A stretch of DNA of 64,000 nucleotides, taken from a virus. The notes under the pieces are model-generated. The model ran no database searches, was not told the origin of the DNA, and worked only from the letters and a program-made list of their open reading frames with translations. The DNA lies in IMG/VR virus record IMGVR_UViG_3300048580_000994, positions 1-64,000 of that record. The stretch is one strand, 5' to 3'. The translations under genes were made by a program, and so were the position numbers. Below, in pieces: positions 1-64,000 of the stretch (position 1 is the first letter of the stretch; every line of letters begins with the position of its first letter).

Positions 1-147
1 ATGTTAATAGACCTTATAGAAGGTAAATACCATTTATCAATAGATGGACAACCAATACAAAAATTAACAGATGAAAACAAACATAAATTGGATAAAGTAT
101 TAGATGATATTTTGGAATATGTAAAAAAAATTGAGGATGACAAATGA
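1..147 (+). CDS. small acidic protein, possibly truncated at window edge
   Basis: An ATG at the first base opens a 48-codon frame ending TGA just before the stop of the leftward endonuclease gene. The product is charged and probably helical, with a Lys/Asp-rich second half. No family is recognised. The true start may lie outside the window. Confidence 0.55.
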   Translation: MLIDLIEGKYHLSIDGQPIQKLTDENKHKLDKVLDDILEYVKKIEDDK

Positions 148-150
148 CTA

Positions 151-1239
151 TTAGTTGAAATCGCTTTCCCAAATTGAAATAACATTATATCCAGCATTTT
201 TTAAATGTTGCTGTCTTTGTAAAGTTTTTTCGTATAATTCACCAAATGTTGTTTTAGTGATTGGATTAATATCAAGATGATCAAATTTGGAAGGATTTCC
301 ATGCCAAAAATCTCCATGGAATTCGTAGATGGTGTTGGTTTCATGGTCAAAACCATCTACTTCAAAATTTTTATTATTTATTTTTATTTTGTGTTGTCTT
401 AGTTTTATGTTTAATGAATCCAACCACAATGTTTCAGCTTTTGATATTCTGGATACACAACTTGGGCAACCAGCCCCACTAAGATGGCTTCTTGGTGTTT
501 GTTCGAAATCCCCATGAATTGGACAAGTAATAATTATCTTTTTGTTTGAACCAATATAAACTGTTTTATCATAGTTATAAAAATTATTGTGAATCATTGA
601 TGCTTGTTTGTTAAAATCGTTTGTTGTTTTATATCTGCCAGCACATTTGGGACAACCTTGTTTGCTGTTTATATGATTTGCGGGAGTTTGTCCAAAATCA
701 CCATGAATTGGGCAAACAATAGTTATTTTTGTATTATTACTTACATAATTAGATTTGTCATAATTGTAAAAATTATTATGAATTTTGTTGGCTAGTGTTA
801 TAAAATTTTCAATTGTGTTTGTTTGTCTTATTTTGTTTTTGGTGATACCACATTGTATACAACCTTGTCCTGATAAATGTTTATTTGGGGTTTGTTCAAA
901 ATCACCATGAATTGGGCATGTAATAATTATTTTCTTAGATGATTTTATATAGATTGTTTTAGAATAGTCATAAAAATTATTATGAATTTCTTTCCCTTGT
1001 TTTATGAAATCTTTGTGTGTTTTTGAAATAGCACTACCACTTTTTATATATCTACATTTTGGGCAACCTTGTCCTCGTAAATGATTATCAGGTGATTGTT
1101 CAAAATCACCATGGAGTGGGCATGTTATTGTTATATTAGTTCTTGCGTTTTGGTATATAACTTTATCATAAATGTAGAAATTATTATGTTTTTTATTAGC
1201 ATTGTTTTTAAATTCATATATTGTTAATTTTTTTGACAT
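151..1239 (-). CDS. homing endonuclease: four zinc-ribbon repeats plus Vsr-like (EDxHD-type) nuclease domain
   Basis: The 362-aa protein has four tandem repeats of about 65 aa. Each runs from an IHNNFYNYDK-like block through a CPIHGDFEQTP block to a closing CPxC pair, which looks like a zinc-ribbon DNA-reading module. The last 90 residues hold VDGFD, then YEFHGDFWHG, which fits the very-short-patch-repair-like nuclease fold of EDxHD homing endonucleases such as I-Bth0305I. A close paralogue lies at 27549-28622. It probably cuts DNA to spread its own gene. The RBS AGGAAA lies in the leader and is mirrored by the RNA element at 1271-1332. Family assignment is from motifs only. Confidence 0.8.
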   Translation of the reverse strand: MSKKLTIYEFKNNANKKHNNFYIYDKVIYQNARTNITITCPLHGDFEQSPDNHLRGQGCPKCRYIKSGSAISKTHKDFIKQGKEIHNNFYDYSKTIYIKSSKKIIITCPIHGDFEQTPNKHLSGQGCIQCGITKNKIRQTNTIENFITLANKIHNNFYNYDKSNYVSNNTKITIVCPIHGDFGQTPANHINSKQGCPKCAGRYKTTNDFNKQASMIHNNFYNYDKTVYIGSNKKIIITCPIHGDFEQTPRSHLSGAGCPSCVSRISKAETLWLDSLNIKLRQHKIKINNKNFEVDGFDHETNTIYEFHGDFWHGNPSKFDHLDINPITKTTFGELYEKTLQRQQHLKNAGYNVISIWESDFN

Positions 1240-1270
1240 TTTATTGTTTCCTAATGTATAAATAGTTAAT

Positions 1271-1332
1271 GGAGGGAGTAGTTGTACCTAATGACTACTT
1301 GGAAGAAATTTACAAGATTTCTTCCACCTTCC
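1271..1332 (+). ncRNA. anti-RBS three-way-junction RNA element, copy A
   Basis: On the + strand TATAAATA (1257-1264) is followed six bases later by P1 (1271-1276 with 1327-1332, one G-U). Inside are two perfect hairpins: 1277-1282/1294-1299 and 1300-1309/1317-1326. The loop of the first hairpin contains CCTAATG (1287-1293). This is identical to 1250-1256, the antisense of the endonuclease RBS region. Stem sequences are unrelated to the other eight copies, yet architecture and loop logic are the same. Confidence 0.7.
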
Positions 1333-1457
1333 TGTATTTATTTATCAATTTTTTCAAAAAAATGTATATTGATTTTTAAAAATCAATGATTTATACTAAA
1401 ATAGTTAATTTTTAAAACTATTTTATAAATAAACGTTTATTATAATGGAGTTATAGC

Positions 1458-3332
1458 ATGGTATCAAAGACAAAAAATTTGGAACAACAGTTTAAAAAAT
1501 TAGACGAGATATCACACGTCCTTCTCAGACCTGGGCGTTATATTGGTGCGGTCACACCACACACTGGAGATTATTATATTGTTGATGTAGAAAACCAAAA
1601 AATGGTAAAAGAAACCATTACATTTGTTCCTGCATTGATTAAAATTTTTGATGAAATCATTTCAAATTCTGTTGATTTTTCCAAAACACCAGATGGAAAA
1701 CATGTTACTACCATTAAAGTTAATATTGATAGGGATTCAGGTGAAATATCAATATTTGATGATGGAGGAATTATAGTCCAAAAGCATAAGGAGCACGACC
1801 AATATATACCAGAACTTGTATTTGAGTTGCGGGCTGGTTCCAATTTCAACGACGACGAGGACACAGAACTTACCGGACAAAATGGTGAAGGTGCAGCATT
1901 GACAGCTATTTTTTCAACATCCTTCAACGTTAAAACCTGTGATGGAAAGAATTCATTTGAACAAACCCATTTGGAAAACTCCAGACGCAAAACCACCCCA
2001 AGAGTGAAACCCCATGACAAAAAATTCACCAAAATCACTTTCACCCCTGATTATGAAAAATTTGGTTTGACGAAACTTGACGATGGGAACTATGCTAAAT
2101 TGGTCAAGAGAGTTTATGATGTTGCTGGCTGTAACACCTCATTGAAAGTTTTCTTTAACGACAAACAAATCAAAATCAAATCCTTTGAAGATTATGTTAA
2201 ATTTTATAAGGACGATTATGTTTATGCAGACAACGCTAAATGGAAAATCGCAGTAGCCCATTCAGATGACGGATTTAACCATATTTCATTTGTTAATGGT
2301 ACTGAAACTACAATTGGTGGTAACCATGTTAAATATATCACAGACCAAATTACAGTTAAACTTCGTGAATATTTCAAGAAAAAACACAAAGTTGATGTAA
2401 AACCAAATGAGATTTTGAACCATGTCCAGCTATTCATCGATGCATCAATCGTCAAGCCAAGATATTCATCCCAAACCAAAGAAGATTTGATAACAGAAAT
2501 CAAACAATTCGGGACAACGTTTGACGTTACAGATAGGTTCATCAATAAAATCATCCAAAGCACTATCATCCATTCAGTTCTTGATTGGGTTGAAACAAAA
2601 GCAGAAGCAGTAAACAGGGCTGAGTTGCGAAAATTGAATAAAGACGTTGATAAGACTAATCTTCGGAAAATCATCAAATTCTCAGATGCTGCGACGAAAA
2701 ACCGCAACGACGCCATTCTATTCATAACAGAGGGACAATCAGCCCAAGGAGCTATCAATTCAGCCAAAGACCCAAATACAATGGGTTCATATCCACTTAG
2801 GGGCAAACCAGTTAATGTTATGGCAACTGACAACAAGAAATTACTTGAAAACGAAGAGTTCAAAGAGTTATTATCAATCATTGGATTAAAGATCGGTGAA
2901 CCAGCCAAGAATATTCGTTTTGGAAAAATCGCATTCTGCGCTGACGCTGATCATGATGGGAGTGCAATTAATGGATTGTTGATAAATCTTTTTTATTCAT
3001 TTTGGCCAGATTTGTTTACAGAAGGACGAATGTACGTTTTCCGTACCCCAATCGTCAAAGTTACACAAAAGGGTATAGTAACTGCGTTCTATACAAACGA
3101 AGAATGGCAAGAATGGCAAGCAAGTAATACCAATTCAAAATTCACCTTTAAATATTATAAAGGTCTTGGTAGTTCCCTTGCACCTGAATTCAAAGAATAT
3201 TTTAAAAATATGGACAAACATTTGGTTCAAATAGTAAAAGACGATAAAGATAATACTACCTTGCGATTGATTTATAGTAAGGATGATGGTATGTCAAATA
3301 AACGCAAAGAATGGTTGGAGTTAATAGAATGA
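1458..3332 (+). CDS. 39: DNA topoisomerase II large subunit (T4 gp39-like)
   Basis: The 624-aa protein is the ATPase and TOPRIM subunit of a T4-type type II topoisomerase. The N-terminal GHKL ATPase has the N-box region EIISNSVDFS and the glycine motifs DDGG and GQNGEGA. The TOPRIM domain has EGQSAQGA and the metal motif DADHDG. In T4 this subunit is split into genes 39 and 60; here it is one frame, so there is no translational bypass. It relaxes DNA and supports origin firing with gp52. The ATG of the next gene overlaps its TGA, so the two are translationally coupled. Confidence 0.96.
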   Translation: MVSKTKNLEQQFKKLDEISHVLLRPGRYIGAVTPHTGDYYIVDVENQKMVKETITFVPALIKIFDEIISNSVDFSKTPDGKHVTTIKVNIDRDSGEISIFDDGGIIVQKHKEHDQYIPELVFELRAGSNFNDDEDTELTGQNGEGAALTAIFSTSFNVKTCDGKNSFEQTHLENSRRKTTPRVKPHDKKFTKITFTPDYEKFGLTKLDDGNYAKLVKRVYDVAGCNTSLKVFFNDKQIKIKSFEDYVKFYKDDYVYADNAKWKIAVAHSDDGFNHISFVNGTETTIGGNHVKYITDQITVKLREYFKKKHKVDVKPNEILNHVQLFIDASIVKPRYSSQTKEDLITEIKQFGTTFDVTDRFINKIIQSTIIHSVLDWVETKAEAVNRAELRKLNKDVDKTNLRKIIKFSDAATKNRNDAILFITEGQSAQGAINSAKDPNTMGSYPLRGKPVNVMATDNKKLLENEEFKELLSIIGLKIGEPAKNIRFGKIAFCADADHDGSAINGLLINLFYSFWPDLFTEGRMYVFRTPIVKVTQKGIVTAFYTNEEWQEWQASNTNSKFTFKYYKGLGSSLAPEFKEYFKNMDKHLVQIVKDDKDNTTLRLIYSKDDGMSNKRKEWLELIE

Positions 3333-4663
3333 CAATAATGAAAAAAACAATTACAGAATATTTAAATGACGAAGTGAGGGCATTCTCCACTTATGCCAAT
3401 GTTAGAACCATTCCATCTGTTGTTGACAGTTTCAAGCCGGGACAGCGTAAAGCCATCTATACCCTTCTTCGTCGTGGTGAATCTTCAGGTGAAGTCAAAG
3501 TGTCTTCATTGTCTGGTGAAGTTATTACCCATGCTGCGTATCACCATGGCAACGTATCATTGGAAAATACCATTATCACATTATCACAAAATTTTTCTGG
3601 GTCGAATAACTATAATCTTTTAGAACCAATTGGGCAATTTGGTACACGATTGAATAAAGACGCCTCTGCTGCTCGTTATATTTTCACCAAACTTTCAAAA
3701 TATTTTAGAATGTTTTATAAGAAAGAAGATGAATTGTTGCTTGTTCAAAAAGACGAAGATGGAGATTTGATTGAGCCAGAAAACTACTTCCCTATAGTTC
3801 CAACTGTTCTTTTAAATGGAGTATCAGGTGTGGGGACAGGTTTTGCCACGATGATTATGTCCTATAAAGCATCTGACGTTATTGATAACTGTGTGGCTGT
3901 ATTGAATGGTAAAAAACAAAAGTCATTAATACCATGGGTTAGAGATTTCACTGGTACTATCAATCGTGAACCATCTGGTAGTATTGTGATGACTGGTGTA
4001 CTAACAGTTACTGGTGTTTATAGTTTAAAAATAACAGAAATCCCAACAGATTATGATTTGGAGAGTTATAAAGGGGTTTTGAATAAATTAGAAGATGCAG
4101 GTGTTATTAGGGAATATGATGATTTGTCATCTGGTAATAGATTTGAATTTGTTGTAAAAATTAATAGGGAAGTATCACAGCTTCCAATGGATAAATTACT
4201 TGAAAAATTTAAACTTATTAGTAAATTTAGTGAAAACTACACTTTGTTTAATGAAAATAATAAAATCAAAGTATTCCAAAATCCAAATGAAATTGTTGAA
4301 TATTTTGTAAAATTGCGACTTATTAAATATGCAGAACGTATTGCAGCATTAATCAAATATAAAGAAGAAGACTTGGTTTGGAAAAATGAAAAAATAAAAT
4401 TCATTAAATATTGGTTAAAAAATTCCAATTCACTAACGAAATTGACTAAATCAGAATTGTATGATAATTTAAAAAATGCGGGGTTTATTTCGATTGATGA
4501 CTTGTTGGGTAATAAGATTTATAATTTGACTAAAGAAGAAGTTGATAAATTGGAAAATCAAATAATTGAAGTCACAAATGAGATTGTTGAATTGAAAAAT
4601 ACAAAACCAAATGAATTATATATAAAAGAATTACAAATACTAAAAAAAGAACTAAAAGAATAA
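3329..4663 (+). CDS. 52: DNA topoisomerase II medium subunit (T4 gp52-like)
   Basis: This is the GyrA/ParC-like cleavage subunit, about 444 aa against 442 in T4. The motif GQFGTRLNKDASAARYIF carries the catalytic tyrosine of the AARY signature, and GVSGVGTGFATMI is typical of type IIA enzymes. The C-terminus is a Lys/Glu-rich coiled segment. I place the start at the ATG overlapping the upstream stop codon; a longer frame begins upstream at 3311. Partner: the subunit at 1458-3332. Confidence 0.95.
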   Translation: MTIMKKTITEYLNDEVRAFSTYANVRTIPSVVDSFKPGQRKAIYTLLRRGESSGEVKVSSLSGEVITHAAYHHGNVSLENTIITLSQNFSGSNNYNLLEPIGQFGTRLNKDASAARYIFTKLSKYFRMFYKKEDELLLVQKDEDGDLIEPENYFPIVPTVLLNGVSGVGTGFATMIMSYKASDVIDNCVAVLNGKKQKSLIPWVRDFTGTINREPSGSIVMTGVLTVTGVYSLKITEIPTDYDLESYKGVLNKLEDAGVIREYDDLSSGNRFEFVVKINREVSQLPMDKLLEKFKLISKFSENYTLFNENNKIKVFQNPNEIVEYFVKLRLIKYAERIAALIKYKEEDLVWKNEKIKFIKYWLKNSNSLTKLTKSELYDNLKNAGFISIDDLLGNKIYNLTKEEVDKLENQIIEVTNEIVELKNTKPNELYIKELQILKKELKE

Positions 4664-4701
4664 ATAACTGTGTAGTTAACTCTTTTGAGGTGTTGAACAT
4701 T

Positions 4702-5055
4702 ATGAATATTGTATGGTTTTTTAATCCTGTTGGTTATTTTCTTTTACCTGAAGTTCGTGAACCAATAGATAATTTTATAAAATGGAACTATAGTCGTAAT
4801 ATGGATACTTTTATTGATTTTCTATCGGCATTTGGTGTAGCGAAAGCATCAAAACATGACTTCACCACAAGGGCATTGGACAACGAACACTTCAATGAAA
4901 TGATTAATTGGTTAAAAGAAAGGCATATTAATTATTGTATTGATATGCTTTCTCAGCCTGGGGTTGGTGATTTTCTTTATGGTGAAGAACGCACGAGATT
5001 TATCAAATTATTAGATAAATCTCGTGCTTTAGAATTTAATCTTGTGTGGTGTTGA
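4702..5055 (+). CDS. hypothetical protein
   Basis: A 117-aa frame starts at an ATG nine bases after GAGG; the longer frame opens with GTG at 4690. There is a hydrophobic N-terminal stretch (VWFFNPVGYFLLP), then a soluble helical region. The gene ends inside a strong 14-bp hairpin (4991-5027) and overlaps the convergent gene by about 20 bp. Family unknown. Confidence 0.75.
   Translation: MNIVWFFNPVGYFLLPEVREPIDNFIKWNYSRNMDTFIDFLSAFGVAKASKHDFTTRALDNEHFNEMINWLKERHINYCIDMLSQPGVGDFLYGEERTRFIKLLDKSRALEFNLVWC
4991..5030. terminator. hairpin terminator at convergent gene ends
   Basis: GCACGAGATTTATC (4991-5004) pairs perfectly with 5014-5027 around a 9-base loop and is followed by TTT. It lies in the last codons of the rightward gene, where two convergent genes meet, and probably ends both transcripts. 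Confidence 0.6.
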
Positions 5056-5389
5056 TGCTACAAAGTGTTATTCCAACTTCCAAATCCTTATGGGCTTGAA
5101 TAACTTTTTCTGCCAAAGCTCTAACTGTAGGGTTCGCCAATAATACCGACAAATTATCAACCGATAAAATATTTTCCAATTTTTCCCAATTCGCCATACC
5201 CTCACGATAGACGAGAATGAAGGTATCATTTTCAGGTTTTCCACCGACAGTTCCACTATAATTTGGTCTCATAAAATCAATAGTGATGTTTGACCCATAA
5301 TCACTAACCATCAGTGGCGTCAAAGCCATCAAATCTTTTGGCTCCATCCTCATGCTACCATATTGGTCGACTGTTACAACTTTAACCAT
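5036..5389 (-). CDS. hypothetical protein
   Basis: A 117-aa soluble protein with no membrane segment or recognised motif. Its start codon overlaps the stop of the upstream gene (5389-5712), so the two form one leftward operon. Family unknown. Confidence 0.75.
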   Translation of the reverse strand: MVKVVTVDQYGSMRMEPKDLMALTPLMVSDYGSNITIDFMRPNYSGTVGGKPENDTFILVYREGMANWEKLENILSVDNLSVLLANPTVRALAEKVIQAHKDLEVGITLCSINTTQD

Positions 5390-5712
5390 TAATTATCCTC
5401 CGCTAATTTAAACACCTCTTCCATTGTTGGTAGGATTGTTGGTTCTTTCAATTTTCTAATAACATATTCTTGTTTAAATACAGATAAGAATTCTGGATTA
5501 ACCCAAACAAATTCTTCATATGAATCATCTTCATCGTTATAATCGTCTGTATAATATGTTACTAAATATATTGTTGATGTTTCGGTGTTGAACACAATAT
5601 CAACATCGTTTTGGAAAAGATATGCCCAAGCTGGACCAAAAATATCCCATCCAAATTCATACCCTTCTATTATTTTAAAATCCATTCGTTGTAATATTTC
5701 AATTAAATTCAT
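5389..5712 (-). CDS. hypothetical acidic protein
   Basis: A 107-aa acidic protein with a very acidic middle (YTDDYNDEDDSYEEF). RBS AAGGAGAT precedes the start. It is first in a two-gene leftward operon. No family recognised. Confidence 0.75.
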   Translation of the reverse strand: MNLIEILQRMDFKIIEGYEFGWDIFGPAWAYLFQNDVDIVFNTETSTIYLVTYYTDDYNDEDDSYEEFVWVNPEFLSVFKQEYVIRKLKEPTILPTMEEVFKLAEDN

Positions 5713-5781
5713 TTCATATCTCCTTTCTAATTCTAACCATAATATGAATTTAATTTTAAAAAGTCAATATTTTAAAAATAA

Positions 5782-5789
5782 GATAAATA
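5782..5789 (+). promoter_or_regulatory. T4-type late promoter for the tail fibre
   Basis: GATAAATA lies about 26 nt before the tail-fibre ATG. This octamer, or TATAAATA, recurs before most structural-looking genes here and matches the T4 late promoter core TATAAATA. No -35 box is visible, as expected for the gp55/gp33 system. Confidence 0.7.
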
Positions 5790-5814
5790 CTATTAAACAA
5801 ATTAGGAAATAAAA

Positions 5815-8682
5815 ATGGCTTATTTAGGTTCAACAATACAAACTCGACACATGGTTAGGCGTGAAGCTGACACCGCTCCAACTCTTGATGTAGCATGGAA
5901 ATTAGGTATGCCAACAATGAAGTGGAAAAATTTTTATGCCATATCAATTCATGGTAGTCTTATTGGTAATGCTGATACTTTTACTAAATTCGCAACTCCA
6001 CAAACTTTTAATTTTCAAGGTGATGTTACAGGGACTTCCACATTTGATGGTTCTATACCTGTTTCAATATCGCTTGCTGTGGTCGATGACAGTCACACCC
6101 ATGATATAAGATATTATACCAAAACCAACACAGACACAACATATGCCCCATTATCAGGACCAACATTGACTGGAAATTTGGTATTTTCGTCAGGTGAAAT
6201 TGTCGGGTTAACACCAATACCATCATCTAATACTTCAGCCACATCAAAAGATTATGTTGATGCCCAAATCACCACTGCAATCAATACAGAAAACAATAAA
6301 ATTGATAAAAATGGTTCATTGGCAATGCAATCCAACCTTAGCCTTGGAAACTTTAAAATCACTAACGTTACCACTCCAACAGCATCCACAGATTTATTAA
6401 ACTTGACCACAGGTGATGTTCGTTATTTAAAACTGATTGGTGGTACAATGACAGGACCATTAAATTTGGGTGGTTCTCAATTGTCCACAGCAAAAACCCC
6501 TACTGCTGCCAATCATGTTGGAACGAGATTTTTTTCAGACGCACGTTACCCACAGTTAACAGGTGCCACTTTAACAGGGGCTTTAAATTTGGGTGGGAAT
6601 ATTTTATCAAATTTGGCAACACCAACATCTGGAAACCAAGTCCCAACATTGACTTACAACGATTCCCGTTATGTAGCCCTATCTGGTTCCACGATGACTG
6701 GTGGGTTGACTGTCAACACTGGGTTGACACTATCCAATTCCACACTATCAAGCCCACTTACCCCTACAGCCGGGAATCATGTTGGGGATCGTGATTATAA
6801 CGATGCCCGCTATGCCCAAGCGATTGGTGGGAATTTGAACCTTACAGTCCCAATCAAGTTGAAACAGGTCGTTGAAACCCAAACAACCCTATCTATTAGT
6901 GCTGGTGTGGTATCAATTAATATGGCGTTGGGGAATATTTTTACAGTGGTGATGAATCAAAACATAACCAGTATGACTTTTACCAACATACCATCAACAG
7001 GGACCGTTGGTTATTTTACTTTAATATTAACCCAAGATTCCACCGGTAGTAGGATAGTTTCTTGGCCAGCATCAGTTTTATGGGCAAATGGTGTAACACC
7101 AACCCTTACAGCCGCCCCATCTGACTTTGATACCATTACTTTGATAACCTATAATGGTGGGACAAATTGGTATGGTGTTTTTGCTGCGAAGGCTAACAAG
7201 GTACCAGTTTGGCAAACCAATTCGACTTTGGGTAATTTTAACGAACAATCATCCACTAATATCACCCTAACAGCCACTGACGCAGACGCATCTGACACCT
7301 TGACATATTCGTTAATATCTGGGGCATTACCAAGTGGACTATCTCTTTCAACATCTGGTATAATTTCTGGCACGACCCCACAAGTAACATCGGACACATC
7401 ATATTCATTTGTGGTAAAAGTTTTGGATAATCATGGTGGTGGAGCCTTGAGAACATTCTCCATGACAGTCCTGAATAATATCAACGAAGCCCCAATATGG
7501 ACGACCCCTTCTGGAACATTAGGAACTGCTAATGAACAAACAGCGTTTAGCACCACAGTTTTGGCAACAGACCCAAATGGTGATTCCATCACTTATTCGG
7601 TTACCAGTGGTGGATTACCACCGGGATTGTCGTTGTCTATAGCAGGGGCAATAACAGGGACTATTGGGACCATATATCTCAACACTGTCTATAACTTTAC
7701 CATTACAGCCACAGATTCAAAGGGTGGTGCAACCCCAAGAGCATTCTCTATAAGTACCGTTAATATAACCAATGAGGCTCCTGTTTGGTCTACAGCAGCA
7801 GGTTCATTGGGTTCATATACTTCTGGGACATCTGTTAATGTTTCGGTTGTGGCAACTGATCCAAATAATAACACATTGACTTATAGTATAATATCTGGTT
7901 CACTACCATCTGGACTATCGTTGGGTAGTGGTGGGACTATTTCTGGTACACCATCAACTGCGAATACCTATAATTTTACTATTAGGGTTGACGATGGTTT
8001 GGGTGGTATAGCCGATAGAGCATTTAGTATGACTATTGATGTAGCACTACCTCAATCATTGGTTAGTATTGGTGATAATATGCAAGATTTCGTTATTAGC
8101 AGTGGTTCTGATTTTTCGATGGAATGTTTTATTTCTGGTGCTGCATCTGGTGCATTAGCCAGTTGGGATGATGGTGGCGGTTCAACGAGCAAGTGGATAT
8201 GGTGGAATCAAGGTTCTGAAATACATACCAATAACCAAAGTGGGCAACATGTCAACATATCATTTACTAATTATTATGTTAACGACGGGCAATGGCATCA
8301 TATTCTTATAACAAAAAGCAGTACTACTTGGTATTATTTCGTTGATGGTATTTTGAGGGGTACGACGACAGTCACAGTTGATTTACCGCCAACTCCAGTT
8401 CCAACAGCACCATTACAAATTGGTGGAGCTGAAGGACAATTCAAATTCATTGGGAAGATGCATAATTTTAGATTTACAAGATATCAGTTGATTGCATCTA
8501 ATTTCACACCATCCTTCCCACTAAGCCCCTCATCGCCAGTTAGTTCTGTGTTGTTGTTACCTTTTAACAATAGCACCAATGATATATCTGGAAGGAACCA
8601 TGTTGTTGTTGGAAATATGAATTACACAACGCTTGGTTCGACGTCTTGGGGAACTCAAAATTATTGTGCAATTTTTTCTTGA
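5815..8682 (+). CDS. tail fibre / adhesin with Ig-like repeats and LamG-like tip
   Basis: This is a 955-aa structural protein. Residues 1-60 (MAYLGSTIQTRH start) look like a virion-attachment domain. Residues about 90-340 are phage-fibre repeats of the DARYxxLxGxTLTGxLxLGG type. Residues about 480-750 hold three He_PIG/cadherin-like Ig repeats with TYSLISGxLPSGLSL and ISGT motifs. The last 190 residues resemble a LamG/concanavalin jelly roll (ends of strands NDGQWHHI, YFVDG). It probably binds a host surface glycan or protein. RBS TTAGGAAAT and a late promoter precede it. Confidence 0.88.
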   Translation: MAYLGSTIQTRHMVRREADTAPTLDVAWKLGMPTMKWKNFYAISIHGSLIGNADTFTKFATPQTFNFQGDVTGTSTFDGSIPVSISLAVVDDSHTHDIRYYTKTNTDTTYAPLSGPTLTGNLVFSSGEIVGLTPIPSSNTSATSKDYVDAQITTAINTENNKIDKNGSLAMQSNLSLGNFKITNVTTPTASTDLLNLTTGDVRYLKLIGGTMTGPLNLGGSQLSTAKTPTAANHVGTRFFSDARYPQLTGATLTGALNLGGNILSNLATPTSGNQVPTLTYNDSRYVALSGSTMTGGLTVNTGLTLSNSTLSSPLTPTAGNHVGDRDYNDARYAQAIGGNLNLTVPIKLKQVVETQTTLSISAGVVSINMALGNIFTVVMNQNITSMTFTNIPSTGTVGYFTLILTQDSTGSRIVSWPASVLWANGVTPTLTAAPSDFDTITLITYNGGTNWYGVFAAKANKVPVWQTNSTLGNFNEQSSTNITLTATDADASDTLTYSLISGALPSGLSLSTSGIISGTTPQVTSDTSYSFVVKVLDNHGGGALRTFSMTVLNNINEAPIWTTPSGTLGTANEQTAFSTTVLATDPNGDSITYSVTSGGLPPGLSLSIAGAITGTIGTIYLNTVYNFTITATDSKGGATPRAFSISTVNITNEAPVWSTAAGSLGSYTSGTSVNVSVVATDPNNNTLTYSIISGSLPSGLSLGSGGTISGTPSTANTYNFTIRVDDGLGGIADRAFSMTIDVALPQSLVSIGDNMQDFVISSGSDFSMECFISGAASGALASWDDGGGSTSKWIWWNQGSEIHTNNQSGQHVNISFTNYYVNDGQWHHILITKSSTTWYYFVDGILRGTTTVTVDLPPTPVPTAPLQIGGAEGQFKFIGKMHNFRFTRYQLIASNFTPSFPLSPSSPVSSVLLLPFNNSTNDISGRNHVVVGNMNYTTLGSTSWGTQNYCAIFS

Positions 8683-8707
8683 CAACCTTCATTTTTTCTG
8701 ATACTAT
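8679..8707 (+). promoter_or_regulatory. sigma70-like early promoter
   Basis: TTGACA at 8679-8684 and TACTAT at 8702-8707 are 17 bp apart and directly precede the BtpA-like gene. Confidence 0.65.
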
Positions 8708-8714
8708 AAGCATT

Positions 8715-9428
8715 ATGAAAAAATTATACCCAGTGATCCACTTCTTTGATAAAGACCTATCCATTCACAACGCTGAAAAAGCTTGGGAAGCTGGGTGTGA
8801 TGGCGTTTTTATGATTGACACATTAATGGCAAAGCCCCAATCCTTTGACTTTACCATTAATTCAGAATTTGATGAAACAGTCATCTATCTAAAAACCAAT
8901 TACCCTGATAAACGTATAGGAACGAATCGTTTATTGCCAGATCCAGAAGAAATAATTTATAGGGATATTTTACAACAGGTTGATATGGGATGGGAAGATA
9001 ATCCGGGTGTTCATTCTCAGATACAATTTAATAACCAACCATTCACAAATTATGTCAATCATAACCTTAAAAAAATGTGGGCTATAAACCCTGATTATAA
9101 ATTCTTTGGTTCGGTTGCATTTAAAACCCAAATCCCAGACCCAGACCCTGCATTCGTCGCCCTTGTGGCGAGAGAGTATGGATGGATACCAACCACTTCT
9201 GGTACTAAAACAGGTTCCCCACCTCCACTTGATAAAATCATCACAATGAAGGAAGCATTAGAAGAGTCGCCCTTGGCTGTGGCATCTGGAATGGACCCTG
9301 AAAACATTGACCAATACCTTCCCTATATTGACTATTATCTTGTCGCCACTGGAATAGCCTCAGACTACTATAATCTTGATTTGGGGCTTATAACCAAGAT
9401 GAACGATAAAATAAAAAGTTACAAATAA
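8715..9428 (+). CDS. BtpA/SgcQ-like TIM-barrel protein
   Basis: About 237 aa from the ATG at 8715; the open frame extends upstream to 8646 without an RBS. The N-terminal AEKAWEAGCDGVFMID and the C-terminal TSGTKTGSPPPLDKI and SGMDPENIDQYLP fit the phosphate-binding loops of the BtpA/SgcQ family of TIM barrels. The family's reaction is poorly defined. The neighbouring Prs gene suggests a role around PRPP or nucleotide metabolism, which is inference. Confidence 0.65.
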   Translation: MKKLYPVIHFFDKDLSIHNAEKAWEAGCDGVFMIDTLMAKPQSFDFTINSEFDETVIYLKTNYPDKRIGTNRLLPDPEEIIYRDILQQVDMGWEDNPGVHSQIQFNNQPFTNYVNHNLKKMWAINPDYKFFGSVAFKTQIPDPDPAFVALVAREYGWIPTTSGTKTGSPPPLDKIITMKEALEESPLAVASGMDPENIDQYLPYIDYYLVATGIASDYYNLDLGLITKMNDKIKSYK

Positions 9429-9509
9429 ATTACAAAATTTATTCTTAAAATTTGAAAACCGACATTAAATAGTGGTAGACTTTCTTAAATCGTTAAAGGA
9501 GTAGCCACA

Positions 9510-10454
9510 ATGAAAATCATCGCAGGAACCGCCAGTACCCTATTAGCATCCAATATTGCCAAACATCTTAGAATGGATATAACAAGGACCAACGTTCAAA
9601 AATTCTCTGACGGGGAATTGTTTGTAGAAATAATGGAAAACGTTCGGGGAAAAGACGTTTTCGTTATACAATCCACCTCCAATCCTGCCAATGATAACCT
9701 CATGGAACTTTTAATCACCATTGACGCATTGAAGAGGGGATCAGCTTCCAGAATAACTGCGGTGATGCCATATTATGGGTATGCCAGACAAGATCGCAAG
9801 ACTGGTGCCCGTACCCCAATCACAGCCAAGATGGTTGCCGATATCATTGAGTCCGCTGGTGCCAATAGGGTTTTAACGATGGACCTTCATGCCAGCCAGA
9901 TCCAAGGATTTTTCAACATACCAGTTGACAACCTTTATGCAAGACCAATTTTCGTTCGTGATATAAAGGAACGCTATGGACATAAATTAAATTCCACTGT
10001 TATCGTATCACCTGACGCTGGTGGTGTTGTACGAGCCAGAGGCTTGGCTGCGAAACTTTCGGACGATACCAACCTCGCCATCATTGACAAACGTAGGGAA
10101 AAAGCCAACCATGCTGAAGTGATGCATGTTGTTGGAAATGTTGAAAATCGCCATTGTATCATTGTTGATGATATGATCGATACAGCTGGGACATTATGTG
10201 CTGGTGCCAAAGCATTAAAGGAACATGGTGCTGCAAGTGTTAGTGCCTATATTTCCCACGGTGTTTTGAGTGGACCTGCTTACACAAGAATTGCAGAATC
10301 GGCCATTGACGAATTGGTAGTCACAGATTCGATCTATTCCAATGGAAGAATGTCAGAATGCAGAAAAATTCGTCAGATAACCACTGCTCCTTTACTTGCA
10401 GAGGCAATCAAACGGGTTAGCCTTTCTGAGAGCGTTTCAAGTTTGTTTGAATAA
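9510..10454 (+). CDS. prs: ribose-phosphate pyrophosphokinase (PRPP synthetase)
   Basis: A full-length 314-aa Prs that makes PRPP from ribose 5-phosphate and ATP. Visible signatures are the flexible loop YYGYARQDRKT, the catalytic/regulatory MDLHASQIQGFF, the KRR motif DKRREKAN and the PRPP-binding loop IVDDMIDTAGT. RBS AAAGGAG lies 8 nt before the ATG. GC content is above its neighbours and the sequence looks like bacterial chromosomal Prs, which suggests acquisition from a host. It would supply PRPP for phage nucleotide synthesis. Confidence 0.96.
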   Translation: MKIIAGTASTLLASNIAKHLRMDITRTNVQKFSDGELFVEIMENVRGKDVFVIQSTSNPANDNLMELLITIDALKRGSASRITAVMPYYGYARQDRKTGARTPITAKMVADIIESAGANRVLTMDLHASQIQGFFNIPVDNLYARPIFVRDIKERYGHKLNSTVIVSPDAGGVVRARGLAAKLSDDTNLAIIDKRREKANHAEVMHVVGNVENRHCIIVDDMIDTAGTLCAGAKALKEHGAASVSAYISHGVLSGPAYTRIAESAIDELVVTDSIYSNGRMSECRKIRQITTAPLLAEAIKRVSLSESVSSLFE

Positions 10455-10509
10455 AAAAGTTGATTTATCCAAAATATTATGATACTTTCTTATAAAGGAG
10501 AAAATCATA

Positions 10510-11085
10510 ATGATAAAAAGATTATTGAAAATTTTTAAATTTGAAAAACCAAAACATAATATTAATAAACCCATTAATGGTGTATGTATCGAAATCCCAG
10601 ATTGGGATCAGTTGTTTATGACCATGGCTCATTTAATAGCCAGAAAATCCAAAGACACCTCCACTAAAACAGGAAGTATTATAGTGGATAATATGAATAG
10701 AATTAAAAGTCTTGGGTATAATGGTTTTCCAAGAGGCGTTGATGATAGTGTTGAAGAAAGATATCAACGCCCAACTAAATATTTTTATGTTACCCATTCT
10801 GAAGCCAATAGTATTTTAAATTATCGTGGGGATTTGGAAGGTTGTAAAATTTATGTCACTTGGTCGCCATGCTGTGAATGTTCTAAAATGATAATTCAGT
10901 CAGGCATCAAAGAAGTAATCATTCATGAAGAATTTGACAACATTGACATGGATTCTCGTTGGGATGCCAGCACTGAAGCTGCCACTACAATGTTGGAAGA
11001 AGCTGGTGTTGAAGTTCGCAAATGGTCTGGGAAGGTTTTGGATTTATCCATTGGCTTAAAAAATGGGCATATTGTTGATTTATAA
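10510..11085 (+). CDS. cd: dCMP deaminase-like zinc enzyme
   Basis: A 191-aa cytidine/deoxycytidylate deaminase family protein. The zinc and catalytic signature is THSEAN (H96, E98) and SPCCEC (C121, C124). The position fits T4 Cd, which makes dUMP for dTTP synthesis. An N-terminal extension of about 25 basic residues precedes the domain. RBS AAGGAG. It follows prs in a run of nucleotide genes. Confidence 0.9.
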   Translation: MIKRLLKIFKFEKPKHNINKPINGVCIEIPDWDQLFMTMAHLIARKSKDTSTKTGSIIVDNMNRIKSLGYNGFPRGVDDSVEERYQRPTKYFYVTHSEANSILNYRGDLEGCKIYVTWSPCCECSKMIIQSGIKEVIIHEEFDNIDMDSRWDASTEAATTMLEEAGVEVRKWSGKVLDLSIGLKNGHIVDL

Positions 11086-11106
11086 AATTTAGATAAGGAA
11101 AAATGA

Positions 11107-11343
11107 ATGTCTTGGAACACTTTGAAACGCTTTGACGCTGGATTTTTATTTCAGCATGAGTTTGACGTTGAATACGAGCATCCCAATGCTACCCTTGAAT
11201 TGTGGGCAGAGTCTAACCCAAAGCATGTTAAATTAGACTATTCTAATATTAGTGGGCATCATCGATATAAGGTATACGTCAAGACAGGGAAATTGGCTAC
11301 CTTCTTTAAATTGAAATTTGTGGGAGTTGTGAATGAAGAATAA
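11107..11343 (+). CDS. hypothetical protein with FKLKF-type tail
   Basis: A 78-aa protein ending in TFFKLKFVGV, one of several small proteins here with this kind of C-terminal tail. It overlaps the Nudix gene start by 11 bp. Function unknown. Confidence 0.75.
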   Translation: MSWNTLKRFDAGFLFQHEFDVEYEHPNATLELWAESNPKHVKLDYSNISGHHRYKVYVKTGKLATFFKLKFVGVVNEE

Positions 11344-11728
11344 GAAATCAGGGTTGATACCATATTATAAGGATGGTGATTTTTTTAAATTTTTTTGTAT
11401 GGTACCATCAAACCCATTATATGGTGGTACTGATCCTCAAATAGCCAAGGGTGAAATTGAACTTGATGAAAATCCACAACAAGCTGCTATAAGGGAGGCG
11501 ACAGAAGAACTTGGTTTGGTTGAAGATAATATCCAAAATTTAATATTTTTTGAACAAATGAATGGTATTTTCTTTTATGCAGCTGAAGTTATGAATCCAT
11601 ATAATTGGGGAACCCCGCATTTTGAAACTGGTTCTGTGTTATGGGTATGGGAAAATAACTTGGAAATCATTCGAGAATGGCAGCGTCCAATTATAGAGCA
11701 TTTACTATCAATATTAAGACAATCATAA
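11333..11728 (+). CDS. Nudix hydrolase
   Basis: A 131-aa protein with a complete Nudix box: G40, then E46, then REATEELGL at 54-62. It would hydrolyse a nucleoside diphosphate linked to another group; the substrate cannot be read from sequence. It overlaps the previous gene and sits with prs and the deaminase. Confidence 0.9.
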   Translation: MKNKKSGLIPYYKDGDFFKFFCMVPSNPLYGGTDPQIAKGEIELDENPQQAAIREATEELGLVEDNIQNLIFFEQMNGIFFYAAEVMNPYNWGTPHFETGSVLWVWENNLEIIREWQRPIIEHLLSILRQS

Positions 11729-11743
11729 ATTATAAATAGGTTT

Positions 11744-12169
11744 ATGGATGAAATATTTAATAAACTTATGGACTTAAAAGATGATCTATCACACTATAAA
11801 CAAAAACCAAACAGTTATTATTTGAGTAAATTTTTTATTGAAAAAGGCAACTTAGCCATTTCAATGATCCCATCTATAAATCAAGATATTAATAAAATTG
11901 GTAATAATACATGGATGAAATGTTATTTAAAAGATAATCGTTTGTATTTTGATATTGCATCTGAAACATATATAGGTAATGGTATAGCACATTGTATGTC
12001 GCAAATTTTTTCCAATAGTACCCCAAAACAGCTTACAGATTTTGATATAAATGAATTTTATGATATTTTTGATGATAATGTTTTTTTAATTGGACAAAAA
12101 CCAACGATTGATATTATAATGAACAAAATAGTTGATTATGCTGTTTTATATGGGAGGAATGAAAAATGA
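11744..12169 (+). CDS. hypothetical protein
   Basis: A 141-aa soluble protein. TATAAATA (11730-11737) lies just before the ATG, so late expression with an almost leaderless mRNA is possible. Its TGA overlaps the ATG of the next small gene. No family recognised. Confidence 0.72.
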   Translation: MDEIFNKLMDLKDDLSHYKQKPNSYYLSKFFIEKGNLAISMIPSINQDINKIGNNTWMKCYLKDNRLYFDIASETYIGNGIAHCMSQIFSNSTPKQLTDFDINEFYDIFDDNVFLIGQKPTIDIIMNKIVDYAVLYGRNEK

Positions 12170-12345
12170 GTTTGGAGTGGTTTAGAAACGCAAGAAAAGA
12201 AGATTTTGATGATATTTTAGAAACATTTCCAAATGCAATTTCTGGTATTCCAAAAGAATTTGCAGGAATGACAACCACACAATTGATGCAAATGGATGTT
12301 ATTGGTGTATATTTCCCAAACAAAGAAACTGACAAGAAAGGATAA
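12166..12345 (+). CDS. small hypothetical protein
   Basis: A 59-aa frame starting MSLEWFRNARKEDF. The ATG overlaps the previous stop (AATGA) and RBS GGGAGGAA is upstream, so it is translationally coupled. Function unknown. Confidence 0.7.
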   Translation: MSLEWFRNARKEDFDDILETFPNAISGIPKEFAGMTTTQLMQMDVIGVYFPNKETDKKG

Positions 12346-12349
12346 TTTA

Positions 12350-12718
12350 ATGGACCCATTATCATTGATGCTTAGTGGATTTAATAAAATCAACAGTGTC
12401 TCCCCTGATAGTGTATTTTACCAAACTACTTTATTTGGTGAATTGACTAAACTTTGGAAAGAAGCTGATAAAAAATTTCACGACGAATTGCGAGATGCAA
12501 ACGTTGGGTGTTCATTATCAAATACCATTGAACAGATTTTCAAAACTACTTTTATGTTACGAAAACAAACAGATAGAATTTTCCAACAAGATTTTGTATC
12601 CATTGACGTTGTGGAAATTAACAAAATTTGGGAGGTGTTTTCTGATTATCAACATAAAGAAATCTATGACCCAAAAATCAGAAATGAAATTTTGGTAAGA
12701 GTTTCTAAAATTGTTTGA
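12350..12718 (+). CDS. hypothetical protein
   Basis: A 122-aa helical protein. The ATG at 12350 has RBS AAAGGAT nine bases upstream and is preferred over the longer frame from 12296, which would overlap the previous gene. Function unknown. Confidence 0.7.
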   Translation: MDPLSLMLSGFNKINSVSPDSVFYQTTLFGELTKLWKEADKKFHDELRDANVGCSLSNTIEQIFKTTFMLRKQTDRIFQQDFVSIDVVEINKIWEVFSDYQHKEIYDPKIRNEILVRVSKIV

Positions 12719-13037
12719 TGGCTTGGAAATTATTCAGCGTGATGATTTGAAGAATCAAATTGGTGCATTTGATTATTGCTTTCATATCATAAACCCAGAA
12801 CAAGAAATGGGCACAGATACAATCAAGCCTGTTGCAAAATGGTGTGGTGATAATTTTCAACACAATTTTGTAATTATTCAATTTAGTTCATTGTTGGTAG
12901 CAGGTGGATGTATGGATTTAAAAAATTCTTGGCGTCCTGAATGGGATTATTTTGAAGAAGTATCACCTATGATAAAATATTTTGAATTGCGTTGTCATTC
13001 AGATGACGCAATCTTGTTTAAATTATCCAATGCTTGA
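12711..13037 (+). CDS. hypothetical protein with FKL tail (TTG start)
   Basis: A 108-aa frame with no usable ATG near its start; TTG at 12711 overlaps the previous gene. It contains a WCGDN segment and ends SDDAILFKLSNA. The C-terminus matches the recurrent FKLKF/FKMRW tail family (42536, 42868-43159, 45900). Confidence 0.6.
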   Translation: MFDGLEIIQRDDLKNQIGAFDYCFHIINPEQEMGTDTIKPVAKWCGDNFQHNFVIIQFSSLLVAGGCMDLKNSWRPEWDYFEEVSPMIKYFELRCHSDDAILFKLSNA

Positions 13038-13202
13038 TTTCTCTAAATAATCATCAAATTCATAGTTGATGAAACTGAAATCAATTTTATCAAAATTCAA
13101 ATCGATATTGTTGGTAAAATTGTGTCTTAATCCAAATTTAATAATTTCAAAAATAAATTCTTCTAAAATTTTTTGGGTTGGCTCATATTTGAAAGTGTCC
13201 AT
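13023..13202 (-). CDS. small acidic/aromatic protein
   Basis: A 59-aa leftward frame, Phe/Asp-rich, ending convergent with the previous gene. A purine-rich GGAGAT lies before the start. No family recognised. Confidence 0.55.
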   Translation of the reverse strand: MDTFKYEPTQKILEEFIFEIIKFGLRHNFTNNIDLNFDKIDFSFINYEFDDYLEKSSIG

Positions 13203-13264
13203 AATTTAATCTCCATTTTTATTAATCCATATTAGCATTTTTTGTGAAAAAGTCAATTAAAAAA

Positions 13265-13272
13265 GATAAATA
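13265..13272 (+). promoter_or_regulatory. late promoter for the receiver-domain gene
   Basis: GATAAATA sits about 29 nt before the receiver ATG; RBS GAGGTAGG follows. This suggests late expression of a signalling protein. Confidence 0.6.
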
Positions 13273-13300
13273 AAATTACAAATAAATGAGGTAGGTACCC

Positions 13301-13666
13301 ATGCGAAAAACAATTTTAATAATAGAAGATAATGATATAAACATGACATTATATACCTTGTTTTTGAGTAAAGCAGGTTATTCGGTTATTCAAAGCCCTA
13401 AAGGAAAAAATGGGTTGGATATGATCAAGGAATTTTTACCAGACTTAGTTCTTACAGATATTAATCTTCCTGATATATCTGGTATTGATATAATTAAAAA
13501 TATTAAAAGCGATTCAACGACCAATCATATACCAGTTGTGGCAATTTCTGCATTCAAAGATAAAGATGAAGAAGATGAGGTTAAAAATATCAGTGATGCA
13601 ACACTGAAAAAACCCACCACGAATGATGGGCTTTTAACAGTTGTTCGTGCATTTTTAACAGCATAA
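13301..13666 (+). CDS. stand-alone response-regulator receiver, DivK-like
   Basis: A 121-aa single receiver domain with no output domain. The acidic pair is E9/D10, the phospho-acceptor is D53 (LTDINLP), the switch Ser is S83 and the Lys is K104. D53 is also the phosphorylated residue of Caulobacter DivK. The blocks IIEDNDINM, IPVVAISAF and LKKP resemble DivK more closely than CheY. DivK-type receivers control the alphaproteobacterial cell cycle, so this may be a decoy or activator. Resemblance was judged by eye. Confidence 0.85.
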   Translation: MRKTILIIEDNDINMTLYTLFLSKAGYSVIQSPKGKNGLDMIKEFLPDLVLTDINLPDISGIDIIKNIKSDSTTNHIPVVAISAFKDKDEEDEVKNISDATLKKPTTNDGLLTVVRAFLTA

Positions 13667-13674
13667 GTTGCTGC

Positions 13675-13959
13675 TTAATGCCAAGGGGCGCTTCCACCTA
13701 CAATTTCAGGTGTTAAAAATTTCTTATCCACCAGATACCATTTCTTTGGGCGAGGATCAGGTGTGACAAAACAATCTCGTTCACGAGAATCAAACATTAC
13801 CCCAGCTGCGGTAAACATACCATTATCAACTAAAACAACAGGTAAAGCATAACCTGAAAAATCAGTAAAATTTTTAATATCGGTTACAGTAACGGTAACC
13901 CCATATTGGTTGAGAAATGCCTCTTTAGATTCGTTTCGTGGATTGATATAATATCCCAT
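13675..13959 (-). CDS. hypothetical protein
   Basis: A 94-aa protein starting MGYYINP, a beginning seen in small proteins of other large phages. It is rich in predicted beta strands. RBS AAGGAAA. Function unknown. Confidence 0.75.
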   Translation of the reverse strand: MGYYINPRNESKEAFLNQYGVTVTVTDIKNFTDFSGYALPVVLVDNGMFTAAGVMFDSRERDCFVTPDPRPKKWYLVDKKFLTPEIVGGSAPWH

Positions 13960-14018
13960 TTGATTTTTCCTTTCATGTTATTGTTTAATCATACTAACAT
14001 AAAATCAAAAAATATCAA

Positions 14019-14498
14019 CTATAAAATCATCATCCAGAAAACAACAGACATCCATAATCCGCCATAAGCACCACCTTCAACGTATTCAAAGATTTGATGT
14101 GGATCTGCAATACCATCATGTGATTCTTTTGCCCATTTAGCAGCATACCATACTATTGGCATTAACACCAACCCATACCAAAATTGCATTACAACACAGC
14201 AGAACAAAATTGGACCACAATATCTCCATACTGAATGCCACAACGAACCAAAATATTCTTTCATGGAAATCCAAAAATACCATCCAACAATCAATAACGC
14301 AGCCTTTAATGACCCAACCCACCAAACAGGTGCCAATATTACTGCAGCTGGAACTAAAATTGGCAAATAGATAGCATAGGCAACTATTCTTCTCATTGCC
14401 CCACCTTGCCCATGACGACCTAAAGCCCCAAATCCAACACCAGCTATCATTGAGCCTACTATAAAATATAATATGTTTTGTAAAATAAATGCTTCCAT
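14019..14498 (-). CDS. multi-pass membrane protein
   Basis: A 159-aa protein with about four hydrophobic segments rich in Trp/Phe. RBS TAGGAGGG precedes the ATG. No family recognised. Confidence 0.75.
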   Translation of the reverse strand: MEAFILQNILYFIVGSMIAGVGFGALGRHGQGGAMRRIVAYAIYLPILVPAAVILAPVWWVGSLKAALLIVGWYFWISMKEYFGSLWHSVWRYCGPILFCCVVMQFWYGLVLMPIVWYAAKWAKESHDGIADPHQIFEYVEGGAYGGLWMSVVFWMMIL

Positions 14499-14541
14499 AA
14501 CGAAACCCTCCTAAAATTTAATCTATCTGTTATTTATCAAT

Positions 14542-14571
14542 TTGATTTCCAAAACACCATTATGCTATACT
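14542..14571 (+). promoter_or_regulatory. sigma70-like early promoter
   Basis: TTGATT (14542-14547) and TATACT (14566-14571), 18 bp apart, precede the gene at 14597. Confidence 0.5.
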
Positions 14572-14596
14572 AAATAAAATTAAAAAGGAGAACCCC

Positions 14597-15097
14597 ATGG
14601 GCGTATATATCGTGTATAGCAATATTTTTGATGAAGATGGCGGGCAACTTGCCAAAATTTTGATGCATGTCTGTGCCACCCCAATTGTGGCTGTGAAAAT
14701 CATCGAGATTATGAAAGAGCAAGATAAAGAGTCTGCGATGATTTATGAAAAGTATGAAGAATTTGGGGAAAAATGGATGGAAGAAAATCCAAAGCCTGAT
14801 TTATGGGATGAGGAAACCTATGATGCAATGTTCCCAAAACCTGAAGCCAAAGATGCCATTAAAATTTGGAAAGATGAAAAAAAGGCTATGAAGTCAAGGA
14901 TTTTAAAATCCCATAAAGAATGGACGAAAACGTTCATCAAAGCCATCAACGGATTATTGGAACAATATGGGATTGATTTTGAGGATTTACAATCCTTCCC
15001 AATGTTTAACGATGAAACAGTTGAATATTCTGTTGAGTGTGAGGAGATCGTGTTTGACGTTACCCCTGTTGACGTTGAAAAAATTGATGAAAATTAA
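14597..15097 (+). CDS. hypothetical acidic protein
   Basis: A 166-aa soluble protein with a Lys/Glu-rich helical centre and an acidic C-terminus. RBS AAAGGAG. Function unknown. Confidence 0.8.
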   Translation: MGVYIVYSNIFDEDGGQLAKILMHVCATPIVAVKIIEIMKEQDKESAMIYEKYEEFGEKWMEENPKPDLWDEETYDAMFPKPEAKDAIKIWKDEKKAMKSRILKSHKEWTKTFIKAINGLLEQYGIDFEDLQSFPMFNDETVEYSVECEEIVFDVTPVDVEKIDEN

Positions 15098-15170
15098 AAA
15101 ATTGCATTTTTTTATATATATTATGTCGTTTTTTAAAAAATTATATAAATAAAAATAGTGAAAATTTTTG

Positions 15171-15199
15171 TTGACATGCTAAATAGAATTTGGTAGAGT
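15171..15199 (+). promoter_or_regulatory. tandem promoter 1 upstream of tRNA array
   Basis: TTGACA at 15171-15176 and TAGAGT at 15194-15199, spacing 17. First of three near-identical promoters. Confidence 0.7.
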
Positions 15200-15265
15200 C
15201 ATGAAAGTCGCAGGAACGAATGGATTTGAAGGTTTGAAATTTTTTCAAAAAAATGAAAAAAAGAT

Positions 15266-15294
15266 TTGACAACCCCATAAAGACCTGTTAGAGT
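15266..15294 (+). promoter_or_regulatory. tandem promoter 2 upstream of tRNA array
   Basis: TTGACA at 15266-15271 and TAGAGT at 15289-15294, spacing 17. It is followed by GATTAAA like promoter 3. Confidence 0.75.
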
Positions 15295-15364
15295 GATTAA
15301 ATGATGAAGGGGACGAAAGAAACCTAAGTCGCAAAAAAAAGTTTCAAAATGTTGAAAAAAAGTG

Positions 15365-15393
15365 TTGACATGAGAAACTAAATAGGATAGAGT
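15365..15393 (+). promoter_or_regulatory. tandem promoter 3 upstream of tRNA array
   Basis: TTGACA at 15365-15370 and TAGAGT at 15388-15393, spacing 17, followed by GATTAAA as in promoter 2. Confidence 0.75.
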
Positions 15394-15441
15394 GATTAAA
15401 GATTAGGGGAATAACCCCCATAGAAAACTAGACGAAGGATT

Positions 15442-15651
15442 ATGAATAAAATGTTTAATACCGTTGCACACATTTCTGGATTATATACACAAAGCCATAC
15501 ATGGCAAAGTGTGTCCAGCTGTGACCGCCGCTATCACCTCGATAGCACCGCGATTACAGGTGTCAAAGGTGGGAATGAAGCCATGGGTAAACCCCAATCA
15601 TTTATTCCAGCATTTGAAAATAATACCCGAGGAGGGTTCAGACCAAGCTAA
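15442..15651 (+). CDS. small ORF at head of the tRNA transcript
   Basis: A 69-aa frame with RBS GAAGGATT, in the leader between the tandem promoters and the tRNAs. Codon use is ordinary but no family is visible; the region may instead act as structured leader RNA. A terminator-like hairpin follows at 15681-15714. Confidence 0.4.
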   Translation: MNKMFNTVAHISGLYTQSHTWQSVSSCDRRYHLDSTAITGVKGGNEAMGKPQSFIPAFENNTRGGFRPS

Positions 15652-15680
15652 CGCAAAGTCTGAAATTGGATTAAAAACCC

Positions 15681-15714
15681 AAAACCCTCCAAGAGAAATC
15701 TAGGAGGGTTTTTT
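15681..15714 (+). terminator. rho-independent terminator or attenuator
   Basis: AAACCCTCC pairs with GGAGGGTTT around a short loop and is followed by TTTTATT. Because tRNAs lie downstream, readthrough must occur or promoters lie beyond it. Confidence 0.65.
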
Positions 15715-15786
15715 ATTGGTTAAAGTGAATTAGGCGACCTATCTGCCTTTAACAGCTTAAAATGTTATGAAAATTAGGGGGCCGAG

Positions 15787-15932
15787 GATGAAGTGCCGGA
15801 ATGCACAAGTAAAAGTCGGTGGTGAAGGAAACCAAGGAGCAATACCTTGTAGTAGCTTCATCAGGTTGCCGTCATATGGTAACCTTAAAATCAATTCTTC
15901 ATCAGACGATGGACGAAAGAATATCGTCTGAT
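15787..15932 (+). ncRNA. candidate structured RNA before first tRNA
   Basis: GATGAAG (15787-15793) pairs with CTTCATC (15856-15862). The closed region holds hairpins 15793-15796/15803-15806 and 15833-15837/15845-15849. GGTT-GCC/GGT-AACC follows, then a 10-bp hairpin, 15901-15910/15923-15932. No known RNA family recognised; no tRNA arms. Confidence 0.45.
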
Positions 15933-15939
15933 GAATTAT

Positions 15940-16011
15940 GAGACTATCTTCTAATGGTTAGGAATCTAGACTTTCAATCTGGCAATCGGGGTTCAATTCC
16001 CCGTAGTCTCA
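15940..16011 (+). tRNA. tRNA-Glu(TTC)
   Basis: Full cloverleaf: GAGACTA acceptor, CTTTCAA anticodon loop, TTCAATT T-loop. First gene of the array. Confidence 0.93.
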
Positions 16012-16019
16012 CTAATTAT

Positions 16020-16099
16020 CTCCCCAACGACTAATGGCAGGTCAATAGGCTTTCAACCTATGGTTCAACACCAAGTCGGTTCGATTCCGTCTGGGGGGA
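16020..16099 (+). tRNA. tRNA, anticodon TTC
   Basis: The acceptor CTCCCCA/TGGGGGG pairs with one T-G; the anticodon loop is CTTTCAA; the variable loop is long. Glu by anticodon. Confidence 0.7.
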
Positions 16100-16112
16100 C
16101 TTAACGAATAAT

Positions 16113-16186
16113 GGGGTATGACTGTCACATATGGGAGACAGCAGGAGAGATCCTCTTGGGTAGTGGTTCAACTCCACTATACTCCA
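16113..16186 (+). tRNA. tRNA-like, anticodon probably GAT, lacking U33
   Basis: GGGGTAT/ATACTCC acceptor and AGTGG-TTCAACT-CCACT T-arm are good. The anticodon loop reads GAGATCC, with A in place of the invariant U33, so function and identity (Ile?) are doubtful. Confidence 0.55.
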
Positions 16187-16191
16187 CTAAT

Positions 16192-16263
16192 CAGGAATGA
16201 AGAGGCTGGGTAATCAGTCAGTTTTGGAAGCTGGCGAGGGTGGTTCGATTCCACCATTCCTGA
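16192..16263 (+). tRNA. tRNA-Pro(TGG)
   Basis: CAGGAAT/ATTCCTG acceptor; anticodon loop TTTGGAA; T-arm GGTGG-TTCGATT-CCACC. Confidence 0.88.
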
Positions 16264-16273
16264 CGAAATATTA

Positions 16274-16349
16274 TCTTGGTGAGGGCCATGTGGGAGGCCA
16301 CCAGTTTTGGGAACTGGTCACCGTGCAGGTTCGAATCCTGTCACCAAGA
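16274..16349 (+). tRNA. tRNA-Pro(TGG)
   Basis: TCTTGGT/ACCAAGA acceptor; CCAGT-TTTGGGA-ACTGG anticodon arm; second Pro(TGG). Confidence 0.93.
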
Positions 16350-16355
16350 CGTAAT

Positions 16356-16436
16356 GGAAGGGCTGGGTACGAGTGAACCCAAGAGTCTGTAAAACTCCCC
16401 TTAATTGTGTGATGGTGCAAATTCCGTCCCCTTCCA
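16356..16436 (+). tRNA. tRNA-Tyr(GTA), copy 1
   Basis: Class II tRNA with GAGT-CTGTAAA-ACTC and the variant T-loop TGCAAAT. Nearly identical to 21175-21255. Confidence 0.92.
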
Positions 16437-16454
16437 CAAAAATGAAGAAATTAT

Positions 16455-16527
16455 GGTGGCTATAGTGTAGAAGTAACACACAACACTGTGAATGTTGTAT
16501 CACGATGGCAGAATTCGTTAGTCACCC
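16455..16527 (+). tRNA. tRNA-His(GTG)
   Basis: GGTGGCT/AGTCACC acceptor and CAACA-CTGTGAA-TGTTG anticodon arm; C discriminator as usual for His. Confidence 0.9.
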
Positions 16528-16540
16528 TTATAAAATTTAT

Positions 16541-16612
16541 GGACCGGTAGTTCAGAGGAAGAACAGTAGGCTTTTAACCTGCGTGTCGGGATATCGTAAT
16601 TCCCCCGGTCTA
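16541..16612 (+). tRNA. tRNA-Lys(TTT)
   Basis: GGACCGG/CCGGTCT region acceptor, anticodon loop CTTTTAA, variant T-loop ATCGTAA. Confidence 0.88.
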
Positions 16613-16626
16613 CAAAATGAAATTAT

Positions 16627-16700
16627 GGATTCTTAACTCAGTTGGTTAGAGTGCCGTCCTTTTAAGTCGGAAGTCGTCAGTTCGAGCCTGACAGAATCTA
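16627..16700 (+). tRNA. tRNA-Lys(TTT)
   Basis: GGATTCT/AGAATCT acceptor, anticodon loop CTTTTAA with a T-T mismatch in the anticodon stem, canonical T-loop. Confidence 0.85.
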
Positions 16701-16709
16701 CGAAATAAT

Positions 16710-16783
16710 GCCCGAATAGTGACAAATGGAAAACACGCCGCCCTTGTAACGCGGAAATATCGGATCATACTCGATTTTGGGCA
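16710..16783 (+). tRNA. tRNA-Thr(TGT)
   Basis: GCCCGAA/TTTGGGC acceptor, loop CTTGTAA with one weak stem pair, variant T-loop ATCATAC. Confidence 0.8.
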
Positions 16784-16797
16784 CAAAGAAAACTTAT

Positions 16798-16886
16798 GGA
16801 CTCTAGGGAACTCTTGGTTTGTTCCAACGGGCTTTTAACCCGTCTTGCTTAACGCAATTGGCCAGTTCGATTCTAGGCAGAGTCTA
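16798..16886 (+). tRNA. tRNA, anticodon TTT, long variable arm
   Basis: ACGGG-CTTTTAA-CCCGT anticodon arm, extra arm TTGCTTAACGCAA. A Lys anticodon on a class II body is unusual. The leftward endonuclease gene ends inside its 3' end. Confidence 0.8.
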
Positions 16887-17751
16887 CCACTTTATTAAAA
16901 TACTTATCTTGTGCTTCTTTTACTGTTCTTGTTTTTATACCAAGATATTGTAAAAGAAAAAATGGTCCAGCAGGGTTTGGGTTTTTTAATAGTTCACATA
17001 ATTGTGGGGTACTATATTGGTTGTATAATGATTGGGCATAATTTTTACAAGTATTCCAATCATTGATAAATTCAGGTGTACCCAAATTATCTAATGATAA
17101 ATTAAAATATTTGTTTAGTCCTTTTAATATTTGGGTTGAACGATTGATGCCACAAAGGCAATTTGGTTTTTTTGTTCCACAAAATTTACACAAGGTTTTA
17201 TCTATTATTGGTGGTTTGTGTGATTTAGTGTTTTTATTTTCCCAAGATAACAGAGGGCGATATTTTACTGCTTTTGGTCCATACCACCCTTGTCCAATAT
17301 ATTCTTCCAATAATAATTTGGATATTTTGGTTCGTGTGTTGGTTAAAGGTTGTATAACCCAACAGGTTCCAAATTGCGAGTTTTTATCACCAGATTGTGT
17401 ATTGCTCATTGTTGTGCTCATATTTTTTCTGGCATAATCATATAAGCGTGAATTAAAATATCGTTGTATATTACACCAAGAAGAACTTTTCATCATATTA
17501 AATGCCATAATCATACTATACCAACTGTGTGATTTTTCAGGTAGCATTTTACAAAGAAGATAGTGACATATAAAATGTTCTCTAGCAGTTAAAAAAACTA
17601 AATTATCGTTGGTATCATCACCATCCAACGACCTTGGGATGATGTGGTGTTTTTCATAATATTGGGTTTTAGATTTAACCCTTGGTTGTGATTTAGCGTT
17701 TTGGATAATTCCATAATACCAATTATAGTATTTATTTTTTATAAAAATCAT
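16873..17751 (-). CDS. HNH homing endonuclease
   Basis: A 292-aa protein with an N-terminal HNH core, EKHHIIPRSLDGDDTNDNL followed by REHFICH. Zinc-ribbon-like cysteines (CKFCGTKKPNCLC) come later, and the C-terminal helical region is a likely DNA-binding part. Paralogues are at 31524 and 50275. I start it at the MIFIKN methionine as in the paralogues; the frame open to 17844 only reads through the structured leader. Its last codons run into the 3' end of a tRNA. Confidence 0.88.
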   Translation of the reverse strand: MIFIKNKYYNWYYGIIQNAKSQPRVKSKTQYYEKHHIIPRSLDGDDTNDNLVFLTAREHFICHYLLCKMLPEKSHSWYSMIMAFNMMKSSSWCNIQRYFNSRLYDYARKNMSTTMSNTQSGDKNSQFGTCWVIQPLTNTRTKISKLLLEEYIGQGWYGPKAVKYRPLLSWENKNTKSHKPPIIDKTLCKFCGTKKPNCLCGINRSTQILKGLNKYFNLSLDNLGTPEFINDWNTCKNYAQSLYNQYSTPQLCELLKNPNPAGPFFLLQYLGIKTRTVKEAQDKYFNKVVDSA

Positions 17752-17787
17752 TTGTATTCTCTCCGAATAAAGTGTATAAATAAAAGG

Positions 17788-17845
17788 AGTGGGACAAGCC
17801 CTTCTCCGATGGGTTTCTAATACCGGCAAAGTATTGGATACCACT
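17788..17845 (+). ncRNA. anti-RBS three-way-junction RNA element, copy B
   Basis: TATAAATA 17775-17782; P1 AGTGG/CCACT 17788-17792/17841-17845; hairpin CCC 17799-17801/GGG 17811-17813 whose loop holds TCTCCGA (17803-17809), identical to the antisense of the endonuclease RBS (17760-17766); second hairpin AATAC/GTATT. Confidence 0.8.
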
Positions 17846-17918
17846 AATCTTATTTATCAAATAATTCTTAATATAGCAGAAAATAGTTATAAAAATCAAT
17901 ATTTTAATTAAAAATTTT

Positions 17919-17991
17919 AGTCCCTTAGCTCAGAGGCAGAGCGGCAGGTTCTTACCCTGCGTCAGCGAGATTTCAAAATTCTCAGGGACTA
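17919..17991 (+). tRNA. tRNA-Lys(CTT)
   Basis: AGTCCCT/AGGGACT acceptor; GCAGG-TTCTTAC-CCTGC anticodon arm; T-loop TTCAAAA. Confidence 0.85.
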
Positions 17992-17996
17992 CTAAT

Positions 17997-18069
17997 GGAC
18001 GATTAGCTCAAGTGGTAGAGCAACTGACTCTTAATCAGTAGGTTCCCAGATCATGGCTGGGATCGTTCA
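17997..18069 (+). tRNA. tRNA-Lys(CTT)
   Basis: GGACGAT/ATCGTTC acceptor; CTGA-CTCTTAA-TCAG; variant T-loop ATCATGG. Confidence 0.85.
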
Positions 18070-18074
18070 CTAAT

Positions 18075-18150
18075 TATAGCAGGTTGATAAAATCAAATTA
18101 CAGACTTGCAAGCTGGGTAGTCCAACGCTATCTAAATAATTTGGTGCTAT
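18075..18150 (+). tRNA. degenerate tRNA-like sequence
   Basis: A seven-base acceptor TATAGCA/TGCTATA encloses a CAG-ACTTGCAAG-CTG hairpin with a TGC anticodon but no recognisable T-arm. Probably a decayed tRNA. The next 90 bases hold another hairpin (GACGT/ACGTC) without a clear tRNA. Confidence 0.35.
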
Positions 18151-18242
18151 AATGGATTTCAGCATGGTGATGAACTTGTAAGACTGATTGATTTGATTAG
18201 ACGTAAGATGAACGTCCAATAAGGTGTGAAGCCTTTGATTAT

Positions 18243-18331
18243 TCCTGTCGGCGTGGCTAGGTGAAACGCATGGACTGTTAATCCATTGGCTCGTAGGGAT
18301 ACGGGGCGAGGTTCGAATCCTCGGACAGGAG
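18243..18331 (+). tRNA. tRNA, anticodon GTT, class II
   Basis: TCCTGTC/GACAGGA acceptor, ATGGA-CTGTTAA-TCCAT anticodon arm, long variable arm, T-loop TTCGAAT. Asn by anticodon. Confidence 0.85.
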
Positions 18332-18380
18332 CGGAATATACGGTTGAAAGTGACGATAAGAATGGGAACTTTCAAAAAAT

Positions 18381-18453
18381 GGTACTGAAGAGCAATTGGT
18401 TGAGCCGCTTGACTGTCTATCAGGTGTACGGGGTTCAATTCCCCGCAGTATCG
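18381..18453 (+). tRNA. tRNA-Asp(GTC)
   Basis: GGTACTG/CAGTATC acceptor; CTTGA-CTGTCTA-TCAGG; T-loop TTCAATT. Confidence 0.88.
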
Positions 18454-18522
18454 CATAAAGTAACTGTGGTACCCTGATGGGTTCCTTAATTAACCACCTT
18501 TAGTGTGGTAGCAGTTTTTAAT

Positions 18523-18591
18523 GGGCTTTCCGTATAGGACGGACCCTGCACTTGCAATGCGGGAGGGTCGGGGCAGTACCGACAAGGTCCA
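18523..18591 (+). tRNA. tRNA-Ala(TGC), noncanonical T-loop
   Basis: GGGCTTT/AAGGTCC acceptor, loop CTTGCAA, perfect T-stem GTCGG/CCGAC around GGCAGTA instead of TTCRANN. Confidence 0.8.
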
Positions 18592-18606
18592 CAAAAATAA
18601 AATAAT

Positions 18607-18679
18607 GGGTAGATGGTGAAGCTAGTGCTCACATCGTTCTGAAAAAGCGAAGACCAAGGTGCGATCCCTTGTCTACCCA
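18607..18679 (+). tRNA. tRNA-Phe(GAA)
   Basis: GGGTAGA/TCTACCC acceptor; TCGTT-CTGAAAA-AGCGA anticodon arm; T-loop TGCGATC. Confidence 0.87.
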
Positions 18680-18684
18680 CTTAT

Positions 18685-18755
18685 GGTCTGTTAGTTCAAA
18701 GGAAGAACAAACGCTTGATAAGCGTTAGATGGGATATCGTAATTCTCACGGACCA
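18685..18755 (+). tRNA. tRNA-Ile(GAT)
   Basis: GGTCTGT/ACGGACC acceptor; AACGC-TTGATAA-GCGTT; T-loop ATCGTAA. Confidence 0.87.
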
Positions 18756-18760
18756 CTTAT

Positions 18761-18831
18761 AGGAGCGACTCAGGGCTAGTAAGCACGGCCGATAACCGTG
18801 TGATGTTGGAGTTCAAATCTCCCCGTTCCTA
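18761..18831 (+). tRNA. tRNA-Ile(GAT)
   Basis: AGGAGCG/CGTTCCT acceptor; CACGG-CCGATAA-CCGTG; canonical T-loop. C33 instead of T33 is noted. Confidence 0.8.
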
Positions 18832-18836
18832 CTTAT

Positions 18837-18907
18837 GCCATCTTAGTACAACAGTAGTATTACCGGTTGAAGCCCGGTCGATCTTGGGGCGGGACCAAGG
18901 GGTGGCA
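18837..18907 (+). tRNA. tRNA-Phe(GAA), noncanonical T-loop
   Basis: GCCATCT/GGGTGGC acceptor; ACCGG-TTGAAGC-CCGGT; T-stem CTTGG/CCAAG with loop GGCGGGA. Confidence 0.8.
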
Positions 18908-18912
18908 CTTAT

Positions 18913-18985
18913 GGGCTTATAGGCTAATTGGATAAACCTTTGGACTACGAATCCGAAATTCCAGATTCGAATTCTGGTAAGCCCG
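18913..18985 (+). tRNA. tRNA-Arg(ACG)
   Basis: GGGCTTA/TAAGCCC acceptor; TGGA-CTACGAA-TCCG; T-loop TTCGAAT. Confidence 0.9.
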
Positions 18986-19034
18986 CTACACACTGGACTA
19001 TATTAGCAATAATATAAAATAACAGTGTTTCTAC

Positions 19035-19111
19035 CCATAATATTAGTATAATAGTAATGCAACCAGCCAAAAGGGTTGGGTGATATCAAGGCAGGATTGA
19101 TATATTATGGT
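19035..19111 (+). tRNA. tRNA-like sequence, identity uncertain
   Basis: CCATAAT/ATTATGG acceptor and CAACC/GGTTG anticodon stem with a 9-base loop (AGCCAAAAG); 7-bp T-stem with the noncanonical loop GGCAGGA. Possibly degenerate Trp. Confidence 0.45.
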
Positions 19112-19116
19112 TAAAT

Positions 19117-19190
19117 GCTTCCATAGTGATAATTGGTTAACACGATTCTTTGGTAAGGAATAAATCTCGGATCATTCCCGGGTGGAAGCT
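19117..19190 (+). tRNA. tRNA-Thr(GGT)
   Basis: GCTTCCA/TGGAAGC acceptor; ATTCT-TTGGTAA-GGAAT; T-loop ATCATTC. Confidence 0.85.
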
Positions 19191-19202
19191 CTTAAACGAT
19201 AT

Positions 19203-19285
19203 GGAGAATGCCGGGGTTGGCTCCCCAAACAGTCTTGAAAACTGTGGTGACCGCAAGGTCAATAGTTCGATGCTATCATTCTCCG
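19203..19285 (+). tRNA. tRNA-Ser(TGA)
   Basis: GGAGAAT/ATTCTCC acceptor; ACAGT-CTTGAAA-ACTGT; class II variable arm. Confidence 0.92.
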
Positions 19286-19300
19286 CTTAACTTATTTTAT

Positions 19301-19381
19301 GCCCGAGTGATGTAACAGCAGCCATGCAACGCTAAGAACGTTGTGCCGAAAGGCGTGCAGGTGCAATTCCTGTCTCGGGTA
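19301..19381 (+). tRNA. tRNA-Leu(AAG)
   Basis: GCCCGAG/CTCGGGT acceptor; CAACG-CTAAGAA-CGTTG; class II; T-loop TGCAATT. Confidence 0.9.
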
Positions 19382-19383
19382 CT

Positions 19384-19481
19384 AAAAATTTTCAACGTAG
19401 GGACCAGTACCATGGCGAACACGAACAAAATGGACAATATCAAGATAGTGATCATAGGCTTGATATTCGTTGAAAATTTTT
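19384..19481 (+). ncRNA. candidate structured RNA between tRNAs
   Basis: A 14-bp outer stem (19384-19397/19468-19481) encloses hairpin CCAT/ATGG (19410-19413/19430-19433) and a perfect 8-bp hairpin 19437-19444/19459-19466. It is a three-way junction without tRNA features. No family recognised. Confidence 0.5.
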
Positions 19482-19488
19482 TGATATG

Positions 19489-19560
19489 TCGGGTATGGCA
19501 TGGTGCCTTCGAAGGGATTGGCCGTCTGGAGAAGAATGGGGTTCAAATCCACCGCCCGAT
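19489..19560 (+). tRNA. degenerate tRNA-like sequence
   Basis: Exactly 72 nt with TCGGGT/GCCCGA ends and a GGG-TTCAAAT T-arm, but no normal anticodon arm. Likely a decayed tRNA. Confidence 0.4.
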
Positions 19561-19593
19561 ACGAAAATTTTTTGATATTTTTGAAAAAAGTAT

Positions 19594-19622
19594 TTGACAA
19601 CATGGTTAAAAGTGGATATATT
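19594..19622 (+). promoter_or_regulatory. sigma70-like promoter inside tRNA array
   Basis: TTGACA 19594-19599 and TATATT 19617-19622, spacing 17, just before tRNA-Leu(CAA). Confidence 0.65.
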
Positions 19623-19651
19623 GTATAAATAGAAAGTGATTAACGCACTTA

Positions 19652-19731
19652 TGCCCATGTGGTGGAATGGCAGACACGCCTGACTCAAAATCAGGTTCGA
19701 AAGAGTGGGGGTTCAAGTCCCTCCATGGGCA
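19652..19731 (+). tRNA. tRNA-Leu(CAA)
   Basis: GCCCATG/CATGGGC acceptor; CCTGA-CTCAAAA-TCAGG; class II arm. Confidence 0.93.
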
Positions 19732-19764
19732 CTAAAAGTTTATTGATTCTTTTTAAAAATCAAT

Positions 19765-19935
19765 TGGCGTCCCCGGTGAAAGGTCTGCTCATGGACCTCC
19801 AGTAATGGTGTCCGAATGGACATAAGATGTTGACCTTTGTGGCGATTGGTTAGTAACAAACATCGAAAAGGACAGAAGCCTCTGGTGCCCAACGTAAGTG
19901 TTGGGCTGGGCAGTCAAGAGCCAAGTAATCTTGAT
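19765..19935 (+). other. 170-base untranslated stretch with hairpins
   Basis: Hairpins AGGTC/GGACCT, TGTCC/GGACA and GCCCAAC-gtaag-TGTTGGGC are visible and no ORF or full tRNA fits. It may be a structured RNA or decayed tRNAs. Confidence 0.35.
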
Positions 19936-19937
19936 AT

Positions 19938-20010
19938 GCGGGCATAGCTCAGTTGGTAGAGTACAAGTTTTCCAAACTTGGTGTCGTCGGTTCAAGCCCG
20001 TCTGCCCGCT
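19938..20010 (+). tRNA. tRNA-Gly(TCC)
   Basis: GCGGGCA/TGCCCGC acceptor; CAAGT-TTTCCAA-ACTTG; T-loop TTCAAGC. Confidence 0.93.
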
Positions 20011-20020
20011 CAAAACATTG

Positions 20021-20052
20021 AAATAGCACAATTTTTAAAAATTGTGCTATTT
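20021..20052. terminator. perfect palindrome, bidirectional terminator
   Basis: A 16-bp perfect inverted repeat with no loop bases (AAATAGCACAATTTTT and its complement) between tRNA-Gly and the convergent endonuclease, whose stop codon it includes. Confidence 0.7.
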
Positions 20053-20766
20053 GTTTATATAAATTGGCATTGATGAATTATACCAATTATTATTATATTC
20101 AGAGTATTTGGTATTCCATTCGTCAATTTCTAATAATAATTGTTCTAAAGTAACTGATGAATTTCCACACTTGGAACAATTGTCCTTTTTTAATAAATAT
20201 TCACAGTTGGCAGGATGTGACAATATCATTGGATTTATATTGTTTTTATAACCATTAACGACTGAATAACGATGGTCTTTATCATAGTTGTTTCCTTCAA
20301 TAATATTATTAAAACCTAATAAACAATGCTTAATATTGTCGTGTATTTTTTTAAATCTGGATAATGTTCTGTAGTTTTTAAATGGCTCGACATCTGCAAT
20401 AGTTAGTCCAAATTTTTTGAGTAATGTGTTTCTTTGTTGTTCCCTTGATTTTTCTGAACGATTTTTATTAGAGTTATCTCCAGAACAAGTTTGTGAACAA
20501 AAAGAATTTCGTCTTTGTTCATAAGGAATATTGTTGCCACATACCAAACATTTTTTGACAAATGAAGCTGTTGATATTGCCAATCGTTCTTTATTGGTTA
20601 AAAATCCTGCTTCTTTAATTGCGTTACTCCAACTACCAAATGTTCTTTCAAAGTGTCCATAATGAATGCTTGGTGAAAAAGTAAAATCGTTTCTTGATGG
20701 TATTTTATTATGTTGATTATAAAAATTTTTTAGTTCTGAAATTAAAAAGTCTTTAGTATATTTCAT
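20047..20766 (-). CDS. HNH homing endonuclease with zinc finger
   Basis: A 239-aa protein. An N-terminal helical domain precedes a CLVCG...CSQTC zinc finger. The HNH core is DKDHRYSVVNGYKNN followed by HPANCEYL. A final CSKCG lies before the C-terminal helix. Related cores are at 21861, 29114 and 47216. A short out-of-frame ATG frame of six codons overlaps the start. Its leader carries element copy C. Confidence 0.88.
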   Translation of the reverse strand: MKYTKDFLISELKNFYNQHNKIPSRNDFTFSPSIHYGHFERTFGSWSNAIKEAGFLTNKERLAISTASFVKKCLVCGNNIPYEQRRNSFCSQTCSGDNSNKNRSEKSREQQRNTLLKKFGLTIADVEPFKNYRTLSRFKKIHDNIKHCLLGFNNIIEGNNYDKDHRYSVVNGYKNNINPMILSHPANCEYLLKKDNCSKCGNSSVTLEQLLLEIDEWNTKYSEYNNNWYNSSMPIYINK

Positions 20767-20802
20767 TTGACATAATCTCCGGTTTCGGGTTATAAATAAA
20801 GG

Positions 20803-20861
20803 AGTGGGACAAGCCCTCCTCCGGTTGGGTTTCTATTGCCGCCACAGCAATGGATACCACT
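20803..20861 (+). ncRNA. anti-RBS three-way-junction RNA element, copy C
   Basis: TATAAATA 20791-20798; P1 AGTGG/CCACT 20803-20807/20857-20861; loop of hairpin CCC/GGG (20814-20816/20827-20829) contains CTCCGGTT (20819-20826), identical to the antisense RBS at 20777-20784; second hairpin ATTGC/GCAAT. A leftward GATAAATA late box lies just beyond P1. Confidence 0.82.
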
Positions 20862-20884
20862 AATTCTTTATATTATTTATCATT

Positions 20885-21174
20885 TTAGTTGTAAAAGTCA
20901 ATATTATTTTTATCTTTCTATAGTTTAATTAGAAAATCAAGTATATCATTCCAGTACAACGTAAGAAAATTTCAGGAAATCATCAGCTAACAAATCGCAA
21001 GGCTATAAAAACATTGAGCCAAGGGAAGTGCTTGGACAGGGCGAAATGATGAAATGAAATTAGTAAGACGTTTGAAAAAATGATTGAAAGATGAGTATTA
21101 GGTAAAACACCGGCATAGCATTGCGATTGGAGCCGGAGATTCTGTTCAAGTCAGACATGAAAGGCTAATTTAAT
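20885..21174 (+). other. 290-base stretch without a clear gene
   Basis: Hairpins CCAAG-ggaagtg-CTTGG, CCGGC/GCCGG and ATTTCA/TGAAAT are visible. No ORF over 40 codons and no full tRNA was found. Possibly a structured RNA or remnants of tRNAs. Confidence 0.35.
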
Positions 21175-21255
21175 GGAAGGGCTGGGTACGAGTGAACCCA
21201 AGAGTCTGTAAAACTCCCCTTAACTGTGTGATGGTGCAAATTCCGTCCCCTTCCA
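21175..21255 (+). tRNA. tRNA-Tyr(GTA), copy 2
   Basis: Differs from 16356-16436 by a single base in the variable arm, so this is a recent duplication. Confidence 0.92.
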
Positions 21256-21261
21256 CAAACA

Positions 21262-21345
21262 GAACAACTTGATATGGTGTAATGGCTGCACGGACCACAT
21301 GGAGTGGTCAGGTATTGGTTCAAATCCTTTCTCATTGTTGAAGTT
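21262..21345 (+). tRNA. degenerate tRNA-like, anticodon TGG-like
   Basis: GACCA-CATGGAG-TGGTC hairpin lacks U33 and the acceptor pairs poorly (AACAA/TTGTT). Probably a decayed Pro tRNA. Confidence 0.4.
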
Positions 21346-21463
21346 AAATCAAATCTGCAGGTTTGGTACTTCGTGTTCAGGGACGCTTGAACATTGTTCT
21401 GAAGATTTCCAGAGAGGTTTGTAAGTAGACCCTGTAAGCGTTGACTGGGGAAACTTTCATTAT

Positions 21464-21549
21464 TCCGGGGTCGTCTAATTTGGTAGGACACCTGACTTTG
21501 AATCAGGGAGATTAACATCTCTGTGCAGGTTCGACTCCTGCTCCCGGAT
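21464..21549 (+). tRNA. tRNA, anticodon TTG, class II
   Basis: TCCGGGG/TCCCGGA ends; CCTGA-CTTTGAA-TCAGG; extra arm GAGATTAACATCTC. Gln by anticodon on a class II body. Confidence 0.85.
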
Positions 21550-21610
21550 CAAAAACAATAAGCGGTTGTAGGTGTAGACGTGTTAGATAGGAACCTTCAT
21601 TTTTATTATA

Positions 21611-21681
21611 TCGGTATAGTGTTAACGGTTAGCACGATGGTCTCCAAAACCACAAGTCAGGGTTCGAATCCTTGTACCGAT
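21611..21681 (+). tRNA. tRNA-Trp(CCA)
   Basis: TCGGTAT/GTACCGA acceptor; TGGT-CTCCAAA-ACCA; T-loop TTCGAAT. Confidence 0.9.
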
Positions 21682-21692
21682 GCCAAATTCAT

Positions 21693-21763
21693 ACTTCCGG
21701 ATGGTGTGGGCACCTGTTATCCTTGACTCGGATGATGTTAGAGTTCAATTCTCTACGGAAGTA
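21693..21763 (+). tRNA. tRNA-Val(GAC)
   Basis: ACTTCCG/CGGAAGT acceptor; ATCC-TTGACTC-GGAT; T-loop TTCAATT. Confidence 0.85.
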
Positions 21764-21839
21764 CCAAAATTGCATTCGTTAGGGTACCTTGATTATGTTG
21801 GTAAAAAATCTTGAGTATCTCAAAGCAATACCATCCAAC

Positions 21840-21870
21840 AATGGTTAGTAAGGTTCGAACTTACTTGATA
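21840..21870 (+). tRNA. tRNA 3' fragment
   Basis: A perfect T-arm GTAAG-GTTCGAA-CTTAC adjoins the stop of the leftward endonuclease gene without a matching 5' half. It looks like a tRNA broken by the endonuclease insertion. Confidence 0.4.
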
Positions 21871-22682
21871 TATCTGGGTAATGTGTGGTTGCCAAATTCC
21901 CATAATACTATTCGAAGAAATAGTTCATTCAATGTTATAGTTGATGATATTCTTCTGTTAAAATTTTCTTTATATGGAACCATTTCTGCGTTTGCAGGAT
22001 GTTTTATTAATTCAAATGATATATTATTTTTATATCCTTCTTGTATTTGGTATAAATGGTCCCAAGTAACTCCGGTGGGGTTTGGGTTCATTGCTGAATG
22101 TGGTCTATACCACCCATAGTTTTTGATCATTTCAAAATCAAATAATTCACTATGTTTTTTGGAAGATAATGAAAACCTGCAACTTTTTCTGTAAAATGTT
22201 TTATTTTCATATCTACATTTTGTGCAATAACAAGAACTTCTTGATGCTGGACTGATAAATATAATATTACATTTTTCACATTGTTTGTATTTAATATTTG
22301 TGGTTGGGTATTCTTTTGGTGCTTTATATGTTGGTGATTTTGTTCTTGGATTTTGTTGGAAATATATTTTTAATTTTTTAGAAACAGTTAATCCAATTTG
22401 TTGTTTAGAAACATCTGATAGTGTCCAGCCATTTTCAATTCGTTTTTTATTAGTATAAGTAGCAGAACAAGAATGATTGCAGAAATCTTTTCTTTTATTA
22501 TCATAATCAATAATTATACCGCAGCACAAACATTTTTTAGGGTTTTGGTTGTATAGTTTGATGTTTTCGTTTTTAGTATGGTTGCCCAAACATTGTTTTG
22601 AGCAATAAGTCATTGATCTTTTATCTTTGATTATAAATTCTTTTTTACATTCTTGGCATATAGCAGTTTTTTTAATTTTCAT
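21861..22682 (-). CDS. HNH homing endonuclease with zinc fingers
   Basis: A 273-aa protein starting with a CQECKKEF...CSKQC finger, a second CLCCG...CNHSC finger and a third cysteine group. The HNH core is WDHLYQIQEGYKNN followed by HPANAEMV. The N-terminus is very like 29114-30289. RBS CCGGAG; leader carries element copy D. Confidence 0.88.
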   Translation of the reverse strand: MKIKKTAICQECKKEFIIKDKRSMTYCSKQCLGNHTKNENIKLYNQNPKKCLCCGIIIDYDNKRKDFCNHSCSATYTNKKRIENGWTLSDVSKQQIGLTVSKKLKIYFQQNPRTKSPTYKAPKEYPTTNIKYKQCEKCNIIFISPASRSSCYCTKCRYENKTFYRKSCRFSLSSKKHSELFDFEMIKNYGWYRPHSAMNPNPTGVTWDHLYQIQEGYKNNISFELIKHPANAEMVPYKENFNRRISSTITLNELFLRIVLWEFGNHTLPRYIK

Positions 22683-22718
22683 TTGACATAATCTCCGGTT
22701 TCGGGTTATAAATAAAGG

Positions 22719-22777
22719 AGTGGGACAAGCCCTCCTCCGGTTGGGTTTCCATTATCCGCTAAGTAATGGATACCACT
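22719..22777 (+). ncRNA. anti-RBS three-way-junction RNA element, copy D
   Basis: TATAAATA 22707-22714; P1 22719-22723/22773-22777; loop CTCCGGTT 22735-22742 equals the antisense RBS 22693-22700. Nearly identical to copy C except hairpin 2, here CCATTA/TAATGG, where both strands changed together. Confidence 0.82.
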
Positions 22778-22829
22778 AATTCTTTATATTATTTATCATT
22801 TTGGTTGTAAAAGTCAATATTTAAATTAT

Positions 22830-22901
22830 GCTCGGTAGATCGCTGGGGCGACGATGATCCTTACAAGATTGTTGTGGTGGGTCCAATCCCCACACCGAGT
22901 A
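22830..22901 (+). tRNA. tRNA-Val(TAC)
   Basis: GCTCGGT/ACCGAGT acceptor; TGATC-CTTACAA-GATTG; T-arm GTGGG-TCCAATC-CCCAC. Confidence 0.86.
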
Positions 22902-22993
22902 CCAAATAAAAATTAAACTTCAATGGACAATGGCGTATCCCGACATTGTGGGAAGTTTATACAGTTTTGTGGTATCTGTGTCAAACCACTTTT

Positions 22994-23070
22994 GGCCTGT
23001 GGGACTGCATGGTGTAGTCGCCCGCCTGTCACGCGGGAGGTTCAGAGGGGATCGTTACCCCTACAGGTCG
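22994..23070 (+). tRNA. tRNA-Asp(GTC)
   Basis: GGCCTGT/ACAGGTC acceptor; CCCGC-CTGTCAC-GCGGG; variant T-loop ATCGTTA. Confidence 0.85.
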
Positions 23071-23221
23071 CCAAACCATCGCAGAGCAAGTCCTTTCATT
23101 TGGGACGAAAGAGGGAGTAGGCACTTGAAGTCGAAACCGTGAGTGGTGCTGCAACCAATTTCCGAAAGGACTGGACAATAAAAGTCCAAGACTCGCAGCG
23201 ATTCCCACCTCTGCAACCAAT

Positions 23222-23294
23222 TCAGGGTGTAGCTTAAAAGAAAAGTGCTGGTCTCGGAAACCAGAGACTGGGTTTGCAAGATACCCCATCCTGA
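23222..23294 (+). tRNA. tRNA-Pro(CGG)
   Basis: TCAGGGT/ATCCTGA acceptor; CTGGT-CTCGGAA-ACCAG; T-loop TTGCAAG. The 150 bases before it hold hairpins but no clear gene. Confidence 0.78.
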
Positions 23295-23307
23295 CAAAAT
23301 GTTTTAT

Positions 23308-23381
23308 GGGCTGTGTAATGGGGTTACGGGTGACTTTTGCAAAGTTGCTGATTCAGGAGGGTTCGATTCCCCCACGGTCCA
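23308..23381 (+). tRNA. tRNA-Ala(TGC)
   Basis: GGGCTGT/ACGGTCC acceptor; TGACT-TTTGCAA-AGTTG; T-loop TTCGATT. Confidence 0.9.
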
Positions 23382-23387
23382 CTTAAT

Positions 23388-23459
23388 GGGGAATGGGCGA
23401 GGTACCCGGATAATCATGGCATGATTATAGCCTGATCGGAGCGTTACCGATATTCTCCA
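23388..23459 (+). tRNA. tRNA-Ala(GGC)
   Basis: GGGGAAT/ATTCTCC acceptor; TAATC-ATGGCAT-GATTA; variant T-loop AGCGTTA. Confidence 0.82.
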
Positions 23460-23576
23460 CAAACAATTACCAAGATTGTATCGGTGAAAAAGTCTACGTA
23501 AAGTCGGGACGAATCGAACAAAAAGGTGTTAGAATATTGTTCATTTTGGTTAAAGACTGTGACCAAAAATATTAAT

Positions 23577-23648
23577 GCGGGTATGATGTAAAGGTTGCCT
23601 GAAGCGTTGCCAACGCTTACTTGGGATTTCGATTCCATCTAGGTACTC
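23577..23648 (+). tRNA. tRNA-Gly(GCC)-like with mismatched 3' end
   Basis: AAGCG-TTGCCAA-CGCTT and a TTCGATT T-loop are good, but GCGGGTA has no matching 3' strand. Possibly a chimera or a decayed gene. Confidence 0.5.
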
Positions 23649-23654
23649 CACTCA

Positions 23655-23662
23655 TATAAATA
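23655..23662 (+). promoter_or_regulatory. late promoter TATAAATA
   Basis: Precedes the gene at 23690 by 28 nt, with RBS ACGGAGG between them. Confidence 0.65.
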
Positions 23663-23689
23663 CTAAGTACAATTACGGAGGATAATTTT

Positions 23690-24214
23690 ATGAAAATACA
23701 TGAAATCATATATGAGACACTTGGTGCTACGTCATATCCATGGAAGTTAGTGGATCGATCAGCATCTAGCAATACCTATGAGTTTTTCAACGCACAACAG
23801 ATAAAGTATATTGTAGACTTAATGCACAGTACTCAATTCTCAGAATTAGTTAAAGCTAAAATCGATATTGCTCGTGTTGTTTTTAGAAATCAAGTTTCAA
23901 TTGATTCGAGTAAAGAAAATCTACACATCACCAATACTGGTGATGCTTGGGGAGTATTCTCTACAGTAATAGATATTATAAAACACGCAATAAACGAGTC
24001 AAACTTTGATATTATTGTTTTTGAAGCCGACAAGAAAGAGCCTAGTAGGGTTAGGTTGTATTCTACATTTATGTCACGTGTACAGCAAGTCCTGCCTAAT
24101 TATATTGCAGCACCAGCAGTTGATGCAGACTGGCTAATCAGATACAGGCTTGTGAAAAAAGATTCACCTTTGAATACTCCACTATTCATGTCCCCAAAGA
24201 AGAAAAAGAAGTAA
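23690..24214 (+). CDS. late protein with MKIHEI-type leader
   Basis: A 174-aa protein starting MKIHEIIYE, like the MRLYE/MRLRE leaders at 25352, 41456, 49029 and 49619. The body has no recognised fold. The C-terminus is a run of lysines. A late promoter and strong RBS precede it. The leader suggests head packaging; function unknown. Confidence 0.8.
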   Translation: MKIHEIIYETLGATSYPWKLVDRSASSNTYEFFNAQQIKYIVDLMHSTQFSELVKAKIDIARVVFRNQVSIDSSKENLHITNTGDAWGVFSTVIDIIKHAINESNFDIIVFEADKKEPSRVRLYSTFMSRVQQVLPNYIAAPAVDADWLIRYRLVKKDSPLNTPLFMSPKKKKK

Positions 24215-24218
24215 TTTA

Positions 24219-24256
24219 AGCCGCTGGTGTTGGTTCGATTCCCTTCTGGTCCACGG
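24219..24256 (+). tRNA. tRNA 3' fragment
   Basis: GG-TTCGATT-CC T-loop core and CTGGTCCA end directly after the 23690 gene; no 5' half is visible. Likely a remnant left by gene insertion. Confidence 0.4.
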
Positions 24257-24274
24257 AAAGATAAATAATATAAT

Positions 24275-24359
24275 GCGGGTGTCGCATAGCGGCTATTGCG
24301 CTTGCTTGCCAAGCAAGAGACCCTAAAGGTCATCACGGATTCGAGTTCCGTCACCCGCT
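24275..24359 (+). tRNA. tRNA-Gly(GCC)
   Basis: GCGGGTG/CACCCGC acceptor; CTTGC-TTGCCAA-GCAAG; extended variable loop. Confidence 0.88.
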
Positions 24360-24381
24360 CCTAATAATATTTAAAGTTTGA

Positions 24382-24452
24382 TTGGGTATCGTCTAGTGGT
24401 AAGACAAACGGCTGTTAACCGTTCAACCGAAGTTCGAATCTTCGTACCCGAA
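24382..24452 (+). tRNA. tRNA-Asn(GTT)
   Basis: TTGGGTA/TACCCGA acceptor; AACGG-CTGTTAA-CCGTT; T-loop TTCGAAT. Confidence 0.9.
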
Positions 24453-24474
24453 CTGAAAAGATAAATACAATAAT

Positions 24475-24546
24475 GGATCGTTAGCAAATCAACTAATGCG
24501 GCCGGCTGCAACCCGGCAGGACTCAGGGTAGCACTGAGACGGTCCT
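24475..24546 (+). tRNA. tRNA-Cys(GCA), noncanonical T-loop
   Basis: GGATCGT/ACGGTCC acceptor; GCCGG-CTGCAAC-CCGGC; T-stem CTCAG/CTGAG around GGTAGCA. Confidence 0.82.
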
Positions 24547-24582
24547 CTACAATTTTTAAATAAATAAATTGACATTTGATGA

Positions 24583-25221
24583 ATGAATATGATAAATAAT
24601 AATATGACAAACTGTTATCAATATTATTATTTATATCAAATCACTAATTTATTAGATGGTAAAATTTACATAGGAGTTCATAAAACAAATAATCTTGGTG
24701 ATGGTTATTTGGGGTCTGGTACCCTTTTATTGAGGGCATATAATAAGTATGGTGTTGAAAATTTTGAAAAACAAATTTTAGAATTTTTTGATAATGCTGA
24801 TGATATGTTAATGAGAGAAAGTGTGGTTGTTAATTTGGATTTTATTAATAGGGATGATACTTATAATATTAAAACTGGTGGATTGCAGGGAATACTTGAC
24901 CAACATACATTAAATAAAATAAAAGAAACCTTTAAACTTAAAAAAATAAGTCATGGTGAGACAAATACACAGTTTGGTACAATGTGGATAACCAATGGGG
25001 TTGACAATAAAAAAATTAAAAAAGATGATGAAATACCTTTTGGTTGGAAAAAGGGGAGGGTCATGCCATCTGATTGGGGTAAAAATATTGGGGATAAATT
25101 GAGGGGTAGAACTTTAGAGGATATTCAGGGTTATGAAAAAGCCCAACAAACTAAAAAACGTATTTCAAATTTTCAAAAAAATAAATATGCGTTGATTAAA
25201 AATAAAAATGATCTGGAGTGA
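24583..25221 (+). CDS. GIY-YIG homing endonuclease (Seg-like)
   Basis: A protein of about 205-212 aa. The GIY-YIG core is YLYQITNLLDGKIYIGVHKT with GSGTLL and a catalytic-region Glu in RESVVV. The tail holds modular DNA-binding repeats. Two starts are possible: 24583 or 24604. A GATAAATA box lies between them, so a late leaderless mRNA could begin at 24604. No clear RBS. It is the only rightward endonuclease in the window and lacks the leader element. Confidence 0.85.
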   Translation: MNMINNNMTNCYQYYYLYQITNLLDGKIYIGVHKTNNLGDGYLGSGTLLLRAYNKYGVENFEKQILEFFDNADDMLMRESVVVNLDFINRDDTYNIKTGGLQGILDQHTLNKIKETFKLKKISHGETNTQFGTMWITNGVDNKKIKKDDEIPFGWKKGRVMPSDWGKNIGDKLRGRTLEDIQGYEKAQQTKKRISNFQKNKYALIKNKNDLE

Positions 25222-25351
25222 ATACCAGGGAGGACGATTACAAGATCGTAGATGAATGTCAGGATAATACAGAACCCCGGCTATAGGATGTTAAAAATAT
25301 TTGTAAATACTATATAATCATATTATAATAATGAATGATGGAGAATAAAAA

Positions 25352-26005
25352 ATGCGATTGCGAGAATTTTTACCGGGCAAATCATCTATTCAATTAATCT
25401 CTGAAGCCAGAGCGATGAAGGGTGATTATGCTGCAGATGAACAATTCAAGGAAACGTTTTTATCACCATTGAGTAAAATAGTTTTTGAAAATAATTGGGA
25501 AGATTGTGATAATATTGATATTGATGGGCAAATAATGAAAATTATTGCCAGTAAATCGGATGACACTTATGCTGTTGGATATTGGAGAAATGATGAAAAT
25601 CAGAAAACCATTTTTCAAAGAATTTGTGTTATACAACTTATTGATTGTTTGTATTTGGCGTCTAAGTTAAAAACTTATCCAGAAATGCGCCAAGTGACCA
25701 TGATTTTTGTCACAGAAAGTTTTAGGAGTACTAAAATTGCAAAAAAGATGTATCAATGGTTTGTTCAGCAAGGATTTTCATTAATAGGTGATGTTGAGCA
25801 ATATTTTGGTGCAAGAAAATTGTGGTGTGCATTGTCAAAAATTTCCACTTTGCGTGTTGATGTTGTGAATAGGAACACAGGAACTATTATTCAACAAGGT
25901 AGAATTATAGAGCATGGTGAATTGGACCATGAATTTGATAATGAGATATGGGCTTATGATAGTAGTAAAAATGATATTGGTTTGATATTGATTGATATTA
26001 GGTAA
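25352..26005 (+). CDS. GNAT-like late protein with MRLREF leader
   Basis: A 217-aa protein starting MRLREFLPGK, the shared leader type. Residues about 125-155 (FVTESFRSTKIAKKMYQWF then QQGFSLIGD) look like the acetyl-CoA-binding part of a GNAT N-acetyltransferase. The core is divergent, so activity is uncertain. RBS GGAG. Confidence 0.7.
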   Translation: MRLREFLPGKSSIQLISEARAMKGDYAADEQFKETFLSPLSKIVFENNWEDCDNIDIDGQIMKIIASKSDDTYAVGYWRNDENQKTIFQRICVIQLIDCLYLASKLKTYPEMRQVTMIFVTESFRSTKIAKKMYQWFVQQGFSLIGDVEQYFGARKLWCALSKISTLRVDVVNRNTGTIIQQGRIIEHGELDHEFDNEIWAYDSSKNDIGLILIDIR

Positions 26006-26012
26006 AAATTAT

Positions 26013-26088
26013 GGTGGTCGTGGCGGAATTGGTAAACGCAACGGATTGTGATTCCGTAAACTGGGGGTTCGAGTCCCCTCGATCACCC
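26013..26088 (+). tRNA. tRNA-His(GTG), second
   Basis: GGTGGTC/GATCACC acceptor; ACGGA-TTGTGAT-TCCGT; T-loop TTCGAGT; C discriminator. Confidence 0.88.
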
Positions 26089-26099
26089 GGATAAAAAAT

Positions 26100-26185
26100 G
26101 GTGTAGTCCCATAATGGTATTGGAGCGGATTGCTAATCCGTCGGACGTTAATAGCGTCTTCAGAGTTCGAGTCTCTGCTACACCG
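26100..26185 (+). tRNA. tRNA-Ser(GCT)
   Basis: GGTGTAG/CTACACC acceptor; GCGGA-TTGCTAA-TCCGT; class II arm. Confidence 0.92.
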
Positions 26186-26193
26186 CCAATAAT

Positions 26194-26269
26194 AATGGCT
26201 CGTCTGTTGGTTTTTACAGCACAAGGTCTTCGAAACCATGATGGAAATGTTCGATTCATTTACGGGTCA
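26194..26269 (+). tRNA. tRNA-Arg(TCG)
   Basis: GGCTCGT/ACGGGTC acceptor; loop CTTCGAA with one stem mismatch; T-loop TTCGATT. Confidence 0.8.
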
Positions 26270-26277
26270 CTAAAAAT

Positions 26278-26319
26278 TTTGGGCGATGGAAACGGGATTC
26301 GATTTCCCACAGGTCCACT
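26278..26319 (+). tRNA. tRNA 3' fragment
   Basis: T-arm GGGA-TTCGATT-TCCC and CAGGTCC end without a 5' half; remnant of a deleted tRNA. Confidence 0.45.
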
Positions 26320-26322
26320 TAT

Positions 26323-26409
26323 GGGTAGTAAAGTAGCTGGGAGCTACACAGGTTTGGAAAACCTGTTGGCGTTGAAAAACACGCTGGGGATCGAGACCTC
26401 TGCTACCCG
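26323..26409 (+). tRNA. tRNA-Ser(GGA)
   Basis: GGGTAGT/GCTACCC acceptor; CAGGT-TTGGAAA-ACCTG; class II arm. Confidence 0.9.
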
Positions 26410-26432
26410 CCAACAACAACTGAGGTACTATC

Positions 26433-26630
26433 ATGATAGAAATAATTGGTGGTATATTAATAGTATTATTGATATTATTAAACATTCGTTTTAGAAATTT
26501 ATTGAAAGATGCAAGAGATACCAGTCTTAAACTTTTAGAACAATTGGAAGAAAGTAAAAAACAAGTCATTGAATTACATAAACAAAATTCCCTATTAATG
26601 GGAGAAAACGTAAAGTTAAAATCAAAATAA
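26433..26630 (+). CDS. small single-pass membrane protein with coiled coil
   Basis: 65 aa: residues 3-18 (EIIGGILIVLLILLNI) form one membrane segment and the rest is a charged coiled coil. It lies between two tRNAs. Function unknown. Confidence 0.7.
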   Translation: MIEIIGGILIVLLILLNIRFRNLLKDARDTSLKLLEQLEESKKQVIELHKQNSLLMGENVKLKSK

Positions 26631-26635
26631 ATTAT

Positions 26636-26717
26636 GCCGGTGTGATGTAATGGTAGCCTTGCCTCGCTTAAAACGAGGTGTCCTTGAGACGTGCAGGTTC
26701 AAATCCTGTCGCCGGTA
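26636..26717 (+). tRNA. tRNA-Leu(TAA)
   Basis: GCCGGTG/CGCCGGT ends; CCTCG-CTTAAAA-CGAGG; class II. Confidence 0.92.
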
Positions 26718-26790
26718 CTTAAAAAATATTGACAATACCCAATCTATCATGCAAAGATGATAATCTAATTTAATAAAAGGAACCAATTGA

Positions 26791-27528
26791 ATGGAAGATA
26801 TGATTAATCGTGTATATTTGGGTAGTTGTTTAGATTTAATGGCTAAAATTCCAGATGGTAGTATTGATTTGGTAGTCACCGACCCGCCTTATGGCATTTT
26901 ATTTGTGAACAACCATTCGAAAGAACAATTTGAAGAAATATCAAATGATGATTTCGCAAGCACAAAACCATTGTTAGAAGAATATTTTAAAGAGTGCTAT
27001 CGTATTTTAAAAGAAGATTCTGCTATTTATAGTTTTTGTTCTTGGCATAAGGTTGATTTTTTTAAACAAGAAATTGAAAAATATTTTACAATGAAAAATT
27101 TATTATTATGGTCTAAAAAGGATGGTGATACCCCAACATCGAAGCCAATTCATACTACAGGTGATTTGGCTGGTGCATATGGAGTAAGTACCGAGTTGAT
27201 AGTTTATGCCCATAAAGGTAGGTGTTTGAATCGTGGGAAGCGTTATATTGATTTATTGTCATTTCCAAGGGAAAACACTAAATTAATAGGACACCCGACA
27301 CCAAAACCACCATTGTTGCTAAAATTATTGATTGAAAATTCAAGTGATAAAGATGCAATTATTTTTGATGGATTCGCTGGTTCTGGGTCGACAGGGGTTG
27401 CCTGTGCAATGTCTGGAAGAAGATTTATAGGTGCAGAATTAAATGATGGTTATCATAAAATTGCCACAAAAAGAATTAATGATGAATTTGAAAAAATGAG
27501 TAACCCGTTAATTCAATGGGGGGATTAA
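26791..27528 (+). CDS. DNA N6-adenine methyltransferase, beta class
   Basis: A 245-aa protein. The catalytic DPPYG motif is N-terminal (about residue 31) and the SAM-binding FDGFAGSGSTG is C-terminal. This order defines beta-class amino-methyltransferases, the class of CcrM and many type III/orphan enzymes. It lacks the C-terminal extension of CcrM. It may protect phage DNA from restriction or mimic a host mark. Target site unknown. RBS AAAGGAA. Confidence 0.92.
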   Translation: MEDMINRVYLGSCLDLMAKIPDGSIDLVVTDPPYGILFVNNHSKEQFEEISNDDFASTKPLLEEYFKECYRILKEDSAIYSFCSWHKVDFFKQEIEKYFTMKNLLLWSKKDGDTPTSKPIHTTGDLAGAYGVSTELIVYAHKGRCLNRGKRYIDLLSFPRENTKLIGHPTPKPPLLLKLLIENSSDKDAIIFDGFAGSGSTGVACAMSGRRFIGAELNDGYHKIATKRINDEFEKMSNPLIQWGD

Positions 27529-27548
27529 TCCCCCATTGCTGGTTAATT

Positions 27549-28622
27549 TTATGGTATAAAATCACATTCCCATATGGTAATTAAATTAAATCCATCAGAT
27601 AATAATTTATTTTCTCTTATTAATGTTGATGTATATAGTTCACCGAATGTTTTCTTATTATTTGAATTAATATCTGATGGATTAAATTTAGATGGATTGC
27701 CGTGCCAATAATCACCATAAAATTCATATATAGTATTTGTTTCTGGGTTAAAGCCATCAACTTTTATTATTGATTTATCTGATAAAACTAATTCGATCTG
27801 TCTCATATTTTTTGGGATACCAATTGTGTCAAGCCATAAATTTTCTTTTTTACTTTGCAAACAATTTGGGCAATTCGAACCTGTCAAATGTAAGTCAGCT
27901 CTTTGTTGAAAAACACCATGTTTTTTACAAATTATATTGATTTTTGTTCTGGTGTTTATATATTCAACTAATGTGTAGTCATATTTATCACCATGAATTT
28001 TCTTGGCTTGTTCGATATATTCTGTTGTAGTTTTTCTGTTATTACCATAACATTTACTGCAACCAATACCAAGTAAATGTGTCCCAGGTGGTTGTTCAAA
28101 GTCGCCATGAATTGGGCAAGTTATTATTATTTTTGTGGCTGCATTTATATATATAGTTTTATCATAATTATAAAAATTGTTGTGAATTGTTGATGCCTCT
28201 TTAATAAATTGTTCTTTTGTTTTTGTTTTATTATCTGATGAGCACTTTGGGCATCCATGTCCACTAATATGATTGTCTGGTGTTTGTTCAAAATCACCAT
28301 GAGTTGGGCATGTTATTACAATTTTATTATCTGTTGATGTATAATTTATTTTATCATAATTATAAAAATTGTTGTGAATTGATGATGCTTCTTTAATAAA
28401 TTGTTCTTTTGTTTTTCTACAACGTTGTGAGTTTTTTGCTCCTTTACATTTAGGACAACCATAACCTCTAGAATGGTTATCTGGTGTTTGTAAAAATATA
28501 CCATGAGTTTTACAAATAATTTTTACTTTTTCTCTGGCTTTTTCATAAATGACAGATGTATAATCATATTTATTATTATGAATTTTTGATGATTTTTCTA
28601 TAAATTTTAATAATTTTGACAT
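27549..28622 (-). CDS. homing endonuclease: zinc-ribbon repeats plus Vsr-like nuclease
   Basis: A 357-aa paralogue of 151-1239. Four repeats with IHNNFYNYDK and CPIHGDFEQ/CPxC blocks are followed by VDGFN, YEFYGDYWHGNP and a closing IWECDF. RBS AAAGGAT. Unlike most leftward endonucleases here, its leader has no three-way-junction element; an AT-rich stretch with GATAAATA precedes it. Confidence 0.82.
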   Translation of the reverse strand: MSKLLKFIEKSSKIHNNKYDYTSVIYEKAREKVKIICKTHGIFLQTPDNHSRGYGCPKCKGAKNSQRCRKTKEQFIKEASSIHNNFYNYDKINYTSTDNKIVITCPTHGDFEQTPDNHISGHGCPKCSSDNKTKTKEQFIKEASTIHNNFYNYDKTIYINAATKIIITCPIHGDFEQPPGTHLLGIGCSKCYGNNRKTTTEYIEQAKKIHGDKYDYTLVEYINTRTKINIICKKHGVFQQRADLHLTGSNCPNCLQSKKENLWLDTIGIPKNMRQIELVLSDKSIIKVDGFNPETNTIYEFYGDYWHGNPSKFNPSDINSNNKKTFGELYTSTLIRENKLLSDGFNLITIWECDFIP

Positions 28623-28740
28623 AATTTGTATCCTTTTTGTATTAATTATATATTATATAATAGTATTTATCTTTTTGTCAATTTTAATGGTGGTTATGGT
28701 GCTAAAAACGAACTTTTTTAATCTTTTTGAATTTTAGTCC

Positions 28741-28769
28741 TTGACATCTAAGAAAAATCCAGCTATACT
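28741..28769 (+). promoter_or_regulatory. sigma70-like early promoter
   Basis: TTGACA 28741-28746, TATACT 28764-28769, spacing 17, before the small gene at 28796. Confidence 0.75.
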
Positions 28770-28795
28770 ATGTGGACAATTTAGGAGTAACGACG

Positions 28796-29023
28796 ATGAA
28801 CATTCATGTTATTGCGAAGAGCGCCAAGCAGAACCCCATCACTGAATGGGACGTTAGGATTGTTGGAAGCAATGAAGGAGAGCCTCTTGCCACCATTCGC
28901 AAGACTGATGAGGGGATTTTCATTCTTGAAGGTTTCGCTGAAGTGAAGGTTGGCAATAGTCTCAATGAAGTTAGGGACGAAGCCCAGTTTATTCTTGATA
29001 AGATGAGTGTGTTGATTAATTAA
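28796..29023 (+). CDS. small hypothetical early protein
   Basis: 75 aa from the ATG after RBS TTAGGAG; a 5' open extension to 28772 overlaps the promoter transcript start and is not used. Beta-rich and soluble. Function unknown. Confidence 0.8.
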   Translation: MNIHVIAKSAKQNPITEWDVRIVGSNEGEPLATIRKTDEGIFILEGFAEVKVGNSLNEVRDEAQFILDKMSVLIN

Positions 29024-29031
29024 AAGGTTAT

Positions 29032-29112
29032 GCCGGAGTGATGTAATGGTAGCCTTGACGGTTTTAGAAACCGTTGTCGAAAGACGTGCAGGTTCAAGTC
29101 CTGTCTCCGGTA
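29032..29112 (+). tRNA. tRNA-Leu(TAG)
   Basis: GCCGGAG/CTCCGGT ends; ACGGT-TTTAGAA-ACCGT; class II. The endonuclease gene ends 1 nt downstream. Confidence 0.9.
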
Positions 29113-29113
29113 C

Positions 29114-30289
29114 TTATTTTTTGTGTCTTGTCATTCCTCGCCAGAAACCTTCTGGTATTGTATCGTTATGATTTAATCTTGTATTAATTATTCCATTGGT
29201 TATATAAATTTTTCCAGACATAGATGCACTTATTTTTTCTTTGTGTTCTTGGGTTTTTGATAAATGTTTGGATGTTATTACTATTGGTTGGATATTATTT
29301 TTATCCCAAGTTTGAATTTTTTTTATTAATTCTTCGATGGACATTCCGATTCCAGTACCTTTAGTGATATTATCTAAATTGGATAATAATTGACAATTCG
29401 CTGGGTGTGATATAATTTTTGGGTCAATATTATTTCTCCAGCCATATTCGACTGATATTATATGGTCTCTACAAACACCTTGTTTGTTATTAGTTGAATT
29501 GTAGAACCCATATTTTAATAATAAATCATAGCCTTGTATATTTGGGTATAAGAAAACATCGAATAAAAATTTACATTCTTTTTTATAGATTTTTTTCTTA
29601 TCTGTCATTTTTGTACCAGATTGTATTCTGTAATTTTGGTTTGCTATGGTTAATGTTCTTAAATTAATTCCTATTATTTTTAAAAACATTCCAAAATCAC
29701 TATATTGGATTTTTAGATAGTTTTTAATTTCTTTTGCAGACATTTTTTCATTTGTGTATAGTCTATCTAATTCTTTTATTGAATTATTAATGTTTATTTG
29801 TGTTTGTTGATTGCCTAATTGAAAATTAAATATATTAGCTAATTTTTTTGCAATCGGGAGTTTTGTTGGGTTATCCCACCCTGTGGCTGGTTTTAATTTA
29901 GGATGGTATATATTGCCTGTGATTGGGGAATATTTAATTTTGGTATGTTGGTATTTGTTTTTTATTTTAATTGGGTTTTGTTTATTAATTTTTAATTTTT
30001 CAGATATTTGTTTTTTTGCGGTTTCAGGCATTGCCCACCCGGTTTCTTTTCGTTTTTTATTATTATATTTAGCAGAACAAGAACTACTACAAAAATTGTT
30101 TGATTTATTATCATATTTTATCAAAATTCCACAATATAGACATTTTTTTGGGTTTTGGTTATATGTTTTGATGTTTTCATTTTTGGTATGATCGCCATAA
30201 CATTTTGGTGAACAAAAAGTTGATGTTGTTTTTGCTGGTATAAATTCTTTTTTACATTCTGGGCATATAGCAGTTTTTTTCATTTGCAT
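29114..30289 (-). CDS. HNH homing endonuclease with zinc fingers and NUMOD-like tail
   Basis: A 391-aa protein from ATG at 30289 (or 30283, two codons later). It has two N-terminal CxxC fingers like 21861-22682, a central helical insert, the HNH core CRDHIISVEYGWRNN with HPANCQLL, and a C-terminal NUMOD3-like motif (SKTQEHKEKISASMSGK). The frame open to 30352 just reads through the structured leader. It sits directly 3' of tRNA-Leu. Confidence 0.87.
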   Translation of the reverse strand: MQMKKTAICPECKKEFIPAKTTSTFCSPKCYGDHTKNENIKTYNQNPKKCLYCGILIKYDNKSNNFCSSSCSAKYNNKKRKETGWAMPETAKKQISEKLKINKQNPIKIKNKYQHTKIKYSPITGNIYHPKLKPATGWDNPTKLPIAKKLANIFNFQLGNQQTQININNSIKELDRLYTNEKMSAKEIKNYLKIQYSDFGMFLKIIGINLRTLTIANQNYRIQSGTKMTDKKKIYKKECKFLFDVFLYPNIQGYDLLLKYGFYNSTNNKQGVCRDHIISVEYGWRNNIDPKIISHPANCQLLSNLDNITKGTGIGMSIEELIKKIQTWDKNNIQPIVITSKHLSKTQEHKEKISASMSGKIYITNGIINTRLNHNDTIPEGFWRGMTRHKK

Positions 30290-30319
30290 TTTCTCCGAAT
30301 AAAGTATATAAATAAAAGG

Positions 30320-30378
30320 AGTGGGACAAGCCCTTCTCCGATGGGTTTCCAATACTTCCGACGGTGTTGGATACCACT
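30320..30378 (+). ncRNA. anti-RBS three-way-junction RNA element, copy E
   Basis: TATAAATA 30307-30314; P1 30320-30324/30374-30378; loop TTCTCCGA 30334-30341 equals antisense RBS 30291-30298; hairpin 2 CCAATAC/GTGTTGG (30349-30355/30364-30370). Confidence 0.82.
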
Positions 30379-30431
30379 ACTATTTATATTATTTATCATT
30401 TTAGTTGTAATTGTCAATATTTAATTTTTAT

Positions 30432-30507
30432 GGGTGTGTGAAGGGAATTTGGTATACCTTGTGTTCTTAGAAATCACAGTTTGCAGGTTCGATGCCTGTC
30501 GCACCCA
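30432..30507 (+). tRNA. tRNA-like, anticodon probably TAG
   Basis: GGGTGTG/CGCACCC ends and a good T-arm GCAGG-TTCGATG-CCTGT. The anticodon stem has a T-T mismatch around CTTAGAA. Class I body, so identity is uncertain. Confidence 0.6.
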
Positions 30508-30522
30508 CTAAAATGTTTTTAT

Positions 30523-30596
30523 GGTCTTATAGTGAAATTGGATATAACATCAGTCTACGAAACTGAAGATGGTGGGTTCAAATCCTCCTAAGACCG
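30523..30596 (+). tRNA. tRNA-Arg(ACG), second
   Basis: GGTCTTA/TAAGACC acceptor; CAGT-CTACGAA-ACTG; T-loop TTCAAAT. Confidence 0.9.
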
Positions 30597-30606
30597 CTTA
30601 TATTAT

Positions 30607-30676
30607 GGCTGGGCTGCAAGGTGCAGGGCTGTCTCTCATAAGGACGGATGCGTGGATTCGATTTCCATACCAGCCA
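30607..30676 (+). tRNA. tRNA, anticodon CAT (Met or Ile2)
   Basis: GGCTGG/CCAGCC acceptor; TGTCT-CTCATAA-GGACG; T-loop TTCGATT. CAT may be Met or lysidine-modified Ile. Confidence 0.8.
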
Positions 30677-30689
30677 CTACTAAAAAGTT

Positions 30690-30760
30690 TTTGAGCCGTT
30701 TATAAAACGTTATCTTTTTTTGTCAAAAAGACCTGTCAGTTCGACTCTGGCGATGGGCGG
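30690..30760 (+). other. tRNA 3'-half-like sequence
   Basis: T-arm GTCAG-TTCGACT-CTGGC follows an A/T hairpin and a GTTATC box shared with the permuted pair downstream. No complementary 5' acceptor strand was found nearby. Confidence 0.35.
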
Positions 30761-30801
30761 ATTCCCGGTTTACATGTTTTATTACCATTTGTTCAAAAAA
30801 T

Positions 30802-30887
30802 GCGGGTAGCAGACATCTGGGGGTGTCACCGGTCTTCCAAACCGGCTACTGTAAAAGGTATTTTGGATTCGATTTCCACTACCCGCT
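30802..30887 (+). tRNA. tRNA-Gly(TCC), second
   Basis: GCGGGTA/TACCCGC acceptor; CCGGT-CTTCCAA-ACCGG; long variable loop. Confidence 0.88.
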
Positions 30888-30910
30888 CTAAATTTGTGCC
30901 GAATAAGGAA

Positions 30911-30990
30911 GATTATCTCAAAACTGTGTGTTGTGATTTTCGAATGTCACCATCTTTTCGAAGATGTAGCTCAATGGTAGAGCAATAGTC
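30911..30990 (+). tRNA. apparently permuted tRNA 1 (3' half before 5' half)
   Basis: The order is T-stem GTGAT/GTCAC (30933-30950), CATCTT, the tetraloop TTCG, AAGATG, then a normal D-arm GCTC-AATGGTA-GAGC (30969-30983). The acceptor strands are adjacent instead of terminal. The free ends can pair (ATAGTC 30985-30990 with GATTAT 30911-30916, or ATAGT with ACTGT 30923-30927). This could be a permuted gene or a chance hairpin between fragments. Confidence 0.45.
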
Positions 30991-31048
30991 AAAAACACTT
31001 CTTTAACACCTTGCATAAATTTAAAATTTAAGAGCCGTATGAAAAATG

Positions 31049-31140
31049 TTATCCTGTTAAGATCGAAGTCGTGAGTTCGATTCTCACTTACCCCGCTAAA
31101 AATATATTATGGGGTAATAACTCAGTGGTAGAGTGCGTAA
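31049..31140 (+). tRNA. apparently permuted tRNA 2 (3' half before 5' half)
   Basis: A canonical T-arm GTGAG-TTCGATT-CTCAC (31071-31087) and TTACCCC (31088-31094) come first. Sixteen bases later come GGGGTAA (31111-31117) and a D-arm ACTC-AGTGGTA-GAGT. The two acceptor strands are perfect 7-bp complements in reversed order. Anticodon-stem pairing of the outer ends is weak (TTAT/GTAA). Confidence 0.5.
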
Positions 31141-31168
31141 AGTGTTTTTCAACCATTTGCTCTTATAT

Positions 31169-31241
31169 CACCCTATCGTATAATTGGATAGTACCACACA
31201 CTCTCAATGTGTAAATACGGGATCATAGCCCGTTAGGGTGA
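31169..31241 (+). tRNA. tRNA-Glu(CTC)
   Basis: CACCCTA/TAGGGTG acceptor; ACACA-CTCTCAA-TGTGT; variant T-loop ATCATAG. Confidence 0.85.
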
Positions 31242-31248
31242 CGAAATC

Positions 31249-31380
31249 GTTATAGGGAACAACAACCTTTCGCAAGAATGGGTTGCCCTATGACGTAATA
31301 GGTCAACGACGACCAAGTTCAAGTGTTTATCGTGCTTTGGAAAATCCCACTATACCGGTTGTGTGGGAACGATTATTTTT
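31249..31380 (+). other. untranslated stretch with two hairpins
   Basis: ATAGGG/CCCTAT enclosing CAACC/GGTTG, then TCCCAC/GTGGGA before ATTATTTTT, terminator-like. No gene seen. Confidence 0.4.
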
Positions 31381-31451
31381 GCCCCTTGGCGCAACTGGTA
31401 GCGCAGCGCACTCTGAATGCGAAGGTTCCAATTTCGAATATTGGAGGGGCA
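31381..31451 (+). tRNA. tRNA-Gln(CTG)
   Basis: GCCCCTT/GAGGGGC acceptor; CGCA-CTCTGAA-TGCG; T-loop TTCGAAT. Confidence 0.88.
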
Positions 31452-31523
31452 GCTAAAATAAGCCGAAGGTAAATGGTTATCGCAAACATCAACTTTGAAA
31501 AAACATCATTCACCAACCCTTGC

Positions 31524-32564
31524 TTATTTTATTATTTTTTGTTTTGATAGAATTATATATCCTTTTATAGCTAATTTATCATAGCTTATCTTTGTAAAAA
31601 TATTATGATTTTTTAGGAATTCTCTCATATTATTTGTTGTTATAATTGATTTGTCAGGTAATTGAATTTTATACAGGAATTGTGGGTTAGGTTTTCTGGT
31701 TGTTGGTGATATATAATTTGGATTTTGTTGTTTAAGAAATTCTCTGGATTCTTTGGGTGTTCTTATTGATATATTTAATAATCTTAATAATTTATGCAAA
31801 CCACCAGTGTTTTTATGATTAACTAACCTACTAAGTTCTATAGAACTATATTTATTATATAAATTTTTGGCATAGTTTTTACATAATTCCCAATCAGTAA
31901 TAAAGTTTGGTGTGCCTAAATTTGCCAGATTCAAATTAAAATATTTGTTTAATCCTGGTAATGCTTGTTTACTCATATCTATTTTGCATATTTGGCATAG
32001 TGTTTTTGATTTATGTCTTGTGCCGCAAAATGGACAGATCGTTAATTTTAATTTTTTTTCTTCTAATGATAATTTTGGTTGATAACCGTTTTTTGGCCCA
32101 TACCATCCTTGTCCTATATATTCTTCTATTAATGTTTTTGGGACTTGTTTTTGTAAGTTTATTATCCAAGAATGTGTGACCCAGCACATTCCATATCTTG
32201 GGTTTTTGCTACCTGTAAATTGTTGCATTGTTTTGCTCATGTTTTTTCTGGCATATTCATATAAATGGGAATTAAAATATCTATGATTATTTACAGTTGT
32301 TTTCATCATATTAAAAGCTCTGACCATACTATACCAATTCTCTGTATTAATTGGTAACATTTTACAAAGAAGATAGTGGCATATAAAATGTTCTCTGGCA
32401 GTTAATAGAACTAAATTTTCTTTGGTGTTATCCCCTTTCAATGATTTTGGTAATATATGGTGTTTTTCATAATATTGGGTTTTGGATTTAACCCTTGGTT
32501 GTGATTTGGCATTAGTAATAATATTATAATACCAGTTGTAGTATTTATTTTTTATAAAAATCAT
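31524..32564 (-). CDS. HNH homing endonuclease
   Basis: A 346-aa paralogue of 16873-17751: HNH core EKHHILPKSLKGDNTKENL plus REHFICH, CPFCG...CQICK zinc ribbon, then a longer C-terminal region with probable DNA-binding repeats. RBS CTGGAG lies 9 nt upstream of the ATG. Leader carries element copy F. Confidence 0.88.
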   Translation of the reverse strand: MIFIKNKYYNWYYNIITNAKSQPRVKSKTQYYEKHHILPKSLKGDNTKENLVLLTAREHFICHYLLCKMLPINTENWYSMVRAFNMMKTTVNNHRYFNSHLYEYARKNMSKTMQQFTGSKNPRYGMCWVTHSWIINLQKQVPKTLIEEYIGQGWYGPKNGYQPKLSLEEKKLKLTICPFCGTRHKSKTLCQICKIDMSKQALPGLNKYFNLNLANLGTPNFITDWELCKNYAKNLYNKYSSIELSRLVNHKNTGGLHKLLRLLNISIRTPKESREFLKQQNPNYISPTTRKPNPQFLYKIQLPDKSIITTNNMREFLKNHNIFTKISYDKLAIKGYIILSKQKIIK

Positions 32565-32600
32565 TTTGACTTATCTCCAGTCTAAAGTTATAAATAGATG

Positions 32601-32658
32601 AGCGGGACAAGCCCTACTCCAGTTGGGTTTCAATTATCGTCAAATAATTGATACCGCT
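32601..32658 (+). ncRNA. anti-RBS three-way-junction RNA element, copy F
   Basis: TATAAATA 32589-32596; P1 AGCGG/CCGCT 32601-32605/32654-32658 (U-A replaced by C-G relative to copies B-E); loop CTCCAGT 32617-32623 equals antisense RBS 32575-32581; hairpin 2 CAATTAT/ATAATTG. Confidence 0.82.
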
Positions 32659-32728
32659 CCTAATCTTATTTATCTTTTTGTTTCAGAATTGCGTATTTTA
32701 TTTTTTTACCAATAAAGGAGGGACTATC

Positions 32729-32953
32729 ATGACCAATACACATACACAATGCGAGCTAAGACGTGGAAATTTCACACAAGTTGCTTGGATACCAAGCGAA
32801 TATGCTACAGTCGGGAAGTATCTCAAATTGAAATATAATGGTACTTGGAACGATGGATGGAAAGTGGAACAATTGGGTTCATCCCAAGACAGTGACTTTA
32901 CCAGAGAACGTTCACAAGATTATAAAAATATGAGAAAGATGACCGATATCTAG
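32729..32953 (+). CDS. conserved small phage protein
   Basis: 74 aa starting MTNTHTQCELRRGNFTQVAW, a pattern seen in small proteins of other T4-like phages. RBS AAAGGAGGG is strong. A terminator follows at once. Function unknown. Confidence 0.85.
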   Translation: MTNTHTQCELRRGNFTQVAWIPSEYATVGKYLKLKYNGTWNDGWKVEQLGSSQDSDFTRERSQDYKNMRKMTDI

Positions 32954-32970
32954 GATATCGGTCTTTTTTT
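32941..32970 (+). terminator. rho-independent terminator
   Basis: GACCGATATC/GATATCGGTC with a TTTTTTT tail, overlapping the end of the preceding gene. Confidence 0.85.
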
Positions 32971-33408
32971 ATGACCAAAATTACAATTTTTAATTGTGGT
33001 TTGATAGTGTTGGAAATTCTAAGAATTTCTGTAACCATTAAAAACTATCACAACATTGCACCAATGGTCCAGTTGACGGGCATTGTTAGGAAACGTGCGA
33101 ATCGTTCTTGGTGTACAACATGGAGAAATATCATGGTAGGAAGAATCGAAAACTATATCCATTCGGATTCACAAATCACCCATAAGGGTGGGGTAATAGT
33201 CAAAGTAACAGCCCAAACAGATTTCGCTGCGAGAACGTTAGAGTTTATCCAGTTCGTTCAATTTATTCCAAAATATTGCTATGCTTGTGGGGGCGAAACA
33301 TGGAATGACGTGATCGAAATGTTCCCAGAGTTGGAAGACAAACGTATCGCAGTTGAAAAAATCTTGAAAGAAACCATTCAGGTATCCTTCAAGACACTTC
33401 AAGTATAA
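32971..33408 (+). CDS. hypothetical protein
   Basis: A 145-aa soluble protein. The start at the terminator's T-run has no RBS, so a later start (for example the Met near 33063) is possible. Function unknown. Confidence 0.6.
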   Translation: MTKITIFNCGLIVLEILRISVTIKNYHNIAPMVQLTGIVRKRANRSWCTTWRNIMVGRIENYIHSDSQITHKGGVIVKVTAQTDFAARTLEFIQFVQFIPKYCYACGGETWNDVIEMFPELEDKRIAVEKILKETIQVSFKTLQV

Positions 33409-33413
33409 AATAA

Positions 33414-33460
33414 CCCGACACACAGTTATCGCAACGATAATATCTGTTCAGTGTGTCGGG
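33414..33460. terminator. bidirectional terminator between convergent genes
   Basis: CCCGACACAC pairs with GTGTGTCGGG; the loop also holds TTATCG/CGATAA. A T-run follows on the right. Confidence 0.75.
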
Positions 33461-33966
33461 TCATTTTTAATGAAAAAATTCTTGATCCTTTCTTTCGTTG
33501 AAAGTATCATAATCTTAAAATTATATGCAATTTTTTTAACAATATTCCACACTGAAAGTGATGTGATATAATTGTGAATTCGTTGCTTTATGTTTTTAAT
33601 ATGGGTATATAAAAATAAAAACCATTTGATACTTAAAAGCTTTTCTTTGGTTTGTTGAAATATCCAAACAGTGGGTATAAAACCAAATAATTTTGAACAT
33701 ACCCATATTATAGAGCCATTTATAAAATCACCACCAGCTATTAATAAATATGCCCAACCAGCAACAATCTCACTAATACCAAATGGTATGGCAAATAATG
33801 TTAAAATAACATATGCATGAAATGTTTGTAGAAATAATCCAAACGCTATCATGTATGGATGATTGGATATGAATTTTAAAATCTGTCTTGAAGTATACCA
33901 AACAAATTCATATACCAAAAACAAAATCGCTGAAATGTATTTTATTAATAACGTAATTTTCTTCAT
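33448..33966 (-). CDS. membrane protein
   Basis: A 172-aa protein with about three hydrophobic segments and a basic C-terminus. Function unknown. Confidence 0.72.
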   Translation of the reverse strand: MKKITLLIKYISAILFLVYEFVWYTSRQILKFISNHPYMIAFGLFLQTFHAYVILTLFAIPFGISEIVAGWAYLLIAGGDFINGSIIWVCSKLFGFIPTVWIFQQTKEKLLSIKWFLFLYTHIKNIKQRIHNYITSLSVWNIVKKIAYNFKIMILSTKERIKNFFIKNDPTH

Positions 33967-34067
33967 AATAAATTATTTAGCATTTATTAAATGGTGTTTT
34001 CAAATTAAAAATGATAATATGATAAATGGAAATAAATTGTGTTTCCATAATAAAGGAAACCCATATT

Positions 34068-34235
34068 ATGAAAAAACCATTCGTGTCATGCTTCGCAGAT
34101 ATCGGGACTACCAGAGAACAATCACCAGAAATGAAAGCAGCCAAAGCCCATTATGCTAAAATGGTCAATGATCTAAGAATTAAAAATGAAAAGAAAGACC
34201 TTAAACCATTGGGTGAAGAAACTAAAAAAGAATGA
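34068..34235 (+). CDS. small charged protein
   Basis: 55 aa from the ATG after RBS AAAGGAAA; Lys/Glu-rich C-terminus. Followed by a terminator. Confidence 0.75.
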   Translation: MKKPFVSCFADIGTTREQSPEMKAAKAHYAKMVNDLRIKNEKKDLKPLGEETKKE

Positions 34236-34240
34236 TGGAT

Positions 34241-34269
34241 ATGGGGACTAAAATCCCCCATATTTTTTT
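34241..34269 (+). terminator. rho-independent terminator
   Basis: ATGGGG/CCCCAT hairpin followed by ATTTTTTTT. Confidence 0.75.
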
Positions 34270-34363
34270 TAAAAACGTTGAAAATAATTTGACACAAGTT
34301 GGATTATAGGGTATAAATAAAAGAATGGAAAGCGACGTTGGAAGGATTTTTGGAGATTTTTTA

Positions 34364-34576
34364 ATGATAAATAGTTTGGACCAAAAAATAAAATTACCAG
34401 ATGGTGTATATACTTTAAAATTTTTATTTGATAATGGTAGAGCAGAATATTATCTTTGTCCATCTTTAGGTAGACCTTGGGGGATAACAACCCCAGCACA
34501 CTTTATAGATTTTGATGGGTCAAAATTATGTATCGAAATTAGTGAAAAATTAAAAAATAAATTAAAAATAATTTGA
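34364..34576 (+). CDS. small hypothetical protein
   Basis: 71 aa from the ATG after GGAGA; the longer frame from 34325 starts right behind a TATAAATA box without RBS. Beta-rich. Function unknown. Confidence 0.65.
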   Translation: MINSLDQKIKLPDGVYTLKFLFDNGRAEYYLCPSLGRPWGITTPAHFIDFDGSKLCIEISEKLKNKLKII

Positions 34577-34603
34577 CAAAAACGTTGGAGTAGAGTATAA
34601 ATA
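34573..34603 (+). promoter_or_regulatory. promoter for interrupted tRNA pair
   Basis: TTGACA 34573-34578 with TATAAA 17 bp on; the same bases also make a late TATAAATA box. Confidence 0.5.
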
Positions 34604-34673
34604 AAGAATAGAAAGAAACGTTGAAGAAAAAAGTTAGACAGAAGTGTTAAATGGAATTTTAGAACACTTTATG

Positions 34674-34793
34674 CCGGATTAGCAAAGCGGTCGAATGCAC
34701 CGGTTTTGTTAAGCACAGAGGGCGTGGTAATTCACGATGTGTGCTTTACAAACCGGTATCCCACAACGCAGGTTCGAATCCTGTGTCCGGCAC
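34674..34793 (+). tRNA. tRNA with a 40-base hairpin in the anticodon loop
   Basis: GCCGGAT/GTCCGGC acceptor and T-arm GCAGG-TTCGAAT-CCTGT are intact. CCGGTTTTGT is followed by hairpin AAGCACA/TGTGCTT (34712-34718/34741-34747) with inner CGTG/CACG, then AAACCGG. Removing 34711-34750 would restore CCGGT-TTTGTAA-ACCGG, anticodon TGT (Thr). Confidence 0.65.
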
Positions 34794-34849
34794 TACACCT
34801 TATTGAAAAATAAGGATAATTTTCATTCATCAATGATGAATGAAACCTC

Positions 34850-35022
34850 GGGGCTAAAGTGTTGACGGGGGCACGATAGATTTTTCCGTGGCGGGTAACG
34901 CTTCGGGTGGATTATGAAAAATTATAATCCTACTGATGGACAAGGGTTGAAGCCCCTTTATGTGCAAGTCATATAGTCCAAGTGGCATTCTATAAGGCGG
35001 GTTTCGATTACCCGTAGCTCCA
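34850..35022 (+). tRNA. tRNA interrupted in the anticodon loop by a tRNA-like insert
   Basis: The outer tRNA has acceptor GGGGCTA/TAGCTCC, short D-arm GTG/CAC, anticodon stem ATAGA (34876-34880)/TCTAT (34989-34993) and T-arm CGGGT-TTCGATT-ACCCG. About 108 bases lie between the anticodon stem strands. They include a 72-nt tRNA-like unit, 34909-34980, with GGATTAT/ATAGTCC ends and an AAGGG-TTGAAGC-CCCTT Phe-type arm. Confidence 0.6.
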
Positions 35023-35054
35023 CTAAGTAATTTGTATTAAAGGACTCTATTAAT

Positions 35055-35921
35055 TTAGAGTCCTTTTTCTTTTTTAACATACTCCCAATTTAGATTTTCA
35101 TATTTGTCTATGATAAGAAAATTCTTATTGTATATTTTTAACCATTTATCGATCCTAACCATTTGTTCTGGATTTTTCCAAGCCTTTGGGTCAAGATATA
35201 AATTAAAATCTGGTAAGAAAAAATCTGGTGTGTATGAACTGCCGCCACCAATCCAAAAATGATATGCTCGTTTCCATTTTATTCCTGCTTTATCAAGTTC
35301 ATTTGCCATTTTCCATTCCCAAGTAGAATCTAACTGGCATTCCCTTCCAAAAGAATCTATATATTGAATTTTTTTGGACCAACCACTGGCTGATCTCCAT
35401 TCTGGGTGTAGTGCAATCCCGCTTGGGTTTGCCAAACAGCGTTGTCTGAGTTTTTCTTTTGTTTCGTCTGAGTGTGTGGTTTGTAATCCAGATGTAAATT
35501 GATTACCAAAAGATTCGTGGGTTGAACCTAATTTATATAAATGAGTATCTTGGTGTTGTATACCATTTTCAGTATGAGATAGCCAATAATGTGATAATAA
35601 CGATGTTCTTGAATTAAAATTTTGTTGGCAATTCGGACATACCCATAAATTATTAATTAGACAATCATTTGTTATTATAGATGCAACATTAGTTTTTAAT
35701 TTGTTTGGTCCAGTAAAATAAGTCCCGTCACAGGAGTCATTGTGTTTTTTAAAATTGCTTTTAGATATTTCTCTGTTGCATTTTTCGCAGCATTTTGTTG
35801 CTTTTAATGCAGTTGATAAATTTTCGCTTCTGCATTTATCTGAACAATAATTTTTTCTTCTATTGGTTGTTGTGAATGCTGTTTTGCAGTGCTGGCATAT
35901 TTTAGTTTTTTCTTTGCTCAT
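35055..35921 (-). CDS. homing endonuclease, zinc fingers plus PD-(D/E)XK-like domain
   Basis: A 288-aa protein. CQHCK...CSDKC and CEKCN fingers and a C2H2-like CPNCQQNF...HYWLSH finger come first. A NUMOD-like helix (SDETKEKLRQRC) and a C-terminal nuclease-like domain with YTPDFFLPDFNLYLDPK follow. It sits 33 bp after the interrupted tRNA. Leader carries element copy G. Confidence 0.82.
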   Translation of the reverse strand: MSKEKTKICQHCKTAFTTTNRRKNYCSDKCRSENLSTALKATKCCEKCNREISKSNFKKHNDSCDGTYFTGPNKLKTNVASIITNDCLINNLWVCPNCQQNFNSRTSLLSHYWLSHTENGIQHQDTHLYKLGSTHESFGNQFTSGLQTTHSDETKEKLRQRCLANPSGIALHPEWRSASGWSKKIQYIDSFGRECQLDSTWEWKMANELDKAGIKWKRAYHFWIGGGSSYTPDFFLPDFNLYLDPKAWKNPEQMVRIDKWLKIYNKNFLIIDKYENLNWEYVKKEKGL

Positions 35922-35962
35922 TTTATTGACCTCTCTAAAATTAAATGTTATAAATAAGAATT

Positions 35963-36024
35963 AGCGGGACAAGCCCATTCACTCTTGGTGGGTTTTCCGA
36001 ACCTCAGAAATTTGGAATACCGCT
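35963..36024 (+). ncRNA. anti-RBS three-way-junction RNA element, copy G
   Basis: TATAAATA 35949-35956; P1 AGCGG/CCGCT 35963-35967/36020-36024; hairpin CCCA/TGGG. The loop holds CTCT, matching only four bases of the antisense RBS (35931-35937), the weakest copy. Confidence 0.6.
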
Positions 36025-36091
36025 ACTATTATTATTTATCAATTATGAATTAAAAAGTGTAATAAAGTCAATATAATAAGGAGAAATATAT

Positions 36092-36478
36092 ATGGAATTA
36101 ATATCATTAACGCAGTTATTTAAACCAATTATTGGGTTGTTTGAAACATTTAATAAGCCTTCATTTGATATAAACAAGCCCTCTGTATTAAATGTTAGTA
36201 TTAAGGAAATTGATGTGTATAAAAAATATGAATTGAATATTAAAAATAATGGGAATGGTTTGGCTACTAAAATAAATATCAAAGTTGGTGTCCATAGTCC
36301 ATTTGAACAATTTATTGAAAATATGAATCCACAAGACAATAGAAATTTTGAATTTGTGCTAAAAGAAAGTAGGGATATAAAACAAGAAAAACGCAAACGT
36401 TATTTTGAATTTGAGATGACGTATATTGAACCAAAAGCAGGAAAAAAAGAAATTACAGAAAGAATTTTTATCGAATAA
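36092..36478 (+). CDS. hypothetical beta-rich protein
   Basis: 128 aa; a short helix, then a probable beta sandwich (CARDB-like, weak). RBS AAGGAGAA. Function unknown. Confidence 0.75.
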   Translation: MELISLTQLFKPIIGLFETFNKPSFDINKPSVLNVSIKEIDVYKKYELNIKNNGNGLATKINIKVGVHSPFEQFIENMNPQDNRNFEFVLKESRDIKQEKRKRYFEFEMTYIEPKAGKKEITERIFIE

Positions 36479-36505
36479 AGTCAATATAATAAGGAAAACC
36501 CTCCA

Positions 36506-36745
36506 ATGAAAACTCATATTAGTATCCCTCGTTTAGAACTTTGGGAATTTTTGGAATGGATGACTGATAATAATGTTGTATATAATGTTACAGATGAAGA
36601 TTTTTTAATGAATGTTGTTTCTGCGTCTGATTCAAAATATGGTAGATTTTTTGGTTCAACATCCACTTTTAAGTTTCCCATTGAGATATTATCTAATGAG
36701 GTATTATTTAGATTGCGCTGGGGTGGGTATGAATATTTGGAATAA
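36506..36745 (+). CDS. small protein with FRLRW tail
   Basis: 79 aa; ends VLFRLRWGGYEYLE, similar to the FKLKF/FKMRW tails elsewhere. RBS AAGGAAA. Confidence 0.75.
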   Translation: MKTHISIPRLELWEFLEWMTDNNVVYNVTDEDFLMNVVSASDSKYGRFFGSTSTFKFPIEILSNEVLFRLRWGGYEYLE

Positions 36746-36762
36746 AATTGATAAATACTCTT

Positions 36763-36942
36763 ATGATAATACTTTACCCTCTTGACCCATTTAAAACACA
36801 ATTCATTAAAGATGAATATGAAAGGGGAGTGTCTTGTGTTGAATCTGCGAAAGAATGGGATAGAATATTAAACGAGAGCACTACTGATTATACAGAATTA
36901 ATTAATGATTTAAAAGATATTATTAAAAAAGTTGATCTTTAA
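36763..36942 (+). CDS. small hypothetical protein
   Basis: 59 aa from ATG 36763, just after a GATAAATA box (36750-36757); the TTG-started longer frame is less likely. Function unknown. Confidence 0.6.
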   Translation: MIILYPLDPFKTQFIKDEYERGVSCVESAKEWDRILNESTTDYTELINDLKDIIKKVDL

Positions 36943-36952
36943 CAAAACCTTC

Positions 36953-36980
36953 TTGACAAAAAATTAAAATCTGGTATAGT
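36953..36980 (+). promoter_or_regulatory. sigma70-like early promoter
   Basis: TTGACA 36953-36958, TATAGT 36975-36980, spacing 16. Confidence 0.75.
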
Positions 36981-37012
36981 GGATAAAGTTAAACAATTGA
37001 GGAGTGCTGGTT

Positions 37013-37450
37013 ATGTATGCTATTGAGTCTTTTGATTTTAATGACACTTTTGAAAAATGCAAGAACATTGGTTGGGAGAGCTACGTTACAAAGGTGGAAA
37101 GTATTAAGGCTGCCAATAGTCGTCCTACTCGTGCGTTGACTTTTGGTGATATTACCAAGCGTTTGAAGAGGAATAATGTGGTTATTGTTTATTCTGCATC
37201 TCGTCATTTTCGGTCTGTTACTAAAGAGGTGATTATTGGTACTGGTGTTCATTATTTCAATAATGGCAGCAAGGATGCTTTTCTTAATAAGAAGGTTGTT
37301 TATTCTGGTGGTCTTGTGGACACTCTGCATTTGTTTGTTGGTGATCGGAATCTTCGGGCTGGTATTGTTAATGGATATAATGATTGGTTTTTGTTTGCCA
37401 ATCTGTATGATGCTGAACAGTGGTCCAACAAGGAACATGTTGTTTGTTAA
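37013..37450 (+). CDS. hypothetical early protein
   Basis: 145 aa from ATG after RBS GAGGAG. Soluble, mixed alpha/beta; GC slightly above its neighbours. Function unknown. A perfect hairpin terminator follows. Confidence 0.82.
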   Translation: MYAIESFDFNDTFEKCKNIGWESYVTKVESIKAANSRPTRALTFGDITKRLKRNNVVIVYSASRHFRSVTKEVIIGTGVHYFNNGSKDAFLNKKVVYSGGLVDTLHLFVGDRNLRAGIVNGYNDWFLFANLYDAEQWSNKEHVVC

Positions 37451-37467
37451 ATTGAGACTGATAATGG

Positions 37468-37499
37468 AAAATAGAATTCCTAAAGGAATTCTATTTTCA
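37468..37499. terminator. perfect hairpin terminator
   Basis: GAAAATAGAATTCC pairs with its exact complement around TAAA, between convergent genes. Confidence 0.8.
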
Positions 37500-37519
37500 A
37501 GAAATTATTTTAGATAATC

Positions 37520-38092
37520 TCAATTAATGTTTGAGTACTCATTTTTGACTTGTTCAAATATTGTATTTGGCAATTCTACTTGTAATAAATTTTTTAAATG
37601 TTTGATACATTCTTTTACTACTGCTACTGTTTCTACCAAATGTCCATTATTGCCTCTAACATCTGTTGGTGTGTATTCTCTCCAATATTTAATTAAAGTT
37701 TCTCCGTGTGTTGTTTTCAATTTGTTATTTACTGCGAAACCGAGTATGGATGCTTTATTGTTGGAATTATAAATTTTCCCTGTTACGTAGAATTTAAATT
37801 TTGTTTTTCTTTGACGGTTTGGGTTATTGCGTAATACATCATTATTATCAAAGGTATCATATGAAGCATCATTTCTTACCATTTCCACTTGAAAGTTTGG
37901 TTTTATTAATTTATTAAGTTTGTTTGCGACTATTTTTAATTTATTGATTGTGTATATATATTCTTTACCTTCTTCTTCGAATGGTTCATCGAACAATGTG
38001 TTTTTGGCTGCAATGACTGATTTTTTGATTGCATTGAAATCTTCGTTTATTTTGGTAGCTTCCATTAATTTTCTCATATCTGTGGCTGACAT
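37520..38092 (-). CDS. late protein with DMRKLMEA leader
   Basis: 190 aa; starts MSATDMRKLMEATK, almost the same leader as the Cys-His peptide at 63363-63698. The body is a basic alpha/beta protein. RBS AAGGAG. The leader resembles a capsid-targeting or prohead-protease-cleaved signal (LxxE). Function unknown. Confidence 0.78.
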   Translation of the reverse strand: MSATDMRKLMEATKINEDFNAIKKSVIAAKNTLFDEPFEEEGKEYIYTINKLKIVANKLNKLIKPNFQVEMVRNDASYDTFDNNDVLRNNPNRQRKTKFKFYVTGKIYNSNNKASILGFAVNNKLKTTHGETLIKYWREYTPTDVRGNNGHLVETVAVVKECIKHLKNLLQVELPNTIFEQVKNEYSNIN

Positions 38093-38149
38093 AATAATTT
38101 CTCCTTAAAATTTGTTATATAAATATATTTATTTTTTCCATAAAATCGC

Positions 38150-38177
38150 TTGACTAAAAATTAAAATCTGTTATACT
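38150..38177 (+). promoter_or_regulatory. sigma70-like early promoter
   Basis: TTGACT 38150-38155, TATACT 38172-38177, spacing 16. Confidence 0.7.
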
Positions 38178-38205
38178 GATTTAATCAAATGATGGAGTGA
38201 CTATT

Positions 38206-38502
38206 ATGAACATCGCCCGAGAAATTTTTCGTCAGCTTGGTGGGAATCGTTTTTCTGTTATGACTGGTTCGAAGAATTATACCAGCATTGGGAATGGGCT
38301 GCAGTTTAGCCTCCCCAAGCGATATAATGGTATTAATAAGATTTCCATTACTCTTGAAGGGGATGACACTTACACTGTGCGGGGATATTATTTTAGTGTG
38401 TCCAAGTTGACCTGTGATATGGTTCAAGAAGTTTCTGGGGTATATTGTGAAAATCTGCAGGAGGTATTTACTTCCATGACTGGATTGTATACTAGGCTTT
38501 AA
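38206..38502 (+). CDS. conserved phage protein
   Basis: 98 aa starting MNIAREIFRQLGGNRFSVMTG, a pattern common in small phage proteins of unknown role. RBS TGGAGTG. Terminator follows. Confidence 0.85.
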   Translation: MNIAREIFRQLGGNRFSVMTGSKNYTSIGNGLQFSLPKRYNGINKISITLEGDDTYTVRGYYFSVSKLTCDMVQEVSGVYCENLQEVFTSMTGLYTRL

Positions 38503-38520
38503 AGAAAAATTTAAATATTG

Positions 38521-38547
38521 AAAAGCACCCTTGTGGTGCTTTTTTTG
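38521..38547 (+). terminator. terminator, type AGCACC/GGTGCT
   Basis: AAAGCACC-CTTGT-GGTGCTTT plus T-run; the same terminator recurs at 39306 and 40446. Confidence 0.85.
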
Positions 38548-38684
38548 TGAGTAATTTCTGAGTATAAAAATATATTATCTGAGTGTTGTGGAGATAATAA
38601 ATTTGCATTGGTGTGCTCTGAGTGGTATATTGGTGTTATAGAGTGAAGTTTTGCACTCACAACCATTATGGATAGGAGATTGCT

Positions 38685-39296
38685 ATGGGGAAAAATTTTA
38701 TATTAAAAGTTGCTACTACATTATCTGATGGTGGGGTTGATATTAAGAGTTTTAATTCTGAAGTAAATGAATTGATTTTGCGAGATTCAACTGGTGAAGA
38801 ATACGTACTGATTAAAAAGTCTAATTTGCCTGTAACAATTATTCCAAGGATTCAGGCTCCTGTATTACAGCCAACACAGACCGCTGCACCAATTACTAGG
38901 AATACAAATGGTAGATTTGTTATTAATGGGCAGCTTGTTCGTTATACAAAGAAAAGGGTTATTAATGGTATTAATGTTGAACTTACTGCTAATGGTAGGA
39001 CAACGTATAATTCAAATGGTAAACGTGGTGGGACTAACGGTATTACACTACTTGCGGGTTCGATGATTTTGGTTCATCATAGTAAAAATATGGGGGATAA
39101 TATTATTGAAATAAAGAATGAATTATTAAATGTTGGGTGGTTGAAACTTTGTCAGAATAATAATCTTGTTTATATTCTTGATAATGATGTTTATTTTGAT
39201 AAAATATCATCAGCCACTACTCTTATCAATGGGCAGCGAATGGATGGTTATCGGGCTAAAGTAATGTATAAACCAGATAATTGGCAATGTGTATAA
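38685..39296 (+). CDS. DUF4357-domain protein
   Basis: 203 aa; C-terminal YFDKISSATTLINGQRMDGY matches the DUF4357 pattern of a short Ser-rich segment followed by a Gly/Trp end. First of three adjacent paralogues (39457, 40088). RBS TAGGAG. Confidence 0.78.
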   Translation: MGKNFILKVATTLSDGGVDIKSFNSEVNELILRDSTGEEYVLIKKSNLPVTIIPRIQAPVLQPTQTAAPITRNTNGRFVINGQLVRYTKKRVINGINVELTANGRTTYNSNGKRGGTNGITLLAGSMILVHHSKNMGDNIIEIKNELLNVGWLKLCQNNNLVYILDNDVYFDKISSATTLINGQRMDGYRAKVMYKPDNWQCV

Positions 39297-39305
39297 AATA
39301 TTAAA

Positions 39306-39332
39306 AAAAGCACCCTTGTGGTGCTTTTTTTG
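39306..39332 (+). terminator. terminator, type AGCACC/GGTGCT
   Basis: Same sequence as at 38521. Confidence 0.85.
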
Positions 39333-39456
39333 TGAGCAATTTTTAATCCTGAAAAAAAGTTAAAAAGAGTCGAAAAAGGTCTTGCAATAATTTCTAAACC
39401 TGCTATTATGATAATAACAGATGGATAGTCCAAATGTTCCAAAAGGAGATTATATT

Positions 39457-39990
39457 ATGGGTAACGAAATGATGTTGACTGTTGCGAAGCTTTTCTCCAA
39501 CAGTGGTATTTCTTGGAGCGTTAATGAGGAACGGGATAGGATGACTGTTTTTGGTTCTGATGGTTCTGAGTATGTTTTTCAGAAAATTTCCAGTGACCTT
39601 CGCAATGAACAAGGTCGGTTTGTCGTTAATGGGCAGAATGTTGTGATGAACAGTAAGCGCAAGATTAACGGGAAGATGGTTTCCTTTACTGCGACTGGTA
39701 TTACCATGTATAATGGGTCGAAGAATTCTGATAATGGTGGTGCCAACTCTATTATGCTTGAAGCTGGGACGTTGGTGTGTAATGTTGAGCATCATGCTCG
39801 TGGGCTTCATGGGATTGGTGCTGACGTTGAAGCTCAGAAGATGATGTTTATCAATAATGATATTTTGGGTGAGTTTGATGAATATCGGATGATTCTTCGG
39901 GAAGATATTCATTTTGTGTCGATTTCAGCTGCTACTACTTTCATCCTTGGGAGGTTTGCCAACGGGTATGAGCATTGGGATTTGGTTTGA
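39457..39990 (+). CDS. DUF4357-domain protein
   Basis: 177 aa from ATG after RBS AAAAGGAG. Shares GRFVVNGQ, ITMYN and the C-terminal ISAATTFILGRFANGYEHWD with its neighbours. Function unknown; DUF4357 often ends nucleases or restriction-linked proteins, but none is fused here. Confidence 0.82.
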   Translation: MGNEMMLTVAKLFSNSGISWSVNEERDRMTVFGSDGSEYVFQKISSDLRNEQGRFVVNGQNVVMNSKRKINGKMVSFTATGITMYNGSKNSDNGGANSIMLEAGTLVCNVEHHARGLHGIGADVEAQKMMFINNDILGEFDEYRMILREDIHFVSISAATTFILGRFANGYEHWDLV

Positions 39991-40030
39991 TGGTTTTTGA
40001 GAAAAAAACCAGGGATTTACAGGAATTCAG

Positions 40031-40058
40031 TTGACAAGTGGTTTGAGTGTGATATAGT
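40031..40058 (+). promoter_or_regulatory. sigma70-like early promoter
   Basis: TTGACA 40031-40036, TATAGT 40053-40058, spacing 16. Confidence 0.75.
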
Positions 40059-40087
40059 AAATTATAAATCAACAATAGGAGGTATCA

Positions 40088-40438
40088 ATGACTACAAAAA
40101 TTCAGAATGGTGATTTTGTGAAAACCAGCGCAAATCGCAAAATTGTTGGGGCACCAAATGGTGAAGTACATGTGTCGAGTGGTGGTAGGGCAACTATCAT
40201 TGGTAAAAAATATTTGGTTGAAGTGTTTGAGAGTAGTACTGCGATTCATGAGAATCATCACACCAGTATTGACCCTAAAGAAGCAATTCTAAAGCAACGT
40301 CTTCTTGCTAATGGGGTTATTATCCCAGATGGACCATTTAAATATGTTTTTGTCAAGCGATATGTTTTTGATAGCTTGAGTGCATACTCAAGGTTCATAT
40401 CTGGTATTAGTTCCAATGGACATACCCAAGTAAAGTAA
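40088..40438 (+). CDS. DUF4357-like protein
   Basis: 116 aa, third paralogue: C-terminal YVFDSLSAYSRFISGISSNG. RBS TAGGAGG. Confidence 0.78.
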   Translation: MTTKIQNGDFVKTSANRKIVGAPNGEVHVSSGGRATIIGKKYLVEVFESSTAIHENHHTSIDPKEAILKQRLLANGVIIPDGPFKYVFVKRYVFDSLSAYSRFISGISSNGHTQVK

Positions 40439-40445
40439 ATATTAA

Positions 40446-40473
40446 AAAAGAGCACCCTTGTGGTGCTTTTTTT
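40446..40473 (+). terminator. terminator, type AGCACC/GGTGCT
   Basis: Third copy of the terminator at 38521. Confidence 0.85.
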
Positions 40474-40509
40474 CTTGATTAAAAGTATAAATATGATAGT
40501 ATAAAGAAT

Positions 40510-40581
40510 GCTTTGATAGGTTAAGTGGCAAACCGCATTTCTCGTAAAAATGAGTCCCAGCTTCGACCGCTGGTCAAAGCA
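40510..40581 (+). tRNA. tRNA-Thr(CGT)
   Basis: GCTTTGA/TCAAAGC acceptor; CATTT-CTCGTAA-AAATG; T-arm CCAGC-TTCGACC-GCTGG. Confidence 0.9.
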
Positions 40582-40600
40582 CCACTACAAGAAAGGTTTT

Positions 40601-41263
40601 ATGATGTTTACGTTTAATAACAAGACCAACGAAGTTCCATGGGATGAATATTTTGACATGGCTCATCAGCTTGGTATTACTCCGAATATGTTTGAATTTG
40701 ATTGGCAATTTGACAAAGAAAGTGTCAAGGAGCATTTGGAAAAATACTCCCGAGATTATTGGACTATTAATGGTTGTTATGTTGGGTTAGCATCCAATGC
40801 AGACGCTATGATGTTGGTGTTGAAATATTCTTGTAAGAAGATTGACGCCAAGGTATATTTTGGTGATATTAAGGATAGATTATCTTATAAAACCCATCCA
40901 AGAATTTTGGATAAATGCTCTGAAAAATATTTGAAGGGGTTAATTTCTGCAATGATTCGGAAGAAGACCAAAAGCATTACTCCTAACATTTGTCCCAACT
41001 ATAGCTTTACCCTTGGGGAGATCGAGGCTATTTTGGAAGATAAGATTTACGAACGAAATCGAAAAGAAACCATTGCGAGGAAAGCCCCAGAAGAACTAAA
41101 GCGTATTTCCACTCGAAAGCTTTTGAGAGCATATAGGGATTGGGCTGCTTATGAATATTATGAGGGGATTTATATTGAAGGTGTTCTGTATGGTTCTTTG
41201 GTTGTCAAGGCTGTTTTGGACGTAAGGGAACATTTGAAGAAGAAACCGAAAATTAGGAGATAA
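40601..41263 (+). CDS. hypothetical protein
   Basis: 220 aa; start placed at ATG 40601 (RBS GAAAGG) because the longer frame reads through the tRNA. Helical, basic C-terminus. Function unknown. Confidence 0.78.
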   Translation: MMFTFNNKTNEVPWDEYFDMAHQLGITPNMFEFDWQFDKESVKEHLEKYSRDYWTINGCYVGLASNADAMMLVLKYSCKKIDAKVYFGDIKDRLSYKTHPRILDKCSEKYLKGLISAMIRKKTKSITPNICPNYSFTLGEIEAILEDKIYERNRKETIARKAPEELKRISTRKLLRAYRDWAAYEYYEGIYIEGVLYGSLVVKAVLDVREHLKKKPKIRR

Positions 41264-41328
41264 ATATTGCTATATATGATGGGATTAAGGTAGTATATGG
41301 TGATATTGGGGTGAAAAACCCCAACAAT

Positions 41329-41410
41329 GGAGGGTAGCATCCGAGGTGGATAACTGGCTTCGAACCCCAGGCCAACCGCAAGGTTGAAGTTTCGACTACT
41401 TTACCTTCCG
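41329..41410 (+). tRNA. tRNA-Ser(CGA)
   Basis: GGAGGGT/ACCTTCC acceptor, class II arm CCAACC/GGTTG, anticodon stem with one mismatch around TTCGAAC, T-loop TTCGACT. Confidence 0.78.
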
Positions 41411-41420
41411 CTAAAAATTT

Positions 41421-41428
41421 GATAAATA
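41421..41428 (+). promoter_or_regulatory. late promoter GATAAATA
   Basis: 28 nt before the GNAT-like gene. Confidence 0.55.
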
Positions 41429-41455
41429 CTTTTAACTCTAAAATGGATTCCAATT

Positions 41456-41950
41456 ATGCGTTTAAATGATTTATCGGAAATTAAAATTTATTCCTTACAA
41501 CCTGTTGATTTTTCACCAGAACAATTGGATGAAATTTGTGACCTTATCTGTACTGGTGGTGAAGTGACAAAAGTAGGATTGGAGAAAAGAATTCGCCAAG
41601 CCAAATTAATCGCAGTTGCTGAAAAAGATGGTAGATTTGTTGCTTGTTCATCCATAAAAGTCCCAGACCCAATGTATAGAGCTAAAATTATACAAAGGGC
41701 AGGTATAATATTTAAACCTCAACTTGAATTAGGATGGGGTTTTACCCTACCAGAATATCGCAACCAAAAACTTGGGACAAAACTGAAAGAAGAATTGTTT
41801 AAAAACGTCCCCCCAACAAATGTTTATGCCACTGTTAGATTGAAGAATAAACCAGCCATCAAGGGCATCGAAAAATTTGGGTTTAAGGCTGTTGGAACAC
41901 CATATCAGGGAATGAGTGGGGATTTGATCTCCATATTTTTAGTCAGATAA
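41456..41950 (+). CDS. GNAT N-acetyltransferase-like late protein with MRLNDL leader
   Basis: 164 aa; leader MRLNDLSEIK then a GNAT fold: LIAVAEKDGRFVACSSI strands, FTLPEYRNQKLGTKLKEEL as the acetyl-CoA loop and IEKFGFKAVG near the end. Would acetylate a small molecule or protein; possibly packaged in the head. Confidence 0.78.
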   Translation: MRLNDLSEIKIYSLQPVDFSPEQLDEICDLICTGGEVTKVGLEKRIRQAKLIAVAEKDGRFVACSSIKVPDPMYRAKIIQRAGIIFKPQLELGWGFTLPEYRNQKLGTKLKEELFKNVPPTNVYATVRLKNKPAIKGIEKFGFKAVGTPYQGMSGDLISIFLVR

Positions 41951-42103
41951 AGGGCCGAATAAAATTGATTATCGGATAATAGAATTGTTAATGCAGTTTT
42001 TAGATGGTTCAAGCCCATCAATCAATCGCAAGATTGAAAAATTCAATTTTAAAACCTTGCCCTTTTGATTTTTTGTGATATGATGAATAAAAGGAGAATA
42101 ATA

Positions 42104-42337
42104 ATGGATGCAACATTAGACATACCACTTCAAGTTACAGTTCGTTTGGGTAAAACAAAAATGTCCATCAAACAACTTTTGAAAATGGGTAGGGGTGCTG
42201 TATTGGAATTGGATAATTTAGTCACAGACCCAATTGAACTATTAGTCAATGGAAAGGTTGTTGCATTGGGTGAAGTTGAAATTGTTGGTGATAATTATGG
42301 GATTAAGATAACTGAAGTTTTTGGGAAAACAGCTTGA
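42104..42337 (+). CDS. FliN-like flagellar switch (SpoA-domain) protein
   Basis: 77 aa covering essentially one SpoA domain. DIPLQVTVRLGKTKMSIKQL, then LELDNLVTDPIELLVNG, then GEVEIVGDNYGIKITEV match the conserved core of bacterial FliN throughout. FliN forms the base of the flagellar C-ring and binds CheY-P in many species. The N-terminal extension of host FliN is missing. A phage copy could poison the switch. RBS AAAGGAG. Confidence 0.88.
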   Translation: MDATLDIPLQVTVRLGKTKMSIKQLLKMGRGAVLELDNLVTDPIELLVNGKVVALGEVEIVGDNYGIKITEVFGKTA

Positions 42338-42407
42338 AAACTATAATGTGATATGATATGTTAATTAGACAAGCAGAAATTTCATTTTCGTTGTTTAGGA
42401 GAAGAAA

Positions 42408-42539
42408 ATGTTTGAACAATTTAAAGAAGAATGGGATGAATTAGATTTTTCAGATAAGTGTGGGTTCATACTTGAAATCGCCCCATCATTAGTTTCGATC
42501 AGTGTTGCGTTGATGTTGGTTGGATATCTTGCAATATGA
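42408..42539 (+). CDS. small single-pass membrane protein
   Basis: 43 aa: acidic first half, then a hydrophobic span (IAPSLVSISVALMLVGYLAI). RBS TAGGAG; stop overlaps next start. Confidence 0.65.
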   Translation: MFEQFKEEWDELDFSDKCGFILEIAPSLVSISVALMLVGYLAI

Positions 42540-42868
42540 GTATTCAAGAAGCATATCAGAAAGCAAAACCAATATATGAAAAATCTGAAAAAGTTCGCAA
42601 TATTAAAATTAAAGATCAATTGGATGATTTGGTATTTCTAATCCCAATTTCTGGTACTGCAGTTTCATCATCATATTACAATTGTATTAATCATTGGTGT
42701 AAGAAAAATTGTCAAGATATTTGGACTATTGATTCTGGTACGCCAATAACAAATGTCATATATAGGGAAAACAGAGAACTATATGACAAAGGATATGATA
42801 ATAATCATATTATAATAATCTTTGAAAATCCCAGTGATGCAATGTTATTCAAAATGAGATGGGGATAA
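42536..42868 (+). CDS. small protein with FKMRW tail
   Basis: 110 aa; contains INHWCKKN and ends ENPSDAMLFKMRWG. Overlaps both neighbours by 1-4 bases. Related in pattern to 12711 and 42868-43159. Confidence 0.75.
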   Translation: MSIQEAYQKAKPIYEKSEKVRNIKIKDQLDDLVFLIPISGTAVSSSYYNCINHWCKKNCQDIWTIDSGTPITNVIYRENRELYDKGYDNNHIIIIFENPSDAMLFKMRWG

Positions 42869-43159
42869 TGATGTTATTTGTTCTTCAAAAACCAAGACAA
42901 GAAATAAATGAAATAATATTATGGTTAGGGAAGAATCTTGGGGAAGATTGGAAAATTGCGAACACGTCAAACCTATTTTGGAATGGCGAACTATATCTTG
43001 GGTTCGTTCTTGCCCCCAATACCTGGTAAAGCCATACATGATAAACTTTGTCATTTACGAGAAATTAATCAACCAATATTAAATTCAAATGTTAAAACGC
43101 TTGTCACGTTTGAAATCCCCAACGACAAAGCTTTATTATTTAAATTAAAATTCTGTTGA
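42868..43159 (+). CDS. FKLKF-tail protein, split by +1 frame change
   Basis: Frame 1 (42868-43029) gives 53 aa with ILWLGKN and stops. The overlapping +1 frame to 43159 ends IPNDKALLFKLKFC. Only their fusion matches the family layout of neighbours: a Trp segment, then a C-terminal ExPxDxxLFKLKF. A CCCCC run just before the frame-1 stop is a plausible shift site. Alternatives are a decayed gene or an assembly error. Confidence 0.55.
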
Positions 43160-43183
43160 CAAATTCTTTATATCTGATATGAT
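43156..43183 (+). promoter_or_regulatory. sigma70-like early promoter
   Basis: TTGACA 43156-43161, TATGAT 43178-43183, spacing 16. Confidence 0.65.
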
Positions 43184-43204
43184 GGTTTTTTAGAAGGAGA
43201 AGCT

Positions 43205-43477
43205 ATGTTCTGTTATGATGAAAATCCAATCAGAGGTAAGAATTTTTCGATGCCCGCTTGTGATCCCCATACCCAATGGGAGAAACATTATCGCAACATG
43301 ATGTTTTTGGAATTTCTTGCGAAAAATCCGAAGGCGACTTTTGATGAAAAAAACCAAGCAGAGCGTGAATTGCTCATTGCCCATCGTAAATTGATTTGGT
43401 GGGAACGTTATCATGGGTTTTCGCATGAAATTGCTAGTACCATCGCTGGAAAGGTTAAAAAGGAGTGGGGAAAATGA
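43205..43477 (+). CDS. hypothetical protein
   Basis: 90-aa helical, charged protein with many Trp/His. RBS GAAGGAG. Overlaps next gene by 4 bp. Confidence 0.75.
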   Translation: MFCYDENPIRGKNFSMPACDPHTQWEKHYRNMMFLEFLAKNPKATFDEKNQAERELLIAHRKLIWWERYHGFSHEIASTIAGKVKKEWGK

Positions 43478-43743
43478 CAGATTCATTGTATGACCAAATA
43501 GAAAAACAATTAAATAACAAATACCCGAAACGTCTTTTTGGGATATTTGTCTTGATTTTGTGTGCCATTGGAATTTTCGCAATCGTTCAGCGCAACAACG
43601 TAATTAACATCAAAGAACGTTGTGTCCAAGAAAAATTGAATTATATTGAATGTAATACTGTTGTGAGACTTATGAAGCATGGCAATAGCTGGAACATTGA
43701 TGCTATGTCCTTTGAAGAATCGTTGTTGGTGATTAAAAAATGA
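43474..43743 (+). CDS. single-pass membrane protein
   Basis: 89 aa from ATG 43474; membrane span [18 protein letters not shown]; two cysteines after it. Its TGA overlaps the ATG of the bL36 gene. Confidence 0.75.
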
Positions 43744-43862
43744 AAATTAGAAATTCACTAAAATCAGCCAAGACGAGGGATAAAAATTGCAAAATCGTCA
43801 AACGTCGTGGTAAAGTATATGTCATAAACAAACAAAACCCAAGGTTCAAGGCAAGACAATAG
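43740..43862 (+). CDS. rpmJ: ribosomal protein bL36
   Basis: A 40-aa frame starting [17 protein letters not shown], continuing [20 protein letters not shown]. This follows bacterial bL36 (about 37-41 aa) from end to end and most resembles the alphaproteobacterial C-minus type, with a single cysteine instead of the full zinc set. bL36 sits in the large subunit near the peptidyl-transferase region and is incorporated late. The ATG overlaps the previous stop; RBS is weak, so coupling is likely. It is below common length cut-offs. Identity judged by eye; confidence high because the whole length matches. Confidence 0.9.
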
Positions 43863-43868
43863 GAGTAT

Positions 43869-44249
43869 ATGATGAAAACGCCAAAAGTTAGGGGTACTGA
43901 TTGTAGAAAACAAAAACGCTATGTGAATGGACTTTTTAAAAAACTCAAAGTTGGTGGTTATTATACCAATTGCAACTATCATCCAGTTAGGTTGACTGAA
44001 AAAGTTTGGGAATGGCGTTTTGGTGCTGAAATTTCAGGTATTGATTTGATTACCAATGGACCAACGTCATGTTCAATGGTTCACTGTGGACCAACACCAA
44101 TTTCTGAAAAATATGCCAACGAATTGGTTGAAACTTGGAAAGAAGGTGGTGACAAAGCCCTTGCGATTAAAGTTGGTGGATGGACACCAGAGGCGTATGA
44201 TGAGTTTGAAAAAACTTGGAGAACCCCTGTGGAGGAAGGACGATTTTAA
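43869..44249 (+). CDS. hypothetical protein
   Basis: 126-127 aa; two adjacent ATGs after RBS AGGAG. Basic N-terminus, then alpha/beta with several cysteines. Unknown. Confidence 0.75.
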   Translation: MMKTPKVRGTDCRKQKRYVNGLFKKLKVGGYYTNCNYHPVRLTEKVWEWRFGAEISGIDLITNGPTSCSMVHCGPTPISEKYANELVETWKEGGDKALAIKVGGWTPEAYDEFEKTWRTPVEEGRF

Positions 44250-44569
44250 TGATTCAAGAAGCCTTCAAAATCGTTGAACTGGAAAACGGGGAAATCAAAA
44301 CCCTATTCCATGGCATCAACAACTCCCGAACAATGCCGACGGGGGTTTGGTTAGAAGCAGACGAGAAAATTGTTCGTGACGGTTCTGGGGATCGCTATTA
44401 TATTTCTGGTTGGCACACTTTACCAACGTATGAGGATTGTGTAAAATATATGTCCAGATTTAAAAACAGGACAGACATCCTTACCATCGTCCCATGCGAA
44501 ATTAAAGACATTAGACTAAAGGACCATTCCAAATCACCAGTGAATTTGTCCAAGTATATAAAATTTTAG
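44249..44569 (+). CDS. hypothetical protein
   Basis: 106 aa; ATG overlaps the previous stop. Soluble, beta-rich. Unknown. Confidence 0.75.
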   Translation: MIQEAFKIVELENGEIKTLFHGINNSRTMPTGVWLEADEKIVRDGSGDRYYISGWHTLPTYEDCVKYMSRFKNRTDILTIVPCEIKDIRLKDHSKSPVNLSKYIKF

Positions 44570-44578
44570 GAGATTGAT

Positions 44579-44746
44579 ATGCCAAGAATGTTAGACGAAG
44601 AAACATCAGCGAAAATGATTTGTCCCTACCTTCAAGATAAATGCCACACCCGCACTTGTATGGCTTGGCGTTTTGAAGACAAACCAATTCCAGAAGACGA
44701 GAAGAACCCTAAATTTAGAGGGTATTGTGTTATAATGGAAAAATAA
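44579..44746 (+). CDS. small cysteine-rich phage protein
   Basis: 55 aa with CPYLQDKCHTRTCMAWRF, a CxnCxnCMAWR pattern found in small phage proteins and possibly metal-binding. RBS TAGGAG. Confidence 0.75.
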   Translation: MPRMLDEETSAKMICPYLQDKCHTRTCMAWRFEDKPIPEDEKNPKFRGYCVIMEK

Positions 44747-44763
44747 GAGTTGAATTCATTCTC

Positions 44764-44880
44764 ATGTTGCCCAGCAGTGCAACATAAATGATAAAATCGC
44801 TAATTTAATATGCTCTATTGCGCTTTCAAGTATTAAATGTGCGTAAACCGGAATTCGTAAAATATTAAGGAAATTTTATC
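44764..44880 (+). ncRNA. candidate structured RNA upstream of lpxC
   Basis: Hairpin ATGTTGC/GCAACAT (44764-44770/44779-44785) is followed by an outer stem GATAAAAT/ATTTTATC (44790-44797/44873-44880). The outer stem encloses an 8-bp hairpin ATTTAATA/TATTAAAT (44803-44810/44831-44838). No gene fits. No known family recognised. Confidence 0.45.
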
Positions 44881-44953
44881 AACTGCACCATCTTATCCTT
44901 GACACCAACTAAATATCTTGCTAATATATCCTGATGACGTTAGAAAGGATTGT

Positions 44954-45070
44954 ATGATGATTATCACCAGTGGGGTCATTTTTTTGATTTGGCTTCTTAG
45001 CTTATTTTCCAGTAAAGCACCAAGTGGATTCATTTTCGTCATTTGGTTCTTTAGTCTTTTTTGTCTGTGA
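44954..45070 (+). CDS. small hydrophobic protein
   Basis: 38 aa, almost entirely two hydrophobic spans. RBS AGAAAGGA. Ends 5 nt before the lpxC ATG, so it is probably co-transcribed with lpxC. Confidence 0.6.
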   Translation: MMIITSGVIFLIWLLSLFSSKAPSGFIFVIWFFSLFCL

Positions 45071-45075
45071 ATCAA

Positions 45076-45903
45076 ATGAAACAAAAAACATTAACCAAAA
45101 CAATATCGTTCTCAGGTGTAGGACTTCACAATGGTAAACAGGTTAATGTTTTACTCTTACCAGCCCCACTAAACACCGGAATTATTTTTCAGCGAACAGA
45201 CGTTGGGGGAAATAATATCATCCCAGCCTTGTGGAACCTTGTCCACACAACCAACCTAAACACTTGTTTGAAAAATGACAACGACGTTACCATTTCCACA
45301 ATTGAACACTTGATGGCAGCATTATCAGCCTCTAACGTCACCAATTGTCATATCCAAGTCAACGGACCAGAAATTCCAATTTTGGATGGCTCTGCAGATA
45401 TTTTTTACCAGACAATCAAACCCGATACCACAGAACAAAAACTGAACCAAAAATCCATCAAGATTTTGAAACCAATAACCACCCAAACAGTGTCTTTGAT
45501 TCCGGCTGACGAATTTTCCATTGAACTTTTTATTGATTTCCCAGCCAAAATCATAGGGACACAATCATTCCACTATCGAGACAACTTCCCTGAAATCTCC
45601 CAAGCCAGAACCTTTGGGTTTGGGAACGAGATTGACTACCTTCGGAAAAATAACCTTGCCTTGGGTGGGAGTTTGGATAACGCTATCGTTGTGGCTAACG
45701 ATGGGGAAACGATTTTGAACGATGGTGGGCTGAAATACAATGATGAATTCGTCCGTCATAAAGTCATCGATGCTATCGGGGATTTGTATCTCGCTGGTTA
45801 CCCAATCATTGGTAAATTCATTGGGGTAGGTTCTGGACATTCAATGAATAACGCCCTATTGCGGGAACTTTTCAAAAACCAAGATTGTTGGGAGATGGTA
45901 TGA
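45076..45903 (+). CDS. lpxC: UDP-3-O-acyl-GlcNAc deacetylase
   Basis: A 275-aa LpxC, the committed step of lipid A synthesis: removal of acetate from UDP-3-O-acyl-GlcNAc. The catalytic set is complete: E77/H78 in STIEHL, H228 and D232 zinc ligands in RHKVIDAIGD, D236, and H255 in GSGHSMNN. GVGLHNGK and SLDNAIV motifs are also present. It lacks about 30 C-terminal residues of E. coli LpxC. The start aligns with bacterial LpxC. The stop overlaps the next ATG. Confidence 0.96.
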   Translation: MKQKTLTKTISFSGVGLHNGKQVNVLLLPAPLNTGIIFQRTDVGGNNIIPALWNLVHTTNLNTCLKNDNDVTISTIEHLMAALSASNVTNCHIQVNGPEIPILDGSADIFYQTIKPDTTEQKLNQKSIKILKPITTQTVSLIPADEFSIELFIDFPAKIIGTQSFHYRDNFPEISQARTFGFGNEIDYLRKNNLALGGSLDNAIVVANDGETILNDGGLKYNDEFVRHKVIDAIGDLYLAGYPIIGKFIGVGSGHSMNNALLRELFKNQDCWEMV

Positions 45904-46340
45904 AACCTGAAATAACATATTTTCCCAGTGGTCCAAAACATCAAGAAACTTGGTATTTGGATGATTATGACACTGTGCATCGTATTGGTGGACCTGCAAA
46001 TCAACAATGGTACACAAATGGGTTATTATTTAGCGAGGCATGGATGGAATATGGTTTGCTTCATCGTGTTGATGGACCTGCAATAAGATTTTGGTTTAGA
46101 AATGGGCAGTTGCGTTCGATTAGATGGGCTATCAATGGAAAAACACATCGTATTGGTGGTCCAGCATTTCAAACTTGGGATGAAAATTGGCAAAAACAAA
46201 AAGAACAATGGTGGGTGAATGACATTGAAAAAACCAATGAAATCCTTCAATGGATAGAAAAAGATAATATTGAGTTGGATGAAAATCACAGCATCGTCAA
46301 GAAGAACGATTTAATGATTTTTAAATTGAAATTTGGCTGA
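45900..46340 (+). CDS. repeat protein (HRxGGPA/W..NG type) with FKLKF tail
   Basis: 146 aa; three or four beta repeats with HRIGGPA, HRVDGPA and WYTNG/WFRNG units, then a helix and IFKLKFG. Translationally coupled to lpxC. Function unknown. Confidence 0.78.
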   Translation: MKPEITYFPSGPKHQETWYLDDYDTVHRIGGPANQQWYTNGLLFSEAWMEYGLLHRVDGPAIRFWFRNGQLRSIRWAINGKTHRIGGPAFQTWDENWQKQKEQWWVNDIEKTNEILQWIEKDNIELDENHSIVKKNDLMIFKLKFG

Positions 46341-46500
46341 GTTATGTTATAATGAGAATTATCTATGTGTGTGCTGGGGAAGATTTTTCCCATTCGTATG
46401 TGACCCTGCTTTATTCTCAATCCGAGCAGGAGTGTACCCGAGACCAGCAGCAGTGTTCTTTAGTGAGCATCAGTCCCCAAATTTGAGACACTGGGAACGG
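46341..46500 (+). other. untranslated region with hairpins
   Basis: CCTGCT/AGCAGG and GGGAA/TTCCC hairpins and a CCAGC/GCTGG-like pairing are visible between genes. Possible structured RNA; nothing recognised. Confidence 0.35.
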
Positions 46501-46547
46501 TAGATAATAAACTAAATACCTTTATAACCCCTTTGAGAATTTTAATT

Positions 46548-46781
46548 ATGGATAAAGATTTTGAAGATCATATAAAAAGTGTTAAAGAAAGTTCTGAAAA
46601 ATTTAGAGAAGAACATGAGGAAGAACTGCTTGAACGATGCAGAAATGTATTAACAGATGATTTTGAAACAAGGGCTGCAGAATTGCAAATTCGTTCAAAA
46701 ATTTTTAGAGAAGAAAATAAAGAAAAATTAAAATATATGCTTTTGAAAGCCAACGAAGGTCTTAAAAATATGGGAAAATAA
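46548..46781 (+). CDS. small coiled-coil protein
   Basis: 77 aa, Glu/Lys-rich, nearly all helix. RBS TGAGAA. Unknown. Confidence 0.72.
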   Translation: MDKDFEDHIKSVKESSEKFREEHEEELLERCRNVLTDDFETRAAELQIRSKIFREENKEKLKYMLLKANEGLKNMGK

Positions 46782-46926
46782 TAAAAATAATTATTGACTG
46801 TAATGACATTTTAGGATATATTGGGAAAATAAGAAGTAGGAAATAATTTTTTGAGAATCGTTGAAAAAAATTAAACGGATTTTGAAATGGACGATAAATA
46901 AAAATATGAAGTAAAGGTTACAATTT

Positions 46927-46998
46927 GCGTCGTTAGTTCAGCGGTAGAACTCTGTCTTTACACGGCAGCTGTCGGTGGTTCGATCCCATCACGACGCA
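46927..46998 (+). tRNA. tRNA-Val(TAC), second
   Basis: GCGTCGT/ACGACGC acceptor; CTGTC-TTTACAC-GGCAG; T-loop TTCGATC. Confidence 0.9.
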
Positions 46999-47008
46999 CT
47001 TATAATTT

Positions 47009-47080
47009 TGGGGTATAGTTCAGCGGTAGAACACCGGTCTGTTAAACCGGGAGCCATTGGTTCGAATCCAATTTCCCCAG
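47009..47080 (+). tRNA. tRNA-Asn(GTT)
   Basis: TGGGG/CCCCA acceptor with one mismatch; CCGGT-CTGTTAA-ACCGG; T-loop TTCGAAT. Confidence 0.88.
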
Positions 47081-47102
47081 CTGATATGATAAATAAAGAG
47101 AT

Positions 47103-47177
47103 TCGGAGTGTGGGCCAAAGGCTGGCCGCCAGTTTTGGGAACTGGACATCGAGTGAGTTCGATTCTCACCACTCCGA
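47103..47177 (+). tRNA. tRNA-Pro(TGG), third
   Basis: TCGGAGT/ACTCCGA acceptor; CCAGT-TTTGGGA-ACTGG; related to 16274. Confidence 0.92.
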
Positions 47178-47215
47178 CTTACTAATAAAATCAATAGGTT
47201 AGCAGAAATGTTAGC

Positions 47216-47818
47216 CTATTTTTTATATTTTTCTTCCCACAATCTTACTCTTTCAAATAACTCGTCTATCGTTATGGATGAATTATGGTTCTTGCGTGAA
47301 TTATCAGATTGTGAAATTAATTTACAATTCGCTGGGTGACTTATAAAAAACGGGTCTATTTTATTTTTAAAACCATCAGCCATGCTATACATGTGATCCC
47401 TTGATATTCCCCCTTTATTTGTCAGAGAATTAAACATCCCATGTTGTATTAATAATTTAAAATCAAATTCTTCTGGATAATCTTTGATGTTAAATAAAAA
47501 CTTTGATTGTTCTTTGTATTGTTTTTTATCGTTCATAAAATCAATTGGTTTAACACGTAATTCATTGTTGAATTTTGCAGCACAAGAACTTGAGCAGAAC
47601 TTTCTTTGGTGCCATACTGTTAAATAATTATCACAACAAATACATTTTCGTAGCTTTGATTGGTATTTTATTAATAAATCTGCAGCTATAATTCGTTTGG
47701 TTAAAATACAAGAACATTTTGGTCTTGTGATTGTACCATTTGATAATCCATGCATTCTCATATGCCCAGATAGAGCATTTTGGTTTTTAAATTCTTTTTG
47801 GCATATATCACATTTCAT
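47216..47818 (-). CDS. HNH homing endonuclease with C2H2-like finger
   Basis: 200 aa; starts with CDICQKEFKNQNALSGHMRMH (a C2H2-type finger), then CICCD...CSSSC, and HNH core SRDHMYSMADGFKNK with HPANCKLI. RBS CCGGAG. Leader carries element copy H. Confidence 0.87.
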   Translation of the reverse strand: MKCDICQKEFKNQNALSGHMRMHGLSNGTITRPKCSCILTKRIIAADLLIKYQSKLRKCICCDNYLTVWHQRKFCSSSCAAKFNNELRVKPIDFMNDKKQYKEQSKFLFNIKDYPEEFDFKLLIQHGMFNSLTNKGGISRDHMYSMADGFKNKIDPFFISHPANCKLISQSDNSRKNHNSSITIDELFERVRLWEEKYKK

Positions 47819-47855
47819 CTTGCGTTTTCTCCGGTATAAGTGTATAAATAATGAA

Positions 47856-47914
47856 AGTGGGACACCCCATCCTCCGGTGGACTTCAGTTGTCAACAATAC
47901 TCCTGATCACCACT
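47856..47914 (+). ncRNA. anti-RBS three-way-junction RNA element, copy H
   Basis: TATAAATA 47843-47850; P1 AGTGG/CCACT 47856-47860/47910-47914; loop CTCCGGT 47872-47878 equals antisense RBS 47829-47835. Inner stems are weaker than in other copies. Confidence 0.72.
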
Positions 47915-47958
47915 ATTAGTATTATTTATCATTATGGTTATAAAAGTCAATAATTATG

Positions 47959-47987
47959 TTGACATGATTGCTAAATAAGTGTAGTAT
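47959..47987 (+). promoter_or_regulatory. sigma70-like promoter for tRNA
   Basis: TTGACA 47959-47964, TAGTAT 47982-47987, spacing 17. Confidence 0.65.
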
Positions 47988-48004
47988 CTAAAAGTAAGAT
48001 TAAT

Positions 48005-48079
48005 GGATCGGCCAGCGGTATTTACTGGAGGGTTTTCTTCTAAAAAACTCATATGCGGGTTCAACTCCCCAACGGTCCT
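48005..48079 (+). tRNA. tRNA-Arg(TCT)
   Basis: GGATCG/CGGTCC acceptor; anticodon loop TTCTTCTAA region on an A/T stem; T-loop TTCAACT. Confidence 0.75.
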
Positions 48080-48089
48080 CTGAAAATGT

Positions 48090-48118
48090 TTGACAAAGTA
48101 TGGAGAAAAAGGTATATT
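48090..48118 (+). promoter_or_regulatory. sigma70-like promoter for tRNA
   Basis: TTGACA 48090-48095, TATATT 48113-48118, spacing 17. Confidence 0.65.
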
Positions 48119-48130
48119 AATAAAATCAAC

Positions 48131-48200
48131 TGCCCATAGTAAAAGGGATATTACAGGAGTCTTCTAAACTCTTAGTCCAGGTTCGAATCCTGGTGGGCAG
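48131..48200 (+). tRNA. tRNA-Arg(TCT)
   Basis: TGCCCAT/GTGGGCA acceptor; GGAGT-CTTCTAA-ACTCT; T-loop TTCGAAT. Confidence 0.88.
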
Positions 48201-48247
48201 GCTAAATTCTCCAACAATATCAATGACTTACAACTAAAATCCCCCAT

Positions 48248-48281
48248 AAAATTCCAAGAATTATTTCTTGGAATTTTTTTT
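48248..48281 (+). terminator. rho-independent terminator
   Basis: AATTCCAAGAA/TTCTTGGAATT hairpin with T-run after the tRNAs. Confidence 0.8.
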
Positions 48282-48311
48282 ATTGACAAATCATCAAAAA
48301 TGGGACAAGAT

Positions 48312-48319
48312 GATAAATA
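48312..48319 (+). promoter_or_regulatory. late promoter GATAAATA
   Basis: Precedes the run of late genes 48389-50044. Confidence 0.65.
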
Positions 48320-48388
48320 ATAGTATGGAAAGAAATTCCATTGGGATTTTTAGAAGTTCCATATTAATCCAAGAAGGAGGATACAATT

Positions 48389-48637
48389 ATGGTAAGTGCA
48401 ATATCTGGTGTTAGTCATTCTGCTCAACGGGCATATGCTGTTCAAATGCAGAGTATTTTATCACAAAACCGTCAAGAAGAGCGTCAAGCTGTAGCGGCGA
48501 TTTCTGGTGTTTCGTCTGTATTATCTGGACAAGTTCAAGCTGAACAAAAGCCAAAGGAAGAAAAGAAAACTGAACAACCAACCACACAATATGCTTCGGC
48601 TGAAGGTCGGGGTAAGAGTGTTAATATAGTGGTGTAA
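48389..48637 (+). CDS. small late protein, low-complexity C-terminus
   Basis: 82 aa; Ser/Ala/Gln-rich with AISGVS repeated twice and a charged stretch. RBS AAGGAGG is strong. Possibly structural. Confidence 0.75.
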   Translation: MVSAISGVSHSAQRAYAVQMQSILSQNRQEERQAVAAISGVSSVLSGQVQAEQKPKEEKKTEQPTTQYASAEGRGKSVNIVV

Positions 48638-48640
48638 GAA

Positions 48641-48880
48641 ATGGCAACAGAGAATGATTTTGTAAATTATCCGAGAATGGTTAGTGGATATTGGGTTCAC
48701 AATGCTGCTGCAGATGCTGTAGCATCGAGGGGGCTTGATCCAAAGACTACACCACCAACACAAGATTATAGTTTACCTGTGACTGCATCATTTGCCAATA
48801 CAGGATTAAACAATCGTTTATCTGGTGGGTTGAATAGTTTTATCAATGAACTATCGACTTCATATTCTAAAAAAGAGTAA
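48641..48880 (+). CDS. small late protein
   Basis: 79 aa, three bases after the previous stop. Soluble; unknown. Confidence 0.72.
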   Translation: MATENDFVNYPRMVSGYWVHNAAADAVASRGLDPKTTPPTQDYSLPVTASFANTGLNNRLSGGLNSFINELSTSYSKKE

Positions 48881-48893
48881 TTTATTCTTTTTT

Positions 48894-48901
48894 GATAAAT
48901 A
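48894..48901 (+). promoter_or_regulatory. late promoter GATAAATA
   Basis: Nine bases before the small basic gene at 48910. Confidence 0.5.
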
Positions 48902-48909
48902 GTCATACT

Positions 48910-49032
48910 ATGGATGAATTTGACAAAAGATTAAGACAGAAGATTAAAGAATATATAAGAAAAAACAAGGAGCGTTTGAAGAAGCTTTTCAAGCGCAAGA
49001 AACCTGTGTCTGAATCTGGTGAAAAGAAATGA
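48910..49032 (+). CDS. small very basic protein
   Basis: 40 aa, over a third Lys/Arg; could bind nucleic acid. Stop overlaps the next ATG. Late promoter immediately upstream. Confidence 0.65.
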   Translation: MDEFDKRLRQKIKEYIRKNKERLKKLFKRKKPVSESGEKK

Positions 49033-49616
49033 GATTGTATGAAATAACACGAATAACAAAAAACTCCCAAGCCACCAGAATATTAAAAAGATCTGGGTGG
49101 GAAATTGCTGGTGAAGGCGCGAACGCTACTGTGTATTTTCGTGAGGACAAACCATATGTTTTAAAAATATTTACTCCTTATGATAGTGCGTTTGTTGCTT
49201 ATATAAAATTTTGTCAAAAAAATTCAAACCCGCATTTCCCTAAATTTTATAAGGATATTGTTAAAATAACTAAAAATTTGTGTGCTATTAGAATGGAGAG
49301 GTTGTATCCATTGGATGAAACAGAAGAAATTATAACAGGGTTAGAAATATTGGCTTCGTATATTTCAAAATATTCTATTGATCCATCGTTTCTTTCGCAT
49401 TCACCAGAAAAATTAGAAAATTTTTTGAAAGAAGTGGTTGAAAAACGAAATGATGTTCTTAATTATTTTGATGAATCTGTGGTGGCAGCTGCAGAATTGG
49501 TACCTGATATTGCTAAAAATAGAGGACATTTAGATATGCATCCACGTAATTTTATGCAACGATTGGATGGTACATTAGTTTTTTCTGACCCTATTACTAC
49601 TTTTTTTGGGAGATAG
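49029..49616 (+). CDS. kinase-fold late protein with MRLYEI leader
   Basis: 195 aa. After the leader MRLYEITRITKN come a glycine-loop-like GEGANATVYF (28-37) and VLKIF with the expected lysine. The catalytic-loop-like GHLDMHPRNFM has D169 and N174, and SDPIT (D187) may be the metal site. The order fits a minimal protein/small-molecule kinase fold. Leader and late context suggest injection with the DNA. Substrate unknown. Confidence 0.72.
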   Translation: MRLYEITRITKNSQATRILKRSGWEIAGEGANATVYFREDKPYVLKIFTPYDSAFVAYIKFCQKNSNPHFPKFYKDIVKITKNLCAIRMERLYPLDETEEIITGLEILASYISKYSIDPSFLSHSPEKLENFLKEVVEKRNDVLNYFDESVVAAAELVPDIAKNRGHLDMHPRNFMQRLDGTLVFSDPITTFFGR

Positions 49617-49618
49617 AA

Positions 49619-50044
49619 ATGAGATTGTATGAACTATCATTAGTTTCCAAAAAATGGTTAAATTCACCCACTGAAGGATTTTTGGAACCAACTGTGGAAA
49701 ACATTTCGAAGGCGAAAGAGTTTGTATTTCGTAAATGGAAGGAGCGTGCTATTGAGCGAATGGAACGTGAACCATTAGATTTATCCACTGCTTGTAAATT
49801 CAGTTCATTATTTGTGAAGATGGTATTTGGCGGGACGATAAAGGGGACATGGGAGCATCAATACAATGACATTAATGGGGTAGTGGTTGACCTAAACAGC
49901 GATGCTGGGGACGTTTTAAGGCTACTGGAGCCACATAAGCATGATAGAAGGTTCATTGGTAACAGGGAGCATAATGAGTCGTTAGAGTCTTGCATTCCAA
50001 GGGTGAAACGTTGGGTAGAAGAATTTCATAATAGTGTCAGTTAA
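49619..50044 (+). CDS. late protein with MRLYEL leader, possible papain-like fold
   Basis: 141 aa. Leader MRLYELSLVSKK, then an order of Cys (STACKFSS), His (WEHQYND) and Asp (VVVDLNSD) that resembles a transglutaminase-like catalytic triad. That is a tentative reading. Two bases after the kinase-like gene. Confidence 0.62.
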   Translation: MRLYELSLVSKKWLNSPTEGFLEPTVENISKAKEFVFRKWKERAIERMEREPLDLSTACKFSSLFVKMVFGGTIKGTWEHQYNDINGVVVDLNSDAGDVLRLLEPHKHDRRFIGNREHNESLESCIPRVKRWVEEFHNSVS

Positions 50045-50059
50045 TGGTCTGATTGTGGT

Positions 50060-50067
50060 GATAAATA
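50060..50067 (+). promoter_or_regulatory. late promoter GATAAATA
   Basis: Precedes the small gene at 50123. Confidence 0.55.
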
Positions 50068-50122
50068 CTTTTGTGGAATAATCTTTCCACAAAAATCCCA
50101 ACAATTTAGGAGTGATTTAATT

Positions 50123-50266
50123 ATGGTCACCACAATAGCCAAGAACTACATTAATGAAATATTAAAAGGCGAGCGTCAACTTCAAAAGATTGAGAAGACT
50201 GAGCAGAAGGTTGAGCAGGAAAAATTCCGCAAAGACGAGTCAAAAAATATTGATATTTTGGTGTGA
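50123..50266 (+). CDS. small charged helical protein
   Basis: 47 aa, Lys/Glu-rich. RBS TTAGGAG. Convergent with the next endonuclease. Confidence 0.65.
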   Translation: MVTTIAKNYINEILKGERQLQKIEKTEQKVEQEKFRKDESKNIDILV

Positions 50267-50274
50267 TTTAAGTT

Positions 50275-51075
50275 TTATTTTTTGATAGCACTAAACCCCA
50301 ACCTATTTAATAGGGAGTATACAGTCCCTATGTTATCGTGTTTTATGATTTTAGTTATTTCTGAAACAGTATAATTATCACAAAGATTTTTTATATGTTG
50401 TTTCATGGAGTTCCAATCATTAATAAATTCTTTTGTTTTTAGGTTATCCAAACGTAATCCAAAATATTTATTACAACCTTTCATTATTTGGATTGAATAG
50501 TTTATATTACAAGAACAATCCTTTTTATGTTCTCCGCAGCAGTGACAAATTTTTATTTTCTCCCAAGATAATTTTGGGGTCCATGGTCCTTTTGGTCCTA
50601 TCCACCCTTGACCAATATATTCTTCGATTAAATGTTTTGGGATTTTGATTCGTAAATTATCTATCCAAGAATGAACCATCCAAGTGGTTCCGAATTGGGA
50701 ATTTAATTTTCCGCCTTGTGAGTTATTCATTGTGACAGGCATATTTTTTCTGGCATATTCATAAAGATGAGAATTAAAATATCTATTTTGGTTGTGAGAT
50801 ATAGATGAACTTTTCATCATATTAAGTGCTTTAACCATACTATACCATTCTATGGATTTTTCAGGTAACATTTTACAGAGTAGATAGTGACAAATAAAAT
50901 GTTCTCTGGCTGTTAATAAGATTAAATTATTTGTATTATCCAATCCACCTAATGACCTTGGTAGTATATGGTGTTTTTCATAATAAGTTTCTTTGGATTT
51001 AATTCTTTGTTGTGATTTGGCGTTTTGGATAATTCCATAATACCAGTTATAATATTTGTTTTTTATAAAAATCAT
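50275..51075 (-). CDS. HNH homing endonuclease
   Basis: 266 aa; same family as 16873 and 31524: EKHHILPRSLGGLDNTNNL with REHFICH and a CHCCG...CSC zinc site. Shorter C-terminus. RBS CTGGAG. Leader carries element copy I, nearly identical to copy F outside hairpin 2. Confidence 0.88.
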   Translation of the reverse strand: MIFIKNKYYNWYYGIIQNAKSQQRIKSKETYYEKHHILPRSLGGLDNTNNLILLTAREHFICHYLLCKMLPEKSIEWYSMVKALNMMKSSSISHNQNRYFNSHLYEYARKNMPVTMNNSQGGKLNSQFGTTWMVHSWIDNLRIKIPKHLIEEYIGQGWIGPKGPWTPKLSWEKIKICHCCGEHKKDCSCNINYSIQIMKGCNKYFGLRLDNLKTKEFINDWNSMKQHIKNLCDNYTVSEITKIIKHDNIGTVYSLLNRLGFSAIKK

Positions 51076-51111
51076 TTTGACTTATCTCCAGTCTAAAGTT
51101 ATAAATAGATG

Positions 51112-51171
51112 AGCGGGACAAGCCCTACTCCAGTTGGGTTTTTCAGATGGTCGAATCTCTGAAATACCGCT
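51112..51171 (+). ncRNA. anti-RBS three-way-junction RNA element, copy I
   Basis: TATAAATA 51100-51107; P1 AGCGG/CCGCT 51112-51116/51167-51171; loop CTCCAGT 51128-51134 equals antisense RBS 51086-51092; hairpin 2 TTTCAGA/TCTGAAA, changed on both strands relative to copy F. Confidence 0.82.
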
Positions 51172-51253
51172 ACTATTATTTATCTTTTTCTTTCATTTTT
51201 GTGTAAAAATAATTTGACAAAATGATAAATAAAGTTTACTATATAATTAATAT

Positions 51254-51427
51254 TCGGGGATCATCTAACGGTAGGATCGCAGACTTTGAGTGTGAATTTT
51301 TAATAAAATTCCAATATCCATTTATAAATAAATGGATAATTGTGGGAGGAGGATTTAAGTCCTAAAGAGTGCAAATCTCAGCCCTCCACATTATCTGCTT
51401 GTCGGGGTTCGAATCCCTGTCCCCGAT
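51254..51427 (+). tRNA. tRNA-Gln(TTG) with about 103-base insertion in the anticodon loop
   Basis: TCGGGGA/TCCCCGA acceptor, GCAGA-CTTTGAG (51279-51290) and, after the insertion, TCTGC (51394-51398) plus T-arm CGGGG-TTCGAAT-CCCTG. The insert (51291-51393) has a palindrome around TATAAATA and a TGTGG/CCACA stem. That stem encloses AGGA-TTTAAG-TCCT and a T-arm-like GAG-TGCAAAT-CTC. Too small for a normal group I intron. Confidence 0.65.
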
Positions 51428-51445
51428 CTTATTTTTATCTAACCA

Positions 51446-51520
51446 TGGTCCTATGGTGAAATTGGATATCACGATAGCCTCCTAAGCTTTAATCCCAAGG
51501 TTCGAATCCTGGTAGGACCA
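51446..51520 (+). tRNA. tRNA-Arg(CCT)
   Basis: TGGTCCTA/TAGGACCA ends; TAGC-CTCCTAA-GCTT; T-loop TTCGAAT. Confidence 0.85.
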
Positions 51521-51551
51521 CTCACAATCCCCATAAAATCATAAATACAAT

Positions 51552-51624
51552 TGATCTATAGGCTAATTGGACAAACCCTCTGAATCCGATTCAGATATTC
51601 CAGATTCGAGTTCTGGTAGGTCCG
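51552..51624 (+). tRNA. tRNA-Arg(CCG)
   Basis: GATCTA/TAGGTC acceptor; TCTGA-ATCCGAT-TCAGA; T-arm CCAGA-TTCGAGT-TCTGG. Confidence 0.8.
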
Positions 51625-51686
51625 CTTTATTTTTGTTGTAATTATTATTCATTTATGTTACAATGAATAATGAAGAGAGGTGTATT

Positions 51687-52145
51687 ATGTTACCTGTAAT
51701 AAAATGGGACGACCAATATAGTGTTGGTATTGATGCCATCGACAATGATCATCGAATGTTTTTTGAGATCACTGAAATGTTGAGTTGTATGGAAACATAT
51801 GAAGAGGTATTGGTGATTCGTTGTTTGTCTATGTTCAACGAATGTCTTCATGGACATTTTTTACGGGAAGAATTGGCGATGGAGAAAGCCAACCATGATA
51901 ATTATGCTGAACATAAGAGACAACATGACGCTTTTAAAGAAAAGATTGCAGATATAATGGATTCATATTATAGTGGAAATTTAAATGCTATTGTTGGTTT
52001 TCCACAATTGATTTGTGATTGGGCATTAACCCACATACCAAATAATGATTTATTATTCAAGGGTGCCATTTTACCAGAGCATGTTGACAATCGTTCCATT
52101 GCCGCATTAGCGATGGAAAGTTTTAAAAAATCGATAAAGGGATAG
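51687..52145 (+). CDS. bacteriohemerythrin
   Basis: A 152-aa hemerythrin four-helix bundle binding a di-iron site and O2. All ligands are present: H22 (NDHRMFFE), H57 and E61 (HGHFLREE), H76 and H80 (HKRQH), H116 and D121 (HIPNND). Start is the ATG after RBS GAGAGG, giving MLPVIKWDDQYSVGI as in bacterial homologues. Could buffer oxygen/iron or feed host chemotaxis signalling. Confidence 0.94.
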   Translation: MLPVIKWDDQYSVGIDAIDNDHRMFFEITEMLSCMETYEEVLVIRCLSMFNECLHGHFLREELAMEKANHDNYAEHKRQHDAFKEKIADIMDSYYSGNLNAIVGFPQLICDWALTHIPNNDLLFKGAILPEHVDNRSIAALAMESFKKSIKG

Positions 52146-52159
52146 TTTCTATAAATTGT

Positions 52160-52187
52160 TTGACAATGCCACAAAATCTGCTATACT
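52160..52187 (+). promoter_or_regulatory. sigma70-like early promoter
   Basis: TTGACA 52160-52165, TATACT 52182-52187, spacing 16; drives the small operon 52215-53095. Confidence 0.78.
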
Positions 52188-52214
52188 CTATATATGAATT
52201 TGTGAGGAGAGAAA

Positions 52215-52283
52215 GTGGAAATTTTTATGATCATTGTCATATTTTTTGTTGCTGATACCATTTCCAAGGTTCGCAACAAGTAA
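52215..52283 (+). CDS. tiny membrane peptide (GTG start)
   Basis: 22 aa, one hydrophobic span (IFMIIVIFFVADTI). RBS GGAGAG before GTG. Plausible but short. Confidence 0.45.
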   Translation: MEIFMIIVIFFVADTISKVRNK

Positions 52284-52297
52284 TCAGGAGAGATGCC

Positions 52298-52465
52298 ATG
52301 GGAAAATTTGTAGTGTCGGTTGAATGGTCACAGACTGATTCCACCAATTATTTAGTTTGTGCTGATAATAGGAAACAAGCTGAGATGAAGGTTAGGGAGC
52401 ATCTTGTTGGGAAACGTTTTAGATATATTTGTGTTCGGGAAAAAATTGATATTGAACTTTTATAG
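52298..52465 (+). CDS. small hypothetical protein
   Basis: 55 aa; RBS CAGGAGAG. Alternating strand/helix. Unknown. Confidence 0.7.
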   Translation: MGKFVVSVEWSQTDSTNYLVCADNRKQAEMKVREHLVGKRFRYICVREKIDIELL

Positions 52466-52474
52466 GAGAATGAA

Positions 52475-52672
52475 ATGGGTGCAGTAATGTTTATAGTATC
52501 TACTAAAATTGGGTTAATGATTGATTATATTTTGGGGATGTTCATTGCAGGATTTGTTGCTGCAGATACTATTTCAAATGACACTCCGAATTACAAAATG
52601 AAGCGTCTTGGTATGATATTATTTTGGCCATTTTATGTTGTTCGTTGGTTTTTTAGGACTGTGCTAAGATAA
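52475..52672 (+). CDS. small membrane protein
   Basis: 65 aa with two hydrophobic segments and a basic end. RBS AGGAGA. Confidence 0.72.
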   Translation: MGAVMFIVSTKIGLMIDYILGMFIAGFVAADTISNDTPNYKMKRLGMILFWPFYVVRWFFRTVLR

Positions 52673-52718
52673 CCATTTGATAAAATCTGTTATTATGATG
52701 GAAATTGGAGAGTTTGAA

Positions 52719-52916
52719 ATGAATAATGATGCACGAAAACAATGTGAAAAATTGGCGAATATTTTACTTGAACTTTTCGCAAATGCAGACCCTGATCCTG
52801 AAAGTGGTATGACATTCAAACAAGAATATGAGCGTTGTGCTGGGGATGGCGAATTTGAAAAAATGGTTAGAAAGAATGTTGAGGGATATTTTGGGATTGA
52901 AGGAGAAAAAGAATGA
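52719..52916 (+). CDS. small acidic protein
   Basis: 65 aa from ATG after RBS TGGAGAG. Overlaps next gene by 4 bp. Unknown. Confidence 0.72.
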   Translation: MNNDARKQCEKLANILLELFANADPDPESGMTFKQEYERCAGDGEFEKMVRKNVEGYFGIEGEKE

Positions 52917-53095
52917 CTTGTAGGCATTGTGAAGCGAACAATGGGGTTAGGATTGTGGCATTGATTACCAATGGTGAATCTGTTGTTGCGCCTGTGGCTG
53001 TGACTTGTTCTCATATGTCTGATAAGGATTGGCATAAGACGAGGCGAAAGCCCAAACCCAGACCAGTATTTACCCTTATTAAAAACCCAGATTAA
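52913..53095 (+). CDS. small CxxC protein
   Basis: 60 aa; N-terminal CRHC and a lone later Cys/His (CSH), basic Pro-rich C-terminus. Coupled to the previous gene. Confidence 0.7.
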   Translation: MTCRHCEANNGVRIVALITNGESVVAPVAVTCSHMSDKDWHKTRRKPKPRPVFTLIKNPD

Positions 53096-53105
53096 TCTGG
53101 GTTTT
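53082..53105. terminator. perfect palindrome terminator
   Basis: AAAACCCAGATT directly followed by its complement, shared by convergent gene ends. Confidence 0.75.
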
Positions 53106-54405
53106 ACTGTGAAATAGACCATCCTTTATTTTTGCCACGAGTTGTGGGGGTGGTATTTTTTGTGTCTAACCTATCTAATAAACCACATGGAGTTAAATTA
53201 TGGTCTATGCTAAATTGTTTTAATTGTTTTCTGGATAGTTCAAATTTATTATTGAATGGATCTGTAATAATAATTGGGGTCATTTTTCCATTGTTTCCTC
53301 TACCAATTTCCCATCCGTTATTTAAATATTGGTCTAATTCTGTTGATTGAATCATTTTTGATTTTTGTGATGGGTGTTTGACCCATATAGTGTTCAATGC
53401 GTTGATGTTTGGTTTTCCTTTTGTTGGTGTTATTATTTCTCCTGTAATCCAACGAGGATCGTTTGTATTAATCCTTCCTAATTTTTCTCCTGTTTTAGTG
53501 TTAATTGCTGGACAGGTGTTTTTTAATTTTTTATTGGATGTCCCCTTGGATGAGTGAACTAATTCCCCACTTATATATCTTGGGTCTGTCGTATCAACCA
53601 TCATATGTTTTCCTTCTTTGTCTTTCACTACTACTTTTCCTGTAGTAGAGCCAATCAAGTTTGTGTTAGTCTCAAATTCTTCTTTTGATACAATTAAATG
53701 TTCACCTGTTGAATTTTTGGCTACAACCTTACCTTTGTTTGCCTTGCTTAAATTTTCACAATGTGTTTTTGATTTTCTTTTTCCTTTGGATGATGTAGAT
53801 ATTTTTTCTTTTATTTCAGGGCGAGATTGGTGGTGTTCAACATTATATAATGATAAACATTCAGTTTTTAGGTTTTCTTTGAAATCCTCTGATTTAAAAT
53901 AATTATCAACTCCATAAATGGCTAAACAACCTTTTTTATTGGCTTCTTTTCCTTCATCTGATTGTATGAAATAATCTGTTCCGTATAATTCTCTGTTGTT
54001 TTGTTTTATTTTTGGGTGTTCAAATCCTGTCGCAGATCCTTTAAAATTATTTGATATATTTATATAGGATAAATCGTTGACGCAATTATTTTCCATTATA
54101 TATTTTGTTTCATAAACATATGCTAATGGTTGATTTTTGAACAAAGGATTTTCGTTGATGAAATTTTGTAAATCTCCAAAATCAGTTATTATTGATATTA
54201 TTTCGAATGCAGAAATTCCTTTTTTCTGTATAATTGATTTAATATATTTTGATGAAGTAAAATAACCATATTTGTGGTGTGAATTAAAAAATAAATCTGG
54301 GTGGGCATGGTTCCCCCATTTTGCTCCAACATATAATCGTGAAGTGCTTTTTTCTTTTATTATATAAAAATATGGTGTATGTTGATAAATAATGTTGCTG
54401 GACAT
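53104..54405 (-). CDS. GIY-YIG homing endonuclease
   Basis: 433 aa. The N-terminal GIY-YIG-like core is FYIIKEKSTSRLYVGAKWG with GYFTSS and a later Glu in YETKYIMENN. A NUMOD3-like SRPEIKEKISTSSKGKRKS segment and a series of about 25-aa repeats (DTTDPRYISGELV, NTNDPRWITGEII) follow. The leader has a hairpin, 54426-54455, but no TATAAATA box. Confidence 0.82.
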   Translation of the reverse strand: MSSNIIYQHTPYFYIIKEKSTSRLYVGAKWGNHAHPDLFFNSHHKYGYFTSSKYIKSIIQKKGISAFEIISIITDFGDLQNFINENPLFKNQPLAYVYETKYIMENNCVNDLSYINISNNFKGSATGFEHPKIKQNNRELYGTDYFIQSDEGKEANKKGCLAIYGVDNYFKSEDFKENLKTECLSLYNVEHHQSRPEIKEKISTSSKGKRKSKTHCENLSKANKGKVVAKNSTGEHLIVSKEEFETNTNLIGSTTGKVVVKDKEGKHMMVDTTDPRYISGELVHSSKGTSNKKLKNTCPAINTKTGEKLGRINTNDPRWITGEIITPTKGKPNINALNTIWVKHPSQKSKMIQSTELDQYLNNGWEIGRGNNGKMTPIIITDPFNNKFELSRKQLKQFSIDHNLTPCGLLDRLDTKNTTPTTRGKNKGWSISQ

Positions 54406-54425
54406 TTTGCGTTTTCCTTTGTCTA

Positions 54426-54455
54426 GAGCAAGTGGAAATTGGCGTTTCGCGACTT
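54426..54455. other. hairpin in endonuclease leader with RBS-like loop
   Basis: GCAAGT/ACTTGC stem; on the + strand the loop contains GCGTTT, also found in the antisense of the start region just upstream (54411-54416). Possibly a degenerate relative of the nine elements. Confidence 0.35.
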
Positions 54456-54535
54456 GCGTTATTTTGTGCTTGACTTTTTTTAGTCATCTGCTATAATCTA
54501 TTTATCATTTAAATTAAAAAAGAAGGATTTTAATT

Positions 54536-55552
54536 ATGGGCGGAAATATCTGGAAGAATCCACCGACTGTTAGATTGGAAAAAGTAGGATATGAGGTATT
54601 AACTAATAAGATTCTTTCTGTGTTGGGGAAGAAATTTGGGGAGGAAAAATTTTTTCTGTTACCTTCTTTTCGTTCCAAGGAAGACTTTGGCGATGCTGAT
54701 ATCCTTGTGAAGAACGAGGGATATGTTAATTTCAGTCAATTTGTTGAATTTGTGAAGGAGTCCTTTGGATTAACCAAAGATGATGTGTCTCGCAATGGAC
54801 ATTTCATTTCTGTTCGTATTGAAAATTTTCAGGTGGATTTCATTTTTCATCTGCCTGAAAACTGGGAAACTGCGAAGAACTATTATCGTTATTCTGACTT
54901 GGGTAATTTTATTGGGAGAATTTCGCATAAATGTTCGTTCAAGTTTGGGCATGACGGATTGAGCTTTATCTTCCGTGATGGCAACTACCAGTATGGCGAA
55001 GTGAATGTTTCCAAGGACACCAGTAAAATCTTGCGTTTTCTTGGTTTCAATCCTGTAACTTTTTTTGAAGGATTTGAGACTTTGGAAGATATTTATCGTT
55101 ATGCAGCGAGTTCCAAATATTTCAACAAGAGCATCTTTGCATATGAGAATCGTAATCATATCGCTCGTGTTCGTGATGAGAAGCGGGCTGCATATCGTGG
55201 ATTTTTGGAATGGCTTGAGACTGAACAGAACTTGACTGCTTATCCATGGGAGGATACTTCTGAACTTGGTGGGCGGGTTGAGAAGCCTGAATTCGTCCAG
55301 AAGGCTTTTGAATTTTTCCCAGAATTTGTGGAAAAGTACAATGCCATGAAGGCAGAGCACGCAGTTTGGAAACGTTCCAAAGAAGTTTTCAATGGTGAGC
55401 TTGTGTCCAAGTTGACAGGTTTTGTTGGAACTGAGCTTGGTGGTTTTATGCAGCACCTAAAGAGGAACGCTCCAGAAAATTTTGCAGCTTGGGTTGTTGA
55501 AAAACCTGATGTTGCAGAATGGGTATTAAGTGAATTGTCCACATTTAAATAA
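54536..55552 (+). CDS. nucleotidyltransferase-fold protein
   Basis: 338 aa; SFRSKEDFGDADILV (G52, D53, D55) and QVDFIF fit a Pol-beta-type nucleotidyltransferase active site. Similar proteins occur in T4-like phages. RBS AAGGAT. Substrate unknown. Confidence 0.75.
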   Translation: MGGNIWKNPPTVRLEKVGYEVLTNKILSVLGKKFGEEKFFLLPSFRSKEDFGDADILVKNEGYVNFSQFVEFVKESFGLTKDDVSRNGHFISVRIENFQVDFIFHLPENWETAKNYYRYSDLGNFIGRISHKCSFKFGHDGLSFIFRDGNYQYGEVNVSKDTSKILRFLGFNPVTFFEGFETLEDIYRYAASSKYFNKSIFAYENRNHIARVRDEKRAAYRGFLEWLETEQNLTAYPWEDTSELGGRVEKPEFVQKAFEFFPEFVEKYNAMKAEHAVWKRSKEVFNGELVSKLTGFVGTELGGFMQHLKRNAPENFAAWVVEKPDVAEWVLSELSTFK

Positions 55553-55577
55553 GAGGTGTAATATACCTCTTATTTAA
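55548..55577. terminator. hairpin terminator
   Basis: AAATAAGAGGT/ACCTCTTATTT around a short loop after the nucleotidyltransferase gene. Confidence 0.7.
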
Positions 55578-55584
55578 ATAAAAA

Positions 55585-55592
55585 GATAAATA
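55585..55592 (+). promoter_or_regulatory. late promoter GATAAATA
   Basis: Eight bases before the GGDEF gene ATG, so the mRNA would be leaderless or nearly so. Confidence 0.55.
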
Positions 55593-55599
55593 TTCTATT

Positions 55600-57015
55600 A
55601 TGGATATTATTTTAAAAAAAGCCAGATTTATATCATTTTTTATTATTGCCAGTATAACGTTGGTAATAGTTATTAGTTTTTATTTCATGACCATGAATAA
55701 TATTGACCAAGATCGTTTGGTTAAGATGACTAATATTTATGGTCGAGGGGAAAGTGTTATAAAAGTATTAGATAGACATGTTCATAACTCAATCGAAGAT
55801 GTTTATTGGGCATTGCGAGTATATGAAAATAAATGGGTTGACACACCAGATGATGAATTTGTTGTTTGGGTTAGTAAGAATACTGTGAACACTTTTTATG
55901 CATCTAAGATAATAATCAATAGTGTTAGTGGTGTCTCTTATAGATATGAAGACAATAAAATAACCAAACAAAAAAGTGATAATAATTTTAATCAAAGTAG
56001 TATTATTGTTGGAACTAATTTGGTTATGGAAAATTCAAATGATGGGTTGGAAATAATTTTTAAATATACTATTAAGGGGAAGGGTGTTATTAATATTCAT
56101 GTACCACAAAATTATTTGGTTGATATTTTTTCAAATCTTAGGCATCATTGGGAAATTTTGATAATAGATGTTACAAATAATATATATTCTGATTTAGTTA
56201 ATGAAATTGATAAATCAATTTCTTCGTTTGATAAAAATAAAATATTAAATGATTATAAATGTAATACCAAACTGCTAATAAAAAATGAAAATGATGATTT
56301 TTCGTTTCTTGGTAATTGTTATAAATCTGTTTATTATAATTTATATTATGTGGTATTATATGATTATACTTATGAAATGTCTGGCTTTGTTGATAGAAGT
56401 AAGAAAACATTATCATCATTTTCATTGTTTGTTTTTATGATATTATTAATTGGTATAGCGTTATTAATAGTTTCTGATAAACAAATTAGAGTATATGTTG
56501 AGTTAAAACAAATGAAAGACGAGTTTGAGGAATTGTCGAGTATTGATGAATTAACTTCTGTTACCAATCGCAGGGCTGTTATGAAAAGGTTGGTTCAAGA
56601 AATGACCAGAATGTCTCGTCATGGTCGCCCACTATCCATTATGTCATTTGATATAGATTTTTTCAAAAAAATCAATGATACTTATGGGCATAATGTTGGA
56701 GATATAGTTTTGAAGAATTTGGTGATTGAGGTACAAAAATGCCTTCGTCAAACAGATTTGCTTGGTAGAATGGGTGGTGAAGAATTTTTGATATTGTTGG
56801 GCGATACCAAATTAGATGGTGCTACTATATTGGCTGAACGTATTCGTGAAACTATACAAAACATACAGATAGTTAAAGACATTAACATCACCATTAGTGT
56901 TGGTGTTGGTGAATTTAAAAAGGGAGAGATTACCAGTCAATTATTAGCACGTGTTGATTTGGCATTATATAGAGCTAAAAATGAGGGAAGAAATAAGGTT
57001 TGTATATCCATTTAA
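55600..57015 (+). CDS. membrane diguanylate cyclase (GGDEF)
   Basis: 471 aa. One membrane span at about 10-32, a periplasmic sensor-like region, a second span at about 277-297, then a GGDEF domain. The active site is GGEEF (392-396). The inhibitory I-site RQTD lies exactly five residues before it (383-386). Metal/substrate motif FDIDFFKKINDTYGH is intact. It should make c-di-GMP at the inner membrane and be product-inhibited. A truncated duplicate of its C-terminus lies at 57220-57342. Confidence 0.94.
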   Translation: MDIILKKARFISFFIIASITLVIVISFYFMTMNNIDQDRLVKMTNIYGRGESVIKVLDRHVHNSIEDVYWALRVYENKWVDTPDDEFVVWVSKNTVNTFYASKIIINSVSGVSYRYEDNKITKQKSDNNFNQSSIIVGTNLVMENSNDGLEIIFKYTIKGKGVINIHVPQNYLVDIFSNLRHHWEILIIDVTNNIYSDLVNEIDKSISSFDKNKILNDYKCNTKLLIKNENDDFSFLGNCYKSVYYNLYYVVLYDYTYEMSGFVDRSKKTLSSFSLFVFMILLIGIALLIVSDKQIRVYVELKQMKDEFEELSSIDELTSVTNRRAVMKRLVQEMTRMSRHGRPLSIMSFDIDFFKKINDTYGHNVGDIVLKNLVIEVQKCLRQTDLLGRMGGEEFLILLGDTKLDGATILAERIRETIQNIQIVKDINITISVGVGEFKKGEITSQLLARVDLALYRAKNEGRNKVCISI

Positions 57016-57067
57016 ATGTATGGTATTATCATTTGATAATAAATAATGATTGCAAAGGAGAATTGGA

Positions 57068-57193
57068 ATGACACACAAAAATTTGTTACATAAAATAATA
57101 TCATGGGTTGCTGAAAAATTTATGTCAAGGGACCATATTTTTTATCTTATTGAAGAACTTCAAATAATATCCTTGTCCAAAAGAATTTCTTGA
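57068..57193 (+). CDS. small hypothetical protein
   Basis: 41 aa; RBS AAAGGAGA is strong. Helical. Unknown. Confidence 0.6.
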   Translation: MTHKNLLHKIISWVAEKFMSRDHIFYLIEELQIISLSKRIS

Positions 57194-57219
57194 TTGCAAC
57201 GCACAATAAATATGTTACA

Positions 57220-57342
57220 ATGTGGCTTATTTTTGGGGAATTTAAAAAGGGAGAGTCTACCAGTCAATTATTAGAACGTATTGATTTGGTATTATATAAA
57301 GCAAAGAATGATGGGCGTAATAGGGTGTGTAAATCTGTTTGA
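57220..57342 (+). pseudogene. truncated duplicate of GGDEF C-terminus
   Basis: 40 codons reading GEFKKGESTSQLLERIDL then YKAKNDGRNRVCKSV, almost the same as the last 36 residues of the cyclase at 55600. The GGEEF site is absent. Remnant of a tandem duplication. Confidence 0.8.
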
Positions 57343-57407
57343 CAATTTTACTTGACTTTTGATTTGATGATGTTATTATACCTCTGTAACATTTAATGGA
57401 GGTTTTC

Positions 57408-58511
57408 GTGGGGTATTTTTGGGTAATCGTATTGTTTCCGTTGGTTTGGCCATGGATTGCAAGGGCAATTTTTAATACAGAATTGACCTATGCAGAAATG
57501 TCGTTGAACATCGTGATCGCATTTTTGCTATCTGCAGGTATTTATTATGGTGGGCGATATTCTTCCATGGCAGATTATGAGGTATTGAATGGTGAGGTGA
57601 TTGGGAAGTCCAGGGAAATCACTTCTTGTGAACATTCCTATTCTTGTAACTGTAGGACTGTTCAGAGTTGTAGTGGTTCTGGCAAAAACCGTTCATGTTC
57701 AACTTCCACAGTTTGCGATACCTGTTATGAGCATTCCAATGATTATGACTATAGGGTTAAAAGTAATGTTGGAGATTTTTTGATTAATAGGGTTGATCGT
57801 CAGGGTGTTAGTTATCCAAAACGTTGGGTTAGCGTTAAAAATGGTGATACAGTTGCCATGCTTCATGAATATGTCAATTATGTGAAGGCAGCATCTGACA
57901 GTCTTTTTCATAATGAACTGTCGATTTTGTCCACCTTCAATGGGAAGCTACCTGCATATCCCTTGGATATCAAGGACTATCAGTATATTGACAGGGTTTT
58001 GGTTGATGGTATCACCATTCCAAATATTTCTGAATGGAACGCCAAGTTGGCTAATATTTTGAAAACATTGGGACCACAACGTCAAATGAACGTTGTTCTT
58101 GTGATTACCACTAACACCAACCCTGAGTATGCTCAAGCATTGAAGGCATATTGGCAAGGTGGTAAGAAGAACGACGCCATTATTGTGGTAGGGGTATCTG
58201 ACTATCCAACGATTGGTTGGGTTCGGGTTCTTAGTTGGTCATCTGATGATATGTTCAACGTATCCTTGCGTGACAAGATTTGGGATTTGAAGACCCTTGC
58301 TGTTGACGAAGTTATGCGGGTCATCGAGAATGAGTCTATGACGTATTTCAAACGTCGTCCAATGGCAGAGTTTGAATACTTGAAAGACGCCATTGAGCCA
58401 TCAACTTGGGTGATTGTTCTTGCTGGTGTGCTTGGTGTGGTTGTGAGTTTGGGATTAACTGTTTTATTTTGTAGGCGTGATATTGATATCAAATTTCCTT
58501 GGCAGAGATAA
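57408..58511 (+). CDS. membrane protein with TPM-like domain
   Basis: About 367 aa. GTG at 57408 has GGAGG at the right distance; the ATG at 57396 lies on top of that RBS. Two N-terminal spans, a Cys-rich loop (CEHSYSCNC, CDTC), a region like the TPM domain (MNVVLVITTNTNP then DAIIVVGVSDYP) and a C-terminal span. Next to a LemA-like gene, as bacterial TPM/YgcG genes often are. Confidence 0.75.
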   Translation: MGYFWVIVLFPLVWPWIARAIFNTELTYAEMSLNIVIAFLLSAGIYYGGRYSSMADYEVLNGEVIGKSREITSCEHSYSCNCRTVQSCSGSGKNRSCSTSTVCDTCYEHSNDYDYRVKSNVGDFLINRVDRQGVSYPKRWVSVKNGDTVAMLHEYVNYVKAASDSLFHNELSILSTFNGKLPAYPLDIKDYQYIDRVLVDGITIPNISEWNAKLANILKTLGPQRQMNVVLVITTNTNPEYAQALKAYWQGGKKNDAIIVVGVSDYPTIGWVRVLSWSSDDMFNVSLRDKIWDLKTLAVDEVMRVIENESMTYFKRRPMAEFEYLKDAIEPSTWVIVLAGVLGVVVSLGLTVLFCRRDIDIKFPWQR

Positions 58512-58661
58512 TTTTGCCCTTGACAATTTGTAAAATATGTGCTATGGTTTGGTATAATAGTTTAGGGGATTTTATGGCTACGATTTTTGAGTTTGCTGCA
58601 TAAAATTTCACCTAATGATGGGTGTGATTGATATTTTTGACATACAGAAAAGGAGAACTAA
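58512..58661 (+). other. short intergenic with promoter
   Basis: TTGACA (about 58521) and TATAAT (about 58554) motifs and a 9-codon ORF. No real gene seen. Confidence 0.4.
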
Positions 58662-59219
58662 ATGAGTAAAGGTTTGATTGTTGCATTGAGTATTTTGGCT
58701 GTGGTATTACTTGGTGTTGGTGTTGTTGCGACGAGCTATATTGGTGCTTACAACGCTGGTAATCGTTATGAGAACCTTCTTGAAGGTTTCAATCGGAACA
58801 ATGAGAATATTTTGGCTCAGTATGGGCAGAAAATTGCTGAAGCTGCTCAGGTTCCAAAGATGCAGTCTCAAGATTTGAAGGATTTGTTTTCTGGTGCAAA
58901 TGCTGCAAGGTATGGGGCTGATGGTTCCAAGGCTGCGATGCAATGGTTAAAGGAGCAGAATCCAAATCTTGACCAGAGCACCTACGTTCAACTTCAGCGT
59001 ATGATTGAGGCTGGGAGAAACGAGTTCACTGTTTCCCAAACGAAGCTGGTGGATGTTCGTCGCCAATATGAGACAGAGTTGGGGAGTTTTTATCGAGGGT
59101 TTTGGCTTGGTGTTGCTGGATACCCGAAGAAAGACCTTTCAAAGTTTGATATTGTGTCGACCGACCGTGCATCTGAAGCTTTTAGGACGAAGAAAGAAGC
59201 ACCATTGCAATTGCGATAG
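58662..59219 (+). CDS. LemA-like membrane-anchored protein
   Basis: 185 aa; one N-terminal span (LIVALSILAVVLLGVGVVA), then long helices with NRYENLLEGFNRNNENIL and VDVRRQYETELGSF followed by a Gly-Tyr turn, the layout of LemA. RBS AAAGGAGA. Paired with the TPM-like gene. Confidence 0.75.
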   Translation: MSKGLIVALSILAVVLLGVGVVATSYIGAYNAGNRYENLLEGFNRNNENILAQYGQKIAEAAQVPKMQSQDLKDLFSGANAARYGADGSKAAMQWLKEQNPNLDQSTYVQLQRMIEAGRNEFTVSQTKLVDVRRQYETELGSFYRGFWLGVAGYPKKDLSKFDIVSTDRASEAFRTKKEAPLQLR

Positions 59220-59230
59220 TGAATATTAAA

Positions 59231-59260
59231 AGAAAAGCCCCCAATGGGGGCTTTTTCGTA
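59231..59260 (+). terminator. rho-independent terminator
   Basis: AAAGCCCCC/GGGGGCTTT with T-run. Confidence 0.85.
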
Positions 59261-59302
59261 TTATATGATAAATAAAATTGTGACTTATTTTTGGGGAATG
59301 AA

Positions 59303-59614
59303 ATGCCGTATCGTTTTATTCTATTGGATTCATTGGAATCATTATCGAAGGGTAATCTATTAGTTAGATTCTCCACCATATCTTGCACACAACATTTAGA
59401 AGGTGTCCCGTTAGTTAGTTTGGTATCGGATAGGTTGGTTCGTGATGGATTAGTTGAGCCTTATCAACTGCCAATATATGATTTAATAAATCACAGCAGT
59501 ACAATTTATTATAAATTATCCCACGATGGCGAACGAGTATATCGTGAAGGGATGTGGCGATATAGTAAAATGACGATGCGTGATAAAATATTGGGGAGAC
59601 TTGGGATAATTTAA
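59303..59614 (+). CDS. small protein, winged-helix-like
   Basis: 103 aa; VSDRLVRDGLVEPY and YYKLSHDGERVYREG suggest a winged-helix DNA-binding fold. A GATAAATA box lies about 35 nt upstream. Tentative. Confidence 0.65.
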   Translation: MPYRFILLDSLESLSKGNLLVRFSTISCTQHLEGVPLVSLVSDRLVRDGLVEPYQLPIYDLINHSSTIYYKLSHDGERVYREGMWRYSKMTMRDKILGRLGII

Positions 59615-59670
59615 AAACTGCGATTTTTTAGTCATATCAGCCATGATTTTGGGAAAATGACTAAATATTA

Positions 59671-59820
59671 GTAACAATGAATGAATTCTTTGTTGGGGTC
59701 GTGCCCAACCATTGTTGCGTAGAAAATGTTGGTACATGTCCTGCCTATCCTGGCGACAAGAATTTTGCTACACAATCTCCTTGACCAACATTTAAGATTG
59801 TTTTCGGAACAATTCAAAAC
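59671..59820 (+). ncRNA. candidate structured RNA
   Basis: AACAATG/CATTGTT encloses GTTGGG-gtcgtg-CCCAAC. Next comes an AATGTTGG/CCAACATT outer stem and then ATTGTT/AACAAT. A 35-codon ORF overlaps but has no RBS. A terminator follows. No known family recognised. Confidence 0.5.
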
Positions 59821-59832
59821 CGAGTAGCTGAA

Positions 59833-59867
59833 AAGCCCCTTCTTTATTCTTAGAAGGGGCTTTTTTA
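59833..59867. terminator. bidirectional terminator
   Basis: AAAAGCCCCTTCT/AGAAGGGGCTTTT with T-run, between the RNA and the convergent gene. Confidence 0.85.
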
Positions 59868-59871
59868 ATTT

Positions 59872-60204
59872 TCAACCAAAGTCGTGACGATCTCGTTCTT
59901 CATCGTCCATCAGCCCATATTCTCCATCATCCCGAATAAAGGCGTCTGAACCATACATGGGCTGGATTGCAGCCCAATCCTTGGTATTGGGGGAATATTC
60001 TGATAGGGTGTGTAGGAACCGTCCAGCTTCATCGTTAGTCTTGAATGATGGTTCTGACAAAACCTTACGTTCACCTCGATCATTTGTGGCACGAATATAG
60101 AATAGCGAGCCATAAATTTCCCCACGAGGATTATCATAATCTGCGAATTCAGGATCGGTCCTGACGCAAACAATATCCTCCATGACTTCAAAATTCCACT
60201 TCAT
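59872..60204 (-). CDS. hypothetical acidic protein
   Basis: 110 aa, soluble. Two bases from the gene upstream; same operon. Unknown. Confidence 0.78.
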   Translation of the reverse strand: MKWNFEVMEDIVCVRTDPEFADYDNPRGEIYGSLFYIRATNDRGERKVLSEPSFKTNDEAGRFLHTLSEYSPNTKDWAAIQPMYGSDAFIRDDGEYGLMDDEERDRHDFG

Positions 60205-60206
60205 GA

Positions 60207-60524
60207 TTAGTCCTCCATTTCGTCATTAATGCGGTCATAATATCTCTGCTCATCAAGCCAATTCTCAAAATGCTCGTTCTCGGTCAACCCTTCACGATCA
60301 ACCCCCTGCCCGATACCAATATAATCACCATTTGCATTATAGGCAGAGTAACCATAACTATCAAAACCATCAGAGTCATAGTTGCCGAACATAGTCTCAG
60401 TATCATACTCGATACCAGCAGCCTTCATTTCTGGGTTCCACTCAGTGGGAATCTCACCCTTGGCGTTATAGATAAACTCACGCTCATGGCGGGGAAGGGT
60501 GGGGCTATATTTCCCATAAGACAT
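60207..60524 (-). CDS. hypothetical acidic protein
   Basis: 105 aa, rich in Asp/Glu/Tyr (YDSDGFDSYGYSAYNANGD). RBS AGGGAG. Unknown. Confidence 0.78.
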   Translation of the reverse strand: MSYGKYSPTLPRHEREFIYNAKGEIPTEWNPEMKAAGIEYDTETMFGNYDSDGFDSYGYSAYNANGDYIGIGQGVDREGLTENEHFENWLDEQRYYDRINDEMED

Positions 60525-60688
60525 TTTGGTTACTCCCTAAATTGTCCTTACAGTATAACAGGATTTTTCATAAAGTCAACAGGTATTTTGTCTGCATACC
60601 ATCTATCCATTTTTGATGATAGATTTCTCTTGCACTGCAACATAAATAGATATATAATAACCAAAGTTAAATAGAGAGGTTTTTTAAA

Positions 60689-61261
60689 ATGACAACTATT
60701 GTGTTTTTACATGGCGCGAATTCCAGTGATAAATCGTTTAATTATATCAGGGCAAGATTGCCTAAACATACATCTGTACCATTAGAGTATGATACTAAGA
60801 CTCCATTGGTGGAAAATATTGAACGAATAAAAGAGTCCATACTGGCTGTATCAAAGGATGATATTTCGATTGTTTCCCATAGCCTTGGGGGTGTTATAGC
60901 TGTGTCTGTGGCGAAAGAAATACCTGCCATTAAAAAAATAGTTACAATGTCTACCCCATTTGGTGGGAGTCAATCTGCAGACATTTTAAAGTGGATGTTC
61001 CACAATAGCCAGTTATTAAAGGATATCTCTACCACAAATCCAGTCATATCCAATTTATCTAAGCGTGAAGATTTGGAAGTGTTGTCGTTTGTGTCTACCC
61101 TTGGTGCCAGTGATTTTATCAAGGGTGAGAACGATGGTGTGGTGACTTTGGAAAGTATGAAGTCATTATCTGGACCAACATATAAAGAAGTACCAACCAA
61201 TCACTTTGAGATATTGTTAGACGATAGTGTTGTTGACGATATTAAAAAATTCTTATTTTGA
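60689..61261 (+). CDS. alpha/beta hydrolase (lipase/esterase-like)
   Basis: 190 aa; nucleophile elbow SHSLGG (S65), acid D149 in ENDGVV, H172 in TNHFEI, oxyanion-type FLHGANSS. Small single-domain lipase or esterase; substrate unknown. A CATAAATA late-like box precedes it. RBS AGAGAGG. Confidence 0.88.
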   Translation: MTTIVFLHGANSSDKSFNYIRARLPKHTSVPLEYDTKTPLVENIERIKESILAVSKDDISIVSHSLGGVIAVSVAKEIPAIKKIVTMSTPFGGSQSADILKWMFHNSQLLKDISTTNPVISNLSKREDLEVLSFVSTLGASDFIKGENDGVVTLESMKSLSGPTYKEVPTNHFEILLDDSVVDDIKKFLF

Positions 61262-61274
61262 AAAGGAGACTATT

Positions 61275-61424
61275 ATGAAAGAGAATAATACAGAAAGTTC
61301 ATTTGACCTTGAGGTTAAGACTTTGTTTGACAACATGTTAAAATATGCCCAATTGACATTGGATGAAAAGTATGACAAGATTCTTTATGAATTTGACAAG
61401 GAACAACCAACCTTGGAAAAATAA
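61275..61424 (+). CDS. small acidic protein
   Basis: 49 aa; RBS AAAGGAG. Unknown. Confidence 0.7.
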   Translation: MKENNTESSFDLEVKTLFDNMLKYAQLTLDEKYDKILYEFDKEQPTLEK

Positions 61425-61487
61425 CATTTGACATTTCCCCATTAACTTGGTATGTTGGGTTAGTATAACGAACGTGGAGTATCTGAC

Positions 61488-61670
61488 ATGAATATGTGGT
61501 CTGAACGAGAAGATGCAGAGAGAGAAGCCCTTTGGAAGAAAGTGGCTGAATTAGCTTCAATGCTTGGTGTGAAAATTCATCCAAATCTTGGGCTGAATGT
61601 TGAACCAAAATCCACTGATGAATTTGGGCATTCAATGTCTGGGCGATATGACAATGGTGGTTGGCGATAA
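61488..61670 (+). CDS. small hypothetical protein
   Basis: 60 aa; helix-rich, Glu/Trp. Stop overlaps the next ATG. A TTGACA...TATGTT promoter lies at about 61433. Confidence 0.7.
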   Translation: MNMWSEREDAEREALWKKVAELASMLGVKIHPNLGLNVEPKSTDEFGHSMSGRYDNGGWR

Positions 61671-61975
61671 TGGCAATGAAATATGGCTGGTATTCCCCAG
61701 CAGCATTCAAAAAATTTTCGTCAAAAAGGCAGCATGACTTGGATAAAGTTTTATATGACCTCATGGTAACGTTGACTTCTGATATGTCAGAAGTAGAACA
61801 CACCATTATAGGACATGGGCATTATATCCAAATTGGACCAAACAACGAGCGAGTAACTTGTTGGACTGATGATGAAGAAGGTGCTGACTATAAATGGGAA
61901 GACAAGATTTTGGTTGGATATTTTGAACCAAATTCTTTCAAATCTGTAAAAATCCCTATTGACAAACGCAGCTAA
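61670..61975 (+). CDS. hypothetical protein
   Basis: 101 aa; ATG overlaps previous TAA. Beta-rich. Its end overlaps the next promoter. Confidence 0.75.
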   Translation: MAMKYGWYSPAAFKKFSSKRQHDLDKVLYDLMVTLTSDMSEVEHTIIGHGHYIQIGPNNERVTCWTDDEEGADYKWEDKILVGYFEPNSFKSVKIPIDKRS

Positions 61976-61987
61976 ACCAACTATAAT
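61959..61987 (+). promoter_or_regulatory. consensus sigma70 promoter
   Basis: TTGACA 61959-61964, TATAAT 61982-61987, spacing 17: a perfect consensus pair. Confidence 0.85.
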
Positions 61988-62017
61988 CTTTTCATAAACA
62001 TTGGAAGGGAAATCAAA

Positions 62018-62236
62018 ATGTCTAACACAGTTTCTGTTCTTTGCCCAGATGGCAAGACCCGCCAAGCCACAATCACTTCTGTCGATTGTCTCCACACCAA
62101 TATCTCGTTGCGTTTGGGGCACAACCAAAAGTCTTATAAGGGCATCCTTGTTGATGGCAAGTTCATGCCTCGTGCTGGTGGGACCAATGGTATGTTTTTC
62201 AAAAACATTCCTGTCGAGTTCAGGCACTGGATTTAG
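62018..62236 (+). CDS. small hypothetical early protein
   Basis: 72 aa; RBS GGAAGGG; beta-rich, basic. Unknown. Confidence 0.8.
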   Translation: MSNTVSVLCPDGKTRQATITSVDCLHTNISLRLGHNQKSYKGILVDGKFMPRAGGTNGMFFKNIPVEFRHWI

Positions 62237-62281
62237 TTTTAAAATTGGTACAAACGATTTAGTAAAAATGGGATGGGGGTA

Positions 62282-62488
62282 ATGGATTTTTCACCTGATT
62301 ATGCAAGAAAATATTCATCGAGATATCTAACTGAAAAACAATTTAATCAAAAATATGTTAGGGAAACCATCCCTATTAAAAAAGAAGATTTGGTTGTTTT
62401 GAAACCTGTCAATAAGATAGATATTCCGACGAAAGATGAAATGGACCCAACTGCTTTACCGGGGACGTATGTGAACGTTCAGATTTGA
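62282..62488 (+). CDS. small hypothetical protein
   Basis: 68 aa from ATG 62282 behind GGGGGT; an in-frame ATG at 62273 is possible. Unknown. Confidence 0.7.
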   Translation: MDFSPDYARKYSSRYLTEKQFNQKYVRETIPIKKEDLVVLKPVNKIDIPTKDEMDPTALPGTYVNVQI

Positions 62489-62496
62489 TATCTTGA

Positions 62497-63372
62497 TTAT
62501 TTGTTAATCCACCCATCTGATAAGGTTCCATCTTCGTACATGACTTTCTGTGGGGTAGCTTTGAAATATTTTTTAAAAACATGTCTAAATAATACTTTAC
62601 AAAAATCAAAAAATCCAGCTTCACGTTGACCTTCTGGTTGAACATTAAAACAAGAACGTTTTAATAACACTTTTGACTTTACATTCCAATGGTGGGAAAT
62701 ATCTGTTTGACAACCAAATGCGAAAGGTGATTTCATTTTTATTCCCATTATTTTTTCATATGGTATAAATTCATCGCCGGGAACATTTTGGAGTTCGTTT
62801 AATTTAATTTCCCCTACACCAAAAGATGACAATAACTCTATAGCTTTTCTCAATTCTTCTTTAGTGTCGAGTTCCCCTTTAACGATGTTGAGATTGATTC
62901 GTATTTTATGCCCATATTTTTCAGAAATTTCTTTTAATTGTTGGATTCGATTATGTTTGGACGATGCTTTTAGGATTTCGTTATTTCGTCCCCAATCATA
63001 ATGTTGGATTGAAACGTTTATACCATCAATCAATTCCAACACCCCTTGAACATCTGGATTCCAAATCATGGCTGCTTTTGGTAGGGAAGTTGTCATGAAA
63101 ATTTCTTTCAAACGTGGACGAACACCTTGGACATAATGGAGTAATTTTTTTGGGTTGAGAAAAGGTTCACCACCAAGGATCAAAATGGTTTCACAGCCAC
63201 TTTTCAAAGTGTTGTTGATCATATTTTCAACATCTTGTCCTTGATTATCAATTCCATCTCGTTCAATACAAAATGAACAATCGTTATCACAAGATTTGAT
63301 AAATCTTATGTCTAATGAATTATAGAATTTACCATCACAAGAATTAATCTTGAGGGGGTTTTTTAGTGGCAT
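62497..63372 (-). CDS. radical SAM enzyme
   Basis: 291 aa. Cluster motif CDNDCSFC (C28, C32, C35), GGEP SAM motif at 67-70 and C-terminal cysteines (FGCQTD, RSCFNV) that could hold an auxiliary site. Not QueE by motif. Its start overlaps the end of the Cys-His peptide gene by 10 bp, with the RBS inside that gene's last codons. The pair is therefore co-translated and may be enzyme and substrate. Confidence 0.87.
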   Translation of the reverse strand: MPLKNPLKINSCDGKFYNSLDIRFIKSCDNDCSFCIERDGIDNQGQDVENMINNTLKSGCETILILGGEPFLNPKKLLHYVQGVRPRLKEIFMTTSLPKAAMIWNPDVQGVLELIDGINVSIQHYDWGRNNEILKASSKHNRIQQLKEISEKYGHKIRINLNIVKGELDTKEELRKAIELLSSFGVGEIKLNELQNVPGDEFIPYEKIMGIKMKSPFAFGCQTDISHHWNVKSKVLLKRSCFNVQPEGQREAGFFDFCKVLFRHVFKKYFKATPQKVMYEDGTLSDGWINK

Positions 63373-63698
63373 CCACCACTCCAGCCCATTCTGCTACTTT
63401 TGGTTTGATGACAAGCTACAGCTTTTTTCTTTTTATCTATGGCTGGTTTTTTTGGTTTTGGACTATTTTCAAGTTCTTCATCATCTTCTTCGATTAGTTC
63501 GTCTTTGTCTAATCTACCATGACAACCACCACCATGACAACCTGCAGATTCATTAATAAGGTCAATTAAATTGATCCACAATTTTTTATCTTTCTTGGTA
63601 TAAGCTTCTGTTAAAGCATTGATGATTTTGTCTTTTAAAGATGGTTGTGTTTCAACGTCAACACTTTCCATTAATTTTCTCATATCTTGTGAACCCAT
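63363..63698 (-). CDS. Cys-His-rich peptide with DMRKLMES leader (possible radical SAM substrate)
   Basis: 111 aa from ATG 63698 (RBS AGGAG). Leader MGSQDMRKLMESVD; helix; then SAGCHGGGCHG (C54-H55, C59-H60); acidic linker; basic linker; VACHQ (C96-H97) and a final SGGCH (C110-H111). Four Cys-His pairs at the ends of Gly-rich segments look like modification or metal sites. A leftward late promoter (63728-63735) precedes it. Confidence 0.75.
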   Translation of the reverse strand: MGSQDMRKLMESVDVETQPSLKDKIINALTEAYTKKDKKLWINLIDLINESAGCHGGGCHGRLDKDELIEEDDEELENSPKPKKPAIDKKKKAVACHQTKSSRMGWSGGCH

Positions 63699-63727
63699 AA
63701 TTAATCTCCTAAATAGTTGGTATAATT

Positions 63728-63735
63728 TATTTATC
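63728..63735 (-). promoter_or_regulatory. leftward late promoter GATAAATA
   Basis: Reads GATAAATA on the minus strand, 30 nt before the Cys-His peptide gene. Confidence 0.65.
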
Positions 63736-63800
63736 ATTTTGTTGACATATTGTGATTCTTATTATAGGATAATATATTATAGATGATGGAGGCAATATTT

Positions 63801-64000
63801 ATGTGTATGCAATGTATAGTGAACCCGTTATATTGGTATGATGTTTTGCCAGGTTGGACGTTGATTCGTGCCAGACGTAAAGATGATGGTGAAATGAATG
63901 TTGGTGATTGGGGATTAGTGACAATCAACGACCCTGATTTTATTTGGAAATCAACACCAAAAATGGACCCGAAATTCGAAATGACTGAAGAGGAAGAAGA
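63801..64000 (+). CDS. conserved phage protein (5' part)
   Basis: Starts MCMQCIVNPLYWYDVLPGWT, continuing LIRARRKDDGEMN and GDWGLVTINDPDF, a pattern of small phage proteins. RBS GGAGG. Runs off the window. Confidence 0.8.
   Translation, partial: MCMQCIVNPLYWYDVLPGWTLIRARRKDDGEMNVGDWGLVTINDPDFIWKSTPKMDPKFEMTEEEE

What the first reader, a model, noticed from the sequence alone, without database searches (positions are those of the whole stretch)
20767..20882. A repeated antisense-RNA module: TATAAATA box plus three-way-junction RNA whose loop mirrors the adjacent endonuclease RBS
Nine leftward endonuclease genes (starts at 1239, 17751, 20766, 22682, 30289, 32564, 35921, 47818, 51075) are preceded by the same layout. 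A + strand TATAAATA is followed 4-6 nt later by stem P1 (AGTGG/CCACT or AGCGG/CCGCT). P1 encloses one variable hairpin and one CCC/GGG hairpin. The CCC/GGG loop repeats the + strand sequence over the gene's RBS: CTCCGGTT, TCTCCGA, CTCCAGT or CTCCGGT, always matching its own gene. A rightward RNA starting at P1 would therefore present an antisense of the RBS in a loop. T4 late promoters place the start about 6 nt after TATAAATA, which is where P1 begins (established). Antisense control of homing endonuclease translation is inference. Because P1 has compensated changes and the loops track the RBS, drift or simple DNA repeats explain it poorly. A mirror possibility is that the mRNA leader loop is an RBS decoy.
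Basis: partly seen in the sequence, partly recalled or inferred. Interest (0 to 1): 0.93.

Follow-up and report, generated by a model that had tools for sequence, protein, structure and literature searches.

The report
Antisense RNA brake on phage nucleases
Many environmental phages, most clearly giant T4-like ones, carry a small three-way-junction RNA, read backwards from the start of a mobile DNA-cutting gene, whose loop is complementary to that gene's own ribosome-binding site, so it probably acts as a built-in brake on how much of the cutter is made.

Summary
Eight of nine copies share one three-way-junction (3WJ) RNA fold; the ninth (1239) keeps the layout with divergent sequence. Eight of nine loops match their own ribosome-binding site (RBS); 35921 does not. 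Rfam has no match. A covariance model and scans of viral contigs found at least 60 further copies. In antisense-type copies (37 non-redundant) the RNA lies opposite a homing endonuclease or TnpB gene. Its P3 loop is complementary to that gene's Shine-Dalgarno/start region: 28/37 match over at least 7 nt versus 3.8% of mismatched pairs, 0/20,000 permutations. Convergent TAAATA boxes flank it, and seven carriers encode a T4 gp55-type late sigma factor. In sense-type copies (32) the same scaffold is the 5' leader of mobile nuclease genes, and its P2 loop is complementary to their RBS in cis. A near-constant G-U closing pair, folding energies and the sense-type copies indicate that the functional RNA is the + (antisense) strand; the mRNA-decoy reading is disfavoured. 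Best explanation: an antisense RNA that represses translation of mobile nucleases. No transcript has been shown. It is a new structured RNA family and a new variant of known antisense control.

The parts
20791..20798 (+). antisense promoter box TATAAATA (T4 late-type); TTGACA lies 18 nt before its TATAAA
   Evidence: exact in 9/9 copies; TAAATA exact in 17/23 independently found homologues versus 4% expected
20803..20861 (+). three-way-junction RNA scaffold: P1 AGTGG/CCACT, P3 GCCC/GGGU, P2
   Evidence: R1/R2 model hit; covariation
20817..20826 (+). P3 loop TCCTCCGGTT holding the anti-RBS CTCCGGTT
   Evidence: matches 20777-20784, duplex energy -13.8 kcal/mol with its own RBS
20777..20784 (-). 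RBS AACCGGAG of the endonuclease gene, the loop's target
   Evidence: sequence
20873..20881 (-). convergent mRNA promoter box GATAAATAA
   Evidence: 9/9 copies; sense-facing box exact in 20/23 independent homologues versus 9% expected
20047..20766 (-). endonuclease gene (HNH_repeat, phrog_23051-like)
17775..17858 (+). module upstream of endonuclease 16873-17751 (leader type B, loop TCTCCGA)
22707..22797 (+). module upstream of endonuclease 21861-22682 (leader type A, loop CTCCGGTT)
30307..30397 (+). module upstream of endonuclease 29114-30289 (leader type B, loop TCTCCGA)
32589..32674 (+). module upstream of endonuclease 31524-32564 (leader type C, loop CTCCAGT)
35949..36040 (+). module upstream of endonuclease 35055-35921 (leader type E); scaffold present, loop/RBS match absent
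47843..47930 (+). module upstream of endonuclease 47216-47818 (leader type D, loop CTCCGGT)
   Evidence: found by R1 although not in its training set
51100..51184 (+). module upstream of endonuclease 50275-51075 (leader type C, loop CTCCAGT)
1257..1346 (+). divergent module upstream of DUF723-type endonuclease 151-1239 (type F): 3WJ without the GGGACA core, loop CCTAATG = RBS
   Evidence: fold z -5.05 on +, -1.97 on -; not found by the model

Best explanation
Each module is a two-promoter cassette at the 5' end of a mobile nuclease gene. One late-type promoter (nATAAATA) drives the nuclease mRNA. A convergent one about 60-90 bp away starts an antisense RNA whose first 55-65 nt fold into a conserved three-way junction: P1, GAC, P3 closed by A-U and G-U, P2, UUA, P1. 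The P3 loop is complementary to the nuclease's Shine-Dalgarno/start region. That region lies upstream of the antisense start, so the antisense RNA could not otherwise cover it. The loop pairs with the RBS (the rest of the scaffold can also pair with the mRNA leader) and blocks translation, keeping nuclease levels low while both RNAs are made late. Shown here: conserved fold and covariation, the strand, loop/RBS complementarity, paired boxes, association with mobile nucleases and gp55-type sigma. Inferred: transcription, pairing in vivo, repression, and the reason (limiting cost to the phage, perhaps also restoring transcription of downstream genes).
For: Loop/RBS identity in 37 non-redundant antisense-type copies: mean 7.43 nt versus 4.60 +/- 0.17 permuted, 0/20,000; 17/23 with at least 7 nt among copies found without promoter, loop or gene. 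P2 and reverse-complement controls null. Duplex energy with own RBS -12.0 versus -6.0 +/- 0.38 permuted. Covariation. G-U closing pair and + strand folding. Both boxes conserved and gp55-type sigma in seven carriers, all with antisense copies, none in four sense-only carriers. Targets are mobile nucleases of unrelated families, including TnpB. Sense-type copies present an anti-RBS loop in cis.
Against: No transcript has been seen. A terminator-like hairpin follows only 1/37 antisense copies, so a discrete small RNA is not assured. Copy 35921 and a few homologues (L244, L283, L035) lack a long exact match. The strongest single copies are not exceptional in folding energy. A gp55-type sigma was not found in G000, G004, G034, G024 or G063 (records may be fragments).
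Confidence: 0.8

Rival explanations
1. Mirror reading: the structured element is the mRNA leader and its loop is a decoy copy of the RBS that titrates ribosomes or a translational repressor.
For: The mRNA starting at the GATAAATA box would contain the complement of the scaffold, with the RBS sequence in a loop.
Against: The P3 closing pair is G-U on the + strand and A-C on the mRNA strand. Several mRNA strands do not fold into the 3WJ. In sense-type copies the scaffold strand carries the complement of the RBS, not a copy.
Confidence: 0.07
2. DNA-level operator: the repeated sequence is a pair of protein-binding sites (for example endonuclease autorepression as in I-TevI), and the RNA fold is secondary.
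For: I-TevI represses its own late promoter through an operator resembling its homing site (PMC2988022); one repeat lies in the antisense promoter spacer.
Against: Repeat spacing in the window varies (37, 42, 42, 43, 43, 49 by reading), including half-turn changes. Unrelated proteins share a repeat and related proteins differ. It does not explain covariation in P1, P2 and P3 or the sense-type copies.
Confidence: 0.04
3. The + strand RNA is mainly the structured 5' leader of downstream + strand genes (tRNAs or other genes) whose promoter was displaced by the insertion; the anti-RBS effect is minor.
For: Most copies lack a terminator. In some loci a + strand gene starts within 100 nt downstream. 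Insertions that displace promoters are a recognised problem for free-standing endonucleases (PMC2988022).
Against: It does not explain why the loop tracks the RBS of the opposite gene. Compatible with, not exclusive of, the main explanation.
Confidence: 0.08
4. Recent duplication or gene conversion made the repeats and the fold is incidental.
For: Some window copies have near-identical leaders (20766/22682; 32564/51075).
Against: Unrelated phages and nuclease families show the same tracking with different sequences, and P2 and P3 pairs covary.
Confidence: 0.01

Closest known systems
par locus of pAD1 (Fst toxin mRNA RNA I / antisense RNA II), a type I toxin-antitoxin system (PMC7472228)
   Same: Convergent promoters; [quoted passage not shown] the antisense RNA uses the repeat to cover the start region of the mRNA.
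   Different: Here the antisense element is a conserved three-way junction with the repeat in a loop, targets are 100-500 aa mobile nucleases and not a small toxin peptide, the promoters are T4 late-type, and no shared bidirectional terminator was found.
IS10 RNA-OUT and IS200 art200 antisense RNAs (PMC4963395)
   Same: A mobile element encodes an antisense RNA that limits translation of its own mobility enzyme.
   Different: From general knowledge these are plain cis-antisense RNAs overlapping the target start. Here the RBS lies outside the antisense transcript and is matched through a duplicated loop.
RBS hairpins and late promoters of T4-group homing endonucleases: I-TevI, I-TevII, I-TevIII, SegB, MobE (PMC2988022)
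   Same: Translation start control of homing endonucleases combined with late promoters.
   Different: Those are cis hairpins formed on early read-through mRNA. In that review antisense transcripts appear only as a side effect of promoter insertion. No conserved 3WJ and no trans-acting RNA.
HEARO and omega RNAs of IscB/TnpB
   Same: A structured RNA next to HNH-containing or TnpB nuclease genes.
   Different: No HEARO hit on the element. The loop matches the RBS. The element is about 60 nt and sits on unrelated nuclease families.

Membership tests
Fst/par type I toxin-antitoxin | Convergent promoters with the antisense RNA pairing through a direct repeat at the translation start | tested here: met
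   both boxes and loop/RBS repeat; pairing itself is inferred
Fst/par type I toxin-antitoxin | Target encodes a small hydrophobic toxin peptide (33 aa in Fst of pAD1) | tested here: not met
   targets are nucleases, mostly 200-490 aa
Fst/par type I toxin-antitoxin | Shared bidirectional intrinsic terminator | tested here: not met
   terminator-like hairpin within 200 nt in 1/37 copies
T4 homing endonuclease RBS-hairpin control | mRNA stem-loop that contains the RBS and forms on read-through transcripts | tested here: not met
   the RBS lies outside the scaffold in antisense copies
T4-type late promoters | TATAAATA-like box shortly before the start | tested here: met
T4-type late promoters | gp55-type sigma encoded by the phage | tested here: met
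   seven carriers; not found in this 82 kb record, which may be a fragment
T4-type late promoters | mapped late transcript starting there | not testable with these tools
   no RNA data
Any Rfam 15 family | covariance-model score above gathering threshold over the element | tested here: not met
   no credible weak match either
cis-encoded antisense RNA of a mobile element (IS10/IS200 kind) | RNA from the opposite strand complementary to the start of the mobility gene | tested here: met
   complementarity and strand by sequence; expression not tested

The most novel reading that the evidence does not exclude
A previously undescribed phage RNA family: one conserved three-way-junction scaffold with exchangeable loops that specialises in silencing the translation start of mobile nucleases. 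It is used in trans as an antisense RNA (anti-RBS in P3) in gp55-type large phages, and in cis as a 5' leader (anti-RBS in P2, often with a palindromic, possibly dimerising P3 loop) elsewhere. It has moved between HNH, GIY-YIG, VSR-like and TnpB genes.
Probability: 0.7. Interest if true: 0.92.

Novelty: new variant of a known kind. Interest (0 to 1): 0.86.

Why it matters
Control of homing endonucleases has been worked out for a few T4 genes and rests on mRNA hairpins, promoter timing and autorepression. This would be a portable RNA module that the selfish genes carry with them, and may help explain how many copies (nine in one 64 kb window) are tolerated in one genome. It also links homing endonucleases and TnpB through one RNA controller, and offers a compact natural scaffold that presents an anti-RBS loop. 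Exchanging loops and RBS sequences gives a direct test.

Tried and rejected
tRNA relic: L011, a chance hit to an early pattern, is a tRNA gene, and the element has no T arm; dropped. Known riboswitch or ribozyme: no Rfam match. Guide-RNA (HEARO/omega) reading: the same fold sits on unrelated nucleases and its loop matches the RBS; dropped. Extended AT stem P0 (ATAAATAA/TTATTTAT): better explained as two promoter boxes, because sense-type copies rarely have the second box (2/32). Named phages (T4, GAP32, Serratia BF, Erwinia SNUABM_49, Vibrio 2.275.O, SRILMA, Lak-A1, Atu_ph07, Mater, Motura and others, 17 records): no copies; one weak hit in Synechococcus phage B23 lies in a recombinase-like coding frame. 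Two pattern hits in GTDB genomes look like chance. Relatives of the 20766 endonuclease by protein pattern: none. A -35 element (TTGnnn 17-18 nt before TATAAA) fits all nine window copies but is not general elsewhere.

Full report
WHAT IS THERE. The window is part of an 82 kb virus contig with 37 tRNA-type hits, all on the + strand, and leftward endonuclease genes among them. On the + strand TATAAATA is exact in 9/9 and lies 4-6 nt before P1. On the gene's strand, at the far side of the module, GATAAATAA is exact in 9/9. So the structured DNA is bracketed by two convergent boxes. In the window the + strand box also has TTGnnn 17-18 nt upstream, overlapping the start codon region, so the RBS falls inside the antisense promoter.

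LOOP AND RBS. Eight of nine loops repeat 7-8 nt of their own gene's RBS. Copy 35921 does not. Copy 1239 has no GGGACA core and is not found by the model, yet folds into a 3WJ (z -5.05 on +) and carries CCTAATG in both loop and RBS. Its loop is predicted to pair with its own RBS at -10.1 kcal/mol and with the other eight at -2.0 to -5.8; the other loops pair with its RBS at only -3.4 to -4.7.

A FAMILY. The first exact patterns found nothing convincing. TATAAATAN{2,9}GNGGGACA in IMG/VR gave 119 stretches, of which about 15-18 were clear homologues opposite or upstream of nuclease genes. From 19 copies I built a structure model; it recovered window copy 47818, which was not in its training set. 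A second pattern with no promoter, gene or anti-RBS content found 34 viral stretches but only 2 in 257 Gb of GTDB genomes. Two more such patterns gave 41 and 52 stretches; the refined model R2 lists 84 matches in them at E up to 1, 66 distinct, of which the weakest (roughly below 25 bits) look mostly like chance. Whole-record searches gave further copies found by the model alone; the 543 kb record has six. Twenty other viral records had none. Rfam has no match over the element.

STRUCTURE. Consensus: P1 (NNNGG/CCNNN), GAC, P3 closed by A-U and G-U, P2, UUA, P1. On 44 model-aligned copies 96.5% of cells pair, 12 of 14 pairs change on both sides, and the covariation score is 0.735 versus 0.156 +/- 0.017 shuffled and at most 0.13 when partners are slid. 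This alignment was fitted to the structure, so the figure leans upward.

WHICH STRAND. The pair closing P3 is G-U in 19/19 hand-aligned and 32/44 model-aligned copies; on the other strand it would be A-C. For 21/29 antisense-type and 25/32 sense-type copies the named RNA strand folds better. Outside the closing pair the G-U excess is weak in the first set (11 versus 7, four of the seven in the outermost pair) and clearer in the second (18 versus 4).

ANTISENSE TYPE. In 37 non-redundant copies the RNA lies opposite a nuclease gene in nearly every case. Longest identity between P3 and the gene's start region averages 7.43 nt versus 4.60 +/- 0.17 when pairs are permuted (0/20,000), with at least 7 nt in 28/37 versus 3.8%. 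In the 23 copies found without using promoter, loop or gene the figures are 7.22 versus 4.59 and 17/23 versus 3.0%. P2 and reverse-complement controls are null. The matched segment covers the Shine-Dalgarno or start codon in most copies. In the same 23, TAAATA is exact upstream in 17 (4% expected) and on the mRNA side in 20 (9% expected), a few nt from P1. A gp55-type late sigma (phrog_234) is found in seven carriers, all with antisense copies; it was not found in four sense-only carriers, in 14 control genomes, nor in five other antisense carriers including G004 and this record. Targets: HNH, GIY-YIG, NUMOD3, DUF723, DUF7487/VSR-like proteins and, at two loci of the 543 kb record, TnpB, where the loop covers the start codon itself (AGCAGATG).

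SENSE TYPE. In 32 non-redundant copies the same scaffold is the 5' leader of a gene: TnpB, GIY-YIG, DUF7487, DUF723, HNH/AP2, and also DnaD-like replication proteins and a methylase. Here the P2 loop is complementary to the RBS in cis: 6.44 versus 5.02 +/- 0.165 permuted, 0/20,000, with the P3 and same-sense controls null. The P3 loop often holds a palindromic hexamer (20/32 versus 16% shuffled). The scaffold strand therefore presents the complement of the RBS in both types, which is why the decoy reading is unlikely.

MOBILITY. In L190 similarity to a Pseudomonas phage capsid region stops about 18 nt before the element, where the element and an HNH gene follow; this fits the RNA being the 5' end of the mobile unit. 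In the window, related proteins carry different leader types and dissimilar proteins share one, so leaders and genes reassort.

HOW IT PROBABLY WORKS. The antisense RNA starts at P1 (the spacing known for T4 late promoters; by sequence only here). Its P3 loop pairs with the nuclease RBS. It cannot contain the RBS complement directly because the RBS lies upstream of its start; the loop copy solves this. Repression by occlusion, possibly with RNase III cleavage of the leader duplex, is inference. The outward promoter may also restore transcription of downstream + strand genes; most copies lack a terminator, so both roles are possible.

RELATION TO KNOWN SYSTEMS. The geometry is closest to par of pAD1, where convergent RNAs cross direct repeats and block the toxin start (PMC7472228). 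The role is closest to IS10 RNA-OUT and IS200 art200 (PMC4963395). T4 homing endonucleases are known to be held back by RBS hairpins and late promoters (PMC2988022). No antisense RNA mechanism for them turned up in the literature searches; because the library lacks most subscription papers, that absence is weak evidence.

LIMITS. No expression data; no copy in 17 phage records tested; contigs are metagenomic fragments; E-values of the built models are rough; the split into types used the nearest long reading frame.

Noticed in passing
L299, L306, L297, L265 (5' leader of TnpB genes); L147 and L153 (antisense to TnpB): TnpB genes carry the scaffold in both orientations; L297 and L299 also have a RAGATH-18 RNA nearby and L297 a HEARO RNA.
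   Followed up: partly
sense-type copies such as L276:10751, L232, L302, L279:5737: P3 loops are often palindromic hexamers or octamers (TTCGAA, TTGCAA, TGATCA, GTAGCTAC), suggesting loop-loop dimerisation of the leader.
   Followed up: partly
L293, L305, L280, L311, L235: The sense-type leader also precedes DnaD-like replication proteins and a DNA methylase gene, so the cis form is not confined to mobile nucleases.
   Followed up: partly
window 27549-28622: A paralogue (51% identical) of the 1239 endonuclease has a GATAAATA box but no module, showing that the module is separable from the gene.
   Followed up: no
window, e.g. 24591, 36750, 55585: GATAAATA is followed within about 10 nt by ATG at several + strand sites, hinting at very short-leadered late mRNAs.
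   Followed up: no
window 30802-30886 and 34673-34792: The tRNA array includes a tRNA-Sec match and a 120 nt tRNA match that may hold an insertion.
   Followed up: no
window 34312-34330 and 34596-34620: Two further TTGACA-N17-TATAAATA promoters followed by related short purine-rich repeats (AAAGAATGGAAAGCGACGTTGGA; AAGAATAGAAAGAAACGTTGAAG), perhaps another small RNA.
   Followed up: no

What the first reader, a model, noticed from the sequence alone, without database searches (positions are those of the whole stretch)
42104..42337. FliN-like SpoA-domain protein in a phage
A 77-aa protein is essentially only the SpoA core of the flagellar switch protein FliN. Phage genes aimed at the flagellar C-ring are unusual. 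As a domain without the N-terminal part it could cap or mis-assemble the ring, or bind CheY-P. This may stop motility or block receptor use by flagellotropic phages.
Basis: partly seen in the sequence, partly recalled or inferred. Interest (0 to 1): 0.78.

Follow-up and report, generated by a model that had tools for sequence, protein, structure and literature searches.

The report
Phage gene for flagellar switch core
A large bacterial virus carries a stripped-down copy of FliN, a part of the rotary switch of the bacterial flagellum, and several other large viruses carry still more flagellum parts, which suggests that such viruses take control of how their hosts swim.

Summary
Window 42104-42337 (+) encodes 77 aa, nothing but a SpoA domain of FliN type. 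Pfam, NCBIfam, PDB sequence and predicted fold put flagellar FliN far above type III secretion SctQ. It has a strong ribosome-binding site and lies in an 82-kb fragment of a large T4-like phage, not in a flagellar operon. It keeps the residues of FliN's FliH-binding patch and lacks FliN's N-terminal part. The record also has a diguanylate cyclase with intact motifs and a DivK-like receiver.

It is not isolated. Other IMG/VR phage contigs carry C-ring genes (FliG, FliM, FliN, FliM-FliN fusions), flagellins, a flagellin-FlbT-FlaF block, two CheY and a chemoreceptor. My searches found no report of phage C-ring genes; a glacier-ice phage with motA/motB is in print.

Most likely it acts on the host C-ring or export platform to change motility during infection. 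Direction and mechanism are inferred, not shown.

The parts
42104..42337 (+). 77-aa SpoA-core FliN-type protein
   Evidence: Pfam PF01052 8e-24; TIGR02480 fliN over cut-off; Foldseek PDB ranks 1-17 all flagellar C-ring chains
42092..42096 (+). ribosome-binding site AGGAG of the SpoA gene
   Evidence: read from sequence
42057..42084 (+). promoter-like site (TTGCCC, 16 nt, TG before TATGAT), weak
   Evidence: 11 such sites in the region against 8.4 expected, so no more than a hint
55600..57015 (+). membrane diguanylate cyclase, GGEEF and RxxD site intact; possible partner in motility control
   Evidence: Pfam GGDEF 4.8e-43; motifs read from the translation
13301..13666 (+). 121-aa single receiver domain, closest to DivK; possible partner in host cell-cycle or motility control
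   Evidence: PDB DivK 9.1e-23 against CheY 1.3e-13; PF00072 5.1e-21

Best explanation
The gene encodes a phage version of the FliN SpoA core. By the known behaviour of SpoA domains it should form dimers with itself and with host FliN or the C-terminal domain of FliM. It would enter the host C-ring, or the FliN pool that docks the FliH-FliI export ATPase, and so change motility of the infected cell, most likely downwards, alongside the phage's diguanylate cyclase. Shown here: identity, fold type, kept invariant residues, kept FliH-patch residues, phage location, presence of the cyclase and the receiver, and C-ring genes in other large phages. Inferred: dimerisation with host proteins, entry into the ring, and the direction of the effect.
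For: FliN-type domain by profile, PDB sequence and fold. The 11 columns invariant in the 39-row alignment, of which the window is one row, are kept. The FliH patch of FliN (L68, A93, V111, V113, Y118; PMC7505661, passages; V111-V113 in PMC6248999, passages) maps without gaps (offset 53) to L15, V40, V58, I60, Y65, all hydrophobic. Diguanylate cyclase with intact motifs. Other viral contigs with C-ring genes: FliM-FliN-FliG (G001), FliM-FliN-SpoA (G002), FliG plus FliM-FliN fusion plus a further SpoA (G003), and four more contigs. Of four SpoA records tested, three have GGDEF proteins.
Against: No binding or motility data. The host is unknown. E59 replaces a valine kept in at least 90% of the 39 aligned rows (V112 of E. 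coli FliN), so one surface may be changed. The record holds no FliM or FliG, though it is a fragment. The short SpoA-only paralogues of alphaproteobacteria may do something other than motor switching. c-di-GMP lowers motility in many but not all bacteria (recalled).
Confidence: 0.47

Rival explanations
1. The protein supports motility: an extra FliN that keeps or retunes the C-ring during infection, so that infected cells keep swimming and spread the phage.
For: Other phages carry what look like working parts: FliG with all three domains, flagellin with FlbT and FlaF, two CheY, a chemoreceptor. All seven phage FliM-type proteins seen keep an N-terminal peptide that resembles LSQxEIDxLL, the CheY-P-binding peptide (motif recalled). 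Flagellin of G003 and of the related phage L163 is under purifying selection (pN 0.229, pS 0.739). The authors of the glacier-ice motA/motB phage read it this way (PMC8290583, passages).
Against: The window phage shows only the SpoA core, with a diguanylate cyclase. Some phage parts are incomplete: the FliG of L189 lacks its N-terminal domain.
Confidence: 0.25
2. A captured gene without a flagellar role: the SpoA dimer serves as a scaffold in some phage complex, or the gene is a passenger.
For: Long branch; no other flagellar gene found in the 82 kb; short SpoA paralogues on alphaproteobacterial chromosomes are not plainly in flagellar operons: of seven loci looked at, two have a LipB-like neighbour and one a FliP-like neighbour, named by eye.
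Against: All invariant residues and the FliH patch are kept, with a good ribosome-binding site; other phages carry C-ring genes in flagellar company.
Confidence: 0.14
3. It works away from the ring, as a FliH sponge: the soluble SpoA dimer offers the FliH patch, pulls FliH-FliI off the C-ring and stops flagellar export, which saves energy for the phage.
For: Patch residues kept; no N-terminal extension; a small gene with its own ribosome-binding site.
Against: FliN normally works in the ring; nothing shows a soluble excess. E59 lies next to patch residues.
Confidence: 0.12
4. One reading: it binds CheY-P or blocks superinfection by flagellotropic phages.
For: PMC7355467 (passages) cites evidence that a CheY fusion associates with E. 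coli FliN.
Against: The main CheY-P site is the N-terminus of FliM, absent here; nothing in the record points to superinfection exclusion.
Confidence: 0.02

Closest known systems
FliN (flagellar C-ring; TIGR02480, PF01052)
   Same: SpoA domain, fold, invariant residues, FliH-patch residues
   Different: 77 aa with no N-terminal region; all 79 complete open frames in the nearest bacterial set are 91 aa or longer with at least 9 residues before the point that matches Met1; glutamate at the V112 position; phage-borne
Second short SpoA paralogue of alphaproteobacteria (no name found; called FliN2 in my scripts)
   Same: SpoA only, 75-100 aa in 16 of the 18 read; 36-50% identity to the window protein
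   Different: In the tree the window lies outside that clade, but joining it is not rejected (p-AU 0.195)
SctQ C-terminal proteins (HrcQb, YscQ-C, Spa33/SpaO) of type III secretion
   Same: SpoA-only proteins; same fold
   Different: 16-27% identity in the fold search and much weaker scores; no secretion genes seen among the proteins scanned
Phage motility genes motA/motB of a glacier-ice vOTU (PMC8290583, passages read)
   Same: Flagellar motor genes in a phage
   Different: Stator, not rotor; no MotA match in the four records tested here

Membership tests
FliN | SpoA domain over the curated FliN cut-off | tested here: met
   TIGR02480 91.8 bits, cut-off 84.05
FliN | Closest fold is FliN | tested here: met
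   Foldseek PDB ranks 1-17 are flagellar C-ring chains (FliN or FliY), TM 0.68-0.76; model pLDDT 78.6
FliN | Hydrophobic patch for FliH | tested here: met
   L15, V40, V58, I60, Y65 by ungapped alignment
FliN | N-terminal region before the SpoA domain | tested here: not met
   77 aa against at least 91 aa in 79 complete nearest bacterial open frames, one cut frame left out; hence 'FliN-type', not FliN
FliN | Gene in a flagellar operon | tested here: not met
   Neighbours are a GNAT, small phage ORFs and, further on, LpxC
FliN | Binds FliM_C and FliH, part of the C-ring | not testable with these tools
   needs pull-down or motility assay
SctQ (type III secretion) | Score over the SctQ cut-off | tested here: not met
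   TIGR02551 49.4 bits, cut-off 100.8
Alphaproteobacterial short SpoA paralogue | SpoA only, about 75-100 aa | tested here: met
Alphaproteobacterial short SpoA paralogue | Groups with that clade | tested here: inconclusive
   Tree places the window outside it; AU test does not reject joining it (p 0.195) nor joining alphaproteobacterial FliN (p 0.123)
Phage motility genes | Flagellar gene within a phage genome | tested here: met
   T4-type phage genes in the record

The most novel reading that the evidence does not exclude
Large phages of flagellated bacteria carry a motility take-over module, assembled more than once from different hosts: rotor parts (FliG, FliM, FliN), filament and its regulators (flagellin, FlbT, FlaF), chemotaxis switches (CheY, chemoreceptor) and c-di-GMP enzymes. 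In the window phage, the SpoA core, the diguanylate cyclase and the DivK-like receiver would together push an alphaproteobacterial host out of its swimming phase into a non-motile, replicating state in the style of the Caulobacter swarmer-to-stalked switch, which suits phage DNA replication.
Probability: 0.22. Interest if true: 0.92.

Novelty: new variant of a known kind. Interest (0 to 1): 0.74.

Why it matters
Phage dealings with host swimming are known mostly through flagella as receptors (recalled). Rotor, filament and chemotaxis genes inside phage genomes would make motility itself a thing that phages steer during infection, and would give small, testable proteins that act on the C-ring. 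The 77-aa core is an easy first test.

Tried and rejected
Single-protein scan of viral contigs with the window protein: 11 pattern matches, none a relative. Single-protein scan with a topoisomerase subunit: none. The 'phages' collection: 10 of 50,697 records match. I do not count them: Microcystis phage MaAM05 has murJ, fadM, fabI and the like around the match; MT835480 reads by eye as a bacterial flagellar operon; OR851760 is a 1.5-kb unverified contig; the seven Listeria phage LM records were not inspected, have no annotation and show only 28-31% identity.

phrog_2 as a terminase marker was my guess and useless (it rang in 11 of 14 control genomes). phrog_77 rang in all 14 controls, so it does not prove phage status of L184, L185 or L163.

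Idea that the SpoA-only form is phage-specific: rejected. Two of the nine contigs (L188, L191) hold the SpoA gene outside the integrase, next to tRNA-Leu: bacterial flank, not a phage gene.

Idea that E59 destroys the FliH patch: rejected; the patch listed in PMC7505661 is 68, 93, 111, 113 and 118. PMC6248999 does name V112 with V111 and V113, so some effect remains possible.

A repeated motif TTGTGATATGAT before genes: 28 matches against 17.7 expected, 3 of 100 shuffles as high; not pursued. Host of the window phage: FliN-type and LpxC relatives are mostly Pseudomonadota; the class is not settled. Fold search in BFVD: 0 matches at E 0.001 or better.

Literature: ten searches (one search was on the FliN patch, the rest on phage motility genes), none listing a phage with C-ring genes; the library lacks most subscription papers. 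Papers read by passage only: PMC8290583, PMC6248999, PMC7505661, PMC7355467, and PMC12774648 and PMC6909001 (nothing relevant); the rest seen as search listings.

Full report
Observation. The stretch 42104-42337 (+) encodes 77 aa. Nearly the whole protein (5-72) is one FliMN_C domain, E 8e-24. NCBIfam's FliN domain model scores over its cut-off, SctQ under its own. PDB sequence search gives T. maritima and Salmonella FliN at 5e-22 to 1e-19 and type III proteins at 7e-4 to 0.06. The AlphaFold2 model (39 rows, mean pLDDT 78.6, pTM 0.52) matches flagellar C-ring chains (FliN, FliY) in ranks 1-17 of the PDB, TM 0.68-0.76, with HrcQb, YscQ and Spa33 below. PHROGs has no match and BFVD none at E 0.001. 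AGGAG stands just before the ATG.

Setting. The window is part of an 82,429-base virus record. Topoisomerase II subunits of T4 type lie at 1458-4663; the large one is 50% identical to that of Xanthomonas phage X1 and about 44.5% to those of two uncultured phages of 635 and 642 kb. There are 40 tRNA genes. None of these named relatives is among the 10 records with a SpoA match. The SpoA gene has GC3 0.244, within the range of the other genes measured. The record also has a membrane diguanylate cyclase at 55600-57015 with GGEEF and RxxD, a DivK-like receiver at 13301-13666, LpxC at 45061-45903 and a BLUF protein beyond the window. Flagellin, chemoreceptor and MotA searches of the record are negative, and Pfam scans of its ORFs show no other flagellar gene (one search covered 79 ORFs and lists 25 of 34 families).

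What the protein keeps and lacks. In a 39-row alignment (the window, 35 bacterial rows, 3 phage rows) 11 columns are invariant, and so kept in the window. The FliH patch of FliN (PMC7505661) falls on L15, V40, V58, I60 and Y65. But alphaproteobacteria often hold a second, short SpoA gene. Of 76 genomes of one class searched, 50 have a FliMN_C match, many of them two or three. I fetched 20 loci with short frames; 18 gave an alignment to the window protein, 16 of these 75-100 aa long. Of seven loci whose neighbours I looked at, two have a LipB-like gene next to it and one a FliP-like gene, named by eye. So shortness is not a phage mark. Trees on 76-78 columns do not settle the origin. An 89-row tree puts the window on the alphaproteobacterial side (SH-aLRT 87). 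A 74-row tree puts it outside the short-paralogue clade, on a long branch near spirochaete and melainabacterial FliN; joining it to the short paralogues (p-AU 0.195) or to alphaproteobacterial FliN (p-AU 0.123) is not rejected.

Other phages. Two alignment scans of viral contigs found SpoA in 3 loci and in 10 loci on 9 contigs, among them the first three. Two of the nine are bacterial flanks of prophages. The other seven follow.

G002 (IMGVR_UViG_3300024239_000011, 543,035 bases): FliM with a PopZ-like N-terminus, FliN and a further SpoA; flagellin, FlbT and FlaF side by side; two CheY (2.9e-39 and 4.5e-32); PAS-GGDEF and GGDEF-EAL. Phage status: portal 2.5e-116, baseplate wedge, DNA polymerase, tail sheath.

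G003 (IMGVR_UViG_3300010167_000010, 329,018 bases): FliG, FliM-FliN fusion, diguanylate cyclase, flagellin, chemoreceptor, hybrid kinase, second SpoA. Phage status: DNA polymerase 2.7e-46 and a weak portal match, baseplate wedge 7e-17.

G001 (IMGVR_UViG_3300005200_000008, 89,930 bases): FliM, FliN and FliG; the FliG has a hydrophobic N-terminal stretch, read by eye. Phage status: clamp loader and SbcC-like, weak portal and terminase matches.

L184 (305,833 bases): a FliM part and an overlapping SpoA ORF. L185 (32,875) and L190 (178,053): FliM-FliN fusions. L189 (39,306): FliG without its N-terminal domain, and a FliM-FliN fusion. Phage status of these four rests on IMG/VR's own classing; I did not prove it.

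Two checks against chimeric assembly in G003. Contig L164, from another IMG/VR data set, matches G003 at 99-100% in all 17 ORFs compared and ends inside the flagellin gene, so the left junction is seen twice. L163, a related phage with 18 of its 29 listed ORFs matching G003 at 32-68%, has its own flagellin, 68% identical. The two flagellins differ by pN 0.229 and pS 0.739 (dS near saturation): purifying selection. In the tree, G001 and G003 SpoA domains fall with Spirochaetia and G002 FliN with Alphaproteobacteria, so the genes came from different hosts.

Mechanism. FliN and FliM_C pair with each other and with themselves through this domain (PMC7505661, passages). A phage SpoA core with the FliH patch intact should therefore be able to join FliM_C or FliN, or to hold FliH. 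With a diguanylate cyclase in the same phage, lowered motility is my first guess; the sets in the other phages could as well keep the motor working. The DivK-PleD-CtrA link to the swarmer-to-stalked switch and FlbT's role in flagellin control are recalled, from no call. Three of four SpoA records tested have GGDEF proteins, against 104 of 50,697 phage records with a match to the window's cyclase at 1e-5. The two figures come from different collections, methods and genome sizes, so this is a hint only.

Novelty. Ten literature searches (listed in Tried and rejected) gave no phage C-ring gene; motA/motB in a glacier-ice phage is in print (PMC8290583). The single gene is a new variant of known kinds (FliN-type protein; phage motility gene). 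The wider set of rotor, filament and chemotaxis genes in large phages is the surprising part.

Noticed in passing
45061-45903 +: LpxC (lipid A deacetylase), Pfam 6.8e-89, in a phage; best bacterial relatives seen about 50% identical. 7 of 50,697 phage records match.
   Followed up: partly
L005:10488-10922 (contig 74488-74922): BLUF blue-light sensor domain protein (1.3e-25) in the same phage record.
   Followed up: no
57187-57324 +: A second piece that matches the C-terminal end of GGDEF, just after the cyclase gene: looks like a duplicated remnant.
   Followed up: no
15940-51625: 40 predicted tRNA genes, 33 of them between 15.9 and 31.5 kb, several isoacceptors doubled.
   Followed up: no
45885-46340 and L005:15096-15794: Repeat-rich proteins with HRxxGPA-type units in two places of the record, with a similar C-terminal end.
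   Followed up: no
L055:1084-1923 and L071:18888-19653 (G002:358888-360504): Flagellin, FlbT and FlaF side by side in a 543-kb phage.
   Followed up: partly
L045:8291-9661 (G002:68291-69661): FliM with a PopZ-family N-terminal stretch (8.5e-7), as if aimed at a cell pole.
   Followed up: no
L223, L227: Second short SpoA paralogue beside a LipB-like gene in alphaproteobacterial genomes; function not known to me.
   Followed up: partly
L076:10701-13707 (G002): SpoVR and DUF444 genes side by side in the 543-kb phage.
   Followed up: no
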